The notes under the pieces are model-generated. The model saw only the letters and a list, made by a program, of their open reading frames with translations, ran no database searches and had not been told where the DNA came from. Positions 1-64,000 of a stretch of 64,000 nucleotides of DNA are shown in pieces (position 1 is the first letter of the stretch; each line of letters starts with the position of its first letter). Made by a program: the position numbers and the translations under genes. Source of the DNA: Salinimicrobium sediminilitoris (GTDB taxonomy: Bacteria; Bacteroidota; Bacteroidia; Flavobacteriales; Flavobacteriaceae); assembly GCF_020866905.1 (NCBI RefSeq), contig NZ_JAIVCC010000007.1:1-64000 (forward strand), in the 5' to 3' direction.

Positions 1-30
1 CCTGAGCCAGGATCAAACTCTTCATCGTTA
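1..30 (-). rRNA. 16S rRNA, 5' end only (partial)
   Basis: Read on the minus strand, these bases give the conserved start of bacterial 16S rRNA (GAAGAGTTTGATCCTGGCTC, the classic 27F primer site). The rest of the gene lies outside the window to the left. The exact mature 5' end cannot be fixed from sequence; about position 30 fits by comparison with E. coli. Confidence 0.95.
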
Positions 31-362
31 AATCTTATATACTTTAACAACTACTAAAGGAATTCCTCTTCTTCATCTCACCGAAGTGAGAATCAAAGCT
101 CAAAACGTTCTTCTAGTCTTAATTCTTATTATTGCATTTGTTGTTAATGAAAACAACATACGCGCTGTCAATTCAATATGTCAATGAACTCCACCCCTCT
201 GTCCTTCCGGACATCTCCCCTTAATAAGGGGAGAAACTTTTCCTGAAAACAGGAGGCGTTTCTTGTTGAAATAAAAGGAGTTGAACCTTTTCTGCTACTG
301 CCCTACACCGGGATTTCTTTTCAGTATATCTTGTGAACTTTTGCTCTGTCTCAAAGCGGCTG
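31..362 (-). other. rrn leader region with small hairpins
   Basis: This stretch lies between the most proximal rrn promoter and the 16S start and should be transcribed as pre-16S leader. It holds a six-pair hairpin closed by a UUCG tetraloop on the transcribed strand (76-91), a GTCC/GGAC mini-hairpin (201-212) and a seven-pair TCTCCCC/GGGGAGA hairpin (214-234). I see no protein gene. The roles of the hairpins (processing, antitermination) are inferred from position only. Confidence 0.6.
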
Positions 363-392
363 CAAATGTACAACCTTTTTTAAACCCTGCAA
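363..392 (-). promoter_or_regulatory. rrn promoter, proximal (copy 1 of 4)
   Basis: On the minus strand this is TTG, a 19-bp spacer, then TACATTTG, matching the Bacteroidota sigma-A consensus TTG-N19-TAnnTTTG. The -7 box is followed directly by CAGCCGCTTTGAG, a GC-rich box shared with the three upstream copies. It points into the 16S gene. Confidence 0.85.
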
Positions 393-449
393 GAAAAAAA
401 ATATTTTTTTTCAAATGCTTCGGAAGTTATTTTGTCGCAAAAGCGGATG

Positions 450-480
450 CAAACTTACAACCTTTCCTGCTTAACTTCAA
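450..480 (-). promoter_or_regulatory. rrn promoter (copy 2 of 4)
   Basis: Minus strand: TTG, 20-bp spacer, TAAGTTTG, then CATCCGCTTTTG. It has the same architecture as the other copies with one base changed in the GC-rich box. Confidence 0.8.
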
Positions 481-545
481 AAACTTTTTTTAAGAACTTT
501 TTTCGACTTTAAAAGAACACATAATTATGTCTCTCAAAGCGGATG

Positions 546-577
546 CAAAGATAAAACCAATTTCCTTTACAATCCAA
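546..577 (-). promoter_or_regulatory. rrn promoter (copy 3 of 4)
   Basis: Minus strand: TTG, 21-bp spacer, TATCTTTG, then CATCCGCTTTGAG. A second possible TTG gives a 16-bp spacer, so the -33 box is less certain here than in the other copies. Confidence 0.75.
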
Positions 578-683
578 GATAAAATTCAAAAAATTTTCAG
601 AGAACTTATTTGCTTCAATCCTTTACTACAACTGGGCTAAGCTACTGCCTCCCCCATCTCGTCACTCCCTCTCAAAGCGGCTG

Positions 684-713
684 CAAATATACAACCGAAT
701 TCCATTCCCGCAA
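684..713 (-). promoter_or_regulatory. rrn promoter, distal (copy 4 of 4)
   Basis: Minus strand: TTG, 19-bp spacer, TATATTTG, then CAGCCGCTTTGAG. Spacing and GC-rich box match copy 1 exactly, about 320 bp further upstream. Confidence 0.85.
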
Positions 714-776
714 GTCTTCAGCTAAACTTTTTTAAGGTTTTTTTGACATTTTTGAAAACCCCAAAACTAAGGTGCT

Positions 777-797
777 GAAAATGACATTTTTGAGAGG
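777..797. repeat. Dispersed AAAAATG-N-CATTTTT palindrome, copy near rrn
   Basis: Reads GAAAATGACATTTTTGAGAGG. A partial second copy (TTTTGACATTTTTGAAAA) sits 35 bp upstream. It lies between the distal rrn promoter and the DUF4294 gene terminator. Confidence 0.6.
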
Positions 798-814
798 TGA
801 TTTTTTTCCGTTAA

Positions 815-847
815 AACTCTTCCAAAGTTTGAAACTTTGGAAGAGTT
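815..847 (-). terminator. Perfect 15-bp hairpin terminator after the DUF4294 gene
   Basis: Arms AACTCTTCCAAAGTT and AACTTTGGAAGAGTT pair perfectly around a 3-nt loop. On the minus strand the hairpin is followed by TTTTAACGG. It sits between the end of the DUF4294 gene and the rrn promoters, so it should stop read-through into the rrn operon. Confidence 0.7.
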
Positions 848-852
848 CCGTA

Positions 853-968
853 AACCCGCGTTAGGGATAGCAGCGAAAATCCTTTTTGGGAAGCATGGAC
901 AAAAAGATTGAAGCGAATAGCCCGGCCCCATCCAAGCGGCAGCGAAGGCGGGGAAACGCCCAAAAAAA
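853..968 (-). other. Structured intergenic element downstream of the DUF4294 gene
   Basis: A GC-rich island in otherwise AT-rich spacer. The two halves around GGGATAGCAGCG and GCGAATAGCCC can form a long imperfect hairpin with TTTTT and AAAAA flanking the loop, and a smaller GGCGGGGAAACGCCC hairpin with a GAAA-like loop follows. Overlapping open frames on both strands (861-1097, 886-1086) look like chance reading of this element. I recall similar sequences beside genes in other Flavobacteriaceae but could not check that. Confidence 0.4.
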
Positions 969-969
969 A

Positions 970-1692
970 TTAGGACTTCCTGTCCCCTTTCTTAGGGGAA
1001 GACCATTTATCTGTAAGTTCGAGGAAATTATAATCCAGGGCCGAGGGTTGTTTCTCGAGCTGTTTTCCCTGGAAAGCTCTCTGTAAAATGTCTTCAATAT
1101 AATAGTCCTCCTGGTTCCCGGCAGGATTGTATTCTTCCTTTAGTGAAATATCAAAGAAACTGGCAGAAGTGTTATACCAAAAAGCTCTCCATCCACTTTT
1201 GAGATCTTTTACCAAATCAAAGGTGGTGATCCCGGTTTGACGATGAACTAACTTCACAAGGATTTGACCTTCGGTTCTAGTTAATTTCTTTAATTCTGCC
1301 GAAAATTCGTTTTCAATATAATCCTGAACAATTTTCGTGTAACGTTTCCTGTCACGCCTGGACTTTATCTGGTCCAGCCTGCTGTTGAGCTCCACCAATC
1401 TTTCCGAAGCAAGTTTTGCGTAAGGGTAAACTTTTATGGTTTTTCTGCGAAGAATAAGATATTTTCGACGCTCAAGGTCATTGTCGAACTTCAATCTTCC
1501 CAGGATAAGCACTTCATCAAGGTCAATTTGTTTACGCGCGACCGTATCTCCTTCTATTATATAATACTCATAGTCCACAGTATCCTCCACAGGTTCTTCA
1601 ACCTGTGCGAGAACAGACAATGGTGCGAACAAGAGAAAAAAGAATAAAAAGTTTTTCAAAATATTCGTTTTCAATACTTGAGCTAAAATCAT
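970..1692 (-). CDS. DUF4294 family exported protein
   Basis: A 240-residue protein resembling the Bacteroidota DUF4294 family, whose function is unknown. Residues 1-30 look like a signal peptide: a basic start, the stretch ILKNFLFFFLLFAPLSVLA and likely cleavage near AQ|VEE. The mature part has an acidic linker (about 31-50), then a conserved basic helix-rich block around RRKYLILRRKTIKVYPYAK (about 76-94) and a long charged region with many Arg/Lys pairs. The frame stays open to 1692 and only that ATG includes the whole signal peptide. It is divergent from the M42 peptidase gene 69 bp away, a neighbourhood I associate with flavobacteria. The family call is from memory of conserved motifs; the role is unknown. 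Confidence 0.8.
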   Translation of the reverse strand: MILAQVLKTNILKNFLFFFLLFAPLSVLAQVEEPVEDTVDYEYYIIEGDTVARKQIDLDEVLILGRLKFDNDLERRKYLILRRKTIKVYPYAKLASERLVELNSRLDQIKSRRDRKRYTKIVQDYIENEFSAELKKLTRTEGQILVKLVHRQTGITTFDLVKDLKSGWRAFWYNTSASFFDISLKEEYNPAGNQEDYYIEDILQRAFQGKQLEKQPSALDYNFLELTDKWSSPKKGDRKS

Positions 1693-1761
1693 TCCAAAAT
1701 TACGTTATCTATAAATTGTCAGCTCTTTAAATCTTATTAAATTCGTCAAAAAGTAAAAGAA

Positions 1762-2850
1762 ATGGGTCAGAAAGAAATTCTCACCGAGGAATCTGTAAGT
1801 TTTCTCGAACAGTATTTAAATAATGCCGCGCCTACCGGCTATGAGTGGGAAGGTCAAAAGTTGTGGATGAATTACATAGAACCTTATGTGGATGAATTCA
1901 TAACGGACACCTACGGGACCGCTGTAGGAGTGATCAACCCCAAAGCAAAATACAAAGTAGTAATAGAAGGTCATGCCGATGAGATTTCCTGGTATGTAAA
2001 TTATATTACCGACGACGGATTAATTTATGTTATTCGCAATGGAGGAAGTGACCACCAGATCGCGGCTTCAAAAAGAGTAAATATCCACACCAAAAATGGG
2101 ATTGTAAAAGGAGTTTTTGGATGGCCTGCAATTCATACCCGTGACAAGGAAAAAGAACAAGCTCCAAAGCTGGACAACATATCTATTGATGTGGGTTGCT
2201 CCTCAAAAGAAGAAGTGGAAGCTCTTGGGGTACATGTTGGTTGCGTCATCACTTATCCCGATGAATTTTTTATACTTAATAAGGACAAGTTCGTTAGCAG
2301 AGCTCTCGATAATCGAATCGGCGGATTCATGATTGCTGAAGTTGCACGCCTGCTAAAGGAAAACAAAAAGAAATTACCATTTGGCCTATACATTACAAAT
2401 TCGGTACAGGAGGAGATTGGTTTAAGAGGGGCCGAAATGATCACTCAGCGCATAAAGCCTAATGTAGCAATTGTGACTGATGTTACGCACGACACCACTA
2501 CCCCAATGATCGAGAAAAAGACCAACGGCCTTACCAGGATCGGAGACGGTCCGGTTATTTCCTATGCGCCGGCGGTACAAAATAAGTTGAGAAATCTTCT
2601 CATCCAGACTGCCGAAGACAAAAAGATCCCATTTCAACGTATGGCATCTTCCAGAATGACCGGTACAGATACAGATGCTTTTGCCTACAGTAATGGCGGA
2701 GTAGCTTCGGCTTTGATCTCTCTTCCCCTGCGTTACATGCATACAACTGTAGAAATGGTGCACCGTAATGATGTGGAAAATGTAATAAGGTTGATCTATG
2801 AAAGTTTATTACAACTTAAAGATGGGGATACCTTCAGCTATTTCGAATAG
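1762..2850 (+). CDS. M42 family metallopeptidase (glutamyl aminopeptidase-like)
   Basis: A 362-residue cytosolic dinuclear-metal aminopeptidase of family M42, which trims N-terminal residues from peptides in large tetrahedral assemblies. Visible metal or catalytic residues: His71-x-Asp73 in EGHADE, Asp183 in RALDNRIGG, the Glu217-Glu218 pair in VQEEIGLRG, Asp240 in IVTDVTHD, and a C-terminal His in RYMHTTVEMVH. There is no signal peptide, and the length fits the family (about 340-370). The ATG at 1762 follows a short AT-rich leader. Transcription should end at the hairpin at 2869-2899. Substrate preference within M42 cannot be read from sequence. Confidence 0.93.
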   Translation: MGQKEILTEESVSFLEQYLNNAAPTGYEWEGQKLWMNYIEPYVDEFITDTYGTAVGVINPKAKYKVVIEGHADEISWYVNYITDDGLIYVIRNGGSDHQIAASKRVNIHTKNGIVKGVFGWPAIHTRDKEKEQAPKLDNISIDVGCSSKEEVEALGVHVGCVITYPDEFFILNKDKFVSRALDNRIGGFMIAEVARLLKENKKKLPFGLYITNSVQEEIGLRGAEMITQRIKPNVAIVTDVTHDTTTPMIEKKTNGLTRIGDGPVISYAPAVQNKLRNLLIQTAEDKKIPFQRMASSRMTGTDTDAFAYSNGGVASALISLPLRYMHTTVEMVHRNDVENVIRLIYESLLQLKDGDTFSYFE

Positions 2851-2868
2851 CATTCAATAAAGACATTT

Positions 2869-2899
2869 TAAACCTCCTATATAAGGAGGTTTTTTATTT
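2869..2899 (+). terminator. Rho-independent terminator of the M42 peptidase gene
   Basis: AACCTCC and GGAGGTT arms around TATATAA, followed by a run of T (TTTTTTATTTT). It lies 20 bp after the stop codon. Confidence 0.85.
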
Positions 2900-2966
2900 T
2901 CTGAAGTTTTCACATTTCTTTACAAGGCTGAATTAATGATGAAAGCTATATTTAGAAAAAAATTTC

Positions 2967-4061
2967 ATGGTCCTTTCTTCAGAAGAAGTAGAAGTTCTTC
3001 TCTCTAACCCCGATATGACTGCCGAAAAAGCAAATCTTCAGTATATTTCTGAAGATGATCTGTGCATTGTTCGGCGCAAAAGAGGAAAGGGTTACCAATA
3101 CTTGCAGGAAGGGGAACCACTTAAAGATGATAAAGCCCTCGATAGAATTAAAAAACTTGTCATCCCGCCCGCCTGGGAAAAGGTGAAAATTTGCCCTTTT
3201 TCAAACGGACATTTGCAGGTTGTTGGTCTAGATGCGAAAAAGCGGAAGCAATACATTTATCATCCCGACTGGACCAAGCTTCGTAATCTCACCAAGTTTT
3301 TTAAGATGACCGCCTTCGGCAAGGTATTGCCAAAAATTAGAGCACAGGTAGATAAGGACCTGGATAAAAAAGGAATGCCACAAGAGAAAGTATTGGCATT
3401 GGTCATTAGACTCATGGAAGAGACCCACATTCGAATAGGAAATGAATCTTATGCCAAACAAAATAAATCATACGGTCTTTCAACATTAAGAAGCCGACAC
3501 GTACAGATCTCAAGAGGCGAACTTACTTTCAATTTTGTGGGCAAACGCGGAATTGAGAATACGGTTTCTTTACGCGATAAAAAATTAATAAAACTGGTCA
3601 ATAAATGCGAGGAGATTCCGGGTTGGGAGGTTTTCAAATATATAGGTGAAGACGGAAAGAAACACAGTATTGATAGCGGAATGGTGAATCAATATATACA
3701 GGAGTTGAGTGGAGAGCTTTTTTCGGCTAAAGATTTTAGAACCTGGAGTGCTACCAAGATCTTTTTTGAAAAACTGAGGGAAACTGGGTTTAATGAAGAA
3801 GAAAAGCAGAACAAAAAGAACATATTAGAGGCTTACGACACTGCAGCCGAAGCATTGAACAACACCCGAAGTGTATGCCGAAGCTATTATGTGCACCCGC
3901 ATGTAGTTCAATTATATGAAACAGGAGGAATTGTCCCCTATTTCAAAAAGGTGGAAAGAAAGCGCACCTCCAAACCAAACCTTTCCCAAACAGAGGAAGT
4001 CTTGCTGGAGCTTTTAAAAGATTTTGAAATAGAACTGGAAGAAAAAGAAAAAGCCTCTTAA
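2967..4061 (+). CDS. DNA topoisomerase IB
   Basis: A 364-residue type IB (poxvirus/eukaryote-like) topoisomerase, which relaxes supercoils through a 3'-phosphotyrosyl intermediate without ATP. The N-terminal DNA-binding part includes PPAWEKVKICPFSNGHLQ (about 67-84). Catalytic-domain motifs follow in order: EETHIRIGNESYA with the first active Arg, FVGKRG with the Lys region, FSAKDFRTWSAT with the second Arg region, and TRSVCRSYYVHP with the nucleophilic Tyr (307 or 308). The C-terminal tail is Glu/Lys-rich. Length matches bacterial TopIB (about 340-370). The ATG at 2967 is the first in frame. It is a single-gene unit bounded by terminators on both sides. Confidence 0.95.
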   Translation: MVLSSEEVEVLLSNPDMTAEKANLQYISEDDLCIVRRKRGKGYQYLQEGEPLKDDKALDRIKKLVIPPAWEKVKICPFSNGHLQVVGLDAKKRKQYIYHPDWTKLRNLTKFFKMTAFGKVLPKIRAQVDKDLDKKGMPQEKVLALVIRLMEETHIRIGNESYAKQNKSYGLSTLRSRHVQISRGELTFNFVGKRGIENTVSLRDKKLIKLVNKCEEIPGWEVFKYIGEDGKKHSIDSGMVNQYIQELSGELFSAKDFRTWSATKIFFEKLRETGFNEEEKQNKKNILEAYDTAAEALNNTRSVCRSYYVHPHVVQLYETGGIVPYFKKVERKRTSKPNLSQTEEVLLELLKDFEIELEEKEKAS

Positions 4062-4095
4062 AGGCTATTACTGCTCCCAAACTTTCCTAATAATT

Positions 4096-4134
4096 AGATG
4101 ACCCCAGAACTTTTAAGCTCTGGGGTCATCTTTT
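4096..4134. terminator. Bidirectional terminator between topoisomerase IB and acs
   Basis: A 13-bp perfect stem with arms AGATGACCCCAGA and TCTGGGGTCATCT around a 10-nt loop, with a T run on the plus side. It lies between convergent genes and probably serves both. Confidence 0.85.
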
Positions 4135-4192
4135 CCAATGAATTCATAATGGCCATTTAAGTATAGAACTGATCCTGCAATTCTTAATTTGA

Positions 4193-6100
4193 TTAAATTT
4201 TTGCTTCGGCCATTATTTCATCAACAATTTCAGGGTTAAGCAAGGTAGAAGTATCTCCCAGGTTTTCTGTATCATTGGATGCGATCTTCCTAAGGATCCG
4301 CCTCATAATCTTACCACTCCTGGTTTTTGGAAGTCCGCTCACAAATTGGATTTTTTCAGGTTTTGCGATTGGCCCCAGGCTTTGGGAAACAATGTCCTTG
4401 ATTTCCTTCTCCAGTTCTTCTGAAGGTTCCACTTTATTATAAAGAATCACATACGCATAAAGGGCATTTCCTTTAACCTCATGGGGAAAACCGACTACAG
4501 CACTCTCTACCACGTGTTCATGTTCATCAATAGCATTTTCGATTGCAGCAGTTCCCAGGTTGTGCCCCGAAACTATTACTATATCATCTACTCTTCCTGT
4601 AATACGATAATTCCCGGTAGCATCACGATAGGCCCCGTCCCCGGTAAAGTACTTGTTATTAAAAGTGGAAAAATACACCTCTTTATAGCGTTGATGATCG
4701 CCATAAATTGTACGGGCAATAGACGGCCATGGAAATTTAATGGCCAGCCTTCCTTCCACCGGCTCACCTGTACTGGGGATTTCCTCTCCCTGTTCATCCA
4801 TGAGTGCCGGTTGCACCCCGGGTAAAGGTAGAGTTGCAAACGTAGGTCTTGTAGGCGTGATCCCTGCCATAGGTGAGATCATTATTGCCCCGGTTTCGGT
4901 TTGCCACCAGGTATCTACCACAGGGCAATTCCCCTTTCCGATATTATCATTATACCAGTGCCAGGCTTCTTCATTTATCGGTTCTCCCACACTTCCCAGA
5001 ACTTTTAGAGAAGAGAGATCATGGCTTTCTACAAAATTCAAAGGTTGTTTAGCCAGGGATCTTATTGCGGTTGGTGCAGTATAAAAGTGGGTAACTTTTA
5101 ACTTATCTACAATATCCCAAAACCTACCGTAGTCGGGATAGCTGGGAATCCCCTCAAACATCACAGTGGTCGCACCAGATGCCAGTGGACCGTAGATGAT
5201 ATAGGAGTGACCGGTGATCCAGCCAATATCGGCCGTACACCAATAAATGTCATTTTTTTCAAGCTGAAATACATTCTGAAATGAATACGTGGTGCCAACC
5301 ATATAACCTGCCACAGTATGAACCATACCCTTGGGTTTCCCGGTTGAGCCTGAAGTATAAAGGATAAACAACAAATCTTCAGCATCCATAACTTCTGCGG
5401 GACATTCTTTTTCGGCTTTTTGAAGCTCATCGAACCAGAACTTGTCCCTGCCCTCTTTCATTGGAGTAGGCTCCACCGTTCGCCGGTAAACAATAACTGT
5501 TTCTATGCCAGGTGTTTCCTCCAGAGCCTTATCGCACATCTCCTTTAAATTCACTTTTTTGGCACCTCTGTAAACCTCATTTGCTGTGATGAGCATCTTG
5601 CAATTTGAATCATTGATGCGGCGTGCAATAGCCGAACTGGAAAATCCTGCAAAAACAATGGAGTGAACAGCTCCAATACGGGCACAAGCCAGCATTGCAA
5701 TAGCCAGTTCGGGGATCATGGGCATATATAGACATACCTTATCCCCTTTTTTAATTCCATTATTCTTCAGCACATTGGCAAAGTGAGACACTTTTACAAA
5801 AAGCTGCCTATAGGTGATATAGCGCGATTCTTCATCGGGATCATTTGGTTCCCAAATAATTGCGGTTTTGTTTCCCAGGGTCTCAAGGTGCCGGTCCAGG
5901 CAATTTTCGGTAATGTTAAGTTTCCCTCCCTTAAACCATTTCACTTCGGGTTTTTCAAAATCCCATTCCAGGGTGCTGTCCCATTTCTTTTGCCATTTAA
6001 AAGTTGTGGCTATCTCATCCCAAAATGCTTCGGGATCTGTAATACTTTTTTTATAAGCTTTCTTATAATCGGCGAAGCTGCGCAGTTGTAGATTTTCCAT
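4193..6100 (-). CDS. acs: Acetyl-CoA synthetase (AMP-forming)
   Basis: A 635-residue ACS that converts acetate, ATP and CoA to acetyl-CoA, AMP and pyrophosphate in the cytosol. Residues 5-60 are the ACS N-terminal domain (FADYKKAYKKSITDPEAFWDEIA). The P-loop-like adenylation motif YTSGSTGKPKGMVHT lies near residue 250, DTWWQTETG near 400 is the acetate/AMP pocket motif, and GDGAYRD and GRVDDIVIVSGHNLGTAAIE mark the hinge to the C-terminal domain. PKTRSGKIMRR carries Lys597, the residue acetylated in regulated ACS enzymes. Length is normal. It is transcribed alone, convergent with topoisomerase IB. The ATG at 6100 gives the expected N-terminus. Confidence 0.96.
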   Translation of the reverse strand: MENLQLRSFADYKKAYKKSITDPEAFWDEIATTFKWQKKWDSTLEWDFEKPEVKWFKGGKLNITENCLDRHLETLGNKTAIIWEPNDPDEESRYITYRQLFVKVSHFANVLKNNGIKKGDKVCLYMPMIPELAIAMLACARIGAVHSIVFAGFSSSAIARRINDSNCKMLITANEVYRGAKKVNLKEMCDKALEETPGIETVIVYRRTVEPTPMKEGRDKFWFDELQKAEKECPAEVMDAEDLLFILYTSGSTGKPKGMVHTVAGYMVGTTYSFQNVFQLEKNDIYWCTADIGWITGHSYIIYGPLASGATTVMFEGIPSYPDYGRFWDIVDKLKVTHFYTAPTAIRSLAKQPLNFVESHDLSSLKVLGSVGEPINEEAWHWYNDNIGKGNCPVVDTWWQTETGAIMISPMAGITPTRPTFATLPLPGVQPALMDEQGEEIPSTGEPVEGRLAIKFPWPSIARTIYGDHQRYKEVYFSTFNNKYFTGDGAYRDATGNYRITGRVDDIVIVSGHNLGTAAIENAIDEHEHVVESAVVGFPHEVKGNALYAYVILYNKVEPSEELEKEIKDIVSQSLGPIAKPEKIQFVSGLPKTRSGKIMRRILRKIASNDTENLGDTSTLLNPEIVDEIMAEAKI

Positions 6101-6168
6101 AATCTAAATTTAGGAAAAGCAGCTTCAAAAACAAATATTTAAAATTAATTGATTTCCAGGAAAGTATC

Positions 6169-6190
6169 TAAAAATGACATTTTTGAGAGG
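6169..6190. repeat. Dispersed AAAAATG-N-CATTTTT palindrome, between acs and cbpA
   Basis: Core AAAAATGACATTTTT followed by GAGAGG, the same 3' flank as the copy at 777-797. It lies in the shared upstream region of two divergent genes, so an operator role is possible. Confidence 0.65.
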
Positions 6191-6288
6191 AATTATTCTG
6201 AAGTAATAAATCCAGGGAACAGCCTGTTTATTTTTTCGAATTATGTATCTTTAAAGGAGCAGAAGATTAAAAAACTTCATAAAAACCT

Positions 6289-7218
6289 ATGGAATTCATC
6301 GATTATTACAAGGTTTTAGAGCTGGATAAAAATGCTACTAAAAGTGATATCAAAAAGGCCTACCGGAAACTGGCCCGAAAGTACCATCCCGATCTCAACC
6401 CGAACGATACTGCAGCGCAAAAGAAATTTCAACAGATTAATGAGGCCCACGAGGTGCTGATCGATCCTGAAAAACGTAAGAAATACGACCAGTACGGCAA
6501 AGATTGGGAACACGCCGAAGAATTTGAAAGACAAAAAGCTCAGCAGCAACAATATCAGCGGCAGTATTCGGGTGGAAGACCCGGTGGCTTTGGAGGCGCA
6601 GAAAGCTTTAGCGGTGGCGGATTCGAAGGCGGGGATTTTTCAGACTTTTTTGAATCCATGTTCGGAGGGGCACAGGGCGGCAGACAAAGGACAACCCGTT
6701 TTAGAGGGCAGGATTTTAATGCCGAACTACATATTAATCTTACTGATGTTTACCGAACCCATAAACAAACAGTTACCGTAAACGGTAAAAATATAAGGCT
6801 TACAATTCCCGCCGGGGTGGAAAACGGACAAACCATAAGGATTAAAGGCTATGGTGGCGAAGGAATGAACGGTGGACCTAACGGAGACCTGTTGATCACT
6901 TTTGCCATAAAAAACAATACATCTTTTAAGCGGGAAGGGAAAAATCTCTACAAGGATGTGGATCTCGACATTTATACTGCAACTTTAGGTGGTGATCTCA
7001 CAGTGGACGCCTTTGACGGAAAAGTAAAATTAAATGTAAAACCCGAAACTCAGAATGGCACTACCGTTAAATTAAAAGGAAAAGGATTCCCGGTGTACAA
7101 AAAAGAAGGTCAGTTTGGCGATCTCTTTATCACATATAAACTAAAGATCCCAACCAATTTGAGCGGCAGGGAGAAAGAACTTTTACAGGAACTAAAAAAA
7201 CTGCGAAAAAATGGATGA
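6289..7218 (+). CDS. cbpA: DnaJ-class co-chaperone CbpA
   Basis: A 309-residue class II J-domain protein that stimulates DnaK ATPase and delivers substrates. The J domain spans about residues 4-70 with the essential His33-Pro34-Asp35 triad in [11 protein letters not shown] Gly/Phe-rich linker (about 90-130, [28 protein letters not shown]) follows. The C-terminal substrate-binding domains (about 145-300) include LNLTDVYR-like and [10 protein letters not shown] motifs. The Cys-rich zinc finger of true DnaJ is absent, which separates CbpA from DnaJ. It overlaps the start of cbpM by 8 bp, so the two should be translationally coupled. Confidence 0.93.
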
Positions 7219-7501
7219 CCGATATATTTCAATTATAGAGTTCTGTAACTGGCACCAGCTCGAAGTATCCTTTATTCATACTCTTAGGGAACATGACCTT
7301 ATTCAAACCGTAGTAATTGAAGAAGATGAATATATTGAGCAGGAAAAGTTGCAGGACCTGGAGCGAATCATGCGCTTACATTATGACCTGGAAATAAACC
7401 TGGAGGGAATAGACGCCATTAACCATTTACTTGACCGGGTTTCGCAACTTCAGCAAGAAGTGAGAATCCTTCAGAATAAATTAAGAAGATTCGAAGAGTA
7501 A
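7211..7501 (+). CDS. cbpM: Chaperone modulator CbpM
   Basis: A 96-residue MerR_2-like protein. In E. coli, CbpM binds the CbpA J domain and blocks its action on DnaK. The first 60 residues ([46 protein letters not shown] in blocks) look like the helical MerR-type fold with a YIxxxxL pattern. The last third, [25 protein letters not shown], is a coiled coil. The start codon lies inside the cbpA 3' end, the usual cbpA-cbpM arrangement. It ends at a shared bidirectional terminator. Confidence 0.9.
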
Positions 7502-7540
7502 AGCTCTTGCCATTCAAAAAAGGTAAAAAATGATGTAAAA

Positions 7541-7568
7541 AAAGGGAGCCTTAGCTCCCTTCAGTTTT
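7541..7568. terminator. Bidirectional terminator between cbpM and the TonB receptor
   Basis: Arms GGGAGC and GCTCCC with short loop, A-run on the left and T-rich tract on the right. It is stronger on the minus strand (seven T after the stem) and lies between convergent genes. Confidence 0.8.
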
Positions 7569-7583
7569 TATCGTAGCCATCAT

Positions 7584-10343
7584 TTAAAACCCCTGGAAGG
7601 TAAGCGAAAGATAATACTGCTGGCCTATATAGCCTGTACCGTAAGCGGTATAATATTCATCACCTCCAATATTGGTAGCCCCAGCCTTGATAACCGAATT
7701 AACAGCCGGCAATGCATAGTTCACCTGGGCATCAACAACCGAATAGGCAGGAACCTTGCCATTGGCAAAACTTGCCTGCCACATGAAAGCATCACTCCAT
7801 CTATAGTTAATCCCAAATCCAAAATTGTCAAATAAGTCTGTGTTACCAAAAAATAATTTCACTTTGTGTTCGGGTGTATTGAAATTGGTCTGGAAATCGG
7901 GTGCAGAAGATTGGTCGAAGTCTTCCTGGGCGTAGGTGTAATTAGCACCAAAGTCATAATCGCCGAATATTTTGGTAGTAAGTCCTAAAGAAGTTCCATA
8001 TGACTTAACATCTGCGGGAGAATTTGTGTAAGTCTGGAAAACCCGGTAGTCTCCTTGTTGAAGCGCAAGCAATGACAATTGACTATCGCCAACCTGTCCA
8101 TAAAATGGTACCAGCACATTCTCTGTAGAAATAAAATCTTCGTAAATATTATAATACGCATTGATATCCAGGACTACCTGTCCCAGCTTTCCTCGATACC
8201 CAAGTTCATAGGCCGTTACTTGCTCCGGTTTTACAAGCTCATTTTCTGCCGCCGCCGGGGCCCCGGCTTGTACAGAAGCTACAGAGAAAGAATTTTCGTA
8301 GGCGTTTCTTCCTGAAATTTCGGCTGTAGGGCTTCCGGTTACAGCAGCTCCTGTTGCACTTAATTCGAAGGTCCTCACATACCTGTCAAGGTTATCTTCT
8401 GCTGAACCTACAAGAATTGCCCTACCTACATCAAGACCTATAAAAAGATCCTGAGTAGTTGGGTACCTGAAACCAGTTTGAACCGATGCCCTAAAGTTAT
8501 GTTCTCTTGAATCCCCTGCTGTATAACCAACTGAAAGTCTTGGGGAAAAATTGCCTTCAAACAGTTCGGAATCATCATATCTAATGCTTCCGGTTAACTT
8601 TAGGCGCTCATCTATAAATTTCTTCTGAACCTGTGTGTAAATACCGTATTCAGAATAGCTGATAGGACCATCATAATCTGTAAAAATAGTTCCGGAGGAA
8701 TTTAAACGGTATTCCCTGAAGGAGCCTCCCACCTGTACCTCGGCGATGTCACTTGTGAGGTGTGTAAAATTGTAATTTGCATCAACATGTCGAATTTGAG
8801 AAGCATCTGTAAATTGTGAACCTGTAAGGAGATCAGAATCTGTAGTAACTTCATCAAAAGCCTGTTGAAATTCGGCAGTACCGGGTTCAAATCTACCAGT
8901 TTCGGCCACCTGTCTGGCTACCATATGCGCCTGATCCTCTGGAGCACCCTGGCTTCTTGCCTGTACAAAAGCCCCGGCATACTGGCCAAACCACTGTTGA
9001 TCTGTTTTCCAACGTCTGTTGACATTGATCCCGGTGAACCGGATGTCATAGGAATCACCCGCATCTTCATCGGTAATATAACCTCTAACAAAGAAATTAT
9101 TGTTTTGCACCTCCAGTTTATGCTGTTGTAGAAAGAAATCTTTTAAAGCATACCTGTTTCCTCCCTGGTAGATAGTACTTCCAAAACCGGCTTTTCCAAG
9201 ATAGCTAATCTCGAAATCATCGGCAAAAGGACGAAAATGTATGGCAGCATCAAATTTCACGCTTTTTGCTTCATAATCTGTGAGATCCTGTTCTGCATAT
9301 CCTGTTCGACTTACAGCTTCATCTGGTAATAATGCCACGGCCTCTTCGGGTATTAATCCGGCAGCAGCAAGTCCCTCTCCCACTACCCGAATGTTTGTAC
9401 TCACTTCATCACCGTAGATGTTTAATCCATCATAGTTGGGATGCATTCTCGTTCTACCGGGGTTTAGGACATCCTCCTGGCTTGTTGCAAACCAGTCTGT
9501 CCCTTCTAAGTATGAAAAATTTACTTTTGCCGCCCACTTATCTGAAAACTTGTGAGCCAGTCTAACACCAAAATCATAAACCGGGTTGGTGCCGGCGGCA
9601 TCCTGAGAGGTGAATCCCTGTTTGTAGTAGGCACTAATTCCCGGAAAATCGAACGGATTCTTACTCTTCATAAAGAGAATTCCGTTAAAAGCATTAGCTC
9701 CATAAAGGGCTGAAGAAGCTCCTGGGAGAAGTTCCACGCTGTAGACATCAAGCTCGGTCATGCCCAGTAAATTCCCCAGAACAAAGTTCAAAGCCGGCGA
9801 CGAATTATCCATACCATCCACTAGCTGTACGAACCTCGGATTATTAAAGGTTGCAAAACCTCTGGTATTTACCGACTGGAAAGTTAGGCTGTTGGTATTA
9901 ATATCCACACCTTTCAGGTTCTCCAGTCCGCCGTAAAAAGATGCAGAAGGAGTATTCTGGATCTCTTTTAACCCATAATGCTCAATGGTTACCGGGGATT
10001 CAAAGATCCGCTCTGGTGTACGCGAAGCTGAAACTACGATTTCATCCAAAGAAGTACCCTGATTAAGAACAATTTCAAGGTTGGCATTGTTCTCGGTCAC
10101 CTGGATTCTCTTCTCTTCGTATCCCATACTGGACACGGCCAAAGAAAAAGGAGGGTCCTGAGTGACCACAAAGGAAAATTTCCCATCAAGGTCTGTGGCC
10201 GTACCCTGGGTAGTTCCAAAGACAATAATGTTTACCCCCGGAACAGGAGAATTGTTGCTGTCCACTACCTTTCCAGAGACGGTTGTCTGGGCCAGGGAAG
10301 TGAAAAAACCAAAAATGAAGAAAATGAAAAATAATGGTTTCAT
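7584..10343 (-). CDS. TonB-dependent outer-membrane receptor
   Basis: A 919-residue outer-membrane receptor for active uptake powered by TonB-ExbBD. The signal peptide is MKPLFFIFFIFGFFTSLA with cleavage before QTT. Residues 20-100 form a carboxypeptidase-regulatory-like beta-sandwich (VSGKVVDSNNSPVPGVNIIV, TDLDGKFSF). The plug follows (about 115-235) with DEIVVSASRTPERIFESPVTI at its front and VELLPGASSALYGANAFNGIL. The 22-strand barrel fills the rest and ends in an aromatic residue (YYLSLTFQGF), as Bam substrates do. No SusD partner gene is adjacent, so a glycan role is not favoured; the ligand is unknown. The isolated position and strong terminator suggest a single-gene unit. Confidence 0.93.
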   Translation of the reverse strand: MKPLFFIFFIFGFFTSLAQTTVSGKVVDSNNSPVPGVNIIVFGTTQGTATDLDGKFSFVVTQDPPFSLAVSSMGYEEKRIQVTENNANLEIVLNQGTSLDEIVVSASRTPERIFESPVTIEHYGLKEIQNTPSASFYGGLENLKGVDINTNSLTFQSVNTRGFATFNNPRFVQLVDGMDNSSPALNFVLGNLLGMTELDVYSVELLPGASSALYGANAFNGILFMKSKNPFDFPGISAYYKQGFTSQDAAGTNPVYDFGVRLAHKFSDKWAAKVNFSYLEGTDWFATSQEDVLNPGRTRMHPNYDGLNIYGDEVSTNIRVVGEGLAAAGLIPEEAVALLPDEAVSRTGYAEQDLTDYEAKSVKFDAAIHFRPFADDFEISYLGKAGFGSTIYQGGNRYALKDFFLQQHKLEVQNNNFFVRGYITDEDAGDSYDIRFTGINVNRRWKTDQQWFGQYAGAFVQARSQGAPEDQAHMVARQVAETGRFEPGTAEFQQAFDEVTTDSDLLTGSQFTDASQIRHVDANYNFTHLTSDIAEVQVGGSFREYRLNSSGTIFTDYDGPISYSEYGIYTQVQKKFIDERLKLTGSIRYDDSELFEGNFSPRLSVGYTAGDSREHNFRASVQTGFRYPTTQDLFIGLDVGRAILVGSAEDNLDRYVRTFELSATGAAVTGSPTAEISGRNAYENSFSVASVQAGAPAAAENELVKPEQVTAYELGYRGKLGQVVLDINAYYNIYEDFISTENVLVPFYGQVGDSQLSLLALQQGDYRVFQTYTNSPADVKSYGTSLGLTTKIFGDYDFGANYTYAQEDFDQSSAPDFQTNFNTPEHKVKLFFGNTDLFDNFGFGINYRWSDAFMWQASFANGKVPAYSVVDAQVNYALPAVNSVIKAGATNIGGDEYYTAYGTGYIGQQYYLSLTFQGF

Positions 10344-10501
10344 ACCTGATAATTAATAAGATTAGTCTTGTGAATATAACATAATTATCTAATCCTTAAC
10401 ACTAAACATAAATTTAACATAGTAATTGTTTTAGATTTTACAGATAAAAGGCGTCACTTTTTAATTACTTTTACAGGAAATTTAAAAACGTACCTACTAT
10501 C

Positions 10502-10834
10502 ATGAAAACCCTCACATCAATTTTCTTTGGAAGTTTACTCGTTATTTTCACAGCTACCTGCAGTAATATTTCAAAAGAGGAAGACAAACCGGCTTCAGCT
10601 ATTAATGAAACAACTATGGAGATCACAGGCACCATCCAGGAACAGGGAATAACTTCTTACCAGTACGGTACGCATACCATTACTACTACCGGGGATGAGT
10701 ATTATGCCCTAAAAAGTGAGGCAGTAGATCTCAATGATTATTTAGAAGTAAAAGTCACTATTGTGGCCGAAAAAATTGAAGGTTATCCGGTAGATGGTGG
10801 ACCGGAATATCTTTTAGTACTGGAAGTGAAATAA
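10502..10834 (+). CDS. Small lipoprotein, possible OB-fold
   Basis: A 110-residue predicted lipoprotein. MKTLTSIFFGSLLVIFTATC is an SPII signal with the lipobox Cys at residue 20, followed by a Ser/Lys/Glu linker. Residues 40-110 read as alternating beta strands (TMEITGTIQEQGITSYQYGT, YYALKS, YLEVKVTIVAEKIEGYPV, YLLVLEVK), which resembles a small OB-fold barrel. That fold is inferred by pattern only. It is divergent from the TonB receptor. I do not recognise a specific family. Confidence 0.75.
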   Translation: MKTLTSIFFGSLLVIFTATCSNISKEEDKPASAINETTMEITGTIQEQGITSYQYGTHTITTTGDEYYALKSEAVDLNDYLEVKVTIVAEKIEGYPVDGGPEYLLVLEVK

Positions 10835-10879
10835 AGTGCGGAGTTAGACCTACGAAGTTAGAAGTACTACCTTTTAAAA

Positions 10880-10907
10880 GTGGTCAGTGGTCAGTGGTCA
10901 GTGGTCA
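10880..10907. repeat. Heptad tandem run, unit GTGGTCA x4
   Basis: Four perfect or near-perfect tandem copies of a 7-bp unit between the lipoprotein gene and purC. Confidence 0.85.
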
Positions 10908-11070
10908 GGAAAATTTGAAATCCTGTACAATACCCCTAAAACACTAAAAGATTTCTCGTCGCATCTCCTTTCTACCGAAAGAAGATGCTCTGTCGAAATG
11001 ACAATGCTTGATCATGTCAGGCAAGAGTAATTAGGTGCCTTTTTAGAACTCCTAACGCCAAGACTCTTAA

Positions 11071-12015
11071 TTAGCGCAGATATTCGACCACATTCTTCTC
11101 AATCCTCTCTTCAATATTGGAAATATCTGCCTTCATAAATTGGTCTCCTGTTATTTGTTCGTAGAGCTCGATATACCTTTCCGAAACTGAGTTGATGTAT
11201 TCATCACTCATCTCAGGGATTTGCTGTCCTTCTTTTCCCTGGAAACCATTCTGAATTAGCCACTGCCTTACAAATTCCTTTGAAAGTTGTTTTTGAGGTT
11301 CTCCCGAAGCCAGTCGATCAAGATATCCTTCAGCGTAAAAGTAACGGGAAGAATCGGGAGTGTGGATCTCGTCAATTAGCACTATTTCACCTTCAGAAGT
11401 TTTTCCGAATTCGTACTTGGTATCCACCAGGATAAGACCATTATCTTTGGCCAGTTGGCTGCCGCGAAGGAATAGTTGTCGCGTATACAATTCAAGAGTG
11501 TTGTAATCTGCTTCAGAAACAATGCCTTTTTTAAGGATCTCTTCCCGTGAAATGTCCATGTCATGTTCTCCCGATTCGGCTTTTGTGGTTGGAGTAATGA
11601 TGGGTGCGGCAAAAGCTTCATTTTCCTTCATCCCTTCGGGCATATGTACCCCGCAAAGACTGCGTTTGCCACTTGCATATTCACGAGCCGCATGGCCGGT
11701 GAGATAACCACGAATGACCATCTCTACCTTGAAAGGTTCACATTTTTGCCCAACTGCAACATTAGGATCTGGGGTAGCCTGTAACCAGTTTGGCACAAGA
11801 TCTTCTGTGGCCTTCATCATTTTTGTAGCAAGTTGGTTGAGAATTTGCCCTTTGTAAGGAATTCCTTTTGGCATTACTACATCGAAAGCCGAAAGTCTGT
11901 CGGTCACTATCATGACCAGCCGGTCATCTTCAAGCGTATAAACATCCCGCACTTTTCCTTTGTAAACAGCCTTTTGACCGGGAAAATTAAAATTTGTAGA
12001 GGTAATGGTATTCAT
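11071..12015 (-). CDS. purC: Phosphoribosylaminoimidazole-succinocarboxamide synthase (SAICAR synthase)
   Basis: A 314-residue ATP-dependent ligase joining CAIR and aspartate in de novo purine synthesis. Family signatures: the N-terminal [17 protein letters not shown] nucleotide loop, [20 protein letters not shown], the substrate motif [16 protein letters not shown], and [15 protein letters not shown] carrying the Mg/ATP-binding acidic residues. Length (about 300-315) fits the longer bacterial/yeast-like form. I start at the ATG at 12015; a TTG one codon earlier also opens the frame. It lies downstream of phoH on the same strand, separated by a hairpin and a dispersed palindrome, so independent transcription is possible. 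Confidence 0.95.
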
Positions 12016-12037
12016 CAAATATGTTTTTATTTATAAA

Positions 12038-12059
12038 GACCCCACAGGTGTGAGGTCTC
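12038..12059 (-). terminator. Hairpin between phoH and purC
   Basis: AGACC(C)CACA pairs with TGTGAGGTCT with one mismatch; on the minus strand it is followed by TTTATAAATAAAAA. It may end phoH transcripts before purC. It resembles the CTNACAGG hairpins elsewhere in the window. Confidence 0.5.
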
Positions 12060-12075
12060 AAAAATGTCATTTTTA
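12058..12075. repeat. Dispersed AAAAATG-N-CATTTTT palindrome at the phoH stop
   Basis: TCAAAAATGTCATTTTTA; its right end overlaps the phoH stop codon (12073-12075). Confidence 0.6.
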
Positions 12076-13026
12076 TTCAGCGTTTTCTATGCGTTTGTAT
12101 GCAGCGATAATCTTCTTCACCAGCTTATGGCGAATCACATCTTTATCATCAAGATGAATTATCCCTACCCCATCTACATCCTGAAGTACCAGGATCGCTT
12201 CTTTAAGGCCCGAAACTACTCTTTTTGGAAGGTCGATTTGCCCGGGATCTCCGGTGACCATGAATTTGGCGCTTTTCCCCATCCGGGTAAGGAACATCTT
12301 CATTTGGGCGTGAGTAGTATTCTGAGCTTCATCCAGGATCACGAAAGCATGATCCAAAGTTCTACCACGCATAAAAGCCAGTGGTGCGATCTGTATGACT
12401 CCTTTTTCGATATAACTCTCCAGTTTTTCATGAGGGATCATATCACGCAGCGCGTCATATAGCGGTTGCATATAAGGATCCAGTTTTTCTTTTAGGTCCC
12501 CGGGTAAAAATCCAAGATTCTCCCCTGCTTCCACGGCAGGTCTGGTAAGGATGATCCTCTTTACCTGTTTCTCCTTAAGGGCTTTGACAGCCAGGGCTAC
12601 TCCTGTATAAGTTTTTCCTGTCCCTGCAGGACCAATGGCAAAAACCATGTCATTTTTCCTCATGAGCTCCACCAGGCGACGTTGATTGGCCGTCTGCGGC
12701 TTGATCATCCTGCCGCTCACTCCATGAACAAGGACTTCACCGCTTTCATTGGAAGTGTCGTACTCTTCCCTGCTTTGGCTGGTGAGGACCCGCTCAATCG
12801 CATTTTCATCTAATCGGTTGAACTTTCCGTAGTGGTCGATCAACATATTGAACCTCCTGTCGAATTCTTCGAGCATTTCCTCGTCTCCGTAGATGCGAAG
12901 TTTATTGCCTCTTGCCACAATTTTTAGCTTCGGAAAATATTTCTTCAGCAGTTCAATATGAGAGTTTTGTTCTCCGAAAAAATCCCTCGGACTTATTTCA
13001 GAAAGTTCAATGATAAGTTCGTTCAA
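12073..13026 (-). CDS. PhoH family ATPase
   Basis: A 317-residue PhoH/YbeZ-type cytosolic ATPase related to helicase cores and linked in other bacteria to RNA and ribosome metabolism. Residues 1-115 are an N-terminal KH-like domain (VARGNKLRIYGDEEMLEEFDRRF in blocks). The PhoH ATPase domain follows with Walker A GPAGTGKT near residue 131-138, TRPAVEAGENLGFLPGDLKEK, Walker B HAFVILDEAQNTT and the VTGDPGQIDLP motif. All catalytic motifs are intact. It is divergent from the SAM hydrolase gene. The start at 13026 gives the usual N-terminal length. Confidence 0.94.
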   Translation of the reverse strand: MNELIIELSEISPRDFFGEQNSHIELLKKYFPKLKIVARGNKLRIYGDEEMLEEFDRRFNMLIDHYGKFNRLDENAIERVLTSQSREEYDTSNESGEVLVHGVSGRMIKPQTANQRRLVELMRKNDMVFAIGPAGTGKTYTGVALAVKALKEKQVKRIILTRPAVEAGENLGFLPGDLKEKLDPYMQPLYDALRDMIPHEKLESYIEKGVIQIAPLAFMRGRTLDHAFVILDEAQNTTHAQMKMFLTRMGKSAKFMVTGDPGQIDLPKRVVSGLKEAILVLQDVDGVGIIHLDDKDVIRHKLVKKIIAAYKRIENAE

Positions 13027-13066
13027 AAGCGACCGGATTTAATTTAAAAAATGAGTTAATTATCTT

Positions 13067-13074
13067 TAGATTTG
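13067..13074 (+). promoter_or_regulatory. Promoter -7 box upstream of the SAM hydrolase gene
   Basis: TAGATTTG matches TAnnTTTG; a TTT lies 20 bp upstream at the -33 position. It lies 60 bp before the ATG. Confidence 0.55.
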
Positions 13075-13133
13075 CATTACAAACTTAAATAAATAAAGGT
13101 TTAAGTTAGGAAAAATATTATTAGAAATTGCCC

Positions 13134-13961
13134 ATGGCCATAATTACCTTAACGACAGATTTTGGGGAAAAAGATCATTTTGCAGGGGCAGTTAAAGGAG
13201 CAATTTATACCGAATTACCTTCGGCAAGAATTGTGGACATTTCCCACTCTATCGCTCCCTTCCATATTACAGAAGCTTCCTACATCATAAAAAACGCCTA
13301 CAAAAGTTTTCCTGAAGGCAGTATCCATATAATCGGGGTGGATTCAGAATTAACACCTGAAAATAAGCACATTGCCCTAAAACTTGACGGGCATTATTTC
13401 ATTTGTGCCAACAATGGAATCCTTTCTTTAATTGCTTCGGAATTTGTGGCAGAAAAGATCGTGGAGATAAACATACATGACAAAGTGCAGAGCAATTTTC
13501 CCGTGCTTGATGTTTTTGTAAAGGTAGCAGGACATCTTGCCCGCGGTGGCACCCTGGAAGTTATTGGAAAACCCATTCCCGAAATCAGACAACTGAAGGA
13601 AATGGAACCCCTGATCAACCCCGAACAAAACCAGATCAAAGGTAACGTGATCTACATTGACAATTATGGAAATGTGGTCACCAATATTCCGAAAAAGCTG
13701 TTTGAAAAGGTGGGGAAAGGCCGTAGATTTAGTATGAGAGCCAGAACGGCTACTTTTAACGAGATCTATAGCACCTACAGTGAGGCCATAAATTTTGATA
13801 CCGATATGATCAACCGGGAAGATGGCAAGAAACTGGCCATCTTTAACTCCGGCGGATATATTGAACTTGCGATCTATAAGAGTAACCCGAGTACGGTAGG
13901 TAGTGCCTCAACCCTATTTGGATTGGAATACAGAGATACGGTGACGGTGAATTTTGAGTAG
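13134..13961 (+). CDS. SAM hydrolase / SAM-hydroxide adenosyltransferase (DUF62 family)
   Basis: A 275-residue protein of the family related to fluorinase and chlorinase, whose ordinary members hydrolyse S-adenosylmethionine to adenosine and methionine. Motifs: ITLTTDFGEKDHFAGAVKGAI at the N-terminus, DISHSIAPFHITEASYII, VDSELTPENKHIAL with a metal/hydroxide-site Asp, the FICANNGILSLI motif, and the C-terminal domain with VIYIDNYGNVVTNI and FNSGGYIELAI. I prefer the ATG at 13134 over the TTG two codons upstream because family members begin right before the ITLTTDFG strand. Divergent from phoH. Confidence 0.9.
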   Translation: MAIITLTTDFGEKDHFAGAVKGAIYTELPSARIVDISHSIAPFHITEASYIIKNAYKSFPEGSIHIIGVDSELTPENKHIALKLDGHYFICANNGILSLIASEFVAEKIVEINIHDKVQSNFPVLDVFVKVAGHLARGGTLEVIGKPIPEIRQLKEMEPLINPEQNQIKGNVIYIDNYGNVVTNIPKKLFEKVGKGRRFSMRARTATFNEIYSTYSEAINFDTDMINREDGKKLAIFNSGGYIELAIYKSNPSTVGSASTLFGLEYRDTVTVNFE

Positions 13962-13965
13962 ATGT

Positions 13966-13993
13966 GAGTTGCGAGTTGCGGGTTGCGGGTTAC
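13966..13993. repeat. Heptad tandem run, units GAGTTGC/GGGTTGC x4
   Basis: Four 7-bp units starting four bases after the SAM hydrolase stop, running straight into the left hairpin of the composite element. Confidence 0.85.
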
Positions 13994-14038
13994 AAAATTT
14001 TCGTTTTGCCCCTTCCCTAAAGGGAGCCGAAAATTTTG
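13993..14038. repeat. Composite element, left hairpin
   Basis: Outer arms CAAAATTTTCG and CGAAAATTTTG enclose an inner CCCTT...AAGGG stem. A near-identical copy lies at 14343-14388. Confidence 0.8.
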
Positions 14039-14065
14039 AATTAGATTTGAAAGGTTACCCGTAAC

Positions 14066-14308
14066 TTGTCAGGCTGAGCCCGACCGCAGGGAGGAAAGTC
14101 GAAGCCGGCTTGGAAAAAGAGCCAAGAAACAAGAACCAGGAGCCAAGACTTAGATGAGTTGGAATTGGTGCTTGGAAATTGATGCTTTTCCAAATTGTCA
14201 GGCTGAGCCCGACCGCAGGGAGGAAAGTCGAAGCCGGTTTGGAAAAAGAGCCAAGAAACAAGAACCAGGAGCCAAGACTTAGATGAGTTGGAATTGGTGC
14301 TTGGAAAT
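14066..14308. repeat. Tandem direct duplication, 129-bp period
   Basis: Copy 1 spans 14066-14194 and copy 2 spans 14195-14308. Each opens with TTGTCAGGCTGAGCCCGACC and continues through GTCGAAGCC and GAGTTGGAATTGGTGC. The copies differ at only a few bases until the second one ends. An open frame on the minus strand across both copies (14055-14261) is explained by the duplication itself. Confidence 0.9.
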
Positions 14309-14342
14309 TGGTGCTTGGAATTTAGAATTTAGGGCTTGATTG

Positions 14343-14388
14343 CAAAATTTTCGTTTTATCCCTTCCCTAAAGGGATCCGAAAATTTTG
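14343..14388. repeat. Composite element, right hairpin
   Basis: Same outer arms as the left copy and an inner CCCTT/AAGGG stem; only a handful of bases differ. The two hairpins bracket the 129-bp duplication. Confidence 0.8.
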
Positions 14389-14406
14389 CCTGGCTTTTTT
14401 GAGCTT

Positions 14407-14427
14407 GTTAATTGCTAATTGTAAATT
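14407..14427. repeat. Heptad tandem run, units GTTAATT/GCTAATT/GTAAATT
   Basis: Three degenerate 7-bp units ending 5 bp before the ABM-family start codon. Confidence 0.55.
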
Positions 14428-14432
14428 AAAGA

Positions 14433-14750
14433 ATGTTAGTACGAATAGTAAAAATGACTTTTGAACCTTCAGAAACCGAAGCTTTTCAGAAGTTGTTTGA
14501 AAGGAATAGAAATAAGATAAGAGGTTTTGAGGGCAATGAGTTCCTGGAGCTTTATCGCGATAAGAACAATAAAAACATATTTTTCACGTACAGTTACTGG
14601 AAAGATGAAGAGGCGCTGGAAAATTACCGTGTATCTTCACTTTTTAAAGAGGTATGGAGTGAAACAAAGAAGATGTTCTCGGCTAAACCTGAAGCCTGGA
14701 GCGTGGATAAGGTTTGGACCTCCGGTCCAGTAGACAGTTCGCAGGAATAA
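14433..14750 (+). CDS. Antibiotic-biosynthesis-monooxygenase (ABM) fold protein
   Basis: A 105-residue dimeric alpha-beta barrel protein of the ABM/quinol-monooxygenase superfamily. It opens with MLVRIVKMTFEPSETEAFQKLFERNRNKIRGFEG, the first strand and helix typical of the fold, then FLELYRD, IFFTYSYWKDEEALENYRVSSLF and the final helix-strand. These proteins act on quinones, heme or other aromatic compounds, often without cofactors; no substrate can be assigned here. It lies 224 bp upstream of gldF on the same strand. There is no signal peptide. Confidence 0.8.
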   Translation: MLVRIVKMTFEPSETEAFQKLFERNRNKIRGFEGNEFLELYRDKNNKNIFFTYSYWKDEEALENYRVSSLFKEVWSETKKMFSAKPEAWSVDKVWTSGPVDSSQE

Positions 14751-14779
14751 GTTGGCAGTAGGTCACTTAAGAAAATCAG

Positions 14780-14807
14780 GAGTCAAGAGTCAAGAGTCAA
14801 GAGACAA
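14780..14807. repeat. Heptad tandem run, units GAGTCAA x3 + GAGACAA
   Basis: Four 7-bp units in the spacer before gldF. The spacer also holds a GACCTCCCGACTCGG...CGAGGT hairpin (about 14865-14893) of a type I recall as common in flavobacterial spacers. Confidence 0.85.
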
Positions 14808-14973
14808 GACTTTTAGGATTAGTGTTTGTTGGTTGGAATTGGAATGCGATATGGGTTGATGCCAAAGAAGAGACCTCCCGACTCGGCTCGAGGTGACATT
14901 GCAATAAAATTTAGAACTTAATGCCCGGAATTTTTTATTATACTTTAATCCTTTAACATTAAACATTTACAAG

Positions 14974-15708
14974 TTGTTTGCAATTTTAAAGAAAGAAATA
15001 AACTCATTTTTCGCCTCTCCCATAGGCTACCTGGTTATTGGACTTTTCCTTGTGGTCAACGGGCTATTTCTCTGGGTTTTTAAAGGGGATTACAACATTG
15101 TTGACAGCGGTTTTGCCAATCTTGAACCTTTTTTCACCCTGGCCCCATGGATCTTTCTTTTCCTCATTCCCGCCATTACAATGAAAAGCTTTTCCGAAGA
15201 AATAAAGCAAGGGACCCTAGAATTACTACTCACAAAACCATTAAACACTTTAGAGCTCGTTTTGGGCAAATATTTTGGTGCACTTTCCCTGGTGATCCTG
15301 GCTCTTTTACCAACCTTATTATATATTGCGGCGATTTACTCCCTTGGCCGGGCAGAGAACCATCTGGACTGGGGAGTACTCATAGGATCCTACTTTGGAC
15401 TTTTATTTCTTGGAGCCTGTTATACAGCTATAGGAATTTTTGCATCTATACTTTCTCCAAATCAAATTGTGTCGTTCATCCTGGCAATTTTCCTTTGCTT
15501 TATTGCCTATTTTGCTTTTGAAGGCATTGCAAATCTTAACTTGTTTAGCAGTAGATATTTTAGTGTTGAAGACCTAGGGCTTAGTGCACATTATGAAAGC
15601 ATAAGCCGCGGGATCATTGACACCAGGGATTTAATTTACTTCCTAAGTTTGATCTTCTTTTTCCTGGCCCTCACAAACCTGAGTCTCAACAACAAAAAAC
15701 TATCCTGA
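14974..15708 (+). CDS. gldF: Gliding-motility ABC transporter permease GldF
   Basis: A 244-residue ABC-2 type membrane permease which, with GldA and GldG, forms a transporter needed for gliding in Flavobacterium johnsoniae. Six membrane segments can be read, beginning with SPIGYLVIGLFLVVNGLFLWVF and ending with FLSLIFFFLALTNLSL. The cytoplasmic motif MKSFSEEIKQGTLELLLTKP after segment 2 is the coupling region. It starts with TTG: the N-terminus FAILKKEINSFFASPIGYL aligns with known GldF proteins and there is no ATG in place. gldG follows after a single base. Confidence 0.92.
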   Translation: MFAILKKEINSFFASPIGYLVIGLFLVVNGLFLWVFKGDYNIVDSGFANLEPFFTLAPWIFLFLIPAITMKSFSEEIKQGTLELLLTKPLNTLELVLGKYFGALSLVILALLPTLLYIAAIYSLGRAENHLDWGVLIGSYFGLLFLGACYTAIGIFASILSPNQIVSFILAIFLCFIAYFAFEGIANLNLFSSRYFSVEDLGLSAHYESISRGIIDTRDLIYFLSLIFFFLALTNLSLNNKKLS

Positions 15709-15709
15709 A

Positions 15710-17386
15710 GTGAAGTTTCAAAAATCACATTTTTCAAAGGCTTTTTTGTTGCTGCTTATAATTGTAGTGATCAATGTAATCTCCTATAATTTCTACGGAA
15801 GATTTGACCTCACTGCCGATCAACGTTATACCCTTTCTGAAGCCTCAAAAGAGATCATTTCCAAAGCTGAAGCTCCTATAATCGTTGACGTCTTTTTAGA
15901 AGGAGAATTTCCACCAGAGTTTAGAAGGCTACAGGCAGAGACAAGACAACTGCTGGAAGAATTTGCTGCAGTGAATCCGCAGATCACATTCCGGTTTACA
16001 AATCCGTTGGAAGAAGGAGGAAATGCCAATGAGATCGCAACCCAATTCTACGATATGGGGATGACCCCGGCACGTATTAATGTGGTTGAGAACGGCCGAA
16101 CCAGTGAAGCCATTGTATTCCCTTGGGCTATGGCCAATTTCGGAAAAAATTCTGTTGCTATTCCCTTACTAAAGAATCAGCTGGGGGCAACTACCGAAGA
16201 CCGCGTTGCAGCCTCTGTGCAGCAACTGGAATATGCTTTTGCCGATGCTTTTTCAAAGCTTCTGGAGCCAAAACGCAAAAAAATTGCTGTGATGCGGGGC
16301 AACGGGGAATTACAGGACCGTTATATAGCCGATTTTGTAAAGAGCATTCAGGAATATTATTACATAGCTCCTTTTACACTTGATTCTGTGGCTGCAAATC
16401 CGCAGGGAACATTGGCGCAGCTAAAGGAGTACGATCTTGTAATAGACGCCAAACCTACAGAACCTTATACCGAAGCCGAAAAGCTGGTGCTGGACCAGTA
16501 CTTAATGAACGGCGGGAAACAACTGTGGCTGGTTGAACATGCAGCCATGGAAACCGATAGTCTTTTCTCTCCCGCAGGCACTGCTTTTGCCCTGCCGCGC
16601 GACCTCAATCTTGGAGATTACTTTTTCAAATATGGGCTGCGTATTAATCCCACTCTGGTAAAAGATCTTTATTCAGCGCCAATCATTCTGGCCACCGGCA
16701 GTGGAAGTGAAGCACAGTTCAACCCTTATCCCTGGTTCTATTATCCGCTTTCCTCCTCGCCTTCAGCTCATCCAATCGTCAATAATCTGGAAGCGGTGAA
16801 ATTTGAATATGCCAGTCCTATAGACATCCTGGAAAACAGCATTCAGAAAACGGTTTTGCTCTCTACTTCCCCCCGTACTGCCGTGGTTGGACTTCCGCGG
16901 GAGATAAGCCTGGAGGAAATTACCGCTGAACCCGATCTTTCTGAATTTGCTTCAGGAGAGCAACCTTTGGCAGTAATGCTGGAAGGAGAATTTAAGTCGG
17001 TTTATGAGAACCGGGTGCTGCCTTTTGAGTTGGATAACTTCCGAAGTAAAAGTAAAGAGACAAAAATGCTGGTGATAAGTGATGGTGATATGGTAAAAAA
17101 CCAGTTACAGCAAGGGCAGCCTCTTGCGCTTGGGTTTGATCGATTTACAGGAACTACCTATGGCAACAGGGAATTTTTACTCAACGCCGTAAATTACCTC
17201 CTGGACGACAGGGGCCTTTTAAACATTAGAAGCAAAGAGGTGAAAATAGCATTTTTGGATCCCGAAAAAGTGGAAGAATCAAAAGGCTTTTGGCAGGTGA
17301 TGAACATATTGCTTCCGCTTGGTCTGCTGGCTTTGTTTGCAGGACTTTTCGGGCTGGTAAGGAAGAGAAAATACACCAGGAAGTAA
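15710..17386 (+). CDS. gldG: Gliding-associated ABC transporter component GldG
   Basis: A 558-residue GldG. One N-terminal membrane helix (AFLLLLIIVVINVISYNFY) and one at the C-terminus (MNILLPLGLLALFAGLFGLV, then RKRKYTRK) flank a large outside-facing domain of the ABC-type uncharacterised transport family. It starts with GTG one base after the gldF stop, so both reading frames of the pair use weak start codons. The first codons overlap a degenerate copy of the dispersed palindrome (15719-15733). The motif DRFTGTTYGNREFLLNAVNYLLDDRGLLNIRSKEV near the C-terminus is typical of GldG. The ATPase GldA is not in the window. Confidence 0.92.
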   Translation: MKFQKSHFSKAFLLLLIIVVINVISYNFYGRFDLTADQRYTLSEASKEIISKAEAPIIVDVFLEGEFPPEFRRLQAETRQLLEEFAAVNPQITFRFTNPLEEGGNANEIATQFYDMGMTPARINVVENGRTSEAIVFPWAMANFGKNSVAIPLLKNQLGATTEDRVAASVQQLEYAFADAFSKLLEPKRKKIAVMRGNGELQDRYIADFVKSIQEYYYIAPFTLDSVAANPQGTLAQLKEYDLVIDAKPTEPYTEAEKLVLDQYLMNGGKQLWLVEHAAMETDSLFSPAGTAFALPRDLNLGDYFFKYGLRINPTLVKDLYSAPIILATGSGSEAQFNPYPWFYYPLSSSPSAHPIVNNLEAVKFEYASPIDILENSIQKTVLLSTSPRTAVVGLPREISLEEITAEPDLSEFASGEQPLAVMLEGEFKSVYENRVLPFELDNFRSKSKETKMLVISDGDMVKNQLQQGQPLALGFDRFTGTTYGNREFLLNAVNYLLDDRGLLNIRSKEVKIAFLDPEKVEESKGFWQVMNILLPLGLLALFAGLFGLVRKRKYTRK

Positions 17387-17445
17387 AATGCTTCCCCAAA
17401 AAGGGTGGTTTATTAACAATTCCGGAGCTATTAAAAAGATAAAGT

Positions 17446-17468
17446 GCTGAAAATGGCATTTTTAGGAG
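17446..17468. repeat. Dispersed palindrome upstream of dnaN
   Basis: TGAAAATGGCATTTTTAGGAGG. Same 3' purine flank as other copies. It lies between gldG and the dnaN promoter. Confidence 0.55.
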
Positions 17469-17534
17469 GTATTTTCAACGATTTACTGTTAATAAAAAAT
17501 ACCCGCTGCTTTCCTGCTTTTTAAAGGATTAGGA

Positions 17535-17542
17535 TATATTTG
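17535..17542 (+). promoter_or_regulatory. dnaN promoter -7 box
   Basis: TATATTTG, a full match to TAnnTTTG, 28 bp before the ATG. The -33 region is weak (TTTCC about 22 bp upstream). Confidence 0.6.
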
Positions 17543-17569
17543 TATCAAGATTAACTTATTACCAAGCCA

Positions 17570-18688
17570 ATGAAATTTATTGTATCGAGCACATATTTGC
17601 TGAAACAGCTACAAATACTCGGGGGAGTGATCAACAACAACAACACCCTGCCCATCCTGGATAACTTTCTTTTCGAACTAAATCAAGATGAACTCACAGT
17701 TTCTGCGTCCGACCTGGAGACTACTATGTCTACGAAACTTACCGTGGAATCTGACTCTGAAGGGAAGATCGCAGTCCCTGCGCGTCTTTTGCTCGAAACT
17801 TTAAAGACTTTTCCGGAACAGCCTCTAACTTTTGTGGTAGAAGACAACAACACTATTGAGCTTAGTTCCAACCATGGAAAATATGCCCTGGCATATGCCG
17901 GTGGCGAGGAATTCCCCAAAGCGGTAAGTCTGGAAGAACCCAGTAGCACTACCATTGAGGGAGATGTACTGGCAACAGCAATTAGTAAAACCATTTTTGC
18001 TTCGGGAAATGATGATCTAAGGCCTGTCATGAGCGGGGTCTTCTTTCAGTTTACCCAGGACCATCTTACGTTTGTAGCTACAGATGCTCACAAACTTGTA
18101 AAATACTCCAGAAATGATATTGCAGCTTCGCAAAATGCTGAATTTATCATGCCTAAGAAACCTTTGAACCTTTTAAAGGGAATTCTTTCAGGATCAGATT
18201 CTGAAGTGCTTATTGAATACAACGAATCGAATGCACGTTTTACTTTTGAAGATACTACTTTGGTTTGTCGTCTTATCGACGGAAAGTATCCAAATTATGA
18301 AGCTGTGATCCCTAAGGAGAATCCAAACAAGCTGGTTATTGACCGCGGACAATTCCTTAGCTCTGTAAAAAGGGTTTCTATCTTCTCCAACAAAACAACG
18401 CACCAGGTACGTTTGAAGATCGCCGGAGCAGAATTGAATATTTCTGCGGAAGATGTTGATTACAGCAACAAAGCCGAGGAGCGTCTTACCTGTTCATATC
18501 AGGGAGACGATATGCAAATTGGTTTTAACTCCCGTTTCCTTACTGAAATGCTTTCCAACCTGAACGCAAATGAAGTACAACTGGAAATGAGCCTGCCAAA
18601 TCGCGCCGGAATACTTACTCCCGTTGATGGTCTGGATGAAGGAGAGAAAGTGACGATGCTGGTAATGCCGGTAATGCTGAATAACTAA
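17570..18688 (+). CDS. dnaN: DNA polymerase III beta subunit (sliding clamp)
   Basis: A 372-residue beta clamp with three repeated domains of about 120 residues: MKFIVSSTYLLKQLQILGGVINNNNTLPILDN, then FASGNDDLRPVMSGVFFQ starting domain 2, then LSSVKRVSIFSNKTTHQVRL starting domain 3. It ends LVMPVMLNN, close to the conserved MPM(R/L) hydrophobic tail region. It tethers the replicative polymerase to DNA. Length is normal. No dnaA or recF lies next to it, which is common in Bacteroidota. A terminator built from the dispersed palindrome follows. Confidence 0.97.
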   Translation: MKFIVSSTYLLKQLQILGGVINNNNTLPILDNFLFELNQDELTVSASDLETTMSTKLTVESDSEGKIAVPARLLLETLKTFPEQPLTFVVEDNNTIELSSNHGKYALAYAGGEEFPKAVSLEEPSSTTIEGDVLATAISKTIFASGNDDLRPVMSGVFFQFTQDHLTFVATDAHKLVKYSRNDIAASQNAEFIMPKKPLNLLKGILSGSDSEVLIEYNESNARFTFEDTTLVCRLIDGKYPNYEAVIPKENPNKLVIDRGQFLSSVKRVSIFSNKTTHQVRLKIAGAELNISAEDVDYSNKAEERLTCSYQGDDMQIGFNSRFLTEMLSNLNANEVQLEMSLPNRAGILTPVDGLDEGEKVTMLVMPVMLNN

Positions 18689-18705
18689 AGCTGCGCTTTA
18701 GTTAT
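18681..18705. repeat. Inverted repeat across the dnaN stop codon
   Basis: Arms ATAACTAAAG and CTTTAGTTAT pair perfectly around CTGCG; the stop TAA is inside the left arm. GCTGCGCTGTTAGATCG-like pieces then recur twice up to 18,772. Confidence 0.75.
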
Positions 18706-18782
18706 AGACCGCTGCGCTGTTAGATCGATTTGCTGTTAGATATTAGATCGCTGCCTTTGGCAGCTGTTAGACTAAAAAAACA

Positions 18783-18819
18783 CCCTCTGAAAATGTCATT
18801 TTTCAGAGGGTATTTTTTT
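18783..18819. terminator. dnaN terminator built from the dispersed palindrome
   Basis: CCCTCTGAAAATG, one central T, then CATTTTTCAGAGGG, followed by TATTTTTTT; an A7 run precedes it. The stem is the AAAAATG-N-CATTTTT palindrome extended by CCCTC/GAGGG. It can act on both strands. Confidence 0.8.
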
Positions 18820-18918
18820 AGTCTTCTAATCTTTTTTTTCGCCCCTACAGGGACTGTCTTTTTTTCTTAAAGATCTTCTATAATCATTTTCCCCGGGTTA
18901 TGTAGTTATAAAGAAAAA

Positions 18919-18955
18919 CCTACAAGATCAGGAAAAAGACCTTGTAGGTTTAATT
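18919..18955 (-). terminator. Terminator of the DUF4870 gene
   Basis: Arms CCTACAAG and CTTGTAGG; on the minus strand the stem is followed by TTTTTCTTT. It lies 33 bp past the stop codon. Confidence 0.75.
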
Positions 18956-18961
18956 TTAACT

Positions 18962-18982
18962 GACCACCGTCCACTGTCCACT
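18962..18982. repeat. Heptad tandem run, units GACCACC + GTCCACT x2
   Basis: Three 7-bp units that touch the stop codon of the DUF4870 gene. Confidence 0.6.
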
Positions 18983-19343
18983 ATTTAATAATCTCTATCG
19001 ACAAAGGATAAGAAGGTATCTCACCGTTATTGACCTTGATCGCGTTAAGGATAGGGAAAACTATAGCAATAATTCCGATTCCTATTAGCAACAAGATCCC
19101 AATTCCGAATAACAGGATTAGCGGTATGGAGATAATCGAATAGATAAAAATAGAGATCTGGAAGTTCAGGATCATTTTTCCATGGGCGTCCATCCCTAAG
19201 ACCTTGTCCTTTTGGGTAAGCCAAATCACCAGCGGAACAATAAATCCACCAATCCCGGTCACCAGATCCAGTAATTGACTAAGGTGCGTAAGCATTAATA
19301 ACTGTCTGTCTTCTCTCATAATAGTTGCGTTTGAATATTCCAT
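18981..19343 (-). CDS. DUF4870 family membrane protein
   Basis: A 120-residue Tic20-like DUF4870 protein. LMLTHLSQLLDLVTGIGGFIVPLVIWLTQKD is the N-terminal helix pair with the typical H-x3-L and P-L-x-I-W pattern. MDAHGKMILNFQISIFIYSIISIPLILLFGIGILLLIGIGIIAIVFPILNAIKVNNGE gives two more segments with the family's NFQ motif. I start at the internal ATG at 19343 because the ten residues before it (LDNHQSNQK) are unlike the family. Its function is unknown. Single gene with its own terminator. Confidence 0.85.
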   Translation of the reverse strand: MEYSNATIMREDRQLLMLTHLSQLLDLVTGIGGFIVPLVIWLTQKDKVLGMDAHGKMILNFQISIFIYSIISIPLILLFGIGILLLIGIGIIAIVFPILNAIKVNNGEIPSYPLSIEIIK

Positions 19344-19451
19344 TTTTTGATTTGATTGATGATTGTCTAACAAATATACGCTTTAATATAGTACTATGTT
19401 ATAAAAGATACGTAAAAATATTTTTCCTTTTACGGGTTGCGGGTAGAAAAA

Positions 19452-19479
19452 GAATCAAGAGTCAAGAGACAAGAGACAA
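19452..19479. repeat. Heptad tandem run, units GAATCAA/GAGTCAA/GAGACAA x2
   Basis: Four 7-bp units, almost the same words as at 14,780. Confidence 0.85.
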
Positions 19480-19519
19480 GACTGATCTACGAAAACTCAA
19501 AGTTTAGTGTTTTTTTCTT

Positions 19520-19540
19520 GTTGCGGGTTGCGGGTTGCGG
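19520..19540. repeat. Heptad tandem run, unit GTTGCGG x3
   Basis: Three exact copies; the same word family as at 13,966 and 43,898-43,990. Confidence 0.85.
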
Positions 19541-19553
19541 GCACCACTCCAAA

Positions 19554-19595
19554 GTCTCAAGTCTCAATTCTCACATCTCCTGTCTAACATCTAAT
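19554..19595. repeat. Heptad tandem run, six degenerate units (GTCTCAA...)
   Basis: GTCTCAA x2, TTCTCAC, ATCTCCT, GTCTAAC, ATCTAAT in register, ending 5 bp before the mnmE -7 box. Confidence 0.7.
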
Positions 19596-19599
19596 TTAT

Positions 19600-19607
19600 T
19601 ACTTTTG
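19600..19607 (+). promoter_or_regulatory. mnmE -7 box, very close to the start codon
   Basis: TACTTTTG matches TAnnTTTG. It ends 4 bp before the ATG at 19612, so a transcript from it would be leaderless or nearly so. The -33 box is not clear. Confidence 0.45.
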
Positions 19608-19611
19608 CAGC

Positions 19612-21075
19612 ATGAAATTAAACGACAACATCGTAGCTCTTGCAACACCTTCGGGAGCGGGTGCTATAGCGGTTATACGGGTTTCCGGGCCCGAAGCGGT
19701 GAAGCTGGTAGCACCTGTATTTGAAGCTAAAAGCAAAAAAGATCTGCAGGAACAACTTTCTCACACACTACACCTGGGAAATATTGTGGACGGCGAGCGT
19801 ATTATTGATGAAGTACTGGTCTCGGTTTTCCACGGTCCGAAATCTTATACGGGTGAAAACACCATTGAGATCTCCTGTCACGGGAGCCCATATATTCAGC
19901 AAGAGATAATTCAGCTGATGATACGCCGAGGTTGTCGTGCTGCCGAAGCCGGGGAATTCACCCTGCGTGCCTTCCTTAACGGAAAGATGGATCTGAGTCA
20001 GGCAGAGGCGGTGGCCGATCTTATTTCTTCTGAAAACCAGGCGAGCCACCAGATGGCCATGCAGCAAATGCGCGGCGGATTCTCAAATGAGATCCAGAAG
20101 CTGCGGCAGGAACTGCTGAATTTCGCTTCCCTCATAGAACTGGAATTGGATTTTGCAGAAGAAGATGTGGAATTTGCCAACCGGGATGAATTCAAGAACC
20201 TGGTAAGTAAGATACAGCAGGTGTTGAAACGGCTTATCGATTCCTTTGCCGTGGGTAATGTATTGAAAAACGGAATACCCGTTGCCATTGTGGGGGAGCC
20301 CAATGTGGGAAAATCCACCTTGCTTAATGCTCTTTTAAACGAGGAACGCGCGATCGTTTCCGAGATCGCCGGCACTACCCGGGACACCATTGAAGACGAG
20401 ATCTCTATTGGCGGAGTGGGCTTCAGGTTTATAGATACCGCAGGGATCAGGGAGACCAAAGATGTGGTGGAAAGCATCGGGATCAAACGAACGTTTGAGA
20501 AGATAAGTCAGGCGCAGGTTGTACTGTACCTCTTTGACGCCTCCCGTCTCTATGGTCCTAAACCTGATACAGGATACAAACCCGAACGTCATCCTGAACT
20601 TGTTTCAGGATCTCAGCAACCCCCTGCCCCTACCGTAGAGCAGATCAAAATTGAAATTGAAAAGATCAGGAACCAGTTTCCGCAGAAACCATTGGTGATC
20701 CTGGCCAACAAGATCGATGAGTTGAATGGGAAGCAGAGAGAAAATCTCAGATCTCAAATCTCAGATCTCACTACTATCTCCGCCAAGAGCGGAGAAGGTG
20801 TCGAAGAACTTCAACAAAAACTGCTGCAATTCGTGAATACCGGCGAGTTGCGCAACAACAACACCATCGTTACCAACAGCCGACACTACAACGCGCTGCT
20901 CAGCGCCCTGGAAGAGATCAACAAGGTGCAGGACGGTTTGAACAATGACCTCTCGGGAGACCTGCTGGCGATCGACATCCGGGAAGCGCTCCACTACTTT
21001 GGCGAGATCACCGGCGAGATCACTAATGACGATCTACTGGGGAACATTTTTGCTAATTTTTGTATTGGCAAATGA
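19612..21075 (+). CDS. mnmE: tRNA modification GTPase MnmE
   Basis: A 487-residue MnmE (TrmE), which with MnmG makes the cmnm5 modification of wobble uridine in tRNAs. Residues 1-120 are the formyl-THF-binding domain (DNIVALATPSGAGAIAVIRVSG). A helical domain follows, with the G domain inserted: G1 GEPNVGKST near 228-235, the G2 loop GTTRDTIEDEI, G3 DTAGIRE and G4 ANKID near 366. It ends FCIGK with the conserved catalytic-type Cys. It is some 20-30 residues longer than usual (about 450-470): residues about 320-345 hold a repeat-derived insert (RHPELVSGS) and 377-386 a heptad-derived stretch. The frame is intact, so it is probably functional. Confidence 0.96.
   Translation: MKLNDNIVALATPSGAGAIAVIRVSGPEAVKLVAPVFEAKSKKDLQEQLSHTLHLGNIVDGERIIDEVLVSVFHGPKSYTGENTIEISCHGSPYIQQEIIQLMIRRGCRAAEAGEFTLRAFLNGKMDLSQAEAVADLISSENQASHQMAMQQMRGGFSNEIQKLRQELLNFASLIELELDFAEEDVEFANRDEFKNLVSKIQQVLKRLIDSFAVGNVLKNGIPVAIVGEPNVGKSTLLNALLNEERAIVSEIAGTTRDTIEDEISIGGVGFRFIDTAGIRETKDVVESIGIKRTFEKISQAQVVLYLFDASRLYGPKPDTGYKPERHPELVSGSQQPPAPTVEQIKIEIEKIRNQFPQKPLVILANKIDELNGKQRENLRSQISDLTTISAKSGEGVEELQQKLLQFVNTGELRNNNTIVTNSRHYNALLSALEEINKVQDGLNNDLSGDLLAIDIREALHYFGEITGEITNDDLLGNIFANFCIGK
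20588..20613. repeat. Palindromic repeat inserted in mnmE
   Basis: Arms ATCCTGAA and TTCAGGAT around CTTGT, preceded by CGTC. Translated in frame as RHPELVSGS. A sister copy lies at 43,917-43,937 in a spacer. Confidence 0.8.
20742..20769. repeat. Heptad tandem run inside mnmE, AAATCTC/AGATCTC x2
   Basis: Four 7-bp units within the coding sequence just after the G4 motif, encoding about NLRSQISDL. Confidence 0.75.
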
Positions 21076-21242
21076 TTTCACGTAAATGGTTATTGACCAC
21101 TTTGGAGTTATCCCGCTTTTTTTAATATAATGCCGTTATCCAAACCTCTAGATAAATAGGTTTTAAAGGACGATAATTTAAGGATATATAACAAGATTTA
21201 ATTTTTTATCTTTTATGGTTATTAACTTTTAATCTTAGCATT

Positions 21243-22223
21243 ATGGGTATTACATCAACAGGCGAAAGAGGTCATAACGCCGAAAAACCGACACAAATAC
21301 TAAAAAAAGGATGGAAAGATATTGCCTTACGAGTAAAAGACCGGCTGACAAAGGATCATGTAACCATAGTTTCAGCTGGAATTGCATTTTATTTTTTCCT
21401 TGCAATTTTTCCCGCTATTGCAGCTGCTTTATCCATATATGGACTGCTAATGGAACCGGTACAGGTAGAGCAGCAGATGAGTCAAATAGCAAATGTCCTT
21501 CCTGAGCAGGCGCACCAAATGATAAGCAATATTTTAAAACAGCAATCCGAAAAGCCGGGATCATCCCTGGGCTGGAGTTTAGTTTTGGGTATATTGATCA
21601 GTATCTTGAGTGCCAATAAAGGTATAAAGTCCGTTTTTGAAGGAGTAAATATTACATATAATGAAATAGATGAACGTGGCTTTTTTAAAAAAAATGCTAT
21701 TACCCTTCTTTTTACCATAGGGGGCATTATTATCGGTTTTATTGCTATTGCAATGGTTGTGGCTTTTCCAGCATTTATCGGTAAGATTGGTTTATCTTCA
21801 ACATTAGAAACCATTATTCAATTATTACGCTGGCCCATACTTGGAGTGATAGTCATGTTTGCGCTGGCCGCGGTATATAAAGTTGCACCCCATCGTGAAA
21901 TTCCTCCATTCAAATGGATTAGCTGGGGAGCAATTATAGCTACAGTGCTCTGGCTTGGAGGATCGCTGCTTTTTACACTTTATGTAAAGAATTTTGGCAG
22001 TTTCGATGAGACCTATGGCAGCTTTGCAGCAGTAATTATCCTTATGCTGTGGTTCTTTCTTACGGCATTTATTATCCTCCTCGGTTCAGAAATTAATTCT
22101 GAAATGGAACACCAAACGAGCCGGGATATTATAACCGGTGAAAATAAACCCATGGGACAGCGTGGGGGCTATCATGCTGATCATGTTGCCGGAGAAAATA
22201 ACGGAAAAAAGAAAAGGCAGTAA
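21243..22223 (+). CDS. YihY/BrkB family inner-membrane protein
   Basis: A 326-residue YihY/virulence-factor-BrkB family protein, once called RNase BN in error; its true role is unknown. The family block VTIVSAGIAFYFFLAIFPAIAAALSIYGL (about 40-68) is the first membrane segment. Further segments: LGWSLVLGILISILSANKGIKSVFEGVNITYNE, ITLLFTIGGIIIGFIAIAMVVAFPAFIG, WPILGVIVMFALAAVYKVAPHRE, WGAIIATVLWLGGSLLFTLYVKNFGSFDETYGSFAAVIILMLWFFLTAFIILLGSEINSEMEHQ. The C-terminal tail is hydrophilic and Gly/Lys-rich. All family motifs are present. Confidence 0.92.
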   Translation: MGITSTGERGHNAEKPTQILKKGWKDIALRVKDRLTKDHVTIVSAGIAFYFFLAIFPAIAAALSIYGLLMEPVQVEQQMSQIANVLPEQAHQMISNILKQQSEKPGSSLGWSLVLGILISILSANKGIKSVFEGVNITYNEIDERGFFKKNAITLLFTIGGIIIGFIAIAMVVAFPAFIGKIGLSSTLETIIQLLRWPILGVIVMFALAAVYKVAPHREIPPFKWISWGAIIATVLWLGGSLLFTLYVKNFGSFDETYGSFAAVIILMLWFFLTAFIILLGSEINSEMEHQTSRDIITGENKPMGQRGGYHADHVAGENNGKKKRQ

Positions 22224-22381
22224 ACACAAAAAATATAAGTTAATACCAGGCTCGACAGTGATCGTTCAATATATTTTACAGATTTTCCTAACAATGCCAA
22301 CTTAGAAGGCCAGTAGGCCAATATGATCTTATAACAGTAATAACAGATGTCCCGTCTAAGCTTACGGAAAAGAATTCAGAT

Positions 22382-23485
22382 TTAAACTGAAAGTGCGGGT
22401 TTGGCCCCTATAGCTTTCAAGTGCTGAAAATGCGCTTTTATAGCGGCTCTCATAGTTTCATATTCATTATACGGCAAATTACAATCCCTGGCAGTTTTTT
22501 TTACTATTTCTGCTATTTTATTGTAATGGATATGGCTGATGTTTGGAAAAATATGATGCTCTACCTGATGGTTGAGCCCTCCTGTGAACCAGTTCACAAG
22601 TTTGTTATTGGTGGCGAAATTAACAGTGGTATAAAGCTGATGAATGGCCCAGGTATTTTTCATAGATCCCGTTTCATCCGGTAAAGGCATTTCGGTTTCC
22701 TTTACAACATGAGCAAGCTGAAAAACTATGCTCAAAATAAGTCCCGCGGTGTAATGCATCACGAAAAATCCAATCAAAACTTTCCACCAGGCGACAGAGA
22801 TAAAAAACATCGGAATCGCGATCCAGATCGCAAAATAAATCAATTTTGTTATCGCAATAATACTCCATTGCCTCCTTGCACTTGGTAATTTACCATAAGA
22901 AAGTTTTTTCGCAAGATATCTTCTGGTTTGTTTAAAATCAGTGGTAAGTGCCCAGTTGAAAGTCATCAGCCCATACAGGAAAACGGCATAGTAATGCTGA
23001 AACCGGTGAAATCTCGACCATTTGGCATGCCGGGAAAAACGAATAATTCTCCCAGCATCAAGGTCTTCATCGTGGCCATGAATATTTGTATAGGTATGGT
23101 GTAAGACATTATGTTGAACCTGCCAGTTATATACATTTCCGGCTAAGATATAAATCGTGCCCCCCATAAATTTATTAATCCAGTTTTTAGAGGAGTAAGA
23201 TCCGTGGTTTCCATCATGCATCACGTTCATTCCAACGCCAGCCATGCCGACTCCCATAACCACAGTTAATACCAGCATCCACCATTGGGAAATGTCAAGA
23301 GTGAGTAGAAGAAAATAAGGAGCCAGGAACAGACTGAACATTGCCGCAGTCTTAAGATATAACTTCCAGTTTCCCGTTTTCGGGATATTATTATCCTTAA
23401 AATACGAATTTACGCGCTTGTTGAGAGTCCTGAAAAATTTTGTTTTATCGGTTCGGGAAAATCTTATAGTATTAAGATTTTTCAT
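22382..23485 (-). CDS. Membrane fatty-acid desaturase
   Basis: A 367-residue di-iron acyl desaturase of the linoleoyl-CoA / delta-6-like group. Three His boxes are intact: HDGNH (90-94), HNVLHH (125-130) and QVEHH (307-311), the last with the Gln that marks front-end-type desaturases. Membrane segments lie at about 47-63, 70-88, 170-185 and 215-250. There is no N-terminal cytochrome b5 domain, so an external electron donor such as ferredoxin is expected. It introduces a double bond into membrane-lipid acyl chains; position is not predictable. Single gene. Confidence 0.92.
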   Translation of the reverse strand: MKNLNTIRFSRTDKTKFFRTLNKRVNSYFKDNNIPKTGNWKLYLKTAAMFSLFLAPYFLLLTLDISQWWMLVLTVVMGVGMAGVGMNVMHDGNHGSYSSKNWINKFMGGTIYILAGNVYNWQVQHNVLHHTYTNIHGHDEDLDAGRIIRFSRHAKWSRFHRFQHYYAVFLYGLMTFNWALTTDFKQTRRYLAKKLSYGKLPSARRQWSIIAITKLIYFAIWIAIPMFFISVAWWKVLIGFFVMHYTAGLILSIVFQLAHVVKETEMPLPDETGSMKNTWAIHQLYTTVNFATNNKLVNWFTGGLNHQVEHHIFPNISHIHYNKIAEIVKKTARDCNLPYNEYETMRAAIKAHFQHLKAIGAKPALSV

Positions 23486-23875
23486 ATCATATAGATTTAT
23501 GGAATTCTACATTTTCTATTTGTCACATGATTTTTGAAGTAGAGTATAGAACTTGTTTAAATTCAGAGAGAGAACTTCATGCTAATAACAGGTATATTAA
23601 AATAGAATAAAAATATCAAAATTACAAGTTTTTAGGAAGCCTAAATATTGATAATCAAAATTTTACGCAAATATAAATAAGGAGGATGCTGATGTTCATA
23701 ACATTGGTAAAAAGCGGACGACCTATATCGTGCTGCGAAATTTTATTATCCCATTCTTTTGCCTGAAAATATTGCCCCCCTTACCTTTTAAGGCAACAGG
23801 TTTTTTATTTCCTTTTACTCAAACTTTACCAACAATCTTCGCAATTAGCAGGAGAACTATTTTTGAAGCCAAATT
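23486..23875. other. Spacer between desaturase and DUF2141 genes
   Basis: About 390 bp, AT-rich. Only a weak TTGCC/GGCAA stem with TTTTTTATTT after it (about 23,770-23,820) stands out as a possible plus-strand terminator, although no plus-strand gene precedes it. No gene seen. Confidence 0.5.
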
Positions 23876-24382
23876 TTAATAGTTCAGGTCTATAATCATT
23901 TGCAGATCTCCTCCATCATATGTGAATTCAGCGTCAGAAAAGGAAGGAGCACTTAATGAAACTTCGGCACCACTGGAAAAGCCATAGCCTTCTTTAGGTA
24001 TACCCAACCAATTGGTTTCCAGTTCGCCGTCGTAATTTTCATCATGGATTACGACAATGGCGTATCTTCCCGGTTTGATATCTGAGAACTCAAAACTCGC
24101 ATCTTTTCCTTTTATTTGTGTTATCATGACTTTGGATGCGAATCTCAGGAATTTTTTGGGGAAGCCTTCAGGGGAATCAAAAATCGCACAAGCGATAACT
24201 CCGGTATTGTTATCAATGTTTTGAATTTTTACATTAATGGCAGGACATTCCGCCTGAGCAAATCCATTTGATGGTACCAACAAGAAGCTCAGAGCAAACC
24301 AAAAAACTAATTTTTGGAAAATCCGGGACGATTCACATGGGCAGATTCTTTGAAAAAACGATTTGATAAGTGAATTATTCAT
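23876..24382 (-). CDS. DUF2141 family exported protein
   Basis: A 168-residue secreted protein of family DUF2141. Residues 1-42 hold a long, basic n-region and the hydrophobic core LVFWFALSFLLVPSNGFA with cleavage before QAEC. The mature domain (about 45-168) is a beta-sandwich: INVKIQNIDNNTGVIACAIFDSPEGFPKK, the family motif FSDIKPGRYAIVVIHDENYDGELETNWLGIPKEGYGFS and YDGGDLQMIIDLNY. The DENxDGxLxxNxxGxPxEGYGFS block is diagnostic. Function unknown, likely periplasmic or surface. The internal stretch before the signal core is longer than usual, so a later start is possible, although no ATG lies close to the core. Confidence 0.9.
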   Translation of the reverse strand: MNNSLIKSFFQRICPCESSRIFQKLVFWFALSFLLVPSNGFAQAECPAINVKIQNIDNNTGVIACAIFDSPEGFPKKFLRFASKVMITQIKGKDASFEFSDIKPGRYAIVVIHDENYDGELETNWLGIPKEGYGFSSGAEVSLSAPSFSDAEFTYDGGDLQMIIDLNY

Positions 24383-25043
24383 GATCCTAAGAATTTTAAA
24401 TACATATCTACAAGATGTAAAAAGGATCTAAATGGAAAACATTCTTCTCAAATTTAGCCTAAACAAACCTTTTTAATTACTCATACATAATAACATATAA
24501 TATACAAAAAATCCTGAAGTATCTTCTGGGTGATAGTCCGAACACCATTAAATTCAGTTTTGTTGTGGATTGATTGTGTAACTGCTGGTGCTGGTGGCTC
24601 AAAAAAGGATTAAAAACCTGGGCCTATTTCAACATGATTTCCGTGGTGCGCCTACATCTGATGAGTTAGAATAATTAACGGCTGATATCTTCTACTTTTC
24701 TTCAATCACTCTTAAATTTCACCTAAGTACCTGAATCAAAAGAACCAAAGCAAGGCTGTAATAAAGCCTAAGAATATAAGGACTATAAAAAATTTATTGG
24801 AATGCTTAAAACAAAAGGAATAAATGTACTTCTTTTTCATATGGATAGTTATTACTTCCGGCAGACAAAAAGAGAGGGGGATATCCATTTGAAAGAGGTG
24901 GTTTGTACTATTTAGTCGTAAAGTAATATAAAGATTACATATTTTTTAACAAATAGTAGAAAATATTTCCCAATACCGCTTGAATAATTTATGAAACAAT
25001 AAAATTTGCCTATTTTAAATACTCATTCTTAAAATAGGAAACC
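24383..25043. other. 660-bp spacer with no convincing gene
   Basis: AT-rich. The longest readable frame is a 37-codon plus-strand ORF starting at 24802 (MLKTKGINVLLFHMDSYY...), too short and too isolated to call. Its size and mixed composition suggest decayed coding DNA, but I could not recognise a parent gene. The CBS protein promoter should be near the right end. Confidence 0.4.
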
Positions 25044-25511
25044 ATGGGTATAAAAAGTTTTCAAGGCAGAAAGGTAGAAAAGGAAAAAATCGAGAGTAAA
25101 GCGGTAAGAGTAGCAGATCATATGGTTAGAGATATTATCACCTTCCGAACTGACCAGACAATTTATGAAGTAATGGAACTCTTAATAAAAAATAATATTT
25201 CCGGTGGATGCGTTGTGGATGAAAAAAATAATCTGTTAGGAATTATTTCAAAGGGAGATTGCTTAAAACATATTTCTGATTCTAAATATTTTAATATGCC
25301 AATAGATGATATATCTGTTGAGAAACGTATGACCTCCAACCCCCAGACAATTGATGTAGAAATGAGTCTTTTGGATGCAGCCAAAAGATTTGTTGAAAAT
25401 CATTTCCGCCTATTTCCAGTAACAGAAAGGGGTAAATTGGTGGGGCAGATAAGCGAGAGCGAAATAATACAGGCAGCCTTGAATTTGCGAGGTCAGAATT
25501 GGCACTCTTAG
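25044..25511 (+). CDS. CBS-pair domain protein
   Basis: A 155-residue stand-alone CBS-domain protein. Two CBS motifs are visible: VADHMVRDIITFRTDQTIYEVMELLIKNNISGGCVVDEKNNLLGIISKGDCLKHI (about 22-77) and VEKRMTSNPQTIDVEMSLLDAAKRFVENHFRLFPVTERGKLVGQISESEIIQA (about 92-145). Each has the closing G-x-I-S/E pattern used to bind adenine nucleotides. Such proteins sense energy charge or second messengers, or regulate channels and enzymes. Its partner is unknown. The neighbouring sensor kinase is on the opposite strand. Confidence 0.9.
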   Translation: MGIKSFQGRKVEKEKIESKAVRVADHMVRDIITFRTDQTIYEVMELLIKNNISGGCVVDEKNNLLGIISKGDCLKHISDSKYFNMPIDDISVEKRMTSNPQTIDVEMSLLDAAKRFVENHFRLFPVTERGKLVGQISESEIIQAALNLRGQNWHS

Positions 25512-25644
25512 ACAATCTTTACCTTCCTGTTAAATAAGGCTTTTAATGGCCTTAAAAGATAAAACTGTCATACATCAAATTCTGGACGCTTTAACAACTG
25601 CCCTTGTCTACCAATTGTAGGTTCCGCATGGAAAATAAATAAAA

Positions 25645-26766
25645 TTATCGTCTTGGAAGAGTTATTTTAAAAGTGGTGCCTTTTTCTTCAGTGCTTATTA
25701 AATTTATCTGTCCTTTATGCCCGTCTACTATTTGTTTTACGATGTACAAACCAAGACCATAACTCTCCTTTTTCCTGTGATCTCCATTAGTCTTAGTTAC
25801 CATTCCTTTTGAAATCATATCTTTTATTTCCTCCGGTACTGGCGAACCTTCATTATGAACTTTAAAAAATGCTTCATTGCCTTTAGCAGAGATATTTACT
25901 GTAACAGGGCCTCCCGGTTTTCCGTGACGCAGAGCATTAGTAATTAGATTGGTCATTAATTGATCCAGCTTCACGACATCCCACTCCCCCTGTACGGGAC
26001 CCGGAGACTGAATAATTAATTCGGCTTCAGGGTAAGCTAATTGCACTTCCTGAACAATCTTCTCACTTTGTTCCGAAAGATCAACCGGGGCTTTATGGAT
26101 CTTCATTCCGCTTCCCAACCGCAAATCTGTTAATTCCAAAAGATTATCTATTAATTCTGTCATACGTTTTACACTGGAACCCGCTCGTCCAAGTAAAGAT
26201 CTTTCTTTTTCTGACAAATTTTTAGATAACTTGAGAATAGACTGCACGCCCGAAATGGCAGCAAGAGGATTGCGCAAATCATGTCCCACAATACCCATAA
26301 CCCAATTCTTTCTTTCATCTACCTTATCCTGGAAACGGTCCAGGGAAATTAACCACAATTCGTCAACGGCTTCATTAAATCGTATCATGTCATGGAAATC
26401 AGTTTCCCACTCCTCTGTCTTGCTATTTATTTCCCACAGTCGCAATACACTTGCCCTTAGAGCTCTAAATTCCGAGCTTAATTCCATAGCGTCAAAACCT
26501 TTATCTGCCCGCTGTTCACCATGTTGATTAGCAGCCTTGCTTTCGCCAGATGACATATTCTTATTCCCTTTAGATTTTTTTTCCTGCTGGGCATCAGTTT
26601 CCGAGGTTTCCATGCTTTCTACAATCCTTTCAAGCATTTGTTTGATATGGTCCCGCACCTCCTCAAGTTGCATTTTATTGACCCCACTAATATTATCCTG
26701 GGCAAATTTCACCCATTCGTCGGTAATCTCTTCTGTATGTTTCTTAATAAATGGAATGAACTTCAT
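25645..26766 (-). CDS. Sensor histidine kinase with RsbRD-like N-terminus
   Basis: A 373-residue soluble histidine kinase. Residues 1-60 (KKHTEEITDEWVKFAQDNISG...EEVRDHIKQMLERIVESM) resemble the RsbRD N-terminal sensor domain, followed by a charged Gln/Lys/Ser linker (60-90) and a helical region. The HisKA phospho-acceptor is GIVGHDLRNPL (His about 165), and the ATPase domain has N box NLITNALRHG, a shortened D/F region and G box ESYGLGLYIVKQI ending in GTTFKITLPRR. No membrane segment. There is no response regulator next to it, so it is an orphan kinase. The RsbRD-like call hints at a stress-response input, by inference. Confidence 0.88.
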   Translation of the reverse strand: MKFIPFIKKHTEEITDEWVKFAQDNISGVNKMQLEEVRDHIKQMLERIVESMETSETDAQQEKKSKGNKNMSSGESKAANQHGEQRADKGFDAMELSSEFRALRASVLRLWEINSKTEEWETDFHDMIRFNEAVDELWLISLDRFQDKVDERKNWVMGIVGHDLRNPLAAISGVQSILKLSKNLSEKERSLLGRAGSSVKRMTELIDNLLELTDLRLGSGMKIHKAPVDLSEQSEKIVQEVQLAYPEAELIIQSPGPVQGEWDVVKLDQLMTNLITNALRHGKPGGPVTVNISAKGNEAFFKVHNEGSPVPEEIKDMISKGMVTKTNGDHRKKESYGLGLYIVKQIVDGHKGQINLISTEEKGTTFKITLPRR

Positions 26767-27321
26767 ATATCATGTTTGTTTGGTCATCAATATAAAGTTT
26801 TTAATGGATTTCTCTCTATTTTGATCTTTTTCCAGTGGATCAAAGCCTAATTTGAGGCTTTCTGTTCCTTATAAGATCATAATTGTTTAGTTCTGAAAAC
26901 TTTCCAAATGCAGTCGGTGGAGGATTATTAGAATGAAGAAATATTGCCATTAGTATGGGAGAACATAGGAGAAATCTTATCAGGGATTTTTTTTCAAAAG
27001 ATAGGACGAATTCTCCTGTCAATTTAATGTACCTTCATGTACCTTCGTTTGTCACACCGCATGTATTGGTAAAAGTTAAATGATGTATTAACAAAGAAAA
27101 TATAATTGGTTAATTAGTGGTTAATAGTCTTTTAACCATTCTCTCCCGGATCAGCAAACCTAGATCAAAAAATTTTTATCCGGAATTTCTATTAAATGGT
27201 AGGAAGAATAATAGACTTTAGAAATCCCTTAGACTCCATTTCATTTTGTTTGTTACAATAGGTGAGTTGCAAAAGTGAGCTAATCAATCCTAAAGACTAC
27301 CTTTAATAAATTTCAACCTAC
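26767..27321. other. 555-bp spacer carrying repeat copy A
   Basis: Holds the divergent start regions of the kinase gene (minus) and the PqiA-like gene (plus) and a 78-bp sequence at 26984-27061 repeated at 29947-30024. No gene seen; a 60-codon minus-strand frame (26840-27022) is not supported by any family resemblance. Confidence 0.5.
26984..27061. repeat. Diverged 78-bp repeat, copy A
   Basis: Ungapped alignment with copy B (29947-30024) gives 59 of 78 matches by hand, strongest in TGTACCTTC...TTGTCACACCGCA. Similarity may continue about 19 bp to the right. Confidence 0.7.
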
Positions 27322-28638
27322 ATGTCCAGGACCTTACAACAATTTATTTTGATTCTTCTCGCTGGTGCTTTATTACTAATCGCGGGATGGAACAGCTATT
27401 CGGTATACAAGTATTCTTCAGAAGTAGCAGATATTAAAAGGGATTACAGTGAGCTCAACAGTATCACTCACGGCATAATGTCAGTTAACATCTGGCGGGA
27501 CCATCTTACTACCATGGTTCTAAACAGGATTGATGAATTTGAGTTCACAGAGGCCCAGGAGGACACCCTGGTTCACCAGGTTGAAAATATACTAACGGCG
27601 GGCATTGACAAGGGAGCAGATATTCTGGATCAAAAGCAGAAAGGAATAAAGGCTAAACTTCAAAAATTTGCGGTAAAGACTTTGGTGCCAGAAGATAAAA
27701 TAAGAGCTCTTGTCCCCATGTTTGCCCAGACCATCGTCAATGAAATTCAAAAACCGGAAAACAAAGAGGCATTAAAATATGTCATTAAGAGCAAATTGCA
27801 GGAATACAGCGATCTTACATATGATGATTCCCAGGTGGCAACGTTAAAAATAAGAGCTCTGTTAGACAAATATAAAGTCCAAAGTCTTACCGAATTTAAT
27901 GAGCAAATTCCGAAGAAGATATATGTCCTGGAGGCTCAAACCTATTTCCACACCTATATTTTGTTAGGAATTATTGGAATATTTCTTCTCCTGTGGTGGC
28001 TGTTTAGAAATCAGAAAGCGCAACACACACCACTTTTTATTATTTCGGTCCTGGTATCTCTGGTTGTCCTTTTTTCAGGCCTTACGGCGCCAATGATTGA
28101 AATCGATGCCCGTTTTCAAGAGATCAACTTCCTACTTATTGGGGAAAGTATCACCTTCAATGATCAGGTAATCTTCTTTCAAAGCAAGAGTATTCTGGAG
28201 GTAATAGGTATTCTCTTCAACACTGGAAAGCTAGACTCTTACCTGGTTGGTATTCTTATTCTTGCTTTCAGCATTATTTTTCCTGTGGCCAAATTACTGG
28301 CCACACAAATCTATTTGGCCGGAAATGAAAAAACCAGGAAGAACAGAATTCTCAAATTCTTCACTTTTAAATCGGGAAAATGGAGTATGGCCGATGTTTA
28401 CGTGATTGCGATTTTCATGGCTTATATAGGCTTTCAGGGAATACTGGACAACCAACTCTCCAATCTCAACATGGAAACTGATTCCCTGGTGAGCATTTCA
28501 ACAAACAAGACCTCATTACAGCCCGGATTTATTATTTTCATTGGATTCGTGCTTTTCAGTTTGATCCTTTCTTCCATCCTAAAGAAAATTACTGCCATGG
28601 AAAAAAAGGTCGCCAAGGAGAAAATTGCCTCTGTTTAA
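27322..28638 (+). CDS. Paraquat-inducible protein A-like membrane protein
   Basis: A 438-residue integral membrane protein with a PqiA-type domain. One N-terminal helix (FILILLAGALLLIAGWNSYSVY) is followed by a long periplasmic-side region (about 35-205) with coiled-coil character. The C-terminal half has five or so helices and the PqiA signature: GESITFNDQVIFFQSKSILEVIGILF, VGILILAFSIIFPVAKLLATQIYL and KSGKWSMADVYVIAIFMAYIGFQGIL. In E. coli, PqiA works with PqiBC in lipid transport across the envelope; no pqiB is seen here. The extended N-terminal region is unlike E. coli PqiA and more like Bacteroidota versions. Confidence 0.85.
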   Translation: MSRTLQQFILILLAGALLLIAGWNSYSVYKYSSEVADIKRDYSELNSITHGIMSVNIWRDHLTTMVLNRIDEFEFTEAQEDTLVHQVENILTAGIDKGADILDQKQKGIKAKLQKFAVKTLVPEDKIRALVPMFAQTIVNEIQKPENKEALKYVIKSKLQEYSDLTYDDSQVATLKIRALLDKYKVQSLTEFNEQIPKKIYVLEAQTYFHTYILLGIIGIFLLLWWLFRNQKAQHTPLFIISVLVSLVVLFSGLTAPMIEIDARFQEINFLLIGESITFNDQVIFFQSKSILEVIGILFNTGKLDSYLVGILILAFSIIFPVAKLLATQIYLAGNEKTRKNRILKFFTFKSGKWSMADVYVIAIFMAYIGFQGILDNQLSNLNMETDSLVSISTNKTSLQPGFIIFIGFVLFSLILSSILKKITAMEKKVAKEKIASV

Positions 28639-28726
28639 GACGTCATTTTAAAAATAGTCATCTGGTCACATCAACCGTGGGGATCCCTTGCTTAAGAAAT
28701 AAAATATTTATATCCTATTTTATTGT

Positions 28727-28734
28727 CTACCTTT
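28727..28734 (+). promoter_or_regulatory. Candidate -7 box for the PAS kinase gene
   Basis: TACCTTTA differs from TAnnTTTG only in the last base and lies 14-29 bp before the two possible start codons. Confidence 0.4.
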
Positions 28735-28747
28735 AACAAATTCCATT

Positions 28748-29857
28748 ATGATATTTCCCCTTATGTCTAAACAAGTTGAAAAGAAAGATACTCATGCGAA
28801 TGCAAAGAAAGACCAGGATCTTGAAAATTATTTTGCCAATACTATAATTCCGCAGCTTTTCATCGATGGAAATCTTATCTTGAAGAAATTCACTCCTCCT
28901 GCGATGAAGCAGTTCTCTCTTACAGATGCGGATGTGAACAGGGACATTCATGACGTGAAAGAAAATTTTCGTTTTCCCACCCTTATCGAAAATATTGAAG
29001 AAGTGATCCAAACCGGGGAAATCCTTGAGAAGGAGGTTCAAACAACAGACGGGAAATGGTACCAGATGAATATTCTTCCCTACAGAGTTTTTGAGGAGAA
29101 CAGGAACGATGGGGTAATTGTAACTTTTGTAGAAATTACTAAAAGAATTAGGGCTATGGGAGAACTTGAGAAGTTAAATTCTGAATATCATACCCTAATA
29201 GACGCTCTTTCGCACGATATACGGCAGCCGCTTTCGGCTATAGTGTTGCTTTCTGATGCTTTATTAAATGCATACAACAAACAAAATACTCCCCAGTTCA
29301 TAAAATATATTGAAACTCTCAAAGCCAGCTCCAACGCCATGAGAGATCTGGTAAAAGATTTTATAGCTGTAAATGATGATCAACCTGAACTTGAGGGCGA
29401 ACCTGTAAGAGTGAATATCGAAAACATAGCCCAGGATGTTATACTCTCTTTAAAAGCTGAAATTTTTGAAAAGGGTATAAATATTTCTACAGATTTTCAA
29501 ACTTCAGAAATTATCTTCTCAAGGAATAATCTTCGGAGTATTTTATATAACCTGCTGCGGAATTCCATTAAGTATAAAAAAGAAGGGAAACCATTAATGA
29601 TCGTTGTTTCTACAATTAAAAGAAATGATCACATCTTGTTACAGGTAAAGGATAACGGAATTGGAATTGCAGGTGAGCATCAGGCGGATATTTTTAAAAA
29701 ATCTACCAGAGTTTCCCACAAAATTGAAGGCACAGGAATGGGACTTTATATTATTAAACGTATGCTTAAACATAACGGCGGAAGTATTGAGGTGGCAAGC
29801 CAACTTGGGAAAGGTTCGACCTTTTCGGTTTATTTCCCTATAAATAAGGATAAGTAA
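28748..29857 (+). CDS. PAS-domain sensor histidine kinase
   Basis: A 369-residue soluble kinase. Residues 25-145 are a CheR-linked-type PAS domain (PQLFIDGNLILKKFTPPAMKQFSLTDADVNRDI in blocks, then NIEEVIQTGEILEKEVQTTDGKWYQMNILPYR). The HisKA box is LIDALSHDIRQPLSAI (His about 157), with Gln in place of the usual Asn. ATPase-domain motifs: NLLRNSIKYKKEG, VKDNGIGIAGEHQADIFKK, EGTGMGLYIIKRMLKHNGG. An alternative ATG at 28763 would fit the promoter-like box better. This PAS type often follows CheB/CheR methyltransferase modules; here it stands alone. No partner regulator nearby. Confidence 0.9.
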   Translation: MIFPLMSKQVEKKDTHANAKKDQDLENYFANTIIPQLFIDGNLILKKFTPPAMKQFSLTDADVNRDIHDVKENFRFPTLIENIEEVIQTGEILEKEVQTTDGKWYQMNILPYRVFEENRNDGVIVTFVEITKRIRAMGELEKLNSEYHTLIDALSHDIRQPLSAIVLLSDALLNAYNKQNTPQFIKYIETLKASSNAMRDLVKDFIAVNDDQPELEGEPVRVNIENIAQDVILSLKAEIFEKGINISTDFQTSEIIFSRNNLRSILYNLLRNSIKYKKEGKPLMIVVSTIKRNDHILLQVKDNGIGIAGEHQADIFKKSTRVSHKIEGTGMGLYIIKRMLKHNGGSIEVASQLGKGSTFSVYFPINKDK

Positions 29858-29931
29858 GCTCTTTTATATTTTGATGTTCATCTGGTGAGATGAGACTAAT
29901 TATGAAAGAAAAGTTGAAATCATAAAAAGGA

Positions 29932-29956
29932 AACAGGTGAACCTCCTGTTTTTTTA
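29932..29956 (+). terminator. Terminator of the PAS kinase gene
   Basis: AACAGG and CCTGTT arms followed by seven T. The T run merges with the left end of repeat copy B. Confidence 0.65.
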
Positions 29957-30024
29957 TTGAAATAGAAGATATATTCTTCTGTCAGTTTTTTGTACCTTCT
30001 TATACCGTCGGTTGTCACACCGCA
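29947..30024. repeat. Diverged 78-bp repeat, copy B
   Basis: Partner of copy A at 26984. Read on the minus strand it lies in a 65-codon frame (29920-30117), but copy A has an in-frame stop, so I do not call it coding. Confidence 0.7.
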
Positions 30025-30124
30025 TCTACTGGGGAAGGAAAAATTATTTATAAGAGGGGAAGTAATTCTTATCCACCTTTCAAAAATTTCTCTTAAATTC
30101 CAGAATGTGAGGACCAAGCAAGAG

Positions 30125-30967
30125 CTAAAACCCTACAAACTTCTCATATAAACCGGTGGTTTTTATCTCCAGATGTTTAGCCGGATCGAACTCCCCACCC
30201 GATTTGGAAATAAAGTTAAAGTAGAGCAGGAAACGATCGAAGCTGCGGATGGAATACATGGCCAGGGCATATTCCTGAGGGCTTCTGTACCCTGGTTCTA
30301 TCCTCTCCAGCAGTTGCGGAAAAGCCTGCAGGTATTTCTCCAGATAGAATGCTGCAGGTCGTGATTGCTGCCCGTATTTGGAAAGCAGCAGTAAGCTAAA
30401 ACCAAATCCAAGCTGCCCCACATTCTCGTCTTCATAGCCGTCAAAGTAGCTCCAGTTGAACTTAAGACACATGGTTTTGAAAATGAGTTCCAGAAGTTCC
30501 TGGTCATTAGCCGCAATCTTCCCACCTGCTTTGGTAAGGCTAAGTTTCCCATTGCGCTTTTTGGTCATGCCTGAGAGTTCAAGGAGGAGTCGGCTTAGGT
30601 GAATGACTCCTGCATCGGTTTCTTTATAAAGTTTGGAGATCCCTTCCTCTATATGTACATCTTTAATGTAGCCCTGATTGTAAAGATCGGCCACCAGTTT
30701 AACAGGTAAAAAGCCTTTTTTGGTCAGTTTGAGTTCGTCATTTTCTTTAAGATGGGCGATAAGGTATTTGATCTGATTTAGAATAGGGATACGGGCAAAA
30801 TCTTCCGGATCTAAAGTGCGGAGTTTAAGAGGACTTTCAACAGAAAAAGGATCGTTAACTAAACAATACATTTGCTCAGGAGAAAGCCCCTCAAAATCCG
30901 GTGAAGCTTTACGGTTATAGTTATGAATGATCTCGTCAAGATGTGCCTTCAGGTTTTCCGGTTCCAT
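30125..30967 (-). CDS. Uncharacterised 280-residue cytosolic protein
   Basis: I do not recognise a characterised family. The first block, LDEIIHNYNRKASPDFEGLSPEQMYCLVNDPF, is a motif I associate with several hypothetical proteins in Bacteroidota and others, some next to SEC-C or pRiA4b-ORF3-like domains. Residues 70-170 read as winged-helix-like: LIAHLKENDELKLTKKGFLPVKLVADLYNQGYI and MTKKRNGKLSLTKAGGKIA, two TKKG/TKAG turns of the kind found in repeated wHTH units. The remainder is alpha-helical with a Trp/Tyr-rich patch (KFNWSYFDGYED). No signal peptide. Codon use is ordinary. It is transcribed alone, convergent with the PAS kinase. Confidence 0.75.
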   Translation of the reverse strand: MEPENLKAHLDEIIHNYNRKASPDFEGLSPEQMYCLVNDPFSVESPLKLRTLDPEDFARIPILNQIKYLIAHLKENDELKLTKKGFLPVKLVADLYNQGYIKDVHIEEGISKLYKETDAGVIHLSRLLLELSGMTKKRNGKLSLTKAGGKIAANDQELLELIFKTMCLKFNWSYFDGYEDENVGQLGFGFSLLLLSKYGQQSRPAAFYLEKYLQAFPQLLERIEPGYRSPQEYALAMYSIRSFDRFLLYFNFISKSGGEFDPAKHLEIKTTGLYEKFVGF

Positions 30968-31032
30968 TCTTTGCTTCTTTTAATAAAGGTTAAAGTTAAA
31001 TATATTTAAGACCCGGGAATACTTGATATTTA

Positions 31033-31060
31033 AAATTTCAGATTCAGAATTCAAAATTAA
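31033..31060. repeat. Heptad tandem run, units AAATTTC/AGATTCA/GAATTCA/AAATTAA
   Basis: Four degenerate units in the spacer upstream of the 280-residue protein gene. Confidence 0.5.
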
Positions 31061-31159
31061 CATCTTAGGAAGGGCGTCTTCTGGTGGACCCATATTCAAA
31101 TTCTCAAAACCTTCATATTCTAAAATTGTACACTTGGTTTAAGGTTCAAGTTTTCAGCC

Positions 31160-31187
31160 TACTGGCAACTGGCAACCGGCAACTGAA
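31160..31187. repeat. Heptad tandem run, units ACTGGCA x2/ACCGGCA/ACTGAAA
   Basis: Four units, ending 23 bp before the SDR gene stop. Confidence 0.8.
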
Positions 31188-31209
31188 ACTGTTCACCTTT
31201 CTTTCTTTT

Positions 31210-31968
31210 CTATTTAGCGGTATATCCCCCATCAATGACCAGCTCACTGCCGGTTACAAATTTGGACTCATCAGATACCAGGTATACGATCCCGTACGCG
31301 ATATCAAGAGGTGCGCCTACGTGACCTATGGGATGTAGGCTATTGAGGTTTTCCCTAAAATTAGGCACATCTTTACCAAAATCTTCTACCAGCGGGGTCC
31401 AGATGAAACCAGGGTGGACGGAGTTCACTCTTATTTTATCCGGGGCATAGATTAGTGCGTCATTTTTGGTCATAAGCCTTACGGCTCCCTTGGAAGCATG
31501 GTAGTGCGGGATATCCCCGGCACCGATGATCCCATAGATGGAAGAAAGGTTTACTATACTTCCCCCTCCCGCTTTTTTCATGTGAGGAATGGCGTGCTTG
31601 GTACAGAAGAAAACGCCCTTGACATTGATATCCATGACCTGGTCCCATTCGGCTTCGGTCAGTTCATGGGTTGGTTTGTTTACCCCTGCTATACCAGCAT
31701 TATTTACAGTAGAATCCAATTTACCAAATTCCCGGACCACCTCAGCATAAACCTTTTCCACTTCGCTTTCGGCAGCTACGTTGAGATGCCAGTACTTCGC
31801 CTCCCCGTCGGCCTTCCTGATCTCCTCGATCAATTTCTTTCCTTCCTCATCCAGAATATCGGTTACGGCAACTTTAGCCCCTTCTTTAGCCAGTAAGAGG
31901 CAGGTTTCCTTTCCAATTCCCAGGGCCCCGCCGGTGACGACCACCACTTTGTCTTTTAACCTTTCCAT
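31210..31968 (-). CDS. Short-chain dehydrogenase/reductase (SDR)
   Basis: A 252-residue classical SDR. The NAD(P)-binding motif is TGGALGIGKE (residues 12-21), NNAGIAG near 90 stabilises the fold, and the catalytic set is Ser in LSSIYG, with Tyr-x3-Lys in YHASKGA. HPGFIWTPLVEDF follows and the C-terminus SDESKFVTGSELVIDGGYTAK is typical of cyclopentanol/glucose/3-oxoacyl dehydrogenase-like SDRs. Asp at the end of strand 2 (AVTDILD) favours NAD over NADP. The substrate cannot be assigned. Single gene. Confidence 0.92.
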   Translation of the reverse strand: MERLKDKVVVVTGGALGIGKETCLLLAKEGAKVAVTDILDEEGKKLIEEIRKADGEAKYWHLNVAAESEVEKVYAEVVREFGKLDSTVNNAGIAGVNKPTHELTEAEWDQVMDINVKGVFFCTKHAIPHMKKAGGGSIVNLSSIYGIIGAGDIPHYHASKGAVRLMTKNDALIYAPDKIRVNSVHPGFIWTPLVEDFGKDVPNFRENLNSLHPIGHVGAPLDIAYGIVYLVSDESKFVTGSELVIDGGYTAK

Positions 31969-32346
31969 TTTGTTATTGTTTTAAGTATAAAATCGTGATT
32001 CAGGTGGGGGAAGTACACTACTAAAGAACCTTCCAGCTTTTAAAAACTTTCTTCACCAGTTGGTCTCTAGCATAAACTTAAACCATTACTAACTGGTTTG
32101 CAATGATATTTGTCAGAATGGCATTTTGGAGGCTCAAGGTTTGAGGTTAAAGAATAAATTACTCATTTTATTTCAAACGAAGCAAAATAAGATCAAAGTT
32201 AAGCGCCCGTTCAAGATTTAAAAATTCGATGGAACCTGTTGTACATTCAGATAAGTGAAAAGTGATGGATCTTTTTTTGAATGGATGGAACCGGAGAGGG
32301 TGATATTGAGATGAATAATTAATAACTTGTTTGTTATGAAAAAGCC

Positions 32347-32371
32347 CTCACAGATTTTGAAAACCTGTGAG
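32347..32371. terminator. CTCACAG-type hairpin downstream of the hybrid kinase
   Basis: Arms CTCACAG and CTGTGAG around an ATTTTGAAAAC loop. Same family as the hairpin at 55571-55603. Its distance (150 bp) from the kinase stop makes the terminator role uncertain. Confidence 0.45.
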
Positions 32372-32412
32372 ATCCTTTGTAAGATTTAATTGAAGTATAA
32401 CTGGATCACCTT

Positions 32413-32431
32413 TCAAAAATGACATTTTTGA
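32413..32431. repeat. Dispersed AAAAATG-N-CATTTTT palindrome, 3' of the hybrid kinase
   Basis: TCAAAAATGACATTTTTGA, a perfect 9-bp inverted repeat around one central base. Confidence 0.75.
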
Positions 32432-32520
32432 CACCTCTTTTTAGCAGTTGATTCGTGATTTTACTGTAGAAACCGTCAAATCTATAGTCTTGAGAAAATA
32501 CTTCGCAGTACAATTAAAAA

Positions 32521-35500
32521 TTACAACATGGTATTTAATCCCGCTATAAGAATCCCAAATTCCAGAAGCACCTCCTTGAGTTTTTCCCGTAGCGCTTCTT
32601 CTCTATATTGCTCCACTTTCGACCACTCCCTGAATTCGTTTATTACAAACTCGAGGCGGTTGGCCTGCAAATAATATATAGAAGTGGTATTTTTATGCAC
32701 AAGATCTGAAAGTGCATCTGGATCCTGTCCCATGGCGGCAGCCTCAAATTCTTCCCGGTAAATTTCCATTGTTTTAATAGAATTTTTAATGAGCTTTTCA
32801 AAAACTTTTTTGTTCTTTCCTGCTAAATTCCTGTACCTGGAAACTTCAAATGAAGGCTCCTTCACCTCTTCCCTGATTCGCTCTATTATTTTATCAAGCC
32901 GAATTTTCACAGCCTCAATACTTTCAGGTCTTTCCTTTTCTGTACCTTCAGAGATCAACAGCAGTGAATTCTTCAGTTGTCCCGAAAGATCCTCCAGCTT
33001 TAGCATGTCATAAAAATTTTGGGACTTGTGGTGCAGGTCGATAATATCCTGAGAGTCTTTTTCTCCTGTACCGCTGATGATGTTTTTCCTATACTCTTCT
33101 AACTGGTTCAGGATAAGCATGAGTTCTCCCTCTTGTTGAGCTTCCGGAATTGGTTTACTGCCGGAAGTCGGGTTTTTATCTTTCCCACCTTCGCCTTCAC
33201 TGCCATTAGTATAATGGGGCAGATGGAGAAGTATTTTCTCCTTAAGATCCATTGGTTCAAATGGTTTAGTTAAAAGTCCGCTAAACTTAGTCTTATGATC
33301 TACCTGTTGCACCTCCTGATTTTTGTCGGCAGTTAGGGCCAGGATAGGAACGTTTTCATATCCCGGCAGTTCCCTTATTAGCTGCGTAGCTTGGTAGCCG
33401 TCCATGACCGGCATACGAATATCCATAAGGATGAGGTCATAGCTGTTTTGACTGGCCATTTCTACTCCTTCCTTTCCGGTCCTTGCCTCATCGGGTCTTA
33501 TCTGCCACCAGCTTTGAAAGAACTGAAGTATGATCTTGCGATTGATCTCAACATCTTCTACAAGCAGGACCTTAAGCTTCTTCACACCCCGAATGACATC
33601 TCTTTTTATATCCCGAGCTGGAGATCCTGTCTCTTTTTTGGCCTTTTTGACAGGTAAGCTGAAGTGAAAGACAGAACCTTCCCCCGGTTTGCTGTCCAGT
33701 TTGATCTCACTATTCATTAAACCTAGTAGAAGCCTGGTAATACTAAGGCCAAGGCCAGTTCCTCCATACTGTCTTACCGTAGAGCTTTCTGCCTGAGTGA
33801 ATTTCTCAAAGATATGCTCCACTTTTTCTTCGGAAATTCCAATACCTGTATCCTTTATTGTAAAATTGAGCCAGAAATCTTTCTTTTCCCGTTTTTCCAG
33901 ATCCACCGAGATCTGTACCTCTCCTCCACTAGTAAATTTTACTGCATTACTTACCAGGTTGTGAAGTACCTGAGATAACTTCAACTGGTCTGCTGCAATT
34001 CTTGCTGGAACTTCTTCTCCTATCTGCAGAATCAGAGCGGTTTGCTTTTCATCTGCAATGGGTTGATGAGCCTGCTTTAAATTCAGTAAAAGATCGTGAA
34101 GATCAAAATCTGTTATTGTTAGTTCGGCTTTTCCTGCCTCCAGTTTACTAAAGTCGAGGATGTCATTAATAAGGGCAAGAAGGTTTTTAGCCGAAAAACT
34201 AAGGGATCCAAGATCTTCTTTCTGGTCTTCCCTGGGGTTCTTTTCGAGCAGCAAATTTGTTAATCCTATGACTGCATTAAGAGGGGTGCGAATCTCGTGG
34301 CTCATTGTGGAAAGAAAGTCTTCTTTGGCCCTGGACGCTGCCTCGGCCTCTTCTTTGGCCCTTATCAATTCTTCTTCGGCCTGCTTCCGGTCGTGGATAT
34401 CGATATGCATCCCAGACCACTTGGTTACCTCGCCCTCCATGTTGAAAATAGGAATGGCCTTTGCGTTAACCCACCTTGCTTCTCCGGAAGCCCCCATGAG
34501 CCTGAATTCAATATCGAACTTTGTATTTGTAGACACTGCCTTTTTCCATTCAGTTTCTACCCAGGATCGGTCTTCTTCATGCACGGCATTTATCCAGCCT
34601 TTCCCCAATGCCTCTTCATAAATCTGTCCGGTAAAATCAAGCCATGAAGAACTTTCTTTAAAAACTGTTCCGTCGGGTTCGGTTTCCCAGACCGCTAAAG
34701 CAGAAGCCTCTACAAGGTTTCTAAACCGCTGCTCACTCTCTCTCAGTGCTTTTTCCGCCTGCGCTTTTTCAATTGCCGCCCAGGTTTGCTCACATAATTC
34801 TTCCACCAAAGCCACTTCCTGTGAAGTCCAACGCCGTGGATTTTGTTGCTGAATGGCTACAAGGGCGACTAACTTACCCTTCTTTACCAGAGGTACAGTA
34901 ATAAGGCCCCTCACCTGACTCGCATTTATACGATCTTTGGCATATTCATTTAGCTGATGGGTTGTTGAAATATCTGTCTGTACCAGTGTCTTCCCCTCCA
35001 GGAGTTGTTTGTGAACCTCTGCACTAAAATCAGATATTTTAACTCTTCCGGTTAAGGGTTTATTATCCTTCACGTACCCCAGCCTTCCCGCCAGCGTATC
35101 TTCATCCTCCAGTATCTCTGAATAGTAGGCTCTGTTCACTTCCAGGTGAGTTCCCAGAATATGCATTGCAGTCTCCTGGATTTTTGCTGCGTCTTCCAGG
35201 GGACGAATGGCGTCATTCATCTTGAGCAGGAAGGTCTTTCGTTCTTCTGCTTCCTTGCGTTCGGTTATGTCTTTAAATATCAGGGCTACGTGCTGCTCAT
35301 TGGGAGCATCTATACGAAAAGCATTGACGTCAAACCATTTTTCCAGAGGTTCAGCGTAATCTTCGAAACGAACAGGCTCTCCTGTTGAGGCAACATTTCC
35401 ATAAATTTCTTTCCAATAATTCTCAAGATTTGGAACTAATTCATTAACAGTCTTTCCCTCTACATCTTTTAAACCCGTCTGAGCTTCAAATATTGGGTTA

Positions 35501-38091
35501 GTTTCCAGATAACGATAATCCACACAAGCTCCAGAAGAGTCCCGTATGATTTTAAGAATACAGAAACCTTCGTCCATTGAATTAATGATCTTCCTGTATT
35601 TATCTGTTACCTTTTGAGTAAGCTTTTCCTTTAGTTGAACAAGTTCTTTTTCTGCCTTTTTTTGCTCTGTAATGTCATGGTAAGTAAGAATGAAACCATC
35701 TCCATTTTTCACTGCAGATACGTCAAACCAATTGTTAAAATGTTCTTTTGAATAATGACGCTGCACCCGAAGAGGTTCTCCCGTTTCCACCACCTTTACA
35801 TAAGTATCAAAAAAAACCTCCTTTACTCCCGGGAAGAGTTCAATTAAGTTTTTCCCTATGAGGGTTTGATTCGGCATCCTGTTAAGAGAGTCGGCCGCTT
35901 TGTTTGATCCTTTGAACTTAAAATCAATGATCTTTCCATCCTCATCTCTCACCGATTGCAAAATGGAAATAGCTGCAATTGAGCCATTTAACATTTGTTG
36001 AATAGTCTCTTCTGTCTTCTTTCGTTCGGTGATATCTTCGGCGGTAGCGAGCAGGAGACCGCCAAGTTTGGTAGCCCTGAAATGAAACCAGTTCTTAAAT
36101 CCCTGTCCCTCATACCATACTTCAAAATCTGCCGGCTCGCCAGTCTCTGCCGTTCTTTTAAATTTCTCCAGGATCCCTGTACGATAAACTCCCGGAAATA
36201 AATTGCTATATCTTTTTCCTATAAGATCCCTCGGCAATCCCAGGGATTCATAGTTGAAGGCGTTCACTTTAAAGAATTCGAAATCTTCTGGTTTACCATC
36301 AGCATCAAACAACGTCTTATAAAGAATGATAGAATTTGGAGAGGCATCAAATATGGATTGTAGTAATGCTCTGTTCTCCTTCAATTCATTAGCCTGAAGT
36401 TTTACTTCCTCCAAAGAAGTTTTAAGCATTTCAGTTTCAGAAACCAATCCTTTTATAGCCGCTTTCTCTACCATTACCTCTGTAATATCCAGAACCCTGT
36501 GGATGATATAGTCTACTTCCCCTTCAGAATTTATTACCGGGGTATTGGTAAGGCTCCAATGCTTTTCTATAAAACTGCCGTCCCGGCGGCGAACATCATA
36601 ATGCTGGATCGCCATGCGGTGCGTCTTTTTGGTCGATAATACTTTTTTCAAAGAGGCCTGGAGATTTTTAACTCCTGTAGCTTCAGGTATGGCAGGATTA
36701 TCGGGAAAGACTTCAAAAACGTATTTTCCTATTATTGTGTCACGTTCAGTATCTGTGGCCTTAAGATACGCATCACTTGCCATTTGAATATATAGATCGG
36801 GAGAGAGAACAAGATACGAGTCAGGAGCATTCTGCAGCACTTCTACCAGGTGCCGGCTGCGCTCCTCGCTTCTCTTCAATTCTGCTTCGGCCTGCTTGCG
36901 TTTAGTGATATCCTGAACAATTCCAATGATCCTGCTGGTTCCTTTGACAGGATCTAAAACGAATTTTCCATGCGCTTCCACGGTTCTAAGTTCTCCCTCC
37001 TTTCGAAAGATCCTGCGCATATAGGTGTAAGCCGTTTTTTCTAAGATTGCCTGACTTATGGTTTCCTGTATTACAGGAACATCATCGGGGTGGGATCGTT
37101 GATCAATCCATTCTAAAGAAGGAACAAAGGATCCCGGTTCCTCTCCAAAAAGGCGAAAAAGTCCATCGGAAAAATAGACTTTATTAGAAGCGAGATCCAC
37201 CTCATAACTCCCCGTGTCGGCTAAAGCTTCGGTAGAGCGAATCAAATTTTCCATCCGCTTCTTTTCCTCGGTTGATCTTATCCTGGAGCTTATATCCTGA
37301 AAAGTGCCATAGACACTCTGCGGGGTTCCACTTTCGTCTTTCACTATCGCTGCCCTGCGGTGAACATGCCTTATTGTATTGTCTGGACGCACGATCCTGG
37401 TAATGGTGTCAACCGGCTCACCGGTGGAATGGGTCTTATCTACAGCAGTGAGAAGTGGTTCTAAATCTTCGGGATGTACAAAAGAATAAAATTCTTCAAT
37501 AGTGAGGCCGTTAGGGCGGGGTTCGATCCCAAAAATGCGATAAAATTCTTCGGAACATTGTATAATGTCGCCGGGAAGTTTTCTCTCAAAACTACCGAGA
37601 TTTCCTATCCTCTGAGCGTTTTCAAGGCGCCTGTGCTCTTCCCTGAGTCTTTCTTCCCCTATTTTTTGTTCATGGATATTTTCTGCCGTCCCTAACACCT
37701 GGGTAACTTCCCCTTTTTTGTTGCGTTGGAATGCTTTTTCCCTTATCCTGTACCATTCCCACCGGTTTTCTCCCGCAAACACACGCACCTTTACCTCGCA
37801 CTCTTCTTCGCCGGAAAGCAAGTGGCACTTTTCAAGATTCTCTATGCGACTTTCGTAATCTTCAGGGTGGATAATGACCTTGAAAATATCGGCTCCACTT
37901 TTAAGAATGTGATCGGGATCATAACCTGTTAAAGCCTTTACCCTTTGACTTATATATTCAACCCGTTTTGCCCTAAGGTCAATTACAAATAAAATATTAG
38001 GACTAAGATCAGCTACTTTTTGAAGAAAATCAAAGTTTTTCGTCAAGTCTTCCTCCTTGGATTTGTGTGGGTTTTTTTCCTTTTCTGTCAT
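32521..38091 (-). CDS. Giant multi-PAS hybrid sensor histidine kinase
   Basis: A 1856-residue soluble hybrid kinase. In order: about seven PAS domains (roughly 20-145, 150-270, 280-400, 405-540, 575-690, 690-815, 835-955), several closed by DITERKKAE-type linkers; a GAF domain (about 965-1115, VRGLITVPLVKKGKLVALVAIQQ); an eighth PAS (1125-1250); HisKA with STMSHEIRTPLNAV (about 1267); the ATPase domain (HNLVSNAVKF, DTGIGI, YGGTGLGLSI); a receiver domain (LLVEDVEINR about 1510, phospho-Asp in LILMDIRMP about 1554); and a C-terminal Hpt-like helical domain with LVHKNTTSIYYL. No membrane segment or signal peptide. PAS 5-7 are of the same subtype (SNLFPGV, IELFPGV, NELVPNL) and probably arose by internal duplication. 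Signal unknown; no partner regulator adjacent. Confidence 0.93.
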   Translation of the reverse strand: MTEKEKNPHKSKEEDLTKNFDFLQKVADLSPNILFVIDLRAKRVEYISQRVKALTGYDPDHILKSGADIFKVIIHPEDYESRIENLEKCHLLSGEEECEVKVRVFAGENRWEWYRIREKAFQRNKKGEVTQVLGTAENIHEQKIGEERLREEHRRLENAQRIGNLGSFERKLPGDIIQCSEEFYRIFGIEPRPNGLTIEEFYSFVHPEDLEPLLTAVDKTHSTGEPVDTITRIVRPDNTIRHVHRRAAIVKDESGTPQSVYGTFQDISSRIRSTEEKKRMENLIRSTEALADTGSYEVDLASNKVYFSDGLFRLFGEEPGSFVPSLEWIDQRSHPDDVPVIQETISQAILEKTAYTYMRRIFRKEGELRTVEAHGKFVLDPVKGTSRIIGIVQDITKRKQAEAELKRSEERSRHLVEVLQNAPDSYLVLSPDLYIQMASDAYLKATDTERDTIIGKYVFEVFPDNPAIPEATGVKNLQASLKKVLSTKKTHRMAIQHYDVRRRDGSFIEKHWSLTNTPVINSEGEVDYIIHRVLDITEVMVEKAAIKGLVSETEMLKTSLEEVKLQANELKENRALLQSIFDASPNSIILYKTLFDADGKPEDFEFFKVNAFNYESLGLPRDLIGKRYSNLFPGVYRTGILEKFKRTAETGEPADFEVWYEGQGFKNWFHFRATKLGGLLLATAEDITERKKTEETIQQMLNGSIAAISILQSVRDEDGKIIDFKFKGSNKAADSLNRMPNQTLIGKNLIELFPGVKEVFFDTYVKVVETGEPLRVQRHYSKEHFNNWFDVSAVKNGDGFILTYHDITEQKKAEKELVQLKEKLTQKVTDKYRKIINSMDEGFCILKIIRDSSGACVDYRYLETNPIFEAQTGLKDVEGKTVNELVPNLENYWKEIYGNVASTGEPVRFEDYAEPLEKWFDVNAFRIDAPNEQHVALIFKDITERKEAEERKTFLLKMNDAIRPLEDAAKIQETAMHILGTHLEVNRAYYSEILEDEDTLAGRLGYVKDNKPLTGRVKISDFSAEVHKQLLEGKTLVQTDISTTHQLNEYAKDRINASQVRGLITVPLVKKGKLVALVAIQQQNPRRWTSQEVALVEELCEQTWAAIEKAQAEKALRESEQRFRNLVEASALAVWETEPDGTVFKESSSWLDFTGQIYEEALGKGWINAVHEEDRSWVETEWKKAVSTNTKFDIEFRLMGASGEARWVNAKAIPIFNMEGEVTKWSGMHIDIHDRKQAEEELIRAKEEAEAASRAKEDFLSTMSHEIRTPLNAVIGLTNLLLEKNPREDQKEDLGSLSFSAKNLLALINDILDFSKLEAGKAELTITDFDLHDLLLNLKQAHQPIADEKQTALILQIGEEVPARIAADQLKLSQVLHNLVSNAVKFTSGGEVQISVDLEKREKKDFWLNFTIKDTGIGISEEKVEHIFEKFTQAESSTVRQYGGTGLGLSITRLLLGLMNSEIKLDSKPGEGSVFHFSLPVKKAKKETGSPARDIKRDVIRGVKKLKVLLVEDVEINRKIILQFFQSWWQIRPDEARTGKEGVEMASQNSYDLILMDIRMPVMDGYQATQLIRELPGYENVPILALTADKNQEVQQVDHKTKFSGLLTKPFEPMDLKEKILLHLPHYTNGSEGEGGKDKNPTSGSKPIPEAQQEGELMLILNQLEEYRKNIISGTGEKDSQDIIDLHHKSQNFYDMLKLEDLSGQLKNSLLLISEGTEKERPESIEAVKIRLDKIIERIREEVKEPSFEVSRYRNLAGKNKKVFEKLIKNSIKTMEIYREEFEAAAMGQDPDALSDLVHKNTTSIYYLQANRLEFVINEFREWSKVEQYREEALREKLKEVLLEFGILIAGLNTML

Positions 38092-38495
38092 TAAAATCTT
38101 CTCAAAAATTAAAAGGCATTTTGAATCAATCGTGTACCTGTGAGCAGGTGTATCCGGAAGAAATGATCCTGAGCCGGAAGAAGTGACACCAATATTGTAC
38201 CTGGTAGTAGGAAAGTATTATTTATTGCCGATTTGCAATATAAACAAAATGTATTCAAAATATTAATGAATTATGAATGATTCAAACGACGCGGGTCCAG
38301 GATTTTGGAGCCAAATAAAGAAATCTGTAATTAACTTCCAGGTCATCCTCTGGAGGGTTCAAAATAATGCCGCCTGGATTAAATGATTCGAATGAAAAAA
38401 ACAGGATAATATAATTTTGTTTAAATTTTAGTTAATTAATTTAAACATAAGGAAATGTAGATATATATTTACCTCATAATCAAACTATAACAGAT
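38092..38495. other. Spacer between hybrid kinase and fasciclin gene
   Basis: 404 bp with the divergent promoter regions. A CCGGAAGAA(A/G)TGA word occurs twice near 38,155-38,190. A TATATTTA box (38464-38471) is a candidate -7 element for the fasciclin gene. No gene seen. Confidence 0.45.
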
Positions 38496-39137
38496 ATGAA
38501 AAATGTATTAAATTATTCGAATCTTCTGAAGTCGTTCTTAGTAGCCGGCTTATTTGTAATGACATCTTGTGAAAAAGAACCTGCTCTTGGGGAGGTAAGT
38601 GCACTTAATGTAACTGAAGAAGCTACTGCAGCCGCGAATGCAAAGGCTTCGCCTGCAGCAATTAAAGGAGACAAAACTATTGCCGAAATAGTAGTATCCT
38701 ATGCTACCGCCGAAGCAGTAGAAGACCGACAGTTCACTTTATTACTGGCGGCCCTGGAGTACGCAGGAATTACTTTCATGTTTACAGAATCTGATCAATA
38801 CACCGTGTTTGCTCCTACCGATGCAGCATTTGAGAGATTCTTAGATGGTAATGCTTTAGATTCTTTTACAAAGGAGCAGGTTGCAGCAGTACTCTCTTAC
38901 CATGTTACAGACGGAAGAAGATTTAGCAATAGCGTTGTTCCTAAAAACTCTCCACGTAACATTGAGACACTACTGGGACCTTCCATTTATGTAAACAGCT
39001 CAGCCGGCATTGATACCAATGATGAGGACAAGCAGGCCAATGCTTCCATCCTTGTAGAAGCAGGATTGTTTGACATTTCAGCAAGTAACGGGGTGATCCA
39101 TGTGATCGACGAAGTACTGGTCCCAGTGTCCGAATAA
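38496..39137 (+). CDS. Fasciclin-domain lipoprotein
   Basis: A 213-residue surface or periplasmic lipoprotein. The SPII signal ends at VMTSC (Cys about 25). An Ala/Thr/Lys-rich linker leads to one FAS1 domain (about 60-210) with the two signature blocks: H1-like TVFAPTDAAFERFL and H2-like ASILVEAGLFDISASNGVIHVIDEVLVP. FAS1 domains mediate adhesion to matrix or other cells. One domain only, normal for small bacterial FAS1 lipoproteins. It ends at a strong terminator. Confidence 0.93.
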   Translation: MKNVLNYSNLLKSFLVAGLFVMTSCEKEPALGEVSALNVTEEATAAANAKASPAAIKGDKTIAEIVVSYATAEAVEDRQFTLLLAALEYAGITFMFTESDQYTVFAPTDAAFERFLDGNALDSFTKEQVAAVLSYHVTDGRRFSNSVVPKNSPRNIETLLGPSIYVNSSAGIDTNDEDKQANASILVEAGLFDISASNGVIHVIDEVLVPVSE

Positions 39138-39158
39138 TTTAAAGTATATTTTCCTGTA

Positions 39159-39196
39159 GAAACTGTCTTTTTGCGAAGACAGTTTCTTTTTTTTTA
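39159..39196 (+). terminator. Terminator of the fasciclin gene
   Basis: GAAACTGTCT pairs with AGACAGTTTC; nine T follow. It lies 22 bp after the stop. Confidence 0.9.
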
Positions 39197-39239
39197 CTGT
39201 AGCCCGAAGGTAAACGCTGTTACAGAATCATTCGCGGCC

Positions 39240-39683
39240 TCAGCGCCTTTTATAGACGCGGACCTCGCTGCCGTACTTTATACCTTCCAATTCATACGGC
39301 TCTCCATGGTACATCCACAAGGTATTACTATCAGGAAAGGCAAACTTGAAGTTGCGGCCGTCGGTATTTACGTTTTTGAGGTTGTATAGGCCTTCAGAGA
39401 CCTTTGTCCAAACGTAGTTCCTGGTGGCACTTTCATTTAGTTTACACTCCATGATTTCATTTATGTAGTAATGAACCGAGTATAGTTCCCCGTTAGCTTT
39501 AAAATGCATTCTTTCCTTTTTACCACACTCATCTGCCTCTTTCTCGATAGGCTCAGCATTTTCCGGAAATTCCATGTATTGCACATGTCTCCAGTCACCA
39601 ACAATGGGGTCGTTGGAAGTCTCTTCTGCAGAACATGAAAGCAGAAGTGCAGGTAATACCAGGAGGAGCAGTAGTTTTTTCAT
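39240..39683 (-). CDS. Lipocalin-like lipoprotein (paralogue 1 of 3)
   Basis: A 147-residue lipoprotein: MKKLLLLLVLPALLLSC is an SPII signal with Cys17. The mature domain opens with DPIVGDWRHVQY, the G-x-W motif of lipocalin-like folds, and reads as a small beta-barrel. Two further Cys (ADECGKK and IMECKLN) could form a disulfide. It shares ADEC/ANEC, GELYSVHYY, NEIMECKLNE, WTKVSE, FPDSNT and EVRVYKRR with the proteins at 51533 and 55029. The ligand is unknown. It overlaps no other gene and is convergent with the fasciclin gene. Confidence 0.8.
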   Translation of the reverse strand: MKKLLLLLVLPALLLSCSAEETSNDPIVGDWRHVQYMEFPENAEPIEKEADECGKKERMHFKANGELYSVHYYINEIMECKLNESATRNYVWTKVSEGLYNLKNVNTDGRNFKFAFPDSNTLWMYHGEPYELEGIKYGSEVRVYKRR

Positions 39684-39831
39684 AGAAAAATTCTTTAGAG
39701 CAGGTTAGTTCCATTTGCTGTACTAAAAAACATTTTTCTTTGAAAGATCATGTGTAGCAGGGAAATTAAATTTTTCCAGTCCAGATGTGTAATAAATTCG
39801 AACTTGCGGCACTAAACAGGAAAAGAACATT

Positions 39832-40320
39832 TTGAGCAACGATTTTTACACCTCCTCCATTCTGCCTTATGCCCCAATTATCATAAAAATATGTAGGGCA
39901 TATACAGATTCGCAGGAAGATTATGAGGATTATTATCAGGAAGTATGCCTGCAAATATGGAAAAGCAGGGATATTTTTAAAGGAAATTCCAAATGGTCTA
40001 CCTGGATCTACAGAATCTCTTTAAATGTTTGCCTTACTCTTTTAAAAAAGAAGGATAGAAATCAGCAATTAGCTTCCGAAGAAAAAATAGCAGCAGAACC
40101 GGAGGAGCCGCATTATTTCTCAGACAGATCGCTGTTATTACTTTATGAAGCTATAAAAAAACTTTCTGAAGTAGACCGGGCTGTTATCCTGCTGTACCTC
40201 GAGGAAAAATCCTATCAGGAAATATCTGAGATCATAGGCACCAGCCCCAATAATATTGGCGTAAGAATTACGAGAATTAAAAAACGACTTAAAAAATTAT
40301 TAGATGGAAAATTCGATTGA
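39832..40320 (+). CDS. ECF-type RNA polymerase sigma factor
   Basis: A 162-residue sigma-70 family factor. Region 2 is IIKICRAYTDSQEDYEDYYQEVCLQIWKSRDIFKGNSKWSTWIYRISLNVCLTLLKKKDR (about 14-73), and region 4 is LLLYEAIKKLSEVDRAVILLYLEEKSYQEISEIIGTSPNNIGVRITRIKKRLKKLL (about 103-158) with the helix-turn-helix. The frame begins with TTG at 39832; AGGAAAAG lies just upstream, and no ATG fits. No classical anti-sigma with a ZAS motif is present; the next gene overlaps by 17 bp and encodes a membrane protein that may fill that role. Confidence 0.92.
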   Translation: MSNDFYTSSILPYAPIIIKICRAYTDSQEDYEDYYQEVCLQIWKSRDIFKGNSKWSTWIYRISLNVCLTLLKKKDRNQQLASEEKIAAEPEEPHYFSDRSLLLLYEAIKKLSEVDRAVILLYLEEKSYQEISEIIGTSPNNIGVRITRIKKRLKKLLDGKFD

Positions 40321-40909
40321 AACAATCTGGACCAAAGGATTTTTGAAAGAGGAAGCCCTGGTAGCTCCCAAAATAAATAACCTTTACCACAAGAAATCCA
40401 GCCTGCTTATTGAAAAACTTAAAAGCACCTATAGAACCGATAATAAAAGCATCATTCCTTTGGCCATTCTCGCTGTAGTGGGATTTGGGATAGCGGGTCA
40501 TTTACTAACAGGGCTGTATGTTATGGCGCTAATGACCGGCATGTTCTTCCTGAACCGAAAACAACTGGCGACACTTGAAAGAATCAGCATTGAAACCAGC
40601 AGCTATGAATACTTGCTGGAATACAGAAAGATGTTCCTGAACTTAAAGAAATTTTATACCCGGTTGTTAGGTTTCGGGCTCCCAGTTGCGGGGCTAGCAG
40701 GCTATTTTCTCTTTTTTTGGAACACTCCCCTGCTCCACGAATTTCTTCAGTTGGGGACGATCTATATTTTAGCGATCCTTGTAGGTCTTGCGCTTCTTCT
40801 CTCTGCTCTTGGGGTGATGGCTTACCGGCTAAGCCTGAAGCTTATTTATGGCAGATTCATTCAAAAACTGGAGGAAATGATATCCGATATGGAGGAGCTG
40901 CGGAAGTAG
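40304..40909 (+). CDS. Membrane protein translationally coupled to the sigma factor
   Basis: A 201-residue protein. A soluble N-terminus of about 45 residues (MENSIETIWTKGFLKEEALVAPKINNLYHKKSSLLIEKLKSTY) precedes a helix pair (SIIPLAILAVVGFGIAGHLLTGLYVMALMTGMFFL), a cytoplasmic segment, and a second pair (LLGFGLPVAGLAGYFLFFW, LGTIYILAILVGLALLLSALGVMAY), ending in a charged helix. The start lies inside the sigma gene, so the two are co-translated. It may hold the sigma factor at the membrane; that is inference from position, as no anti-sigma motif is visible. Confidence 0.82.
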   Translation: MENSIETIWTKGFLKEEALVAPKINNLYHKKSSLLIEKLKSTYRTDNKSIIPLAILAVVGFGIAGHLLTGLYVMALMTGMFFLNRKQLATLERISIETSSYEYLLEYRKMFLNLKKFYTRLLGFGLPVAGLAGYFLFFWNTPLLHEFLQLGTIYILAILVGLALLLSALGVMAYRLSLKLIYGRFIQKLEEMISDMEELRK

Positions 40910-41048
40910 GTGACAAAAAAAGATTTCCAAAAATGTCTTCTACTCCGTGTTTTTTCCGGAGGGAAAAGGCATTTCTTTCGTTCAATATAGATGAGCCTCA
41001 GCAATTCCAATCCTGCCGTTCTTCCTTTCGGCAACAAAATTTGTAAAT

Positions 41049-41098
41049 AAGACTTTACATTAAAAAATTTAATCTACATTTGTAAAGTACACTTTACT
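41049..41098 (+). promoter_or_regulatory. Promoter and operator of the membrane protein/XRE pair
   Basis: A -7 box TACATTTG (41074-41081) is directly overlapped by the perfect palindrome GTAAAGTACACTTTAC (41081-41096); a third half-site ACTTTAC lies at 41051-41057. A repressor bound here would cover the transcription start. The likely binder is the small XRE protein encoded second in the operon, giving autoregulation. Confidence 0.7.
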
Positions 41099-41124
41099 AA
41101 AAGTCTAACTTTAATTACATTATC

Positions 41125-41517
41125 ATGAAACAGACACGGAAGAAAAACCTTTACAGACTTGCTGGATGGACGTGGAGCTGGGTTGCAACAATGGCAATCG
41201 CTTCCCTCGGCCCCAAATATATTTGGGATGACCACACTACCTTAACTGTGCTGGCAGTTACCGTCAACTTTGCCAATGGGATCTTTATGATCATTGCAAA
41301 CAGAAATTTGTTCAATAGTTTTGATGAACTGGAGCGGAAGATACATCTGGAGTCTCTGGCCTTGACCCTTGGATTAGCCGTGGTAGTGGGATTAACATTT
41401 TCTTTGCTGGACGTAACAAATCTTATTGGTTTCGACGCAGAAATAAGCAACCTGGTCATGTTTATCGGGATCACCTATTTAGTTTGTGTTACAATAAATA
41501 CCCGTAGATATTCATGA
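41125..41517 (+). CDS. Small membrane protein partnered with an XRE regulator
   Basis: A 130-residue protein with four predicted helices: GWTWSWVATMAIASLGPKYIW, LTVLAVTVNFANGIFMIIANR, ALTLGLAVVVGLTFSLLDV and LVMFIGITYLVCVTI. The loop NRNLFNSFDELERKIHLES between helices 2 and 3 is a motif I recall in small proteins encoded just before an XRE gene in many bacteria. Function unknown. Its last codon overlaps the start of the regulator gene (ATGA). Confidence 0.82.
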   Translation: MKQTRKKNLYRLAGWTWSWVATMAIASLGPKYIWDDHTTLTVLAVTVNFANGIFMIIANRNLFNSFDELERKIHLESLALTLGLAVVVGLTFSLLDVTNLIGFDAEISNLVMFIGITYLVCVTINTRRYS

Positions 41518-41708
41518 AAAACAGGTTAAAAGTACTACGGGCCGAAAATGGTTATACCCAGGAAGATCTGGCAGATATCATAGGAGTATCCCGCCAAACA
41601 ATTAACGCCATTGAAAAAGAAAAATTTGATCCCAGTTTACCCACAGCTTTCAGGATCTCGAAGCTTTTCAAACAGCCTATAGAAGCTATTTTTCAGTTTG
41701 AGGATTAG
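41514..41708 (+). CDS. XRE-family HTH regulator
   Basis: A 64-residue single-domain regulator close to the YozG/Cro type: MKNRLKVLRAENGYTQEDLADIIGVSRQTINAIEKEKFDPSLPTAFRISKLFKQPIEAIFQFED in outline, with the helix-turn-helix at TQEDLADIIGVSRQTINAIE. The 4-bp overlap with the membrane-protein gene indicates co-translation. It probably represses its own operon at the palindrome upstream. Confidence 0.92.
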   Translation: MKNRLKVLRAENGYTQEDLADIIGVSRQTINAIEKEKFDPSLPTAFRISKLFKQPIEAIFQFED

Positions 41709-41717
41709 TGTGCGGTT

Positions 41718-42620
41718 CTAAGGATTCACCCGGTAAAATATATAAAGCATTTTATCTTCGTTTTTATCTGCATAGGTATCCAGTCTGTCACCTACAAAGT
41801 TGAAATCAAATTCGTAGGAGAACGAGTTGCCATGTATGTTATTCTCGTTTTTCTCTATCATCTTAATGACATTATTTTCAGAAAGATATGCAGGTCCAAT
41901 GTTTGGCATAAAGACAGATGCAGCAATGAAGAGACCTTTAAACGGGTTTGGTTTATCATCATAGAAATAATAATAGGTGTAATGGGAATTAAGGCCTATC
42001 TTTTCATGTTTGATCACATTAGAAAATGATTTGTCATAATAGAACTTTTGAACTCCGAAACCCGGTTCCCAATCCCCCTTGTGGTGAAAATCGTTAAATA
42101 TTTCTTTGATCCTGCCATTGGGATAATAACTAAAATAATTTTCCTCGACAGAAGTTTCATTATCCATAAAGATGCTTTTCAATAGACCTTCGCCGGTATA
42201 GTTGAAGGTATAAAGCCTGTTTACCTCAAATTCATTGCAAACATTAATACGATTGGAAACAATGGAATCTAAAAGGTTTTCCCGGTTATAGAAAAAATTA
42301 AAATTTGTTTGTTCACATCGTCTATAATTGCCTGAATAAAAGACCATTTCTGACACCCTATCACTGTTTGGCAAATAATGGAACTCCCAGTACTTCTCTG
42401 CGGGCTCTGGGAACTCATCATGATGCTGCCTAAGAACAGCCTTGATATTCCGGTCAAGATTACCCTTTGCCAAATTGTTTAAAATGCTGTTGGGCTCATC
42501 TAATTCAAAACCCAACTCAAAATGTTCCAGGTCCCGTTCTAAATATGAAAAATCCTCCTCCTCCTTTATCGTACAGCTACCTAAAATGAACAAACAAAAA
42601 AATGGAAATATAAATTTCAT
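41718..42620 (-). CDS. Uncharacterised lipoprotein with YD-like strands
   Basis: A 300-residue lipoprotein: SPII signal MKFIFPFFCLFILGSC with Cys16. The mature part reads as repeated two-strand hairpins of the kind seen in DUF4595/RHS-like sheets: YWEFHYLPNSDRVSEMVFYSG, NFFYNRENLLDSIVSN, YTFNYTGEGLLKSIFMD, FSYYPNGRIKEIFND and FNFVGDRLDTYADK. Each has the Y/F-x-Y...G-R/L-x-x-I/S pattern. No enzyme motif. Function unknown; likely surface or periplasmic. It is convergent with the XRE gene, only 9 bp apart. Confidence 0.75.
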   Translation of the reverse strand: MKFIFPFFCLFILGSCTIKEEEDFSYLERDLEHFELGFELDEPNSILNNLAKGNLDRNIKAVLRQHHDEFPEPAEKYWEFHYLPNSDRVSEMVFYSGNYRRCEQTNFNFFYNRENLLDSIVSNRINVCNEFEVNRLYTFNYTGEGLLKSIFMDNETSVEENYFSYYPNGRIKEIFNDFHHKGDWEPGFGVQKFYYDKSFSNVIKHEKIGLNSHYTYYYFYDDKPNPFKGLFIAASVFMPNIGPAYLSENNVIKMIEKNENNIHGNSFSYEFDFNFVGDRLDTYADKNEDKMLYIFYRVNP

Positions 42621-42946
42621 CCCAAAATTTTAAAAATCCTGTACCACGGTTTCAGTTATGAACAAGTTGCGGGAGTAGGGAAAACAACCTGTGCAGGATA
42701 ACGTTTTTTAAAGATAGTCAAAAATGGCATTTAAAGATATACAGTCAAACCCGGGGACGCAGATCTCCCCATCGGGATTTTTGAGCAGTAAAATTAAATT
42801 TCTTTCCTAATGGGTGATTGGACACTATAGCCTGCCCCCTTTTTTCAAATTCCTTCTAAAAATACCCTGATACTTTTTAATAATTCTTTAGTAGAATTTG
42901 TTTGCGGAACCAGGGTTTAATCCTGACCTTTTAAAAAAAGAAAGAC
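42621..42946. other. Spacer with a half palindrome, no gene
   Basis: A truncated copy of the dispersed palindrome (TCAAAAATGGCATTTAAAG) lies at 42719-42736. Nothing else recognisable apart from GC-rich CCCGGGG...CCCC words near 42,753. Confidence 0.5.
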
Positions 42947-43897
42947 ATGAAAAAAGAAATGAAAGCTGCTCTATACGATCAATTTGATGGGCCTTCAAAG
43001 GTAAAATCGGGCACAATTGAACTGCCCGAATTAAAGGAAGGGGAAGTATTAATAAAGATAAAGGCAGCCGGGGTAAATCCCGTAGATACCGTAATTACCA
43101 AAGGATATTATAAAAACATGATGCCCCATTCCTTCCCCATCATCCCGGGCTGGGACATGGCCGGGGTCATAGAAGCACGTGGACATGCTGCGCGCAGGTT
43201 TGAAGTGGGAGATGAAGTTTATGCTTATGCGAGAAGACCAGAAGTAAAATGGGGGACCTTTGCTGAATACATTATTATACCCGACAGCTATCTTTCAAAA
43301 CGACCAAAAAATGTTTCTATGGAAGAAGCAGCCGGAATTCCCCTGGCAGGACTCACCGCCTACCAGTCCCTCTTTAAAGCAGGAAAACTTGCTAAAGGAC
43401 AAAAACTTCTCATTTTAGGAGCTTCGGGGGGTGTTGGAAGTTTTGCTATCCAGCTCGCCAAGACCAAAGGCGCAGAAGTAATTGGGGTAGCCAGTAGTAA
43501 AAATCATGACTACATGCGTTCCCTGGGAGCCGATCATACCATAGATTATAAGGGCCAGGACATTGGGGAAGCCGTAAAACAAATATTTCCTGAAGGCGTA
43601 GATCTCATTTTCGACTGTACCAGTGGGGAAAGCCTGCAGCAAAGCCTTAAATGTTTAAAAGCTGACGGGAAACTGGTGTCTATCCTTAACCAGGGAGATG
43701 ACCTTGACCCAAAGATCGATCATGAATTTGTGTTTGTTGAACCTAATGCCCTGCAGTTGGATCACCTTAGTGAGTTGGTCGATCAAGGCAAGGTAAAGGT
43801 GAATGTGGGCCAGACTTTTTCTTTAGATGAAACTGCCAAAGCCCTGGAGCAGATCGAGACCCTGCATACCACAGGAAAAATTGTAATTGTGCCTTAG
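42947..43897 (+). CDS. Zinc-independent MDR oxidoreductase (quinone oxidoreductase-like)
   Basis: A 316-residue medium-chain dehydrogenase/reductase of the NADPH:quinone oxidoreductase group. The N-terminal GroES-like half has LIKIKAAGVNPVDTVITKGYY and PGWDMAGVIEARG. The Rossmann half has the glycine motif LILGASGGVGSFAIQLAKTKGAEVIGVAS (about 152-180), ADHTIDYK and a C-terminal QIETLHTTGKIVIVP. The zinc-ligand Cys/His residues of alcohol dehydrogenases are missing. Probably reduces quinones or alpha,beta-unsaturated aldehydes with NADPH. The start has two in-frame ATGs (MKKEM); I keep the first. Confidence 0.92.
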   Translation: MKKEMKAALYDQFDGPSKVKSGTIELPELKEGEVLIKIKAAGVNPVDTVITKGYYKNMMPHSFPIIPGWDMAGVIEARGHAARRFEVGDEVYAYARRPEVKWGTFAEYIIIPDSYLSKRPKNVSMEEAAGIPLAGLTAYQSLFKAGKLAKGQKLLILGASGGVGSFAIQLAKTKGAEVIGVASSKNHDYMRSLGADHTIDYKGQDIGEAVKQIFPEGVDLIFDCTSGESLQQSLKCLKADGKLVSILNQGDDLDPKIDHEFVFVEPNALQLDHLSELVDQGKVKVNVGQTFSLDETAKALEQIETLHTTGKIVIVP

Positions 43898-43918
43898 GTT
43901 GCGAGTTGCGAGTTAGAT
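43898..43918. repeat. Heptad tandem run, units GGTTGCG/AGTTGCG/AGTTAGA
   Basis: Three units starting at the oxidoreductase stop codon and running into a palindromic repeat. Confidence 0.7.
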
Positions 43919-43937
43919 GCTGAAACAAGTTCAGCAT
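43917..43937. repeat. Palindromic repeat, sister of the mnmE insert
   Basis: Arms ATGCTGAA and TTCAGCAT around ACAAG, followed by GACGGG. In reverse complement it matches the repeat inside mnmE except for one base pair of the stem. Confidence 0.8.
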
Positions 43938-43962
43938 GACGGGATGGGATTATCTGTTTCCT

Positions 43963-43990
43963 GTTACGGATTGCGGGTTACGGGTTGGAT
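43963..43990. repeat. Heptad tandem run, units GTTACGG/ATTGCGG/GTTACGG/GTTGGAT
   Basis: Four units, word family GTTGCGG. Confidence 0.75.
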
Positions 43991-43994
43991 GATG

Positions 43995-44029
43995 AACTAC
44001 AAACAAAAAACTACAAACCATAAACCACT
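43995..44029. repeat. Heptad tandem run, units AACTACA/AACAAAA/AACTACA/AACCATA/AACCACT
   Basis: Five units of a quite different word, 4 bp from the preceding run and 3 bp before the next gene. Confidence 0.75.
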
Positions 44030-44032
44030 GCT

Positions 44033-44635
44033 CTAATTCGTGATCCCGTTTTGTCTGTATTGTCTAATGAGTTTCTTTATACTTTTCAGCGTGATGGTTT
44101 GGGCGCTATTGACGTAATCCCAGTTCTTATCCCCTTCAGACTTAAGGACCTCTGCAACCCCGGAAGTGGAGCTTTGGGAGATCAATTCTCCCGTATTAAG
44201 ATCATAGATCCTTATTTTGCTACGGGCATCATTGGTATTTATGGTACTGCCCATTGCAGGGGCATGAGCGAAAGACCCCATCTCATTTTTTCCCATGTTA
44301 GCCTCTACATTAATTAGAAAATCATGGCCGGTGGTTTTTCCTGCCAGCTCCAGTTGTTCCGGTGAGGGCTCAAAGGGAAGATGTGCAGCCACTACCCTGC
44401 CGTTTGGCATCTGGGACATCCGGGTAAGGGAATCCCCCAGGATCTTTTTAAAATGTTTGGCGGCCATTTTTTCTACGTATTCACTTTTATAATTGGTGAA
44501 GGGAAGGTTTAACAGCCATTTCCCCCGGGTAAAGTCGATTATCCTCCCTTTTTCAAAGTGTGTGGTGAATTGGGTGTTTCCGCAACCGGTCACAATCAAT
44601 AAGAAAAGAAGGAAAAAAGTGGATTTTCTAAACAT
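44033..44635 (-). CDS. Uncharacterised lipoprotein
   Basis: A 200-residue lipoprotein: MFRKSTFFLLFLLIVTGC with Cys18. Mature sequence features RIIDFTRGKWLLNLPFTNYKSEYVEKMAAKHFKKIL, HDFLINVEANMGKNEMGSFA and SKIRIYDLNTGELISQSSTSGVAEVLKS, then a helical C-terminus. The IRIYDLNTGELI-S strand turn is like proteins that assemble at the outer membrane (CsgG/LpoB-type), but this is a faint resemblance only. Downstream of nothing on its strand; the OmpW/PorT-like gene lies 103 bp upstream on the same strand. Confidence 0.7.
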   Translation of the reverse strand: MFRKSTFFLLFLLIVTGCGNTQFTTHFEKGRIIDFTRGKWLLNLPFTNYKSEYVEKMAAKHFKKILGDSLTRMSQMPNGRVVAAHLPFEPSPEQLELAGKTTGHDFLINVEANMGKNEMGSFAHAPAMGSTINTNDARSKIRIYDLNTGELISQSSTSGVAEVLKSEGDKNWDYVNSAQTITLKSIKKLIRQYRQNGITN

Positions 44636-44657
44636 AGATAAGTTTAAATATTGACTG

Positions 44658-44676
44658 CCAAAAATGGCATTTTTGG
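44658..44676. repeat. Dispersed palindrome, perfect copy
   Basis: CCAAAAATGGCATTTTTGG: 9-bp arms around a central G, followed by AAGG. The best copy in the window. Confidence 0.85.
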
Positions 44677-44737
44677 AAGGTAATTTTTCAGAAGCAAAAG
44701 ATTATTAAAAACAGAATTCAGTTATACCAACTTCATT

Positions 44738-45388
44738 TTATAATTTGTACTCCAGCCCAAGACTAAATACAGAAGACTTGATGCTATTATCTCTTTCCAC
44801 TATTCCGAAAAAGTAACGTCCATTAATGGTGAGATCTTCAGTTAGATCATAGCCGGTACCAAGGTTAAGACCAACATCGAACTTGTCATAATCGTATTCT
44901 GTAATCACCTCTGGATTACCGGGTTGTTCCAAAGGATCATTTTGCAGCTTTTCATTTCTGTCGATAATAAAACCTGCCTGTGGGCCGGCATCCACAAAGA
45001 AAGATCGGGTGAAATGGTATCTTAACATCAAAGGAACCGCTATAACCGATTCCGTAATATTCGTTTCAAGATCGAGAACAATACCTCCTACTTCGTGACC
45101 GGTTATTTCCACTCCCTGTATAAGAAAATCAGTTTGCCGGTGAACGAAGTGCAATTCGGGTTGGAAATAAAATTTTTCTGAGATGCGTTTGCTTAAAAAA
45201 CCTCCCAGGTAAAATCCGGCTTTTCTTTGATATACGCCGTATTCCCTTCCATCTACCTCAAAATTTGGGGTAAATTTCGAATAATTTCCTCCTGCTTTTA
45301 TGCCGAATTCCAACTTTGAATTTTGGGCGTAAGAATTAATAGAAAGGCTGAAGATTATTGCTAATGATAAAATGCTGATCTGTTTCAT
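44738..45388 (-). CDS. Outer-membrane beta-barrel protein (PorT-like)
   Basis: A 216-residue exported protein with signal peptide MKQISILSLAIIFSLSINSYA before QNS. The mature part fits the PorT-family eight-stranded barrel: LEFGIKAGGNYSKFTPNF, the YLGGFLSKRISEKFYFQPELHFVHRQTDF hairpin, AVPLMLRYHFTRSFFVDAGPQAGFII, FDVGLNLGTGYDLTEDLTINGRYFFGI, and the terminal strand VFSLGLEYKL. The G-x-K-x-G-x-N opening is typical. Likely an outer-membrane structural or transport protein; no specific role assigned. Confidence 0.88.
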   Translation of the reverse strand: MKQISILSLAIIFSLSINSYAQNSKLEFGIKAGGNYSKFTPNFEVDGREYGVYQRKAGFYLGGFLSKRISEKFYFQPELHFVHRQTDFLIQGVEITGHEVGGIVLDLETNITESVIAVPLMLRYHFTRSFFVDAGPQAGFIIDRNEKLQNDPLEQPGNPEVITEYDYDKFDVGLNLGTGYDLTEDLTINGRYFFGIVERDNSIKSSVFSLGLEYKL

Positions 45389-45459
45389 TTCAAATTTAGG
45401 TTTTTCAGTTTTGTATGGTTATAAATTTTGATATTTAGTGGCAGCAGTTTATAAGTTGA

Positions 45460-47172
45460 TTATGGGATACTTTCCATTTTTGCCTCCTCTTCAATAATTT
45501 TGAGAGCTTGCTTCAGGTATAATTCAGGATCGTAGTTTAAAGCACTTTCAGTAATCACATGGTCCAAAGCCACGCCTTCCCGTTGCACGCCACGACCATC
45601 GGGATAGAAGCCTCCCAGGCCGGTGAAAGAGGCAGTCTGCCCATCGGCTAAAGTGTATGTCCAGATATTTAAAGGGGCTCCCGCTGTTTGCTCCCCGATA
45701 GTGGTCACGTTGGGCGCTCCCTGTATGGCCATGGCGAGCCATTCTGCTTTGCTCATCGTAGAACGATCTACCAGCAGGATCACCCGTCCCTTGTAAAAAT
45801 CCCTGTTCCTTCTTCCGGTTTTAAAAGGATCCAAAATAAACCCGAGCGGGGATTGTCCATCGGGATCTCCCAGTGAGGGTTGGGAAGCCAGGGGAAAAAG
45901 CACCTTCAAATATTTCTTTTTCTGCGGATAAAGAAAGCGGCTTAGATGTGTGTCTGAAATATTTTTGGGATAGTTTCGAAGATCAAGCACTATCGCCTTT
46001 TTTTCTTTTCCGTGGTTAAAGGCAGTTTTAAGTTCTTTGGAGGTAATACTGTCCAGGTTGATATATGTTACCTGCGGCGTGAGATCATACCACTGCTCCT
46101 TTCGCGGATTGTAAAGCTGCTGATCTTTTTCAATTTTTCCGAAGCTGCTATAAAGCTGGATGGTTTGCTGCCCGGAAATACCAGACGCAGGAGAAAGCAC
46201 TTTGACCCTGACGGAATCCTTGTTTCTAACAGACAGCAGGAACCACTTCTGAATGCGGTGATCTAAATAATTCTTATTGGAAGCAGAAATAATAGGTTCA
46301 AAGTTCCTTTCGATATAATCTCTTACCGGGAGGCCCTCAATTTCTGTAATTACATCTCCGGGATGTATGGTGGCTTCGGGTGCCGAAGAGAATTTTAATA
46401 CGCGGGTCACTACCAGCGAGTCGTTCACCAGTTTTCCGTTAAGGCCAGGAGAATGGGTATACAGGGAATCCCAGAGATACCGGGAAATGCGATAGGAATG
46501 AGAGTCGTTTAGTTTGGCGATCATCTTCAGCTTTGCCAGTTCGAACTTTTTAGTGGTGGTTGCTTCGGAAAACTCTTTGGTAAGGGCCGGCAAGATCTCC
46601 CTCCAGTCTTCATCCATAAGATACTTGTTGACATACCAGTACTGTATGGTGTTCCAGAAATTGTAGAGCAGTAACAGGCGATGGCTCTCAATAGAGGCAT
46701 CAAAACCTGCCACTGCCTTATTGTTTTCGAAGTTGAGAAAATTGTTGAGCCATTCCGAAGAAGCGTAGTGGTCGCCAATTCTCCTGTTGTTCCTTAGCTT
46801 AAGAAGTGTTGCGGTAAGTTCCTCTCCAAAAGCGTACTCTTCTATCCAACCATAGTCTTCATTCTTTCTGAAAAGACCCTCTGTGCCCGATTCTTCTTCT
46901 ATTTTAAACCTGGTCTTATTAGTAGTTACTTTGTTGACAAGCCCAAGCAGGAGCGCATTGAGTTCCTGCTGGTCTCTTAAGTCCCGGGATTTTTCCAGCA
47001 TTGCCAGCAATTCCCTGTCCCAGTCATATTGTCCACGGCTCACATCGGGATGATGATATTTGATAAGGCCCCAAACGAGTCCGACCTTACGATTTATTTC
47101 ATTTTGAGAAAGGGATTGTCCAAAGCTGAGACCTGAACAGATCAACAGGATTAGGAATAAAATATATTTCAT
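45460..47172 (-). CDS. S41 family peptidase (tail-specific protease-like)
   Basis: A 570-residue exported serine protease. Signal peptide MKYILFLILLICSGLSFG before QSL. The N-terminal helical region (about 20-235) has the LVWGLIKYHHPDVSRGQYDWDRELL motif seen in Bacteroidota S41 proteins. A PDZ-like domain lies at about 255-330 (ATIHPGDVITEIEGLPVRDYIE). The S41 core has AIVLDLRNYP, VILLVDRSTMSKAEWLAMAIQ with the catalytic Ser, and GEQTAGAPLN. The expected catalytic Ser in STMSKAE is intact. It likely degrades envelope proteins. The two small membrane-protein genes lie just upstream. Confidence 0.9.
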   Translation of the reverse strand: MKYILFLILLICSGLSFGQSLSQNEINRKVGLVWGLIKYHHPDVSRGQYDWDRELLAMLEKSRDLRDQQELNALLLGLVNKVTTNKTRFKIEEESGTEGLFRKNEDYGWIEEYAFGEELTATLLKLRNNRRIGDHYASSEWLNNFLNFENNKAVAGFDASIESHRLLLLYNFWNTIQYWYVNKYLMDEDWREILPALTKEFSEATTTKKFELAKLKMIAKLNDSHSYRISRYLWDSLYTHSPGLNGKLVNDSLVVTRVLKFSSAPEATIHPGDVITEIEGLPVRDYIERNFEPIISASNKNYLDHRIQKWFLLSVRNKDSVRVKVLSPASGISGQQTIQLYSSFGKIEKDQQLYNPRKEQWYDLTPQVTYINLDSITSKELKTAFNHGKEKKAIVLDLRNYPKNISDTHLSRFLYPQKKKYLKVLFPLASQPSLGDPDGQSPLGFILDPFKTGRRNRDFYKGRVILLVDRSTMSKAEWLAMAIQGAPNVTTIGEQTAGAPLNIWTYTLADGQTASFTGLGGFYPDGRGVQREGVALDHVITESALNYDPELYLKQALKIIEEEAKMESIP

Positions 47173-47190
47173 AGCAATTGTTTGATTAAT

Positions 47191-47412
47191 TCACGAATCA
47201 GCATTTTCCCGTTCCTTTTTTGTGTGTCTAATTGAAACCAGCATGGCCGCCATGAGAAGGATATTGGAAAGGCCTCCCAGAGCTTTCCCTAAATTTTCCC
47301 GGGAGAACAAGTTGTCGTAATCCAGGAGCCAGAAATTGATGATCAACAAAATCCCGCTTATAAGGATGACGGCTTTTCTTAAGTTTTGTTTTGAATTTTT
47401 ATTTGATCTCAT
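47191..47412 (-). CDS. Small membrane protein, two helices
   Basis: A 73-residue protein with two predicted helices: VILISGILLIINFWLLDYDNLF and ALGGLSNILLMAAMLVSIRH, with basic ends (RSNKNSKQNLRK, TKKERENADS). The pattern K-x-x-I/V...I-L-I-I-N-F-W is common in small Bacteroidota membrane proteins. It lies 18 bp upstream of the S41 gene and 6 bp after the next small gene, so all three are likely one operon. No function known. Confidence 0.7.
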   Translation of the reverse strand: MRSNKNSKQNLRKAVILISGILLIINFWLLDYDNLFSRENLGKALGGLSNILLMAAMLVSIRHTKKERENADS

Positions 47413-47418
47413 GAACTT

Positions 47419-47607
47419 TTACCTGTCACGATCCCGTGCTTTTTCCCGTTGTGTCTTAAAGAGTTTATACCCGTGAAGAATTGCCACTAATAGAGATAAG
47501 CCGCAAAGCAGGTAGTTTTCTTTTAAATAAAAACTGAAGCCACCCATCAATCCAAAGCCAATCCATAAGAGGCCCGGTACACTTTCTATTCCGGCTTGTT
47601 TTTTCAT
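47419..47607 (-). CDS. Small membrane protein, two helices
   Basis: A 62-residue protein: GLLWIGFGLMGGFSFYL and YLLCGLSLLVAILHGYKLF, with a very basic C-terminus KTQREKARDRDR. First gene of the putative S41 operon. No recognised family. Confidence 0.65.
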   Translation of the reverse strand: MKKQAGIESVPGLLWIGFGLMGGFSFYLKENYLLCGLSLLVAILHGYKLFKTQREKARDRDR

Positions 47608-47770
47608 GTATTATCTAATTATTTTCCCTCGAAACCCGGCAGGTCTTTTAAAAGTACTTCTGAAGCCACTCTTACTTAAAGCTGAATACGAATTTTCTTC
47701 TCCTTCGCTGCTCAAAATATGGCTGTGTCGAATTCTGGGTTTCATGACTTTGAACTGTGCAAAATTCCCT

Positions 47771-49057
47771 TTATAAATTTTCAACCGACTTGTATTTCAG
47801 CTGAATTACCGAAAGTTCTCCGGCGTTTACTTTTTCAATGGCATTTTTATAATCCCCTGCAGAATTGATCACTACGCCATCCCGGTGTTCCTTAAGGGTG
47901 GAAAAAAACTTTACTTCAAACCATACTCTGTCAAGTTTTTCCTGCTCCCTGGGAGTAATGCCGGTTCTGCCGCTAATCAATGCGTCCATATGTTTGCGGG
48001 CAATATTTTTAATATCATCGGCTACATTGCTGTCAGTTGGAAGGTTACGTATCGCACCTATCACAAAAAAGATCTTTCCATACCCTGCTTTTTCAATATA
48101 CTCGCCTCCATACTTCAGCTTGTATAGCCCGGGATTTTCATCAAGAACTTTGGCCAGGGAGTCCCTTACCTCCCAATTGTCCTGAAAATATTCGTAACCA
48201 TCCTCATATTTCCCCCCGCCAATCAATACGCCTCTCTCGGTTACCGGATACTGTTCGATGACCGACTGGTAAAGTTCTGTGCTTACAGCAAACCTGGTGG
48301 CAAAATAATTTCCGGGATTGTAAAACTCATCGAAAAGCCGGTAAGGGAACATGAATGATATTGGATCGGCATCGTGCTGCCAGGAAGGACTTTGGGAAAA
48401 TGCCTGATTAAGCTTATAGTAAGAGGTTTCAGTCGCACCAAAAGGATTGGCGACCGGAACATGACTATCTGCGTAAATTCCCGCACCAACCTGCTCCCGG
48501 TATGCATAGTTTTCATCGAGAACAGTTTCTCCGTTACTTGTAATGATTACATTCCGGTTTTCCCCGGCTATGTCGTAAGTGGTGGTGGCGGTGCTGTTAC
48601 CATCAGCCGCTGTAAATTCTACCAAACTCAATTCTCCATTGGTATAGGTGTAGATAGTCGTACCTGCCTCGCTATACACTTTCTTGATCGAGGGAAGCCC
48701 GTTCTTATACTCTGTTTCAAACCACAAGGCTCCGTCGGGATTATAGTATTTTGACCAGAGGGGCTTATTATCTTCACTCCGGCTCACTTCCATATACAGG
48801 TGCTGTTGCGGATAACTCGCGTATACCTTAGCCGATTTAATATAACCGTTCTCATAATATTCAAACTCCTCCATTGGGTCTCCCGAAAGTTGATATCGGC
48901 CCTGCTTTATCCAGCCATTCTGGTGTTGATCTAGCAGCTCGAAATGGGAAGTAGATCCTATAGCGTAATCGATTGGTGGAACATTGTCTTCTTTTTCGCA
49001 GGAAGATAAAAGTACCGTAGCTAAAAGGAGCAGAGACAGGTAATGTTTTTTGAACAC
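47771..49057 (-). CDS. Large lipoprotein with YwqK/MORN-like N-terminal strands
   Basis: A 428-residue lipoprotein: MFKKHYLSLLLLATVLLSSC with Cys20. Residues 40-150 carry MORN/YwqK-like hairpins (QNGWIKQGRYQLSGDPMEEFEYYENGYIKSAKVYAS, SKYYNPDGALWFETEYKNGLPSIKKVYSEAG, YTYTNGELSLVEFTAADG). The second half is different: helical and mixed (FATRFAVSTELYQSVIEQYPVTERGVLIGGGKYEDGYEYFQD, then KYGGEYIEKAGYGKIFFVIGAIRNLP), with no motif I can name. The GG-x-Y-x-x-x-x-GYGKIFF stretch made me think of pore-forming MACPF domains, but the signature is not complete. Function unknown. Confidence 0.72.
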   Translation of the reverse strand: MFKKHYLSLLLLATVLLSSCEKEDNVPPIDYAIGSTSHFELLDQHQNGWIKQGRYQLSGDPMEEFEYYENGYIKSAKVYASYPQQHLYMEVSRSEDNKPLWSKYYNPDGALWFETEYKNGLPSIKKVYSEAGTTIYTYTNGELSLVEFTAADGNSTATTTYDIAGENRNVIITSNGETVLDENYAYREQVGAGIYADSHVPVANPFGATETSYYKLNQAFSQSPSWQHDADPISFMFPYRLFDEFYNPGNYFATRFAVSTELYQSVIEQYPVTERGVLIGGGKYEDGYEYFQDNWEVRDSLAKVLDENPGLYKLKYGGEYIEKAGYGKIFFVIGAIRNLPTDSNVADDIKNIARKHMDALISGRTGITPREQEKLDRVWFEVKFFSTLKEHRDGVVINSAGDYKNAIEKVNAGELSVIQLKYKSVENL

Positions 49058-49273
49058 GGTATTTGTTTTTAAAAATTCCTATTTGAGTAAAACACTTATT
49101 ATTTAGTAGGAATTTCCCCTTTTTTGTTACAGAAAAAGCATTTTCCCGAATAAGGATGAACAATAAATAATTAATTCCCTTCCGCAGAAATATTCGGGAA
49201 TATCCTGATTCTGCTTTTTTCATAAGCTCTCTGGCATTATAGTCAAAGCAAATATCCGGATGAAGTTTTTACC

Positions 49274-49281
49274 TACATTTG
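49274..49281 (+). promoter_or_regulatory. -7 box of the DUF2914 gene
   Basis: TACATTTG, full match to TAnnTTTG, 17 bp before the ATG at 49299. Its position inside the longer frame that starts at 49260 argues for the shorter start. Confidence 0.55.
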
Positions 49282-49298
49282 GCACCACTCAATACATT

Positions 49299-50414
49299 AT
49301 GAAAAAAGCTTTAGTAAGATATAGAAACAGTGTTTTTGGAAGGTTTGTTTTTCGCAATCAAAAGTACGCTCCCATTCTTTTTTTTATGGGTGGTTTTATT
49401 TTTGACACGTTGACCTTAGGGCGAATTGACCGTGTTTATGACACGGTGGTACTTTGCTCGCATATGACCTTATTATCCATAACGCTTTACTTATATAATA
49501 CAGTAGATGAAGCCAGATGGGAAGGTACTTTTATAAGACGTTATTTCGAATATTTTCCGCTGGTCATACAGTTCTTCTTTGGCGCACTTTCAAGTGCTTT
49601 CGTCATCTATTTTTTCAGAAGTGTGTCCATGTCAAAAACTATGTTTTTTTTCATACTGCTGGTCCTGCTCCTATTTGCAAACGAATTTCTTAAAAAGAAG
49701 ATCTCCAATAAATACCTTCAGTTCAGTGTCTATTTTTTTATAAGTTTCACCTTTTTCGCCTTTATGATTCCCACGCTGATCAAGGAAATGAATACCTTTA
49801 TTTTTATCATTTCCGGACTTGTAAGTTTGGTGAGTACGCTGGCACTCATCAGGTTTATTTACAGGTCAAGCCCGGGTACAAGAGCTGAGATAAGTCTGAA
49901 AAAACTGATCGGTCTTATCCTTTCTATCTATATAACAATTAATGTTTTTTACACTTTAAATCTTATTCCACCGGTGCCGCTGGCTATGGATACAGGGTTG
50001 GTGGCTCATGATGTGCGAAAAATGAATAACGAATACATCGTGATTTACGAGAAGAGTCCATGGTATGTATTCTGGCGTAAATATGACACCAATTTTCATC
50101 GTCAGGCAAGTGAAAGAGTTTATGTATTCACTTCTGTTTTTGCACCTACAGATTTAAAGAAGTCCGTTTTTCATAGATGGAAATGGTACAATCCCGAAAC
50201 CGGGAAATGGGAAGTAACTGATAAAATTAACTTTAAAGTTACCGGTGGGCGTGATCGTGGTTTCCGTGGATATACTCATAAAAATAACCTTAGGGAAGGC
50301 CAATGGAGAGTTGATGTAATTACAGAAGAGGAACTGGTACTTGGGGTTGTGGATTTTGAGATCAAAAACACTTCTGAACCTCATAAAGAAGGAATGGTAA
50401 AGAAATCATTTTAA
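49299..50414 (+). CDS. DUF2914 domain membrane protein
   Basis: A 371-residue protein with about seven membrane helices and a C-terminal DUF2914 domain. Helices include YAPILFFMGGFIFDTLTLG, MTLLSITLYLYNTV, FFFGALSSAFVIYFF, MFFFILLVLLLFANEFL, FSVYFFISFTFFAFMIPTLI, FIFIISGLVSLVSTLALIRFIY and LIGLILSIYITINVFY. The soluble end (about 260-360) is DUF2914: VYVFTSVFAPTDLKKSVFHRWKWYNPETGKWEVTDKI, TGGRDRGFRGYTHKNNLREGQWRVDVITEEELVLG. DUF2914 is a beta-sandwich of unknown function. I choose the second ATG because of the -7 box upstream; the first at 49260 adds 13 residues. Confidence 0.86.
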   Translation: MKKALVRYRNSVFGRFVFRNQKYAPILFFMGGFIFDTLTLGRIDRVYDTVVLCSHMTLLSITLYLYNTVDEARWEGTFIRRYFEYFPLVIQFFFGALSSAFVIYFFRSVSMSKTMFFFILLVLLLFANEFLKKKISNKYLQFSVYFFISFTFFAFMIPTLIKEMNTFIFIISGLVSLVSTLALIRFIYRSSPGTRAEISLKKLIGLILSIYITINVFYTLNLIPPVPLAMDTGLVAHDVRKMNNEYIVIYEKSPWYVFWRKYDTNFHRQASERVYVFTSVFAPTDLKKSVFHRWKWYNPETGKWEVTDKINFKVTGGRDRGFRGYTHKNNLREGQWRVDVITEEELVLGVVDFEIKNTSEPHKEGMVKKSF

Positions 50415-50609
50415 CAACTGTTTCCTCAATACTATTTTTTATTACTCACTGTAAGTTCTGGAACTATAAGGTGCCGACGGAAACCCGGAATTATCGGTTT
50501 CTCGGGGCTCAACTTTTTTACCTGAATTTTATTCAGTAAACTGGTGTTAAATAAGAAATTAAGTGTTAACTGTGACCCTTTACACCTGGTTAACTAAGAT
50601 TTAGAGATC

Positions 50610-50867
50610 TTATTTTATATTCCGGGCTTTGATTCCCTTATTGGTTTGACCCAAAATTATCAGCATAGGTAGAAAGGTTATTGGTAAGATAAAAAGCGGA
50701 AGGAATGCTATTGCATTAATATCTTTAAACCCGTAGGAGATAAAAAAATAGGTTGAAAATGAAATTGCGATAAAAGCAACTAATCCTAAACCAAATAAAG
50801 CGGCTTTAAGGGAATTTCTTCGCTTGAGTAATTTTTCGTTAGATAATTCTTTATAATTTCTTTCCAT
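50610..50867 (-). CDS. Small membrane protein, two helices
   Basis: An 85-residue protein: SNEKLLKRRNSLKAALFGLGLVAFIAISFSTYFFI and FLPLFILPITFLPMLIILGQTNKGIKARNIK. The opening (S/N)-x-E-x-L-x-K-R-x-x-x-L-K and closing K-x-R are typical of a redox-agnostic small Bacteroidota membrane family I cannot name. Single gene. Confidence 0.68.
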   Translation of the reverse strand: MERNYKELSNEKLLKRRNSLKAALFGLGLVAFIAISFSTYFFISYGFKDINAIAFLPLFILPITFLPMLIILGQTNKGIKARNIK

Positions 50868-51040
50868 ATATTTTCTTGTGATTTCTGTAGGTTTATAAGA
50901 TCATTTTAAGATCTATTATTCGAGTTATTTCAAAATTCTCATCTTTATCTCTTCTCTTATTATGGAATAGTTTCGCCAGGACCGAAACAAAAAAAATACA
51001 AAGGCAAAAGGCAGTTTTTGATCCTGAATCCTGAATTCAA

Positions 51041-51448
51041 TTAGTCTCTCTTTACGGTCCTGATATTTTTTTTGAAATAAAAGTTTAAATAATAAAAAAC
51101 GAGCATAAGCATCATGAGTTCATACCCGCTGATTACTTCTGCGTTTTCTCCCTGAAAAATTATTTCTGCAAAAAATTCGTAAACAAGGAAGAACGCTCCA
51201 AAATTGAATGCGGTCTTAATGCAGCTAGATCTTAAGGTGGCTGTTCTTTCGTTTTCCACTTTTTCTTTTGTAGAAACAAAGAGCAGCAGGGAGATGAGAA
51301 TTATGATCTTCAGGATCCAGCTGAATTTATAGGGATCTAAATTTATAAGCTCAGGATTTGCTGCGTTGACAAACCAGATGCCTATGGCGAGCACAAAAAG
51401 TGCTAAGGCAATCATTTTCCAGTAATGGGGAAGTAGATTTTCTTTCAT
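51041..51448 (-). CDS. Membrane protein, four helices, at the end of a duplicated segment
   Basis: A 135-residue membrane protein. N-terminus MKENLLPHYWKMIALALFVLAIGIWFVNA, then FSWILKIIILISLLLFVS, TAFNFGAFFLVYEFFAEIIF and GYELMMLMLVFYYLNFYFKK. The first 12 residues match the N-terminus of the unrelated lipoprotein encoded at 54170-54943, because both start codons lie in two copies of a duplicated DNA segment. Function unknown. Confidence 0.72.
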   Translation of the reverse strand: MKENLLPHYWKMIALALFVLAIGIWFVNAANPELINLDPYKFSWILKIIILISLLLFVSTKEKVENERTATLRSSCIKTAFNFGAFFLVYEFFAEIIFQGENAEVISGYELMMLMLVFYYLNFYFKKNIRTVKRD

Positions 51449-51973
51449 TATTATTGATTCTTGTGAGTGTATAAAATGACCTTTTAAAATCTAATTTCTG
51501 AAGCTTATTTCTAAAAGACTAACAGCCGGAATCTATTTTCTCTTAAAAATCCGTACATCACTTTCATACTTTACACCATCCACTTCATAAGGTCCGCCAT
51601 TGTGCATCCACATGGTGTTGCTGTCCGGAAAGCTAAACCTAAAGTCCCTTCCCTCGGGCGACACCCTCTTTAGATTATAGATGTCTTCAGATACTTTTGT
51701 CCATTCATAAGTCATGGTGGCGTTTTCATTCAATTTGCACTCCATGATCTCGTTCATATAGTAATGAACCGAATAAAGTTCTCCGTTGTTTTTAAAGGTC
51801 ATTGTTTCCTTCTTAAAACATTCATTTGCCTCATGTTCTTTCGGCTCACCGGTCTCAGGGAATGCCATGGTGCCCCAAAGTTGCCAGTGACCTACTATGG
51901 GATCTTTTGGAGCTTCTTCGGAAGAACAGGAAAATAAAATGATGAGAAATGTTAGTAGTAATAGTTTTTTCAT
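51414..51973. repeat. Segmental duplication, copy 1
   Basis: About 560 bp repeated at 54909-55469 with an offset of 3495-3496. It covers a lipoprotein gene, the spacer and the first codons of the next gene. High identity ends at the lipoprotein start codon on one side and within codon 12 of the next gene on the other. Confidence 0.9.
51533..51973 (-). CDS. Lipocalin-like lipoprotein (paralogue 2 of 3)
   Basis: A 146-residue lipoprotein: MKKLLLLTFLIILFSC with Cys16. Mature domain opens with DPIVGHWQLWGTMAFPETGEP and has ANECFKKETM, GELYSVHYYMNEIMECKLNENATMTYEW, FRFSFPDSNTMWMHNGGPYEVDGVKYESDVRIFKRK. Both internal Cys are present. It is nearly identical in the mature region to the protein at 55029 and more distant from 39240. 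The signal peptide differs from its twin. Lies 19 bp downstream of another lipoprotein gene. Confidence 0.82.
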   Translation of the reverse strand: MKKLLLLTFLIILFSCSSEEAPKDPIVGHWQLWGTMAFPETGEPKEHEANECFKKETMTFKNNGELYSVHYYMNEIMECKLNENATMTYEWTKVSEDIYNLKRVSPEGRDFRFSFPDSNTMWMHNGGPYEVDGVKYESDVRIFKRK

Positions 51974-51992
51974 GCTATTAGTGTATATGGTC

Positions 51993-52445
51993 TTAATTCT
52001 TTACTCTCTCAAAATGGTAATCATTACCTCCTTTTTGATGCGACCTCCCTAATATCATAATTCCGTCTGTGAGCGTATAGCTATAAATGGCACCATTGAT
52101 TGAAACTGCAGGTTCTGTTTGGTCATTTTCTCCCCAGGGTCCGGGATATAAATAAGCTTTTCTAAAATGATACTCATATTTTCCATTTGAATACCCAATG
52201 GTTTCTGCTCCTGTAATTATTAATTCATTGCCGCTTTCGGGAGCATCGTATCTTTTATTGGAAGTGAAGTTGTAAATGACATTTTTATCTGAAAGATCCA
52301 TCAATGTGGGATCATAAGAACCATCACTTGTTATCCTGAGTAATCTCCACTCCCCGGGAAATGGTTCTAAATCACCTGGATCATCACTTCTGGAACAACT
52401 TGACATAGTTAAACCGATGACTAATAAATAAATAAATTTTTTCAC
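51993..52445 (-). CDS. Lipoprotein, lipocalin-like
   Basis: A 150-residue lipoprotein: MKKFIYLLVIGLTMSSC with Cys17. Mature part PFPGEWRLLRITSDGSYDPTLMDLSDKNVIYNFTSNKRYDAPES has the G-x-W opening of lipocalin-like folds, then strands IITGAETIGYSNGKYEYHF, GAIYSYTLTDGIMILGRS and YHFERVKN. No recognised specific family. First gene of the pair with 51533-51973. Confidence 0.75.
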   Translation of the reverse strand: MKKFIYLLVIGLTMSSCSRSDDPGDLEPFPGEWRLLRITSDGSYDPTLMDLSDKNVIYNFTSNKRYDAPESGNELIITGAETIGYSNGKYEYHFRKAYLYPGPWGENDQTEPAVSINGAIYSYTLTDGIMILGRSHQKGGNDYHFERVKN

Positions 52446-52760
52446 GTTTTTTTATTTTAAATATTGCAGGCAAGATGCTAATTTCAATTGTTAACTTCCT
52501 CAGTTCTGTCCATAATAACTTTCCTTCGCAGGTGTATCTGGTATAGAACTCTTTCCTGATAAACCTCATTTCATAAGAATCAGAAGAGACCATTCTTGAA
52601 ATGCTCCCAATCTGAAAAAATGTTACCTAATATGAAGAATGAAATGACCAGAACCATTATTAAGATCAGGAACTAAATTCCTGTTGGTTTAAAAATTTTA
52701 TTCATTGATATTGAGTCTTTTAATGATAGACAAGTTAACCACTTTCAAATTCCAATTAAA
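52446..52760. other. Spacer between small membrane-protein and lipoprotein genes
   Basis: About 315 bp, AT-rich; a 69-codon minus frame at 52384-52593 overlaps the lipoprotein start and has no family support. Promoter elements for the lipoprotein pair must lie here but none match the consensus well. Confidence 0.4.
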
Positions 52761-52910
52761 TCACCAAACTTTCTTAATTTTTCCTACCACTAAAAGTCCA
52801 ATCCCAATACCTATACCTGCTCCAACCCAAAACCCGTTAAAATCCATTATAAAATTTGCTGTTAGGCCAAAAAGAAGGATTACTAAGCCTGTAATTTGAA
52901 CTTTATTCAT
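52761..52910 (-). CDS. Short membrane protein (49 aa), glycine-rich helix
   Basis: Reads MNKVQITGLVILLFGL, TANFIMDFNGFWVGAG, then IGIGIGLLVVGKIKKVW. Two hydrophobic segments: one near residues 5-20 and a Gly-rich one at 30-43, separated by a short polar stretch, with a basic C-terminus. This matches a common type of tiny inner-membrane protein in Flavobacteriaceae (F-W-x-G-x-G-x-G-I-G). It begins with ATG at 52910 and stops with TGA. It is too short for usual ORF cut-offs, so annotation pipelines may miss it. The plus-strand frame in the same place (52705-52899) is its shadow. Confidence 0.65.
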   Translation of the reverse strand: MNKVQITGLVILLFGLTANFIMDFNGFWVGAGIGIGIGLLVVGKIKKVW

Positions 52911-52951
52911 TTTTGTATTTTTTTCCGTGAGCCCAGTTAGTTGGCAATTTT

Positions 52952-52986
52952 GAATTTTGAACCCTGAATTTTAAATTTTAAATTCA
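52952..52986. repeat. Heptad tandem run, units GAATTTT/GAACCCT/GAATTTT/AAATTTT/AAATTCA
   Basis: Five degenerate units in the spacer upstream of the 49-residue membrane protein gene. Confidence 0.6.
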
Positions 52987-53058
52987 CTCTGTCAGGCCTT
53001 TATTGATTTATAAGTTTAATATTTACCTATTCTTGCTTTTCATTCTTTAAACCTCGAA

Positions 53059-53916
53059 CTATCTTAGAAATCCATTTGAAACGAAAGGCAGCGCCAAATA
53101 AAGGGCAGAATGCCAGTATTCCCAGTCATGGCCGCCATCTCTCACTCTTAGTTCTGAAGGGATCTTCGCCTCCTGCATAGCGCGGTAAAACTCGAGGTTT
53201 ACCGGAAGTAAGAAGTCGTCGTCCCCACAGTCTACAAACCACCTGATATCCTTTAATTCTTCCTGTTTATCTTCATCAGCATTGGCGACAAATTTCACCG
53301 CATGGTTTTCGAGGACAGTCCTGTTCAATTCTTTGCCTTTTTCATCCGCATTCTGGATTCCGCCGCCGGGTTCTATTCCGAGCCAGGCACTCATGGCATA
53401 GACCGAGGAGAACATATCCGGGTGTTTCTGTGCATAGACAACAGCTCCGCCGCCGCCCATGGAGAGTCCGGCAATCGCGCGGTGCTTTTTATCGGGAATT
53501 GTTCTGTAGGTTTTTTCGATATGTGGGATCAACTCCTTAAAGAAGTAATCCTCATAGGCCCATCCATTCATGTTGAAGTAACCATACCAGTCTGTTCCTG
53601 CATCTGGGATTACTATTATCATTTCTACCGCTTCTTCCGCATTGATCAGCCGGTTGGCTACATCTTTTACATGTCCTCGTTCTACCCAGTCTTTGTTGCT
53701 GCCGTACAAGCCGTGCAAGAGGTAGAGAACGGGATATTTTCTATCTGTATCGGTGCTATAGCTTTTGGGCAGGTAAATGGGGTAACTTCTTTCGGTATCG
53801 AGGATCCCGCTGCTCATGGTCTTGATTTCCGCCACGCCCTGCGGCGGACCAAAATTTTGAGAGTAGCCGACAAAAGTGCAGCTGATAAACAGGAAAAATG
53901 TAAAAAATCTTTTCAT
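53059..53916 (-). CDS. Alpha/beta-hydrolase esterase (esterase D / XynZ-like)
   Basis: A 285-residue exported esterase. Signal peptide MKRFFTFFLFISCTFVGYS before QNF. Core: YPIYLPKSYSTDTDRKYPVLYLLHGLYGSNKDW (oxyanion-side HG motif), IVIPDAGTDWYGYF, the nucleophile elbow AIAGLSMGGGGAVVYAQKHP (Ser in GLSMG), the Asp in FVDCGDDDFLLP and the His in RDGGHDWEYWHSAL. The catalytic triad Ser-Asp-His is complete. Related enzymes remove acyl or feruloyl groups from xylans, or hydrolyse S-formylglutathione; the signal peptide favours the former. No polysaccharide-utilisation genes are adjacent. Confidence 0.9.
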   Translation of the reverse strand: MKRFFTFFLFISCTFVGYSQNFGPPQGVAEIKTMSSGILDTERSYPIYLPKSYSTDTDRKYPVLYLLHGLYGSNKDWVERGHVKDVANRLINAEEAVEMIIVIPDAGTDWYGYFNMNGWAYEDYFFKELIPHIEKTYRTIPDKKHRAIAGLSMGGGGAVVYAQKHPDMFSSVYAMSAWLGIEPGGGIQNADEKGKELNRTVLENHAVKFVANADEDKQEELKDIRWFVDCGDDDFLLPVNLEFYRAMQEAKIPSELRVRDGGHDWEYWHSALYLALPFVSNGFLR

Positions 53917-53943
53917 GAGTCTAGGTATGGTGGTTAAAGCTCT

Positions 53944-53964
53944 TCAAAAATACAATTTTTGAGG
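53944..53964. repeat. Degenerate copy of the dispersed palindrome
   Basis: TCAAAAATACAATTTTTGAGG: centre altered, arms and GAGGGG flank kept. Just upstream of the esterase start. Confidence 0.5.
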
Positions 53965-53974
53965 GGTATTAATT

Positions 53975-54002
53975 GTGGACAGTGGACTGAGGATAGTGGA
54001 GA
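53975..54002. repeat. Heptad tandem run, units GTGGACA/GTGGACT/GAGGATA/GTGGAGA
   Basis: Four units. A complementary word (GTCCACT) forms the run at 18,962. Confidence 0.75.
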
Positions 54003-54009
54003 GATAAAA

Positions 54010-54037
54010 ATTATACATTATACAATAGTCATTATTC
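54010..54037. repeat. Heptad tandem run, units ATTATAC x2/AATAGTC/ATTATTC
   Basis: Four units, 7 bp after the previous run ends. Confidence 0.6.
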
Positions 54038-54169
54038 ATTTTTTTAAATCCAGCACTGTTTTTCCTGAAGCCTCTTTAGTCAAAATATACCTTATCCTGA
54101 AATCCTGCTGCTCAATTTCATCCGACTCCTCCAAAGGCTGTGGCTTAAAACTGAGACTAAATACTATTT

Positions 54170-54943
54170 TTAAATATTATTTTCATTGTTCAGGAAGTCG
54201 ATCAGCTTTTGTTGGTGGGGTAAATTCCGGATATATTCTTCCTGTTCCTCCAAATTCATTGGAGGTGCATCGGTCTGATAAAAGCGGATTGATCCGTCTT
54301 TTTGCGGTGCCACCAAAATAAGTCTCCCTGCCCTGAGGTCGAAGAGCCGTGAATTAACTATTGCATATGCGTTTTGATCGGCTAATTGTACTGCAACCCA
54401 GTCCACCCTGCTCCTGGTAGACGTGTTTATGCTCCCTTGTGATAAATAATGAGGATGATTTCTTGATATTGCTGAAACCGGATTTTCATTTTCTTTACCG
54501 TCTGCAATACTTAAAATGGAGAAGTAAACTATAGATTCATCCTCCGGACTTTTAAATAAATGTTTACTATGTTCCCCTTTTCCAATGATGGCGTAATGCC
54601 CTCTAAAAGATTTTCCGGCAATTTCTGTTTTGATAGGTCCGTTCCCATTTCCCGGCGAATCATACATCGGGGTTGGGAAAGGTGAAGGGAAAAGAGGAAG
54701 GTCTTGTGAAGTCAAAGCATCAATATATTCAATCTCCATATTTAGGGTTTCAGTGTCCCAGGTTTCGGAGGAATTAAAATCAGCCGCTTGTTTTTTAGCT
54801 TTCTCTAATGTCCAGAATTGAGTTTCCTGGTTTTCGATCTCAGTCGTCCCGATCTTAGGTGAGCAACTTAAAGTAGTTATCAAAACCAAAAATATTCCTG
54901 GAGCACTTATTTTCCAGTAGTGGGGGAGTAGACTTTCTTTCAT
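54170..54943 (-). CDS. Lipoprotein with an N-terminus donated by a segmental duplication
   Basis: A 257-residue predicted lipoprotein. The signal reads MKESLLPHYWKISAPGIFLVLITTLSC with Cys27; its first 12 residues are shared with the membrane protein at 51041. The mature part has no recognised family: a charged helical block (WTLEKAKKQAADFNSSETWDTETLNMEIEYIDALTS), a Pro-rich stretch (PLFPSPFPTPMYDSPGNGNGP) and a beta-rich region (SRVDWVAVQLADQNAYAIVNSRLFDLRAGRLILVAPQKDGSIRFYQTDAPPM) that suggests a small beta-propeller or sandwich. The last block, MNLEEQEEYIRNL, is helical. The n-region is longer than in most lipoprotein signals here. Confidence 0.75.
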   Translation of the reverse strand: MKESLLPHYWKISAPGIFLVLITTLSCSPKIGTTEIENQETQFWTLEKAKKQAADFNSSETWDTETLNMEIEYIDALTSQDLPLFPSPFPTPMYDSPGNGNGPIKTEIAGKSFRGHYAIIGKGEHSKHLFKSPEDESIVYFSILSIADGKENENPVSAISRNHPHYLSQGSINTSTRSRVDWVAVQLADQNAYAIVNSRLFDLRAGRLILVAPQKDGSIRFYQTDAPPMNLEEQEEYIRNLPHQQKLIDFLNNENNI

Positions 54944-55469
54944 TATTATTGATTTTTGTGATTTTCTAAAATGGCCTTTTTAGGATCTAATTTCTGAAGC
55001 TTATTTCTAAAAGACTAACAGCCGGAATCTATTTTCTCTTAAAAACCCGTACATCACTTTCATACTTTACACCATCCACCTCATAAGGTTCGCCATTGTG
55101 CATCCACATGGTGTTGCTGTCCGGAAAGCTAAACCTGAAGTCCCTTCCCCCGGGCGACACGCTCTTTAGATTATAGATGTCTTCAGATACTTTTGTCCAT
55201 TCATAAGTCATGGTGGCGTTTTCATTCAATTTCCACTCCATGATCTCGTTCATATAGTAATGAACCGAATAAAGTTCTCCGTTGTTTTTAGAGATCATTG
55301 TTTCCTTCTTAAAACATTCATTTGCCTCATGTTCTTTCGGCTCACCGGTCTCAGGGAATGCCATGGTGCCCCAAAGTTGCCAGTGACCTACTATGGGATC
55401 TTTTGGAGCTTCTTCGGAAGAACAGGAAAACATAAGCAGGAGCAAGGGAAGTAGTAATAGTTTTTTCAT
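54909..55469. repeat. Segmental duplication, copy 2
   Basis: Partner of 51414-51973. Between the copies, the lipoprotein signal-peptide codons differ, whereas the mature coding part and the spacer are almost identical. Confidence 0.9.
55029..55469 (-). CDS. Lipocalin-like lipoprotein (paralogue 3 of 3), Cys lost
   Basis: A 146-residue twin of the protein at 51533. I start at the ATG at 55469 (MKKLLLLPLLLLMFSC, Cys16); six extra residues upstream (MMSPKF) are possible. Relative to its twin it has IMEWKLN in place of IMECKLN, so the second conserved Cys is lost while ANECFKK is kept; also ISK for TFK and SVSPGGRD for RVSPEGRD. The loss would prevent an internal disulfide. Likely a recent copy under relaxed constraint. 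Confidence 0.82.
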   Translation of the reverse strand: MKKLLLLPLLLLMFSCSSEEAPKDPIVGHWQLWGTMAFPETGEPKEHEANECFKKETMISKNNGELYSVHYYMNEIMEWKLNENATMTYEWTKVSEDIYNLKSVSPGGRDFRFSFPDSNTMWMHNGEPYEVDGVKYESDVRVFKRK

Positions 55470-55526
55470 GAATTTGGGGGACATCAACCTGAATATTCTT
55501 TCTGTAAAATAGGTTTTTTAATAGGT

Positions 55527-55551
55527 GTCAAAAATGTCATTTTCTGAGAGG
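55527..55551. repeat. Dispersed AAAAATG-N-CATTTTT palindrome, with GAGAGG flank
   Basis: GTCAAAAATGTCATTTTCTGAGAGG: same 3' flank as the copies at 777 and 6169. Confidence 0.6.
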
Positions 55552-55570
55552 TACTTGTGGTTTTGCCTGC

Positions 55571-55603
55571 AGACCTAACAGGTTTTGAAAACCTGTTAGG
55601 TCT
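55571..55603. terminator. Perfect hairpin after the DUF6624 gene
   Basis: AGACCTAACAGG and CCTGTTAGGTCT pair perfectly around TTTTGAAAA, followed by TTCTT. Serves the DUF6624 gene (minus) and can act on both strands. Confidence 0.75.
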
Positions 55604-55663
55604 TTCTTAGCCCGTCCTTTAGCTTTACTTTTTCTGGTTATCCGGCAACTCCCGCTGCCGGTT

Positions 55664-56344
55664 TTAAAGATCATCAATTTCATCAAGGGTGTAAAATTTC
55701 ACCTCCATATCCATTCTTTTTAAATATTCTTCAACGGTACTTTTAATTCCCATATTCTTCCTAAGAATATTTACTTTTTCGGGGTCTTTTACCGGCCATA
55801 AAAAGAAGATCCATTCCCCTTCTTTATTAGCCTGTCCTTTTATTTGTGTGCCGTAGATCTGTTCCAGGCCCTGAAACATTAAATTTCTATCTTCCATCAT
55901 GGCCAGGTAGGTTTTAGACAACTCACCTTCTTTAGCTGCTTTTCTCACCAAAGGCAGGTATCGATCTATTTTATCTGAATGCTGGATAACCAAAAAAACT
56001 GCTTTATTAGCAGGCTCTCCCACGAGGGATTTCCCGGGGTAACCATACTCCTGAATGATTCTTTCAACCTTTATCAAATTTATACTATCAATTTCCCGCA
56101 TTAGTGAGTACAACTTATTTCCCTCAATATCCTTTTCATCCAGGTCCATCTTCCTTAGTAACTCGGCTTTTCTCTCCCCGGATGGATTACCGTCTGTAAT
56201 TTCTCTTATTCCCTGGTCCATCAGGTATATTCTTTCAAGTTCCTCCTTAAGTTCAGGGTTTATTTGATCCTCTTCAGGATTAGTGACCTGTGAGTAGGAA
56301 TAACAGCTGGTTAGCAGTAATAAAGTGAAGATTATTTTGTTCAT
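55664..56344 (-). CDS. DUF6624 family exported protein
   Basis: A 226-residue protein with signal peptide MNKIIFTLLLLTSCYSYS before QVT; a Cys at 14 makes a lipoprotein conceivable, but the SPI site is better. Conserved blocks: LERIYLMDQGIREITDG, the DSINLIKVERIIQEYGYPGKSLVGEPANKAVFLVIQHSDKIDRYLPLVRKAAKEGELSK region, AMMEDRNLMFQGLEQIYGTQI and EKVNILRKNMGI. The G(Y/W)P...G..A....lviQHsd..YLPl pattern is the DUF6624 signature. Function unknown. Confidence 0.85.
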   Translation of the reverse strand: MNKIIFTLLLLTSCYSYSQVTNPEEDQINPELKEELERIYLMDQGIREITDGNPSGERKAELLRKMDLDEKDIEGNKLYSLMREIDSINLIKVERIIQEYGYPGKSLVGEPANKAVFLVIQHSDKIDRYLPLVRKAAKEGELSKTYLAMMEDRNLMFQGLEQIYGTQIKGQANKEGEWIFFLWPVKDPEKVNILRKNMGIKSTVEEYLKRMDMEVKFYTLDEIDDL

Positions 56345-56485
56345 TTTGAAGTATGATTTATAATATTCAATATTGACGGTGAGACGAAGTCAGATACTTT
56401 AAAATGCCTTGTGCTTCTATCAAAAATGCAGCAGCCGTGAGTTCACTACTTTCACAGAGCGGAAAAAGATGTAGTGCGGCTTGAG

Positions 56486-59086
56486 CTAAACAATAACTGA
56501 TAAATTGAGTTTGGCTAGTATTTTTTGCGCTTCGAAGTGTTCAGGAACCTCTTCTAAAATATCTCTTGCTAATTTAGCAGCATATTCCTTCTGGGTATTG
56601 TGCAAATAAATCCAACCTAAATTCGTTTTATCCTCATTACTTATCTCTTCAAAATTAGAAGGTTTTGTAGCCAATTCTATAATTGTATTAGAAAGAATTT
56701 TTTTGTGCTCAGTACTTCTGAGAACCTTTAATCGAAGTAAATGGGAATATCTTTTTAATAAATTACTTAATTCAATTTTGGAAGATTGTTCGACATTGCA
56801 AAGATTAATTATAGAATTTATTTCAGCTTCATAATCTTTCTTTTGTTTATATAATTTGATTAGTCTTTTCCAAGCAACTAATGATTGGTTCTCTTCTACT
56901 GCAGCGATATATTTATTACAAGCTTCTATTGCTTCATCAATGAAATTAAATTCCTCTAATAAAGTTGAGTACAATAAATATGTTTTTGGCCGTTTAAGGG
57001 AAAGATATTCCATTATTGGGATAAATTTGTCTATTTGTTCTACCTCGGAGGAAATATCTTTAGCGACTTCTTGGAAAAATTTCGAGATTCTTTGCTCAAT
57101 ACCGCTTTCCAATTCTGTATTTCTTCCAACACCAAATTTCATTAAAATTCCCGCATCCTTTTTTATTGCGAATTGGTGAATGTCTGTTTTGAGCTTTTTT
57201 TCTGCGAATAATTGAGCACTAATTGGTAAACCTAAGAGAACTTCATTCTTTTGAGTAACTGTTTTGTCAACAAGTGAAAATTTATAGAGCTCATCTATTG
57301 CACCTTCAACATTTATTCTTTCCTCAATTGTAGATTTTAAAACTGCTTCAAGCGCTATTTTTGGAATTGAACTTCTCCATGATCCTAGAGTTAGAAAGAC
57401 TCTTTTAGCTGCTGCGGAAAGCTGATTATAGGTTCGTTCGAACAATGCTTGAAGTAAATTTTCTTGATCTGCCATTATTCTTTTTATGTCACCAAGTTTC
57501 TGTTCATTAGCAACTTGACCAAGAAGAATTTTAGCTACATAGGGATGTCCAGAAGATTCTTCGAAGAGTTGGTCTATATATCTAGAAGTAACAATATCAA
57601 AAATTCCCAACTCTTTACTAACAGTAGTAATTAGTTCTTGGAATTCTTCATATTCCATTCCGCCGACGTTTATGGGGTAATCAGCTTTAAATTCATTCAT
57701 TCTTGAGGTAATTAAAACCTTGTTGGGTAACCGAATATGAGTATCCAGCCAATTAAACATACTCAATTGGTCAACAACAGTTTCGAAATTGTCAAAGACA
57801 AAAAGTGAGCTTGTAGATTTATCTTGTAAACTTTGCTTAAACAACTCAACTTTTTCGTCTTCTTTTAATTTAGGGTCTTGAGGACCTATTAATTTGTTAA
57901 ATACGTTAACAACATCTTTTATATCTAATATATCAGGCTGTACTTGTTTGGCACCTAAAGACATTAAATCAATATCACGTGAACTAAACCAAAAAATATT
58001 TTCAAAACGATCTTTGGAACAAAAATCTCTTAAAACTTTAATAGCCAAAGTGGTTTTTCCAATACCTCCTCTACCGATTAAAGTTATAATTGGATGCCTT
58101 TCATTATTTAAGATTTCGTTAAGCTCAGTTTCCAGTGATGCCCGGTTAATATAGACTGTTTGATTTTCTGGTATATTGGTAAAGCAGTTTTCAACTATTT
58201 TTAATTCCTCTAAGCCTTTTGTTTCGCTCTTGGGTAACGTACCAGGTGGTGTTAAATACTTTCTACCACTTTTAATAATTTTTGTTCCTGTTGAATAGGA
58301 CAATGTTTCAAAATTTTCCTTTCTAAAAGATCCATTAGGAAAGAAAAATTCATTTAATTCACTATCAGTGAAAATCAAATCTATTTTTATGGGCTCATTT
58401 ATAAATGTATAAATTCCTGTTTCTAAACTAGCTCTAATTCCTGCAGCACTAGTCAAGTAGGCGAAATTATCGGTATGTTCTGATATTGCTGAAACTCTGT
58501 ATTTCCCAGAAAGGTTTTGACTTAGGAAAGCCCATTGTAATTTAAAAGGTGAGAACCGTTCGCAAATAATTCTAAGTGAAGGACCCAATTTTTTATTTAA
58601 TTCTGTGGCGATTTCAATTGTTATAGCTCCATGACCCCTAGTCTTATTTCTGAGATTGGCAAAATATCCAAACCAAGTTTTTAATTGTAGCTTATTAGTT
58701 CTAACCGAGGGATCTTGACCAATTATTTTTAGACAATCTATTATGGCAGTTACTGCAATATTCTGCCAGCTATCTTTCGAAGTTTTATCATTAAGCTCCT
58801 TCGAATACTTATTGTATTCAATTTTCATTTCTTGAGATGAAGGGCCAGTGAGTAACTCATCTAAGCTACTGCTCCAATCACCTATGCCATTTGCACGGAC
58901 TAATTTATAGTACTGGGTATATTTGTAATTTTTTTGAGATTCACCAAGTCCAGAAAGCATGAACAAGCAAGTTGACTTGGTTATAACCTCACCCAAATAC
59001 ATCAAACTATTAAAGTATGATATTTGTGAATCCTTCTTTTCCAACTCAATTCGGTCCCAAATTTTTTGAAGTAATTGATTTTTCAA
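56486..59086 (-). CDS. STAND NTPase (NB-ARC type) with possible N-terminal HEPN motif and C-terminal helical repeats
   Basis: An 866-residue soluble protein. The N-terminal region (1-310) is unrecognised overall, but LRNKTRGHG contains Arg146-x5-His152, which fits the R-x4-6-H motif of HEPN RNases. A central NB-ARC-like ATPase follows: Walker A GRGGIGKTT (Lys344), FWFSSRD, Walker B SLFVFDNFETV (Asp432), VLITSRMNEF (sensor Arg), GMEYEEFQELI and SGHPYVAKILLGQ, the GxP-type motif. A winged-helix-like block (LSAAAKRVFLTLGSWRSSIP) and TPR-like helical repeats (about 690-860) complete it. This is the layout of signal-triggered immune ATPases (Avs/NLR-like). It is last in a minus-strand cluster with a type IIG enzyme. 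AT-rich. Confidence 0.82.
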   Translation of the reverse strand: MKNQLLQKIWDRIELEKKDSQISYFNSLMYLGEVITKSTCLFMLSGLGESQKNYKYTQYYKLVRANGIGDWSSSLDELLTGPSSQEMKIEYNKYSKELNDKTSKDSWQNIAVTAIIDCLKIIGQDPSVRTNKLQLKTWFGYFANLRNKTRGHGAITIEIATELNKKLGPSLRIICERFSPFKLQWAFLSQNLSGKYRVSAISEHTDNFAYLTSAAGIRASLETGIYTFINEPIKIDLIFTDSELNEFFFPNGSFRKENFETLSYSTGTKIIKSGRKYLTPPGTLPKSETKGLEELKIVENCFTNIPENQTVYINRASLETELNEILNNERHPIITLIGRGGIGKTTLAIKVLRDFCSKDRFENIFWFSSRDIDLMSLGAKQVQPDILDIKDVVNVFNKLIGPQDPKLKEDEKVELFKQSLQDKSTSSLFVFDNFETVVDQLSMFNWLDTHIRLPNKVLITSRMNEFKADYPINVGGMEYEEFQELITTVSKELGIFDIVTSRYIDQLFEESSGHPYVAKILLGQVANEQKLGDIKRIMADQENLLQALFERTYNQLSAAAKRVFLTLGSWRSSIPKIALEAVLKSTIEERINVEGAIDELYKFSLVDKTVTQKNEVLLGLPISAQLFAEKKLKTDIHQFAIKKDAGILMKFGVGRNTELESGIEQRISKFFQEVAKDISSEVEQIDKFIPIMEYLSLKRPKTYLLYSTLLEEFNFIDEAIEACNKYIAAVEENQSLVAWKRLIKLYKQKKDYEAEINSIINLCNVEQSSKIELSNLLKRYSHLLRLKVLRSTEHKKILSNTIIELATKPSNFEEISNEDKTNLGWIYLHNTQKEYAAKLARDILEEVPEHFEAQKILAKLNLSVIV

Positions 59087-59145
59087 AATATTTCTTTTTT
59101 CTAGTTTTAGTTTTTATCGATTATTCCAATCTGGAATCATTTTCA

Positions 59146-59739
59146 TTACATGTTCTTAATTTCCAGTAGATCCCTTATTCTCATTCCACTTTGGTAATTA
59201 GGTTCATTAGTTGATCTAATTAAGCAAGATGGATTGAGCTGGTTTCTTTTTATTTTACTAATGAGTTGGTCTGAATTAAAAGGTCCGTGTTCTTGATAAA
59301 ATTGCATATAGAAGAATTTATTCTGCGGTTCTAAAAAAGTCCTTTTCAAATATTTTACTTCCAAATATCTGACCAGGTCTTCAAAACTATTTATAGAACC
59401 TTTGTATTTGCTCTCATTTACAAAAAAGGCATAACTCTTATCGCCATCTAAGTTCATAACTAAAACATCTTCATTTTTGAAGGATTGCTTCATTAAAAAA
59501 GTCTGGGTTCCGTTTTCAATTAAGAGTGAGTCTGTATTAAGATATTCCCAATTTGCTTTGCTCACTAAACCATTTTCTGCAATTAATAGAATACCTCCAT
59601 CACGAAAGATGTATGTGGTTTTTAAATCTTGTAGATCATTAATCAGGACCCATTGTTGATTTGTTATCAAAGTCAAGTCATCCAGTTTTTTACTGAATTT
59701 TTGAATTTTCGGTACTATATCAGATATAAAAGTTTTCAT
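59146..59739 (-). CDS. Protein with GYF_2-like domain, in the defence cluster
   Basis: A 197-residue cytosolic protein. Residues 20-120 form repeated strand hairpins: QWVLINDLQDLKTTYIFRDGGILLIAENGLVSKANWEYLNTDSLLIENGTQTFLMK, with the W-x-x-x...F-R-D-x-G-x-L-L-I-x-x-N-G pattern found in Bacteroidota proteins of unknown role, then YAFFVNES. Residues 140-195 look like a GYF_2 domain: FFYMQFYQEHGPFNSDQLISKIKRNQLNPSCLIR. GYF domains bind proline-rich peptides. It begins 5 bp after the restriction gene stop and ends 59 bp before the STAND gene, so it is the middle of one transcription unit. It may link the two. AT-rich. Confidence 0.72.
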   Translation of the reverse strand: MKTFISDIVPKIQKFSKKLDDLTLITNQQWVLINDLQDLKTTYIFRDGGILLIAENGLVSKANWEYLNTDSLLIENGTQTFLMKQSFKNEDVLVMNLDGDKSYAFFVNESKYKGSINSFEDLVRYLEVKYLKRTFLEPQNKFFYMQFYQEHGPFNSDQLISKIKRNQLNPSCLIRSTNEPNYQSGMRIRDLLEIKNM

Positions 59740-59744
59740 TATTA

Positions 59745-62700
59745 TTACTTAATTGAATCTTCAACAATCTCAATCTCCTCCTCCGTCAACCCATAAAGCT
59801 CATAAACAAGCCGGTCGATTTCTGCTTCTAAAGAAGAAGTGTCGGCTGCGGGATTTTCATTTTTTAATTGAAGAATATTATCCACAAGTGTGATTATTAC
59901 TTTATTATGATCCTGTTTTTTTGGTATTAGAAATTTTTCAATAGTAGTCTTCTTAAATACAAATGCACCACCCGCCGTTTTTTCTCCTATTATTGAAAAG
60001 TAAAATTGGTATAATTTAGAATTAAACAGAGCGAGAATAAACTTTATAGGTATGGTATCAGAAGTGAGGAAAAATGATGCACTCGTTAAAAGTTTCCGGT
60101 CTTGATCGAGGGAAAAATCCCAACCGCCTGAAATTAACCCCCAAACTATTTTTTCCCTATCAAACAACTCAACGTAACTAGCTGCACATCTTTGTAATGC
60201 ATACCATTCATATCGTATTCCAGTTTCTGATTTATTTCTGCTTTCGAGTTTAGGTTTGAACGATAATAAATGATTATACTCTTCGGCATGGGAATGTTGA
60301 AATTCCTTTTCTGCAACTTCACTTGCTCCTTTAATATTATCATCATTTTGAAGTGGAAAATGCCATGGGACAAAGAGAAGTTTTAAATTGTTATTAGAAA
60401 TTTTATATCTGTTGATGTCTTTCCCTCTAAGAAATGGCTTTGCTATATTTGAATCATAAATAGATGATTTTTCCGATACGATAAAGGCATTGTCAAATCC
60501 TGTAGTAATTCCTCTTCTTATTTCAACAGTCTTATCGGCACTCAGTGGCTTACCCAATTGCTTAAGCTTTGCAACTAAATTTTGCTCATCAATTTTAGAA
60601 AATAGCCACGAATTGTTCGAAAGTAATTTGGCGTCAAGAACTAACATTTCTTCTTTATACCTCAAATTAAATTTTTCCTGGTCTATACTCTCCTCTTTAA
60701 ACTCCAAATATTTAAAAGTTTTTGATGGAGTGTTTTTATCTATGTTTATTATAACACTTGAGACTAGAGCTTCGTCAAAAATTGGAACTAATTCAAAATT
60801 TATAATTTCGTTGACATCGAAAGATTTTAAAAAACTTCGTAATGGTTTGCCGTATTCTGTATTGAAAAATTTATTTGTCGAAATGAAGGAAAAATTGCCT
60901 TTTTCCTGTAAAATTTTAAAAGCTCGTTCGAAAAAGAAGACGCTCAAATCAGCTGTCCCAGAATAAACTGAATACCATTCTCTAAAAATCACGGTTGCAC
61001 CTTGTGATTTTCGCTGTTGAACATACGGCGGATTCCCAATCACCACATCAAAGCCCACATAATCCCCGTTTTCATCCAGCACTTCGGGAAATTCAAAGCG
61101 CCACTCAAAGGCGTTTTCATAGATCTTGTTGTCTTTGATCTCCTGTATCTGGGTTTCCAGTTTTCTACTCTCTTTGGAGAGTTTCTCCAGCTTTTTGTTC
61201 CAGGCGGCTTTTTCCCTTTTTGACTGCTCAAACAGCTGAGTTTGGTTGGCCATTAAAAAGATCTCGCCTTTTACTTTCTCCAGCCTTTTTACCTTGGGAT
61301 CATTTGTGGAGATCTCGCTCCTAAAGTCGTTCTTGATGTCGTGGATGATCTTTTCCATCTCCCGCTTCTGCTCCTTGTTATGGGCGTTGCGATAGGTGTC
61401 CACGGCCACCCGGTAGCTGTCGATATTCCATTTGCTGTCTTTGAGCGCCTTGCTTAAGTCGGCATCCAGGTCAAACCGGGAGATGAGGGAGTTGCCGCAT
61501 TTGATGTTGATGTCGATGTTCGGCAGCGTTTCCAGTTCTGTCTCATTCTTATAATACGCGTTTTTCAGCAGTTCGATCCACAATCTCAGGCGGCAGATCT
61601 TGACAGAGTTCGGGTTGATGTCTACTCCAAAAAGGCAGTTTTCAATGATGTTCTGTTTCTCGTGGAAAAGCGCTTCCTGCACCCGTTGACTTTCCTTTCC
61701 GGAGGGATTGTATTCAAAAAGCTCCCCGTCGTCATCGGTCACGATGAGTTCGTCGTTGACCACTTCCACCTGGTATTCCTTCAGTCTTCTTCCGTGGCGA
61801 TCCTGCAGGATATTCAGGTCATTCTTGATCGCGATCATCTCATTGAGCGCCGAAACCAGGAAATGCCCCGAGCCCACCGCGGGGTCACAGATCTTGAGGC
61901 TGTTGATGAGATCATTCGCCTCCTGCCGATCTTCTATTTTATCATAAAGCGCATCCAGGTCCTTACAGTTCCAGCCTTTGGTCTCATTGAATTTTTGCAC
62001 CACGGCTTTCCTAATGGTCTCGCGGCACATGTACATGGTGATAAAGCCGGGCGTAAAGAAAGAGCCGTCCTTATAGCCGTTGATCTTTTCAAAAATAAGC
62101 CCCAGCACACTGGCGTTGATGAGCGTCTTGTTGTCTTCCTGTATGGTCTCGCCGCCTTCACTGCTAAAGTCGTAGGCGTTGAGAAACTCGAACAGGTACT
62201 CGAGCGCGTTGAGTTCGCCGCTGCGTTTCTTGCCTTTTTTATCCTTCAGCACGGTGGCGCTGTAAATGGGCAGCGTCTTGTCATCGCGCAGGTTGCTGAT
62301 GAACAGCGTGGCGTGCTCAATATCTGTGGGCTCAAACAGCGAAGAGTTGAGATAAGGTACCTTCTCAAAAAGGGCTTTTACGTCTTCATTTCTTTCTGAA
62401 GCTTGCCGCGCCAGCACCTGAAAGAACAACGAGTTGAGATCGTCGTAATTATGGATCCTGTCGAGGCTTAAAAATTCATAGGATTTATCCCCTTTTTGAT
62501 AGGTAAGTAACTGGGCTTCCAAAAGCTTCAGAAACAATATCCTGTTGAGCCACGTGATGCTGAGTTCCAGTCCTACGGAAAAAAGCCTTTCTTCATGTGT
62601 TTCCCCAAACTGCGACGGCTGCTCCAGCCTCCCGATCTTATCCATGCTGTCCAGCTGAATGATCGCGTTCTCCAGAAAAGAACCGGTATTCCGCTGACCT

Positions 62701-63557
62701 TCCTTCTGGCGTTCGATGATCTTCTTGCCGCCCTGTTTGGTTTCGGTTAAACCGATGATGTGCAGCAGTTCGCCATAAAAACGTTTGTCCAGGCTGTTAC
62801 TGTCATTCAAAAATGGCAATTTCAGCAGGTGTTCCGGAGAGAGTAATTTGAACAGCGCGATGAGCTTATTGTCATCCTTCGGATTGTTATTCCGCAGCGG
62901 TTTTTCGTAATTCCGGATATCGAAGTACGTGAACTCCACTTCCTGCTGTATTTCAGCAATAAAAGGTTCGGCTATTTCGCGGTAGAAGAAGTCGGTCGTT
63001 TTCCCGGCCAGCCTTCCGGCTTCAAAATCGGTAAACTGAGCGACGAGTTTTTTGTTTTGTGCAAAGGCCTTTTCAAAGAAGTTGGCGTCAAAGATGAACC
63101 ATTCGTTGATGTTTGTCGCCACCACATATTTCACCTCCAGGTTCTTATGCGAGAGGCGCTCCCGAAGATAATACAATACCAGCTCGTGAAATGCCTTGCA
63201 GTTGATCTTCTCCCGGCTAAGCATCTCGGCCCGGTTGGTGGGTTTCTTGGCTTCAATGATAACCCCCACGCTGGATTTGGCCTTGTTCCCGTTATGAATA
63301 ACAAGATCTGTGCGGCCTTTGGTATTGATAAAGTGGTGAGGATCGTAATACGTTTTTTTCAAAAAATCGGTCACCAGGTTCTTGTGGAACTCCTCACTTT
63401 CAGTATCATTCGTTCTGTCCAGCAGCTGAATGAGATTCTGCTTGAACTGCTCGATCTGCGAACGGTTCGGCTTGACCTTTAAAAAAGCTTTATTGAGTGC
63501 CTTACGCGGCTTAAGTATATGTAAGTTCCCTGTAGTTAAAGACTGTTCTGTCTGCAT
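59745..63557 (-). CDS. Type IIG restriction-modification enzyme (Eco57I-like)
   Basis: A 1270-residue fused endonuclease/N6-adenine methyltransferase. The N-terminal PD-(D/E)xK nuclease has Asp84 in RTDLVIHNG and Glu102-x-Lys104 in VIIEAKKP. A helical connector spans about 250-540. The methylase has SAM motif I DPAVGSGHFLVSAL (near 556) and motif IV NPPYVQQ (near 841). The C-terminal 430 residues (FINKFFNTEYGKP-like block, TRD with RGKDINRYKIS and KIVWGLISGGWDF) should read the DNA target. N6-methyladenine protects, and the same protein cuts unmodified DNA. GC is about 50% up to NPPY and about 25-38% after it: a mosaic. It is first in the cluster with the GYF and STAND genes. Confidence 0.92.
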   Translation of the reverse strand: MQTEQSLTTGNLHILKPRKALNKAFLKVKPNRSQIEQFKQNLIQLLDRTNDTESEEFHKNLVTDFLKKTYYDPHHFINTKGRTDLVIHNGNKAKSSVGVIIEAKKPTNRAEMLSREKINCKAFHELVLYYLRERLSHKNLEVKYVVATNINEWFIFDANFFEKAFAQNKKLVAQFTDFEAGRLAGKTTDFFYREIAEPFIAEIQQEVEFTYFDIRNYEKPLRNNNPKDDNKLIALFKLLSPEHLLKLPFLNDSNSLDKRFYGELLHIIGLTETKQGGKKIIERQKEGQRNTGSFLENAIIQLDSMDKIGRLEQPSQFGETHEERLFSVGLELSITWLNRILFLKLLEAQLLTYQKGDKSYEFLSLDRIHNYDDLNSLFFQVLARQASERNEDVKALFEKVPYLNSSLFEPTDIEHATLFISNLRDDKTLPIYSATVLKDKKGKKRSGELNALEYLFEFLNAYDFSSEGGETIQEDNKTLINASVLGLIFEKINGYKDGSFFTPGFITMYMCRETIRKAVVQKFNETKGWNCKDLDALYDKIEDRQEANDLINSLKICDPAVGSGHFLVSALNEMIAIKNDLNILQDRHGRRLKEYQVEVVNDELIVTDDDGELFEYNPSGKESQRVQEALFHEKQNIIENCLFGVDINPNSVKICRLRLWIELLKNAYYKNETELETLPNIDINIKCGNSLISRFDLDADLSKALKDSKWNIDSYRVAVDTYRNAHNKEQKREMEKIIHDIKNDFRSEISTNDPKVKRLEKVKGEIFLMANQTQLFEQSKREKAAWNKKLEKLSKESRKLETQIQEIKDNKIYENAFEWRFEFPEVLDENGDYVGFDVVIGNPPYVQQRKSQGATVIFREWYSVYSGTADLSVFFFERAFKILQEKGNFSFISTNKFFNTEYGKPLRSFLKSFDVNEIINFELVPIFDEALVSSVIINIDKNTPSKTFKYLEFKEESIDQEKFNLRYKEEMLVLDAKLLSNNSWLFSKIDEQNLVAKLKQLGKPLSADKTVEIRRGITTGFDNAFIVSEKSSIYDSNIAKPFLRGKDINRYKISNNNLKLLFVPWHFPLQNDDNIKGASEVAEKEFQHSHAEEYNHLLSFKPKLESRNKSETGIRYEWYALQRCAASYVELFDREKIVWGLISGGWDFSLDQDRKLLTSASFFLTSDTIPIKFILALFNSKLYQFYFSIIGEKTAGGAFVFKKTTIEKFLIPKKQDHNKVIITLVDNILQLKNENPAADTSSLEAEIDRLVYELYGLTEEEIEIVEDSIK

Positions 63558-63740
63558 GCAGAAATGGGGTTTAGCTGAAACTGCAAAAGCCTGTAGGGAA
63601 AACTTTTACCGGTCCTCTGTTAAAGAGGTCTTAAAAATAGTAATATTTCTAAGATAATATAGCAATGGAGCTATGAAAAAGCTACTATTTTCTTACAGAT
63701 GGGAAGTTTTTTCACAACAAACCCCGGCCTTTATTTTCAT
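63558..63740. other. Spacer upstream of the restriction enzyme gene
   Basis: The promoter region of the defence cluster. No full TAnnTTTG box reading minus was found; nothing else recognisable. Confidence 0.4.
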
Positions 63741-64000
63741 CTAATCTGCTTTTAAAAAGATCCCGGTGAAAAACATTTCCGCTGGGCGCCCTAGTACTTT
63801 CCGCCTTAAATATCTTCTTTTAAATAACCGGCAATTATGAGGGCATGAATATCCTTTGCAATTATTTTCTGAAAAAGCTTCTGAAAGTTCTTTTAAACAG
63901 AAGTACTTCTTCAAATCTATCCCTGTTCCTTTTACTGAGCATAAAGGCCCGCGTTGCTTTATAAAATCATTCTGAAGAATATTGCGCGTTCGTGCGGATA
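63741..64000 (-). CDS. Partial open frame at the right edge, Cys-rich C-terminus
   Basis: An open frame of 85 codons enters from the right edge and stops at TAG (63741-63743). The end reads KKYFCLKELSEAFSENN, CKGYSCPHNCRLFKRRYL, RRKVLGRPAEMFFTGIFLKAD. It has four clustered Cys (CLK, CKGYSC, HNC) and a basic region, which could bind metal. The start lies outside the window, so no start-based search would report it. I recognise no family. The chance of 85 stop-free codons in this AT-rich DNA is low but not negligible. If it is a gene, it ends about 180 bp upstream of the restriction gene on the same strand. Confidence 0.45.
   Translation of the reverse strand, partial: SARTRNILQNDFIKQRGPLCSVKGTGIDLKKYFCLKELSEAFSENNCKGYSCPHNCRLFKRRYLRRKVLGRPAEMFFTGIFLKAD

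Follow-up and report, generated by a model that had tools for sequence, protein, structure and literature searches.

The window is the whole stretch of DNA that was analyzed, 64,000 nucleotides of contig NZ_JAIVCC010000007.1 from Salinimicrobium sediminilitoris. In the ORF listing its minus strand carries three ORFs, with gaps of 5 bp (RM/GYF-like) and 59 bp (GYF-like/STAND). These coordinates bear out the arrangement given by a first-pass annotation, which had described the genes as a possible new defense operon. The genes and their features are as follows:

59745..63557, minus strand: gene 1, type IIG restriction-modification (RM) enzyme of 1270 aa, ATG start; DUF7149, DUF7814, Eco57I MTase and TaqI_C specificity domain (Pfam, PADLOC)
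63240..63317, minus strand: GRTDLVI...IIEAKKP, RM enzyme aa 81–106, a nuclease motif that we take to be PD-(D/E)XK-like
61860..61886, minus strand: MTase motif I, DPAVGSGHF, RM enzyme aa 558–566
61023..61034, minus strand: MTase motif IV, NPPY, RM enzyme aa 842–845 (motif definition from the accessible part of PMC3874165)
59886..61019, minus strand: target-recognition region of the RM gene (blastn against the RM gene G007, low GC3)
59146..59739, minus strand: gene 2, GYF-like protein of 197 aa, ATG start, from a Bacteroidota family (ORF, Pfam)
59191..59313, minus strand: GYF_2-like tail of that protein, aa 143–183, preceded by a conserved N-terminal domain (about aa 1–130)
56486..59086, minus strand: gene 3, STAND protein of 866 aa, TTG start; HEPN-like, NB-ARC and TPR regions (ORF, Pfam, structure model)
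58529..59086, minus strand: N-terminal helical domain of the STAND protein, HEPN-like, aa 1–186 (structure model)
58631..58651, minus strand: HEPN-type motif R-N-K-T-R-G-H, aa 146–152
57473..58120, minus strand: NB-ARC domain, aa 323–538, with GRGGIGKT, FDN and GHPY, which we take to be the Walker A, Walker B and GxP-like motifs
56489..57139, minus strand: C-terminal TPR-like superhelix, a putative sensor, aa 650–866 (structure model, profile search against PDB sequences)

A scan for sigma-70 promoters and terminators gave no more matches than in shuffles, and a tRNA search of the window found none.

The product of gene 1 was matched over almost its full length (aa 21–1267) by the PADLOC type IIG model PDLC03612 (REase_MTase_IIG; 918.9 bits), and DUF7149, DUF7814, Eco57I and TaqI_C all exceeded their Pfam cut-offs. 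Because REase, MTase and specificity domain lie within a single chain, the protein was assigned to type IIG, from whose members it shows no evident difference; the genes that follow it differ from one relative to another. The earlier description of a fused RM enzyme was thus confirmed by the PADLOC model, the Eco57I and TaqI_C domains and the motifs.

The middle gene had been annotated as encoding a small GYF_2-like protein. A 197-aa ORF with a GYF-like tail was found, but the GYF_2 profile scored 18.7 bits (E 0.0014), below the Pfam cut-off of 25.8; a core-type relative likewise fell below it (15.2 bits). A single-sequence fold model was too poor for use (pLDDT 44.6), and the protein had no match in viral contigs. 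Relatives of its N-domain adjoin Dnd-like genes (L049), type I RM genes with GmrSD (L065), MoxR-vWA genes (L062) and kinase-AAA plus Hsp70 genes (L052); because of these neighbors, the N-domain may be a recurrent accessory of conflict loci.

Gene 3 proved to encode an 866-residue STAND ATPase with TPR-like repeats, as annotated. The NB-ARC domain scored 39.1 bits against a Pfam cut-off of 23.5, which together with the Walker A, Walker B and GxP-like motifs places the protein among the STAND NTPases (NB-ARC). In an alignment of 12 members (11 distinct, the window protein counted), GHPY and D432-N433 of Walker B did not vary, nor did the greater part of Walker A. The TPRs were backed by the structure model and by the profile search against PDB sequences. 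The best Foldseek matches of the model were 6mfv (a STAND protein with a TPR sensor, E 3.8e-8), Apaf-1, CED-4 and plant NLRs; a BFVD search with the same model gave nothing informative.

The HEPN label given to the N-terminus was upheld in part. According to the accessible part of PMC3710099, the HEPN signature is Rx4-6H, located at a helix end, with mostly N, D or H after the R. The R-x5-H of the STAND protein agrees with this signature and falls at the end of helix 128–148 in the AF2 model, a weak model with a mean pLDDT of 61 and block values of 47–80 in its N-terminal part. R146, N147 and H152 were invariant in 12/12 aligned members, at identities as low as 32%. However, no Pfam HEPN family was matched by the N-terminus among 11 members, and against PDB sequences it gave no match apart from an unrelated one at E 0.32. 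In VIA-align, where the comparison covered mainly aa 476–866 and barely the N-terminus, a HEPN structure was absent among the matches listed. From the motif and the helical domain, we conclude that the N-terminus is probably HEPN-like and putatively RNA-cutting.

PADLOC 2.0.0 (from 2023), which had been suggested as a check on the locus, recognized gene 1 as type IIG but gave no convincing match for the GYF-like protein or the STAND protein. For the latter there was nothing at E ≤ 0.001 and only mad8 at 0.032; across 11 members of the STAND family, three models matched one member each (E 0.00027–0.00065).

The three window proteins, in tblastn, and two family profiles served as queries to see whether the trio recurs. 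In the whole fetched loci, several of which were short or cut by contig ends, neither this IIG RM enzyme nor the STAND gene was found at any of 35 GYF-family loci, neither GYF nor STAND at any of 13 RM loci, and neither GYF nor this IIG enzyme at any of 13 other STAND loci. The expected co-occurrence was thus not seen, the STAND and GYF relatives being found mainly without the restriction gene, and a fixed trio or operon was rejected because it did not recur in the other genomes searched. What survives of the proposed defense operon is that all three genes are consistent with defense or conflict roles; a conserved three-gene system does not. The first-pass annotation had also cast the GYF protein as an adaptor. 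A three-part system in which this protein is essential between the RM enzyme and the STAND protein would fit the 5-bp RM–GYF gap and the neighbors of the N-domain relatives; it is very unlikely in view of the STAND loci just described and of the GYF family itself, in which 20 of 36 ORFs are 195–199 aa long and by tblastn their 20 loci gave no RM or Dnd match. Because no other STAND locus seen has a GYF gene, a GYF adaptor is no general requirement.

Relatives of the STAND gene were found in several settings. The Dokdonia copy (L067) is 83% identical to that of the window and has the same TTG start and A-rich leader, while beyond the STAND gene the shared DNA extends only 24 bp, on the upstream side. 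This locus also contains hsdR-like and hsdS-like relics. A distance of 16 bp separates STAND from the end of the hsdS-like relic upstream of it, probably a decayed hsdS; the relic pieces (36 and 24 aa, at modest E-values of 4e-4 and 0.04) have no Pfam match of their own. A search for direct repeats that would delimit the L067 element on its right side found none. In L111, the STAND gene is part of a type I operon with the order hsdM-hsdS-STAND-hsdR and gaps of 10 and 2 bp. In L110, it lies near dndD and dndA/sspA, divergent from dndA and hence not co-transcribed with it. Other copies are surrounded by phage genes: a terminase (L101, where the STAND gene is cut at the locus edge), a portal (L102, a short contig), a baseplate gene (L114, with the same neighbor in the short contig L115), a P2-GpA-like gene (L113), an integrase (L112) and a phage exonuclease/ParB (L100). 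The STAND protein had no match in phage records and two partial matches, of about 26% and in the NTPase only, in plasmid records; the L100 copy had none in plasmid records.

No RM or Dnd neighbor was found at 9 of the 13 distinct STAND loci. On the tree of the STAND family, the RM label requires at least two changes on well-supported branches and shows no significant clustering (87/500 shuffles were as low). A tblastn control gave 3/14 STAND loci versus 2/35 GYF loci, a weak comparison because the queries came partly from STAND loci. Because STAND relatives sit, as far as the short flanks of several viral loci show, alone in phages and also in or beside other DNA-modification defenses, the gene looks like a mobile, portable second line and not part of a fixed three-gene machine. 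The latter settings also lend weight to the earlier proposal that the STAND protein backs up an RM enzyme that acts first.

The three genes could instead be independent defense genes that share a strand run in a defense island, with no functional or regulatory link. No second copy of the trio turned up in the material searched, and most relatives of STAND and GYF are located elsewhere. Downstream of the RM gene G007, with 83% DNA identity on both sides of the specificity region, the place of GYF and STAND is taken by a helicase gene at a distance of about 11 bp. Such co-location is possible and somewhat doubtful, since the gaps in the window and in L111 suggest shared transcripts and the STAND gene is associated with modification genes in separate branches.

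The prrC gene lies between hsdS and hsdR, the same placement as that of STAND in L111. This order, and the tight spacing behind the GYF and RM genes in the window and behind the relic in L067, would suit a PrrC-like guard, in which the RM enzyme holds the STAND protein and a phage anti-restriction factor that disables the enzyme releases or activates it, a direct sensing of RM integrity. We consider this mechanism unlikely. In six distinct viral-contig contexts, as well as in G596 and G1049, the DNA that was read contained no RM partner; where partners do occur, they differ in type (IIG, type I, Dnd) and therefore offer no evident docking surface in common.

Comparisons with known systems were based on the accessible parts of the cited papers. 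PrrC is a HEPN anticodon nuclease embedded in the type IC RM operon EcoprrI (PMC3874165). Like PrrC, the STAND family of the window would join a HEPN-type effector to a P-loop NTPase, with its gene inside or directly behind RM genes, and PrrC has been proposed as a second line of defense (PMC3874165, PMC2610378). However, the ATPase of PrrC is ABC-type (PMC3710099), whereas the window protein is NB-ARC/STAND with C-terminal TPRs, and members of its family are also found with phage genes as neighbors and next to IIG and Dnd systems. Because it has NB-ARC and no ABC ATPase was found in it with Pfam at E ≤ 1, identity with PrrC or RloC was rejected; it may work in a PrrC-like way. The HEPN-STAND-TPR architecture was already noted in 2013, when Anantharaman et al. 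described Npun_F6454, MED222_16016 and Desac_1927 with HEPN, STAND-ATPase and TPR together, as Swt1/Abi2-type HEPN fusions; S1 domains are listed with those proteins, the likeness to the window family is one of domain lists alone, and the accessible text gives no RM-embedded example (PMC3710099). Single-gene NLR-like defenses (TIR-STAND-TPR of P4 satellites, Avs, bNACHT) share the one-gene effector-STAND-repeat layout and are phage- or satellite-borne (PMC9122126), but the effector N-terminus of the window protein is HEPN-like and no PADLOC model matched below the threshold given above. In BREX-related DUF499 systems, a HEPN domain is fused to a STAND/ORC-type ATPase in an MTase-based defense as a proposed last-resort effector; the ATPase belongs to the core of those systems (PMC12839542), whereas the window has it as an additional gene, with TPRs. 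In the accessible open-licence PMC literature, we found no description of the RM/GYF/STAND trio or of a STAND gene within an hsd operon.

We favor, with moderate confidence, a reading of this locus as a type IIG RM operon that carries a portable, self-sufficient HEPN-STAND abortive-infection gene. Judging from its family and motifs, the IIG enzyme would methylate host DNA and cut unmodified incoming DNA. If infection went on, a cue from the phage or from damage would be bound by the TPR region at the C-terminus of the STAND protein; its NB-ARC ATPase would switch and oligomerize in the manner of NLRs, and its HEPN domain at the N-terminus would cut cellular or phage RNA and so stop the infection. 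In separate branches the STAND gene adjoins modification-based defenses, and in one type I operon it occupies the gap between hsdS and hsdR; its contexts are those of a single-gene module, which is presumably mobile and may have joined RM operons as a second line, like prrC in EcoprrI. The middle gene, which belongs to a Bacteroidota family of its own, would be no core part but a passenger or a regulator at this locus.

Restriction enzymes and NLR-like proteins, both lines of bacterial immunity, are linked here by one gene that occurs among phage genes as well as within or next to several kinds of modification-based defense. Guard logic has been described for PrrC and PARIS (PMC9122126, accessible part); if the STAND protein senses disabled restriction, this logic would extend to bacterial NLR-like proteins and type IIG enzymes. 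It is quite unlikely that the whole HEPN-NB-ARC-TPR family is a PrrC-type guard on self/non-self DNA systems as different in structure as type IIG, type I and phosphorothioation, which would commit RNA-cleaving suicide when any of these is disabled, with the N-domain/GYF protein as a local coupler in Flavobacteriaceae. Even as a stand-alone sensor, the protein would represent a family that has no convincing PADLOC 2.0.0 match and offers clear residues for mutation.

The target-recognition region (TRD) of the RM gene gave no blastn alignment to the same-genus gene G007, whose flanks on both sides do align, and GC3 falls from 0.69 at codons 701–800 to 0.27 at codons 901–1000. This drop prompted the idea that the TRD and the cargo arrived as one low-GC cassette, an idea weakened by the RM 3' end, where the last 137 bp of the alignment match G007 again at 83%. 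Because of this match, the TRD and the cargo may have been exchanged separately. No flanking synteny was seen, and a common chromosomal site for the two RM genes was rejected. In the viral contigs, the RM search found one phage-type contig, L103 (neighbors judged by eye), with a 77% relative.

The three genes lay on one strand with intergenic gaps of 5 bp (RM to GYF) and 59 bp (GYF to STAND), and the ORFs bore out the positions, strand, and spacing given in the first-pass annotation:

59745-63557, minus strand: gene 1 (RM), type IIG restriction-modification enzyme, ORF of 1270 aa
59146-59739, minus strand: gene 2 (GYF), GYF-like protein, ORF of 197 aa
56486-59086, minus strand: gene 3 (STAND), ORF of 866 aa with a TTG start

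Genes, motifs, and contexts were observed directly. Gene 1 was identified as a type IIG enzyme by PADLOC model PDLC03612 (918.9 bits); it contains the Pfam families DUF7149, DUF7814, Eco57I, and TaqI_C, and its protein keeps the nuclease-like, motif I, and NPPY motifs. The GYF_2 match of gene 2 was below the Pfam threshold, and the NB-ARC of gene 3 exceeded the cut-off. PADLOC, suggested in the annotation as a check on a three-gene defense operon, recognized gene 1 and gave no match to genes 2 and 3 at E <= 0.001.

As a shared system, the three-gene layout did not hold up. The entire fetched loci were searched with the three window proteins (tblastn, E <= 1e-3) and two family profiles; neither RM nor STAND was found at any of the 35 GYF loci, neither GYF nor STAND at any of the 13 other RM loci (the L094 contig does not extend to the gene's 3' side), and neither GYF nor type IIG RM at any of the 13 other STAND loci. 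Relatives of gene 2 occurred in 30 of 397 family genomes and RM relatives (E <= 1e-100) in 14 of 397, the own genome included in both. For STAND, we found relatives in 1/397 genomes of the family sample (E <= 1e-20, the own genome only), 3/395 of the phylum sample, and 4/395 of the class sample (searched with a four-row alignment), the own genome included in each of these partly overlapping samples, plus one relative in a genome-contig scan (Dokdonia, 83%) and seven loci on viral contigs; these counts are lower bounds, because the searches begin with loose or pattern-based first looks.

To characterize gene 3, 12 STAND proteins including that of the window were aligned (L114 and L115 are identical; the partial L101 and L102 were omitted). 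Identities fell to 32%, and R146, N147, H152, most of Walker A, Walker B D432-N433, and GHPY were invariant. An AF2 model built from the window protein and four relatives was weak overall (mean pLDDT 61); its N-terminus is helical (aa 2-177, blockwise pLDDT 47-80), and its TPR-like superhelix was modeled with higher confidence. The top Foldseek match was a STAND protein with a TPR sensor (6mfv, E 3.8e-8), followed by Apaf-1, CED-4, and plant NLRs. The HEPN rule stated in the part of PMC3710099 consulted is Rx4-6H, with mostly N, D, or H after R, at the end of helix 3. Because R146-N147...H152 agrees with this rule, yet the N-terminus matched neither Pfam HEPN families nor PDB sequences, we call the domain HEPN-like, a probable but not proven assignment.

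STAND contexts were examined at 13 distinct loci, window included. Modification-based defense adjoined STAND at 4 of them, or 4/7 among the cellular-collection loci. In the window, STAND is downstream of the type IIG and GYF genes. At L111, hsdM, hsdS, STAND, and hsdR form a single run with gaps of 10 and 2 bp; the type I subunits were confirmed by PADLOC and Pfam, and hsdM starts only 100 bp from the contig end. The HsdR of that locus (L111:4418-8290, minus strand) also matches an IS200-like Y1 transposase domain (aa 416-493, E 5.2e-11) at a position flanked by HSDR_N and the SNF2 motor. At L110, a dndD/pbeC gene lies some kilobases upstream of STAND, and dndA/sspA is divergent from it, 380 bp from its start. 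At L067, the Dokdonia locus, STAND is accompanied by a tyrosine integrase, a relaxase, and a ParA-type gene (Pfam) and adjoins an mnmE-like ORF (read by eye). Directly upstream, two pieces free of stops share a frame, with stops between them; they resemble the HsdR N-terminus and the HsdS C-terminus, and the latter ends 16 bp before the STAND start. Both pieces match a single gonococcal record, at sites 4.4 kb from each other on the same strand, in ORFs encoding HSDR_N and Methylase_S proteins. They are likely a type I RM relic, although not certainly, because the pieces alone had no Pfam match. A Neisseria gonorrhoeae record listed among the plasmids of PLSDB (L104, NZ_CP119140.1; 2.17 Mb) looks chromosomal from its size.

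A tblastn search with nine RM/Dnd proteins found no match at the STAND loci L070, L071, and L109; L071 carries a DUF6088 gene and an integrase. On viral contigs (L100, L101, L102, L112, L113, L114/L115), STAND neighbors were phage exonuclease/ParB, terminase, portal, integrase, P2-GpA-like, and baseplate genes; L101, L102, L112, L114, and L115 have a short flank on one side. At L113:3642-8419, a P2-GpA-like replication gene is followed by the STAND relative about 170 bp on.

The same nine proteins served to test whether this association exceeds chance. They matched 3/14 STAND loci (window, L110, L111), by construction since several queries derive from those loci, and 2/35 GYF loci (L049, L065), with no match at the 20 GYF loci of the 195-199-aa type; the L067 relic was too short to pass. 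The weight of the test is therefore the presence of such genes at STAND loci, the control being small. In a tree of 11 STAND proteins, the window and Dokdonia pair and L111 fell on separate branches, both well supported, and the RM label required at least 2 changes; its clustering was not significant (87/500 shuffles as low). Because the DNA common to window and Dokdonia is limited to the STAND gene plus 24 bp upstream, the two genes probably acquired their RM neighbors separately.

The RM gene may act as a slot for varying downstream cargo. The RM gene of G007, a genome of the same genus, aligned with window DNA on both sides of the specificity region, at 83.5% over 61020-63640 and at 83.2% over 59749-59885, but not across that region. 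Homology stops within 4 bp of the window RM stop codon, and about 11 bp downstream of the G007 RM gene a helicase gene replaces GYF and STAND:

L087:10108-13365, plus strand: ResIII/DEAD helicase gene, 1085 aa

In another genome (G073), DUF6119 and DUF2779 genes come downstream of RM. GC3 was 0.56-0.73 in RM codons 1-800 and 0.24-0.29 (AT-rich) from RM codon 901 onward and in GYF and STAND; it averaged 0.43 (sd 0.06) in 32 window ORFs that reach 200 aa. A relative of the type IIG enzyme with 77% identity lies on a viral contig (L103:5057-8707), its neighbors read by eye.

On balance, we lean toward gene 3 being an abortive-infection gene of the NLR-like kind, self-sufficient and placed behind RM. 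The gene may be mobile; sensing, oligomerization, RNA cleavage, and the order of action are likewise predicted properties. The sections of PMC3710099 consulted already describe HEPN-STAND-TPR fusions, as well as the idea that HEPN backs up RM through suicide. In the portions consulted, PMC3874165 places prrC within the EcoprrI operon, and PMC9122126 includes a TIR-STAND-TPR gene among P4 satellite defense genes.

The first ~130 residues of gene 2 define a family of 36 ORFs by profile, two on plasmids; L064, one of the 35 loci, yielded no ORF. Twenty of the 36 are 195-199 aa long, and the aligned ones carry the GYF-like tail. At L038, of this type, the two nearby genes annotated are a pyridine-nucleotide-disulfide oxidoreductase gene, presumably dihydrolipoyl-dehydrogenase-like, and a TraB/GumN-family gene; ORFs of both sizes reappear at several further such loci. 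The 14 other genomic ORFs differ in tail or length, two having WG repeats. Neighbors annotated at 6 of these 14 loci were Dnd-like genes with a DndE-HerA-type protein (L049:7935-14891), type I RM with GmrSD (L065:15-9071), MoxR-vWA genes (L062:4481-9013), kinase-AAA and Hsp70 genes (L052:7925-14727), a DUF6119 gene (L037), and a gene matching a type II REase (L059), a pattern that is a lead and not a rate because the six were chosen by eye. The contexts at L049, L065, L062, and L052 suggest that the N-terminal domain of gene 2 may recur as an accessory at conflict loci in Bacteroidota.

Elsewhere in the window, a 568-bp direct segmental duplication (51408-51974 and 54903-55470, 94.5% identical) overlaps two similar small lipoprotein-like ORFs. 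Beyond the window on the same contig, L072:13001-17488 (minus strand) encodes a putative UvrA-like ABC protein of 1495 aa.
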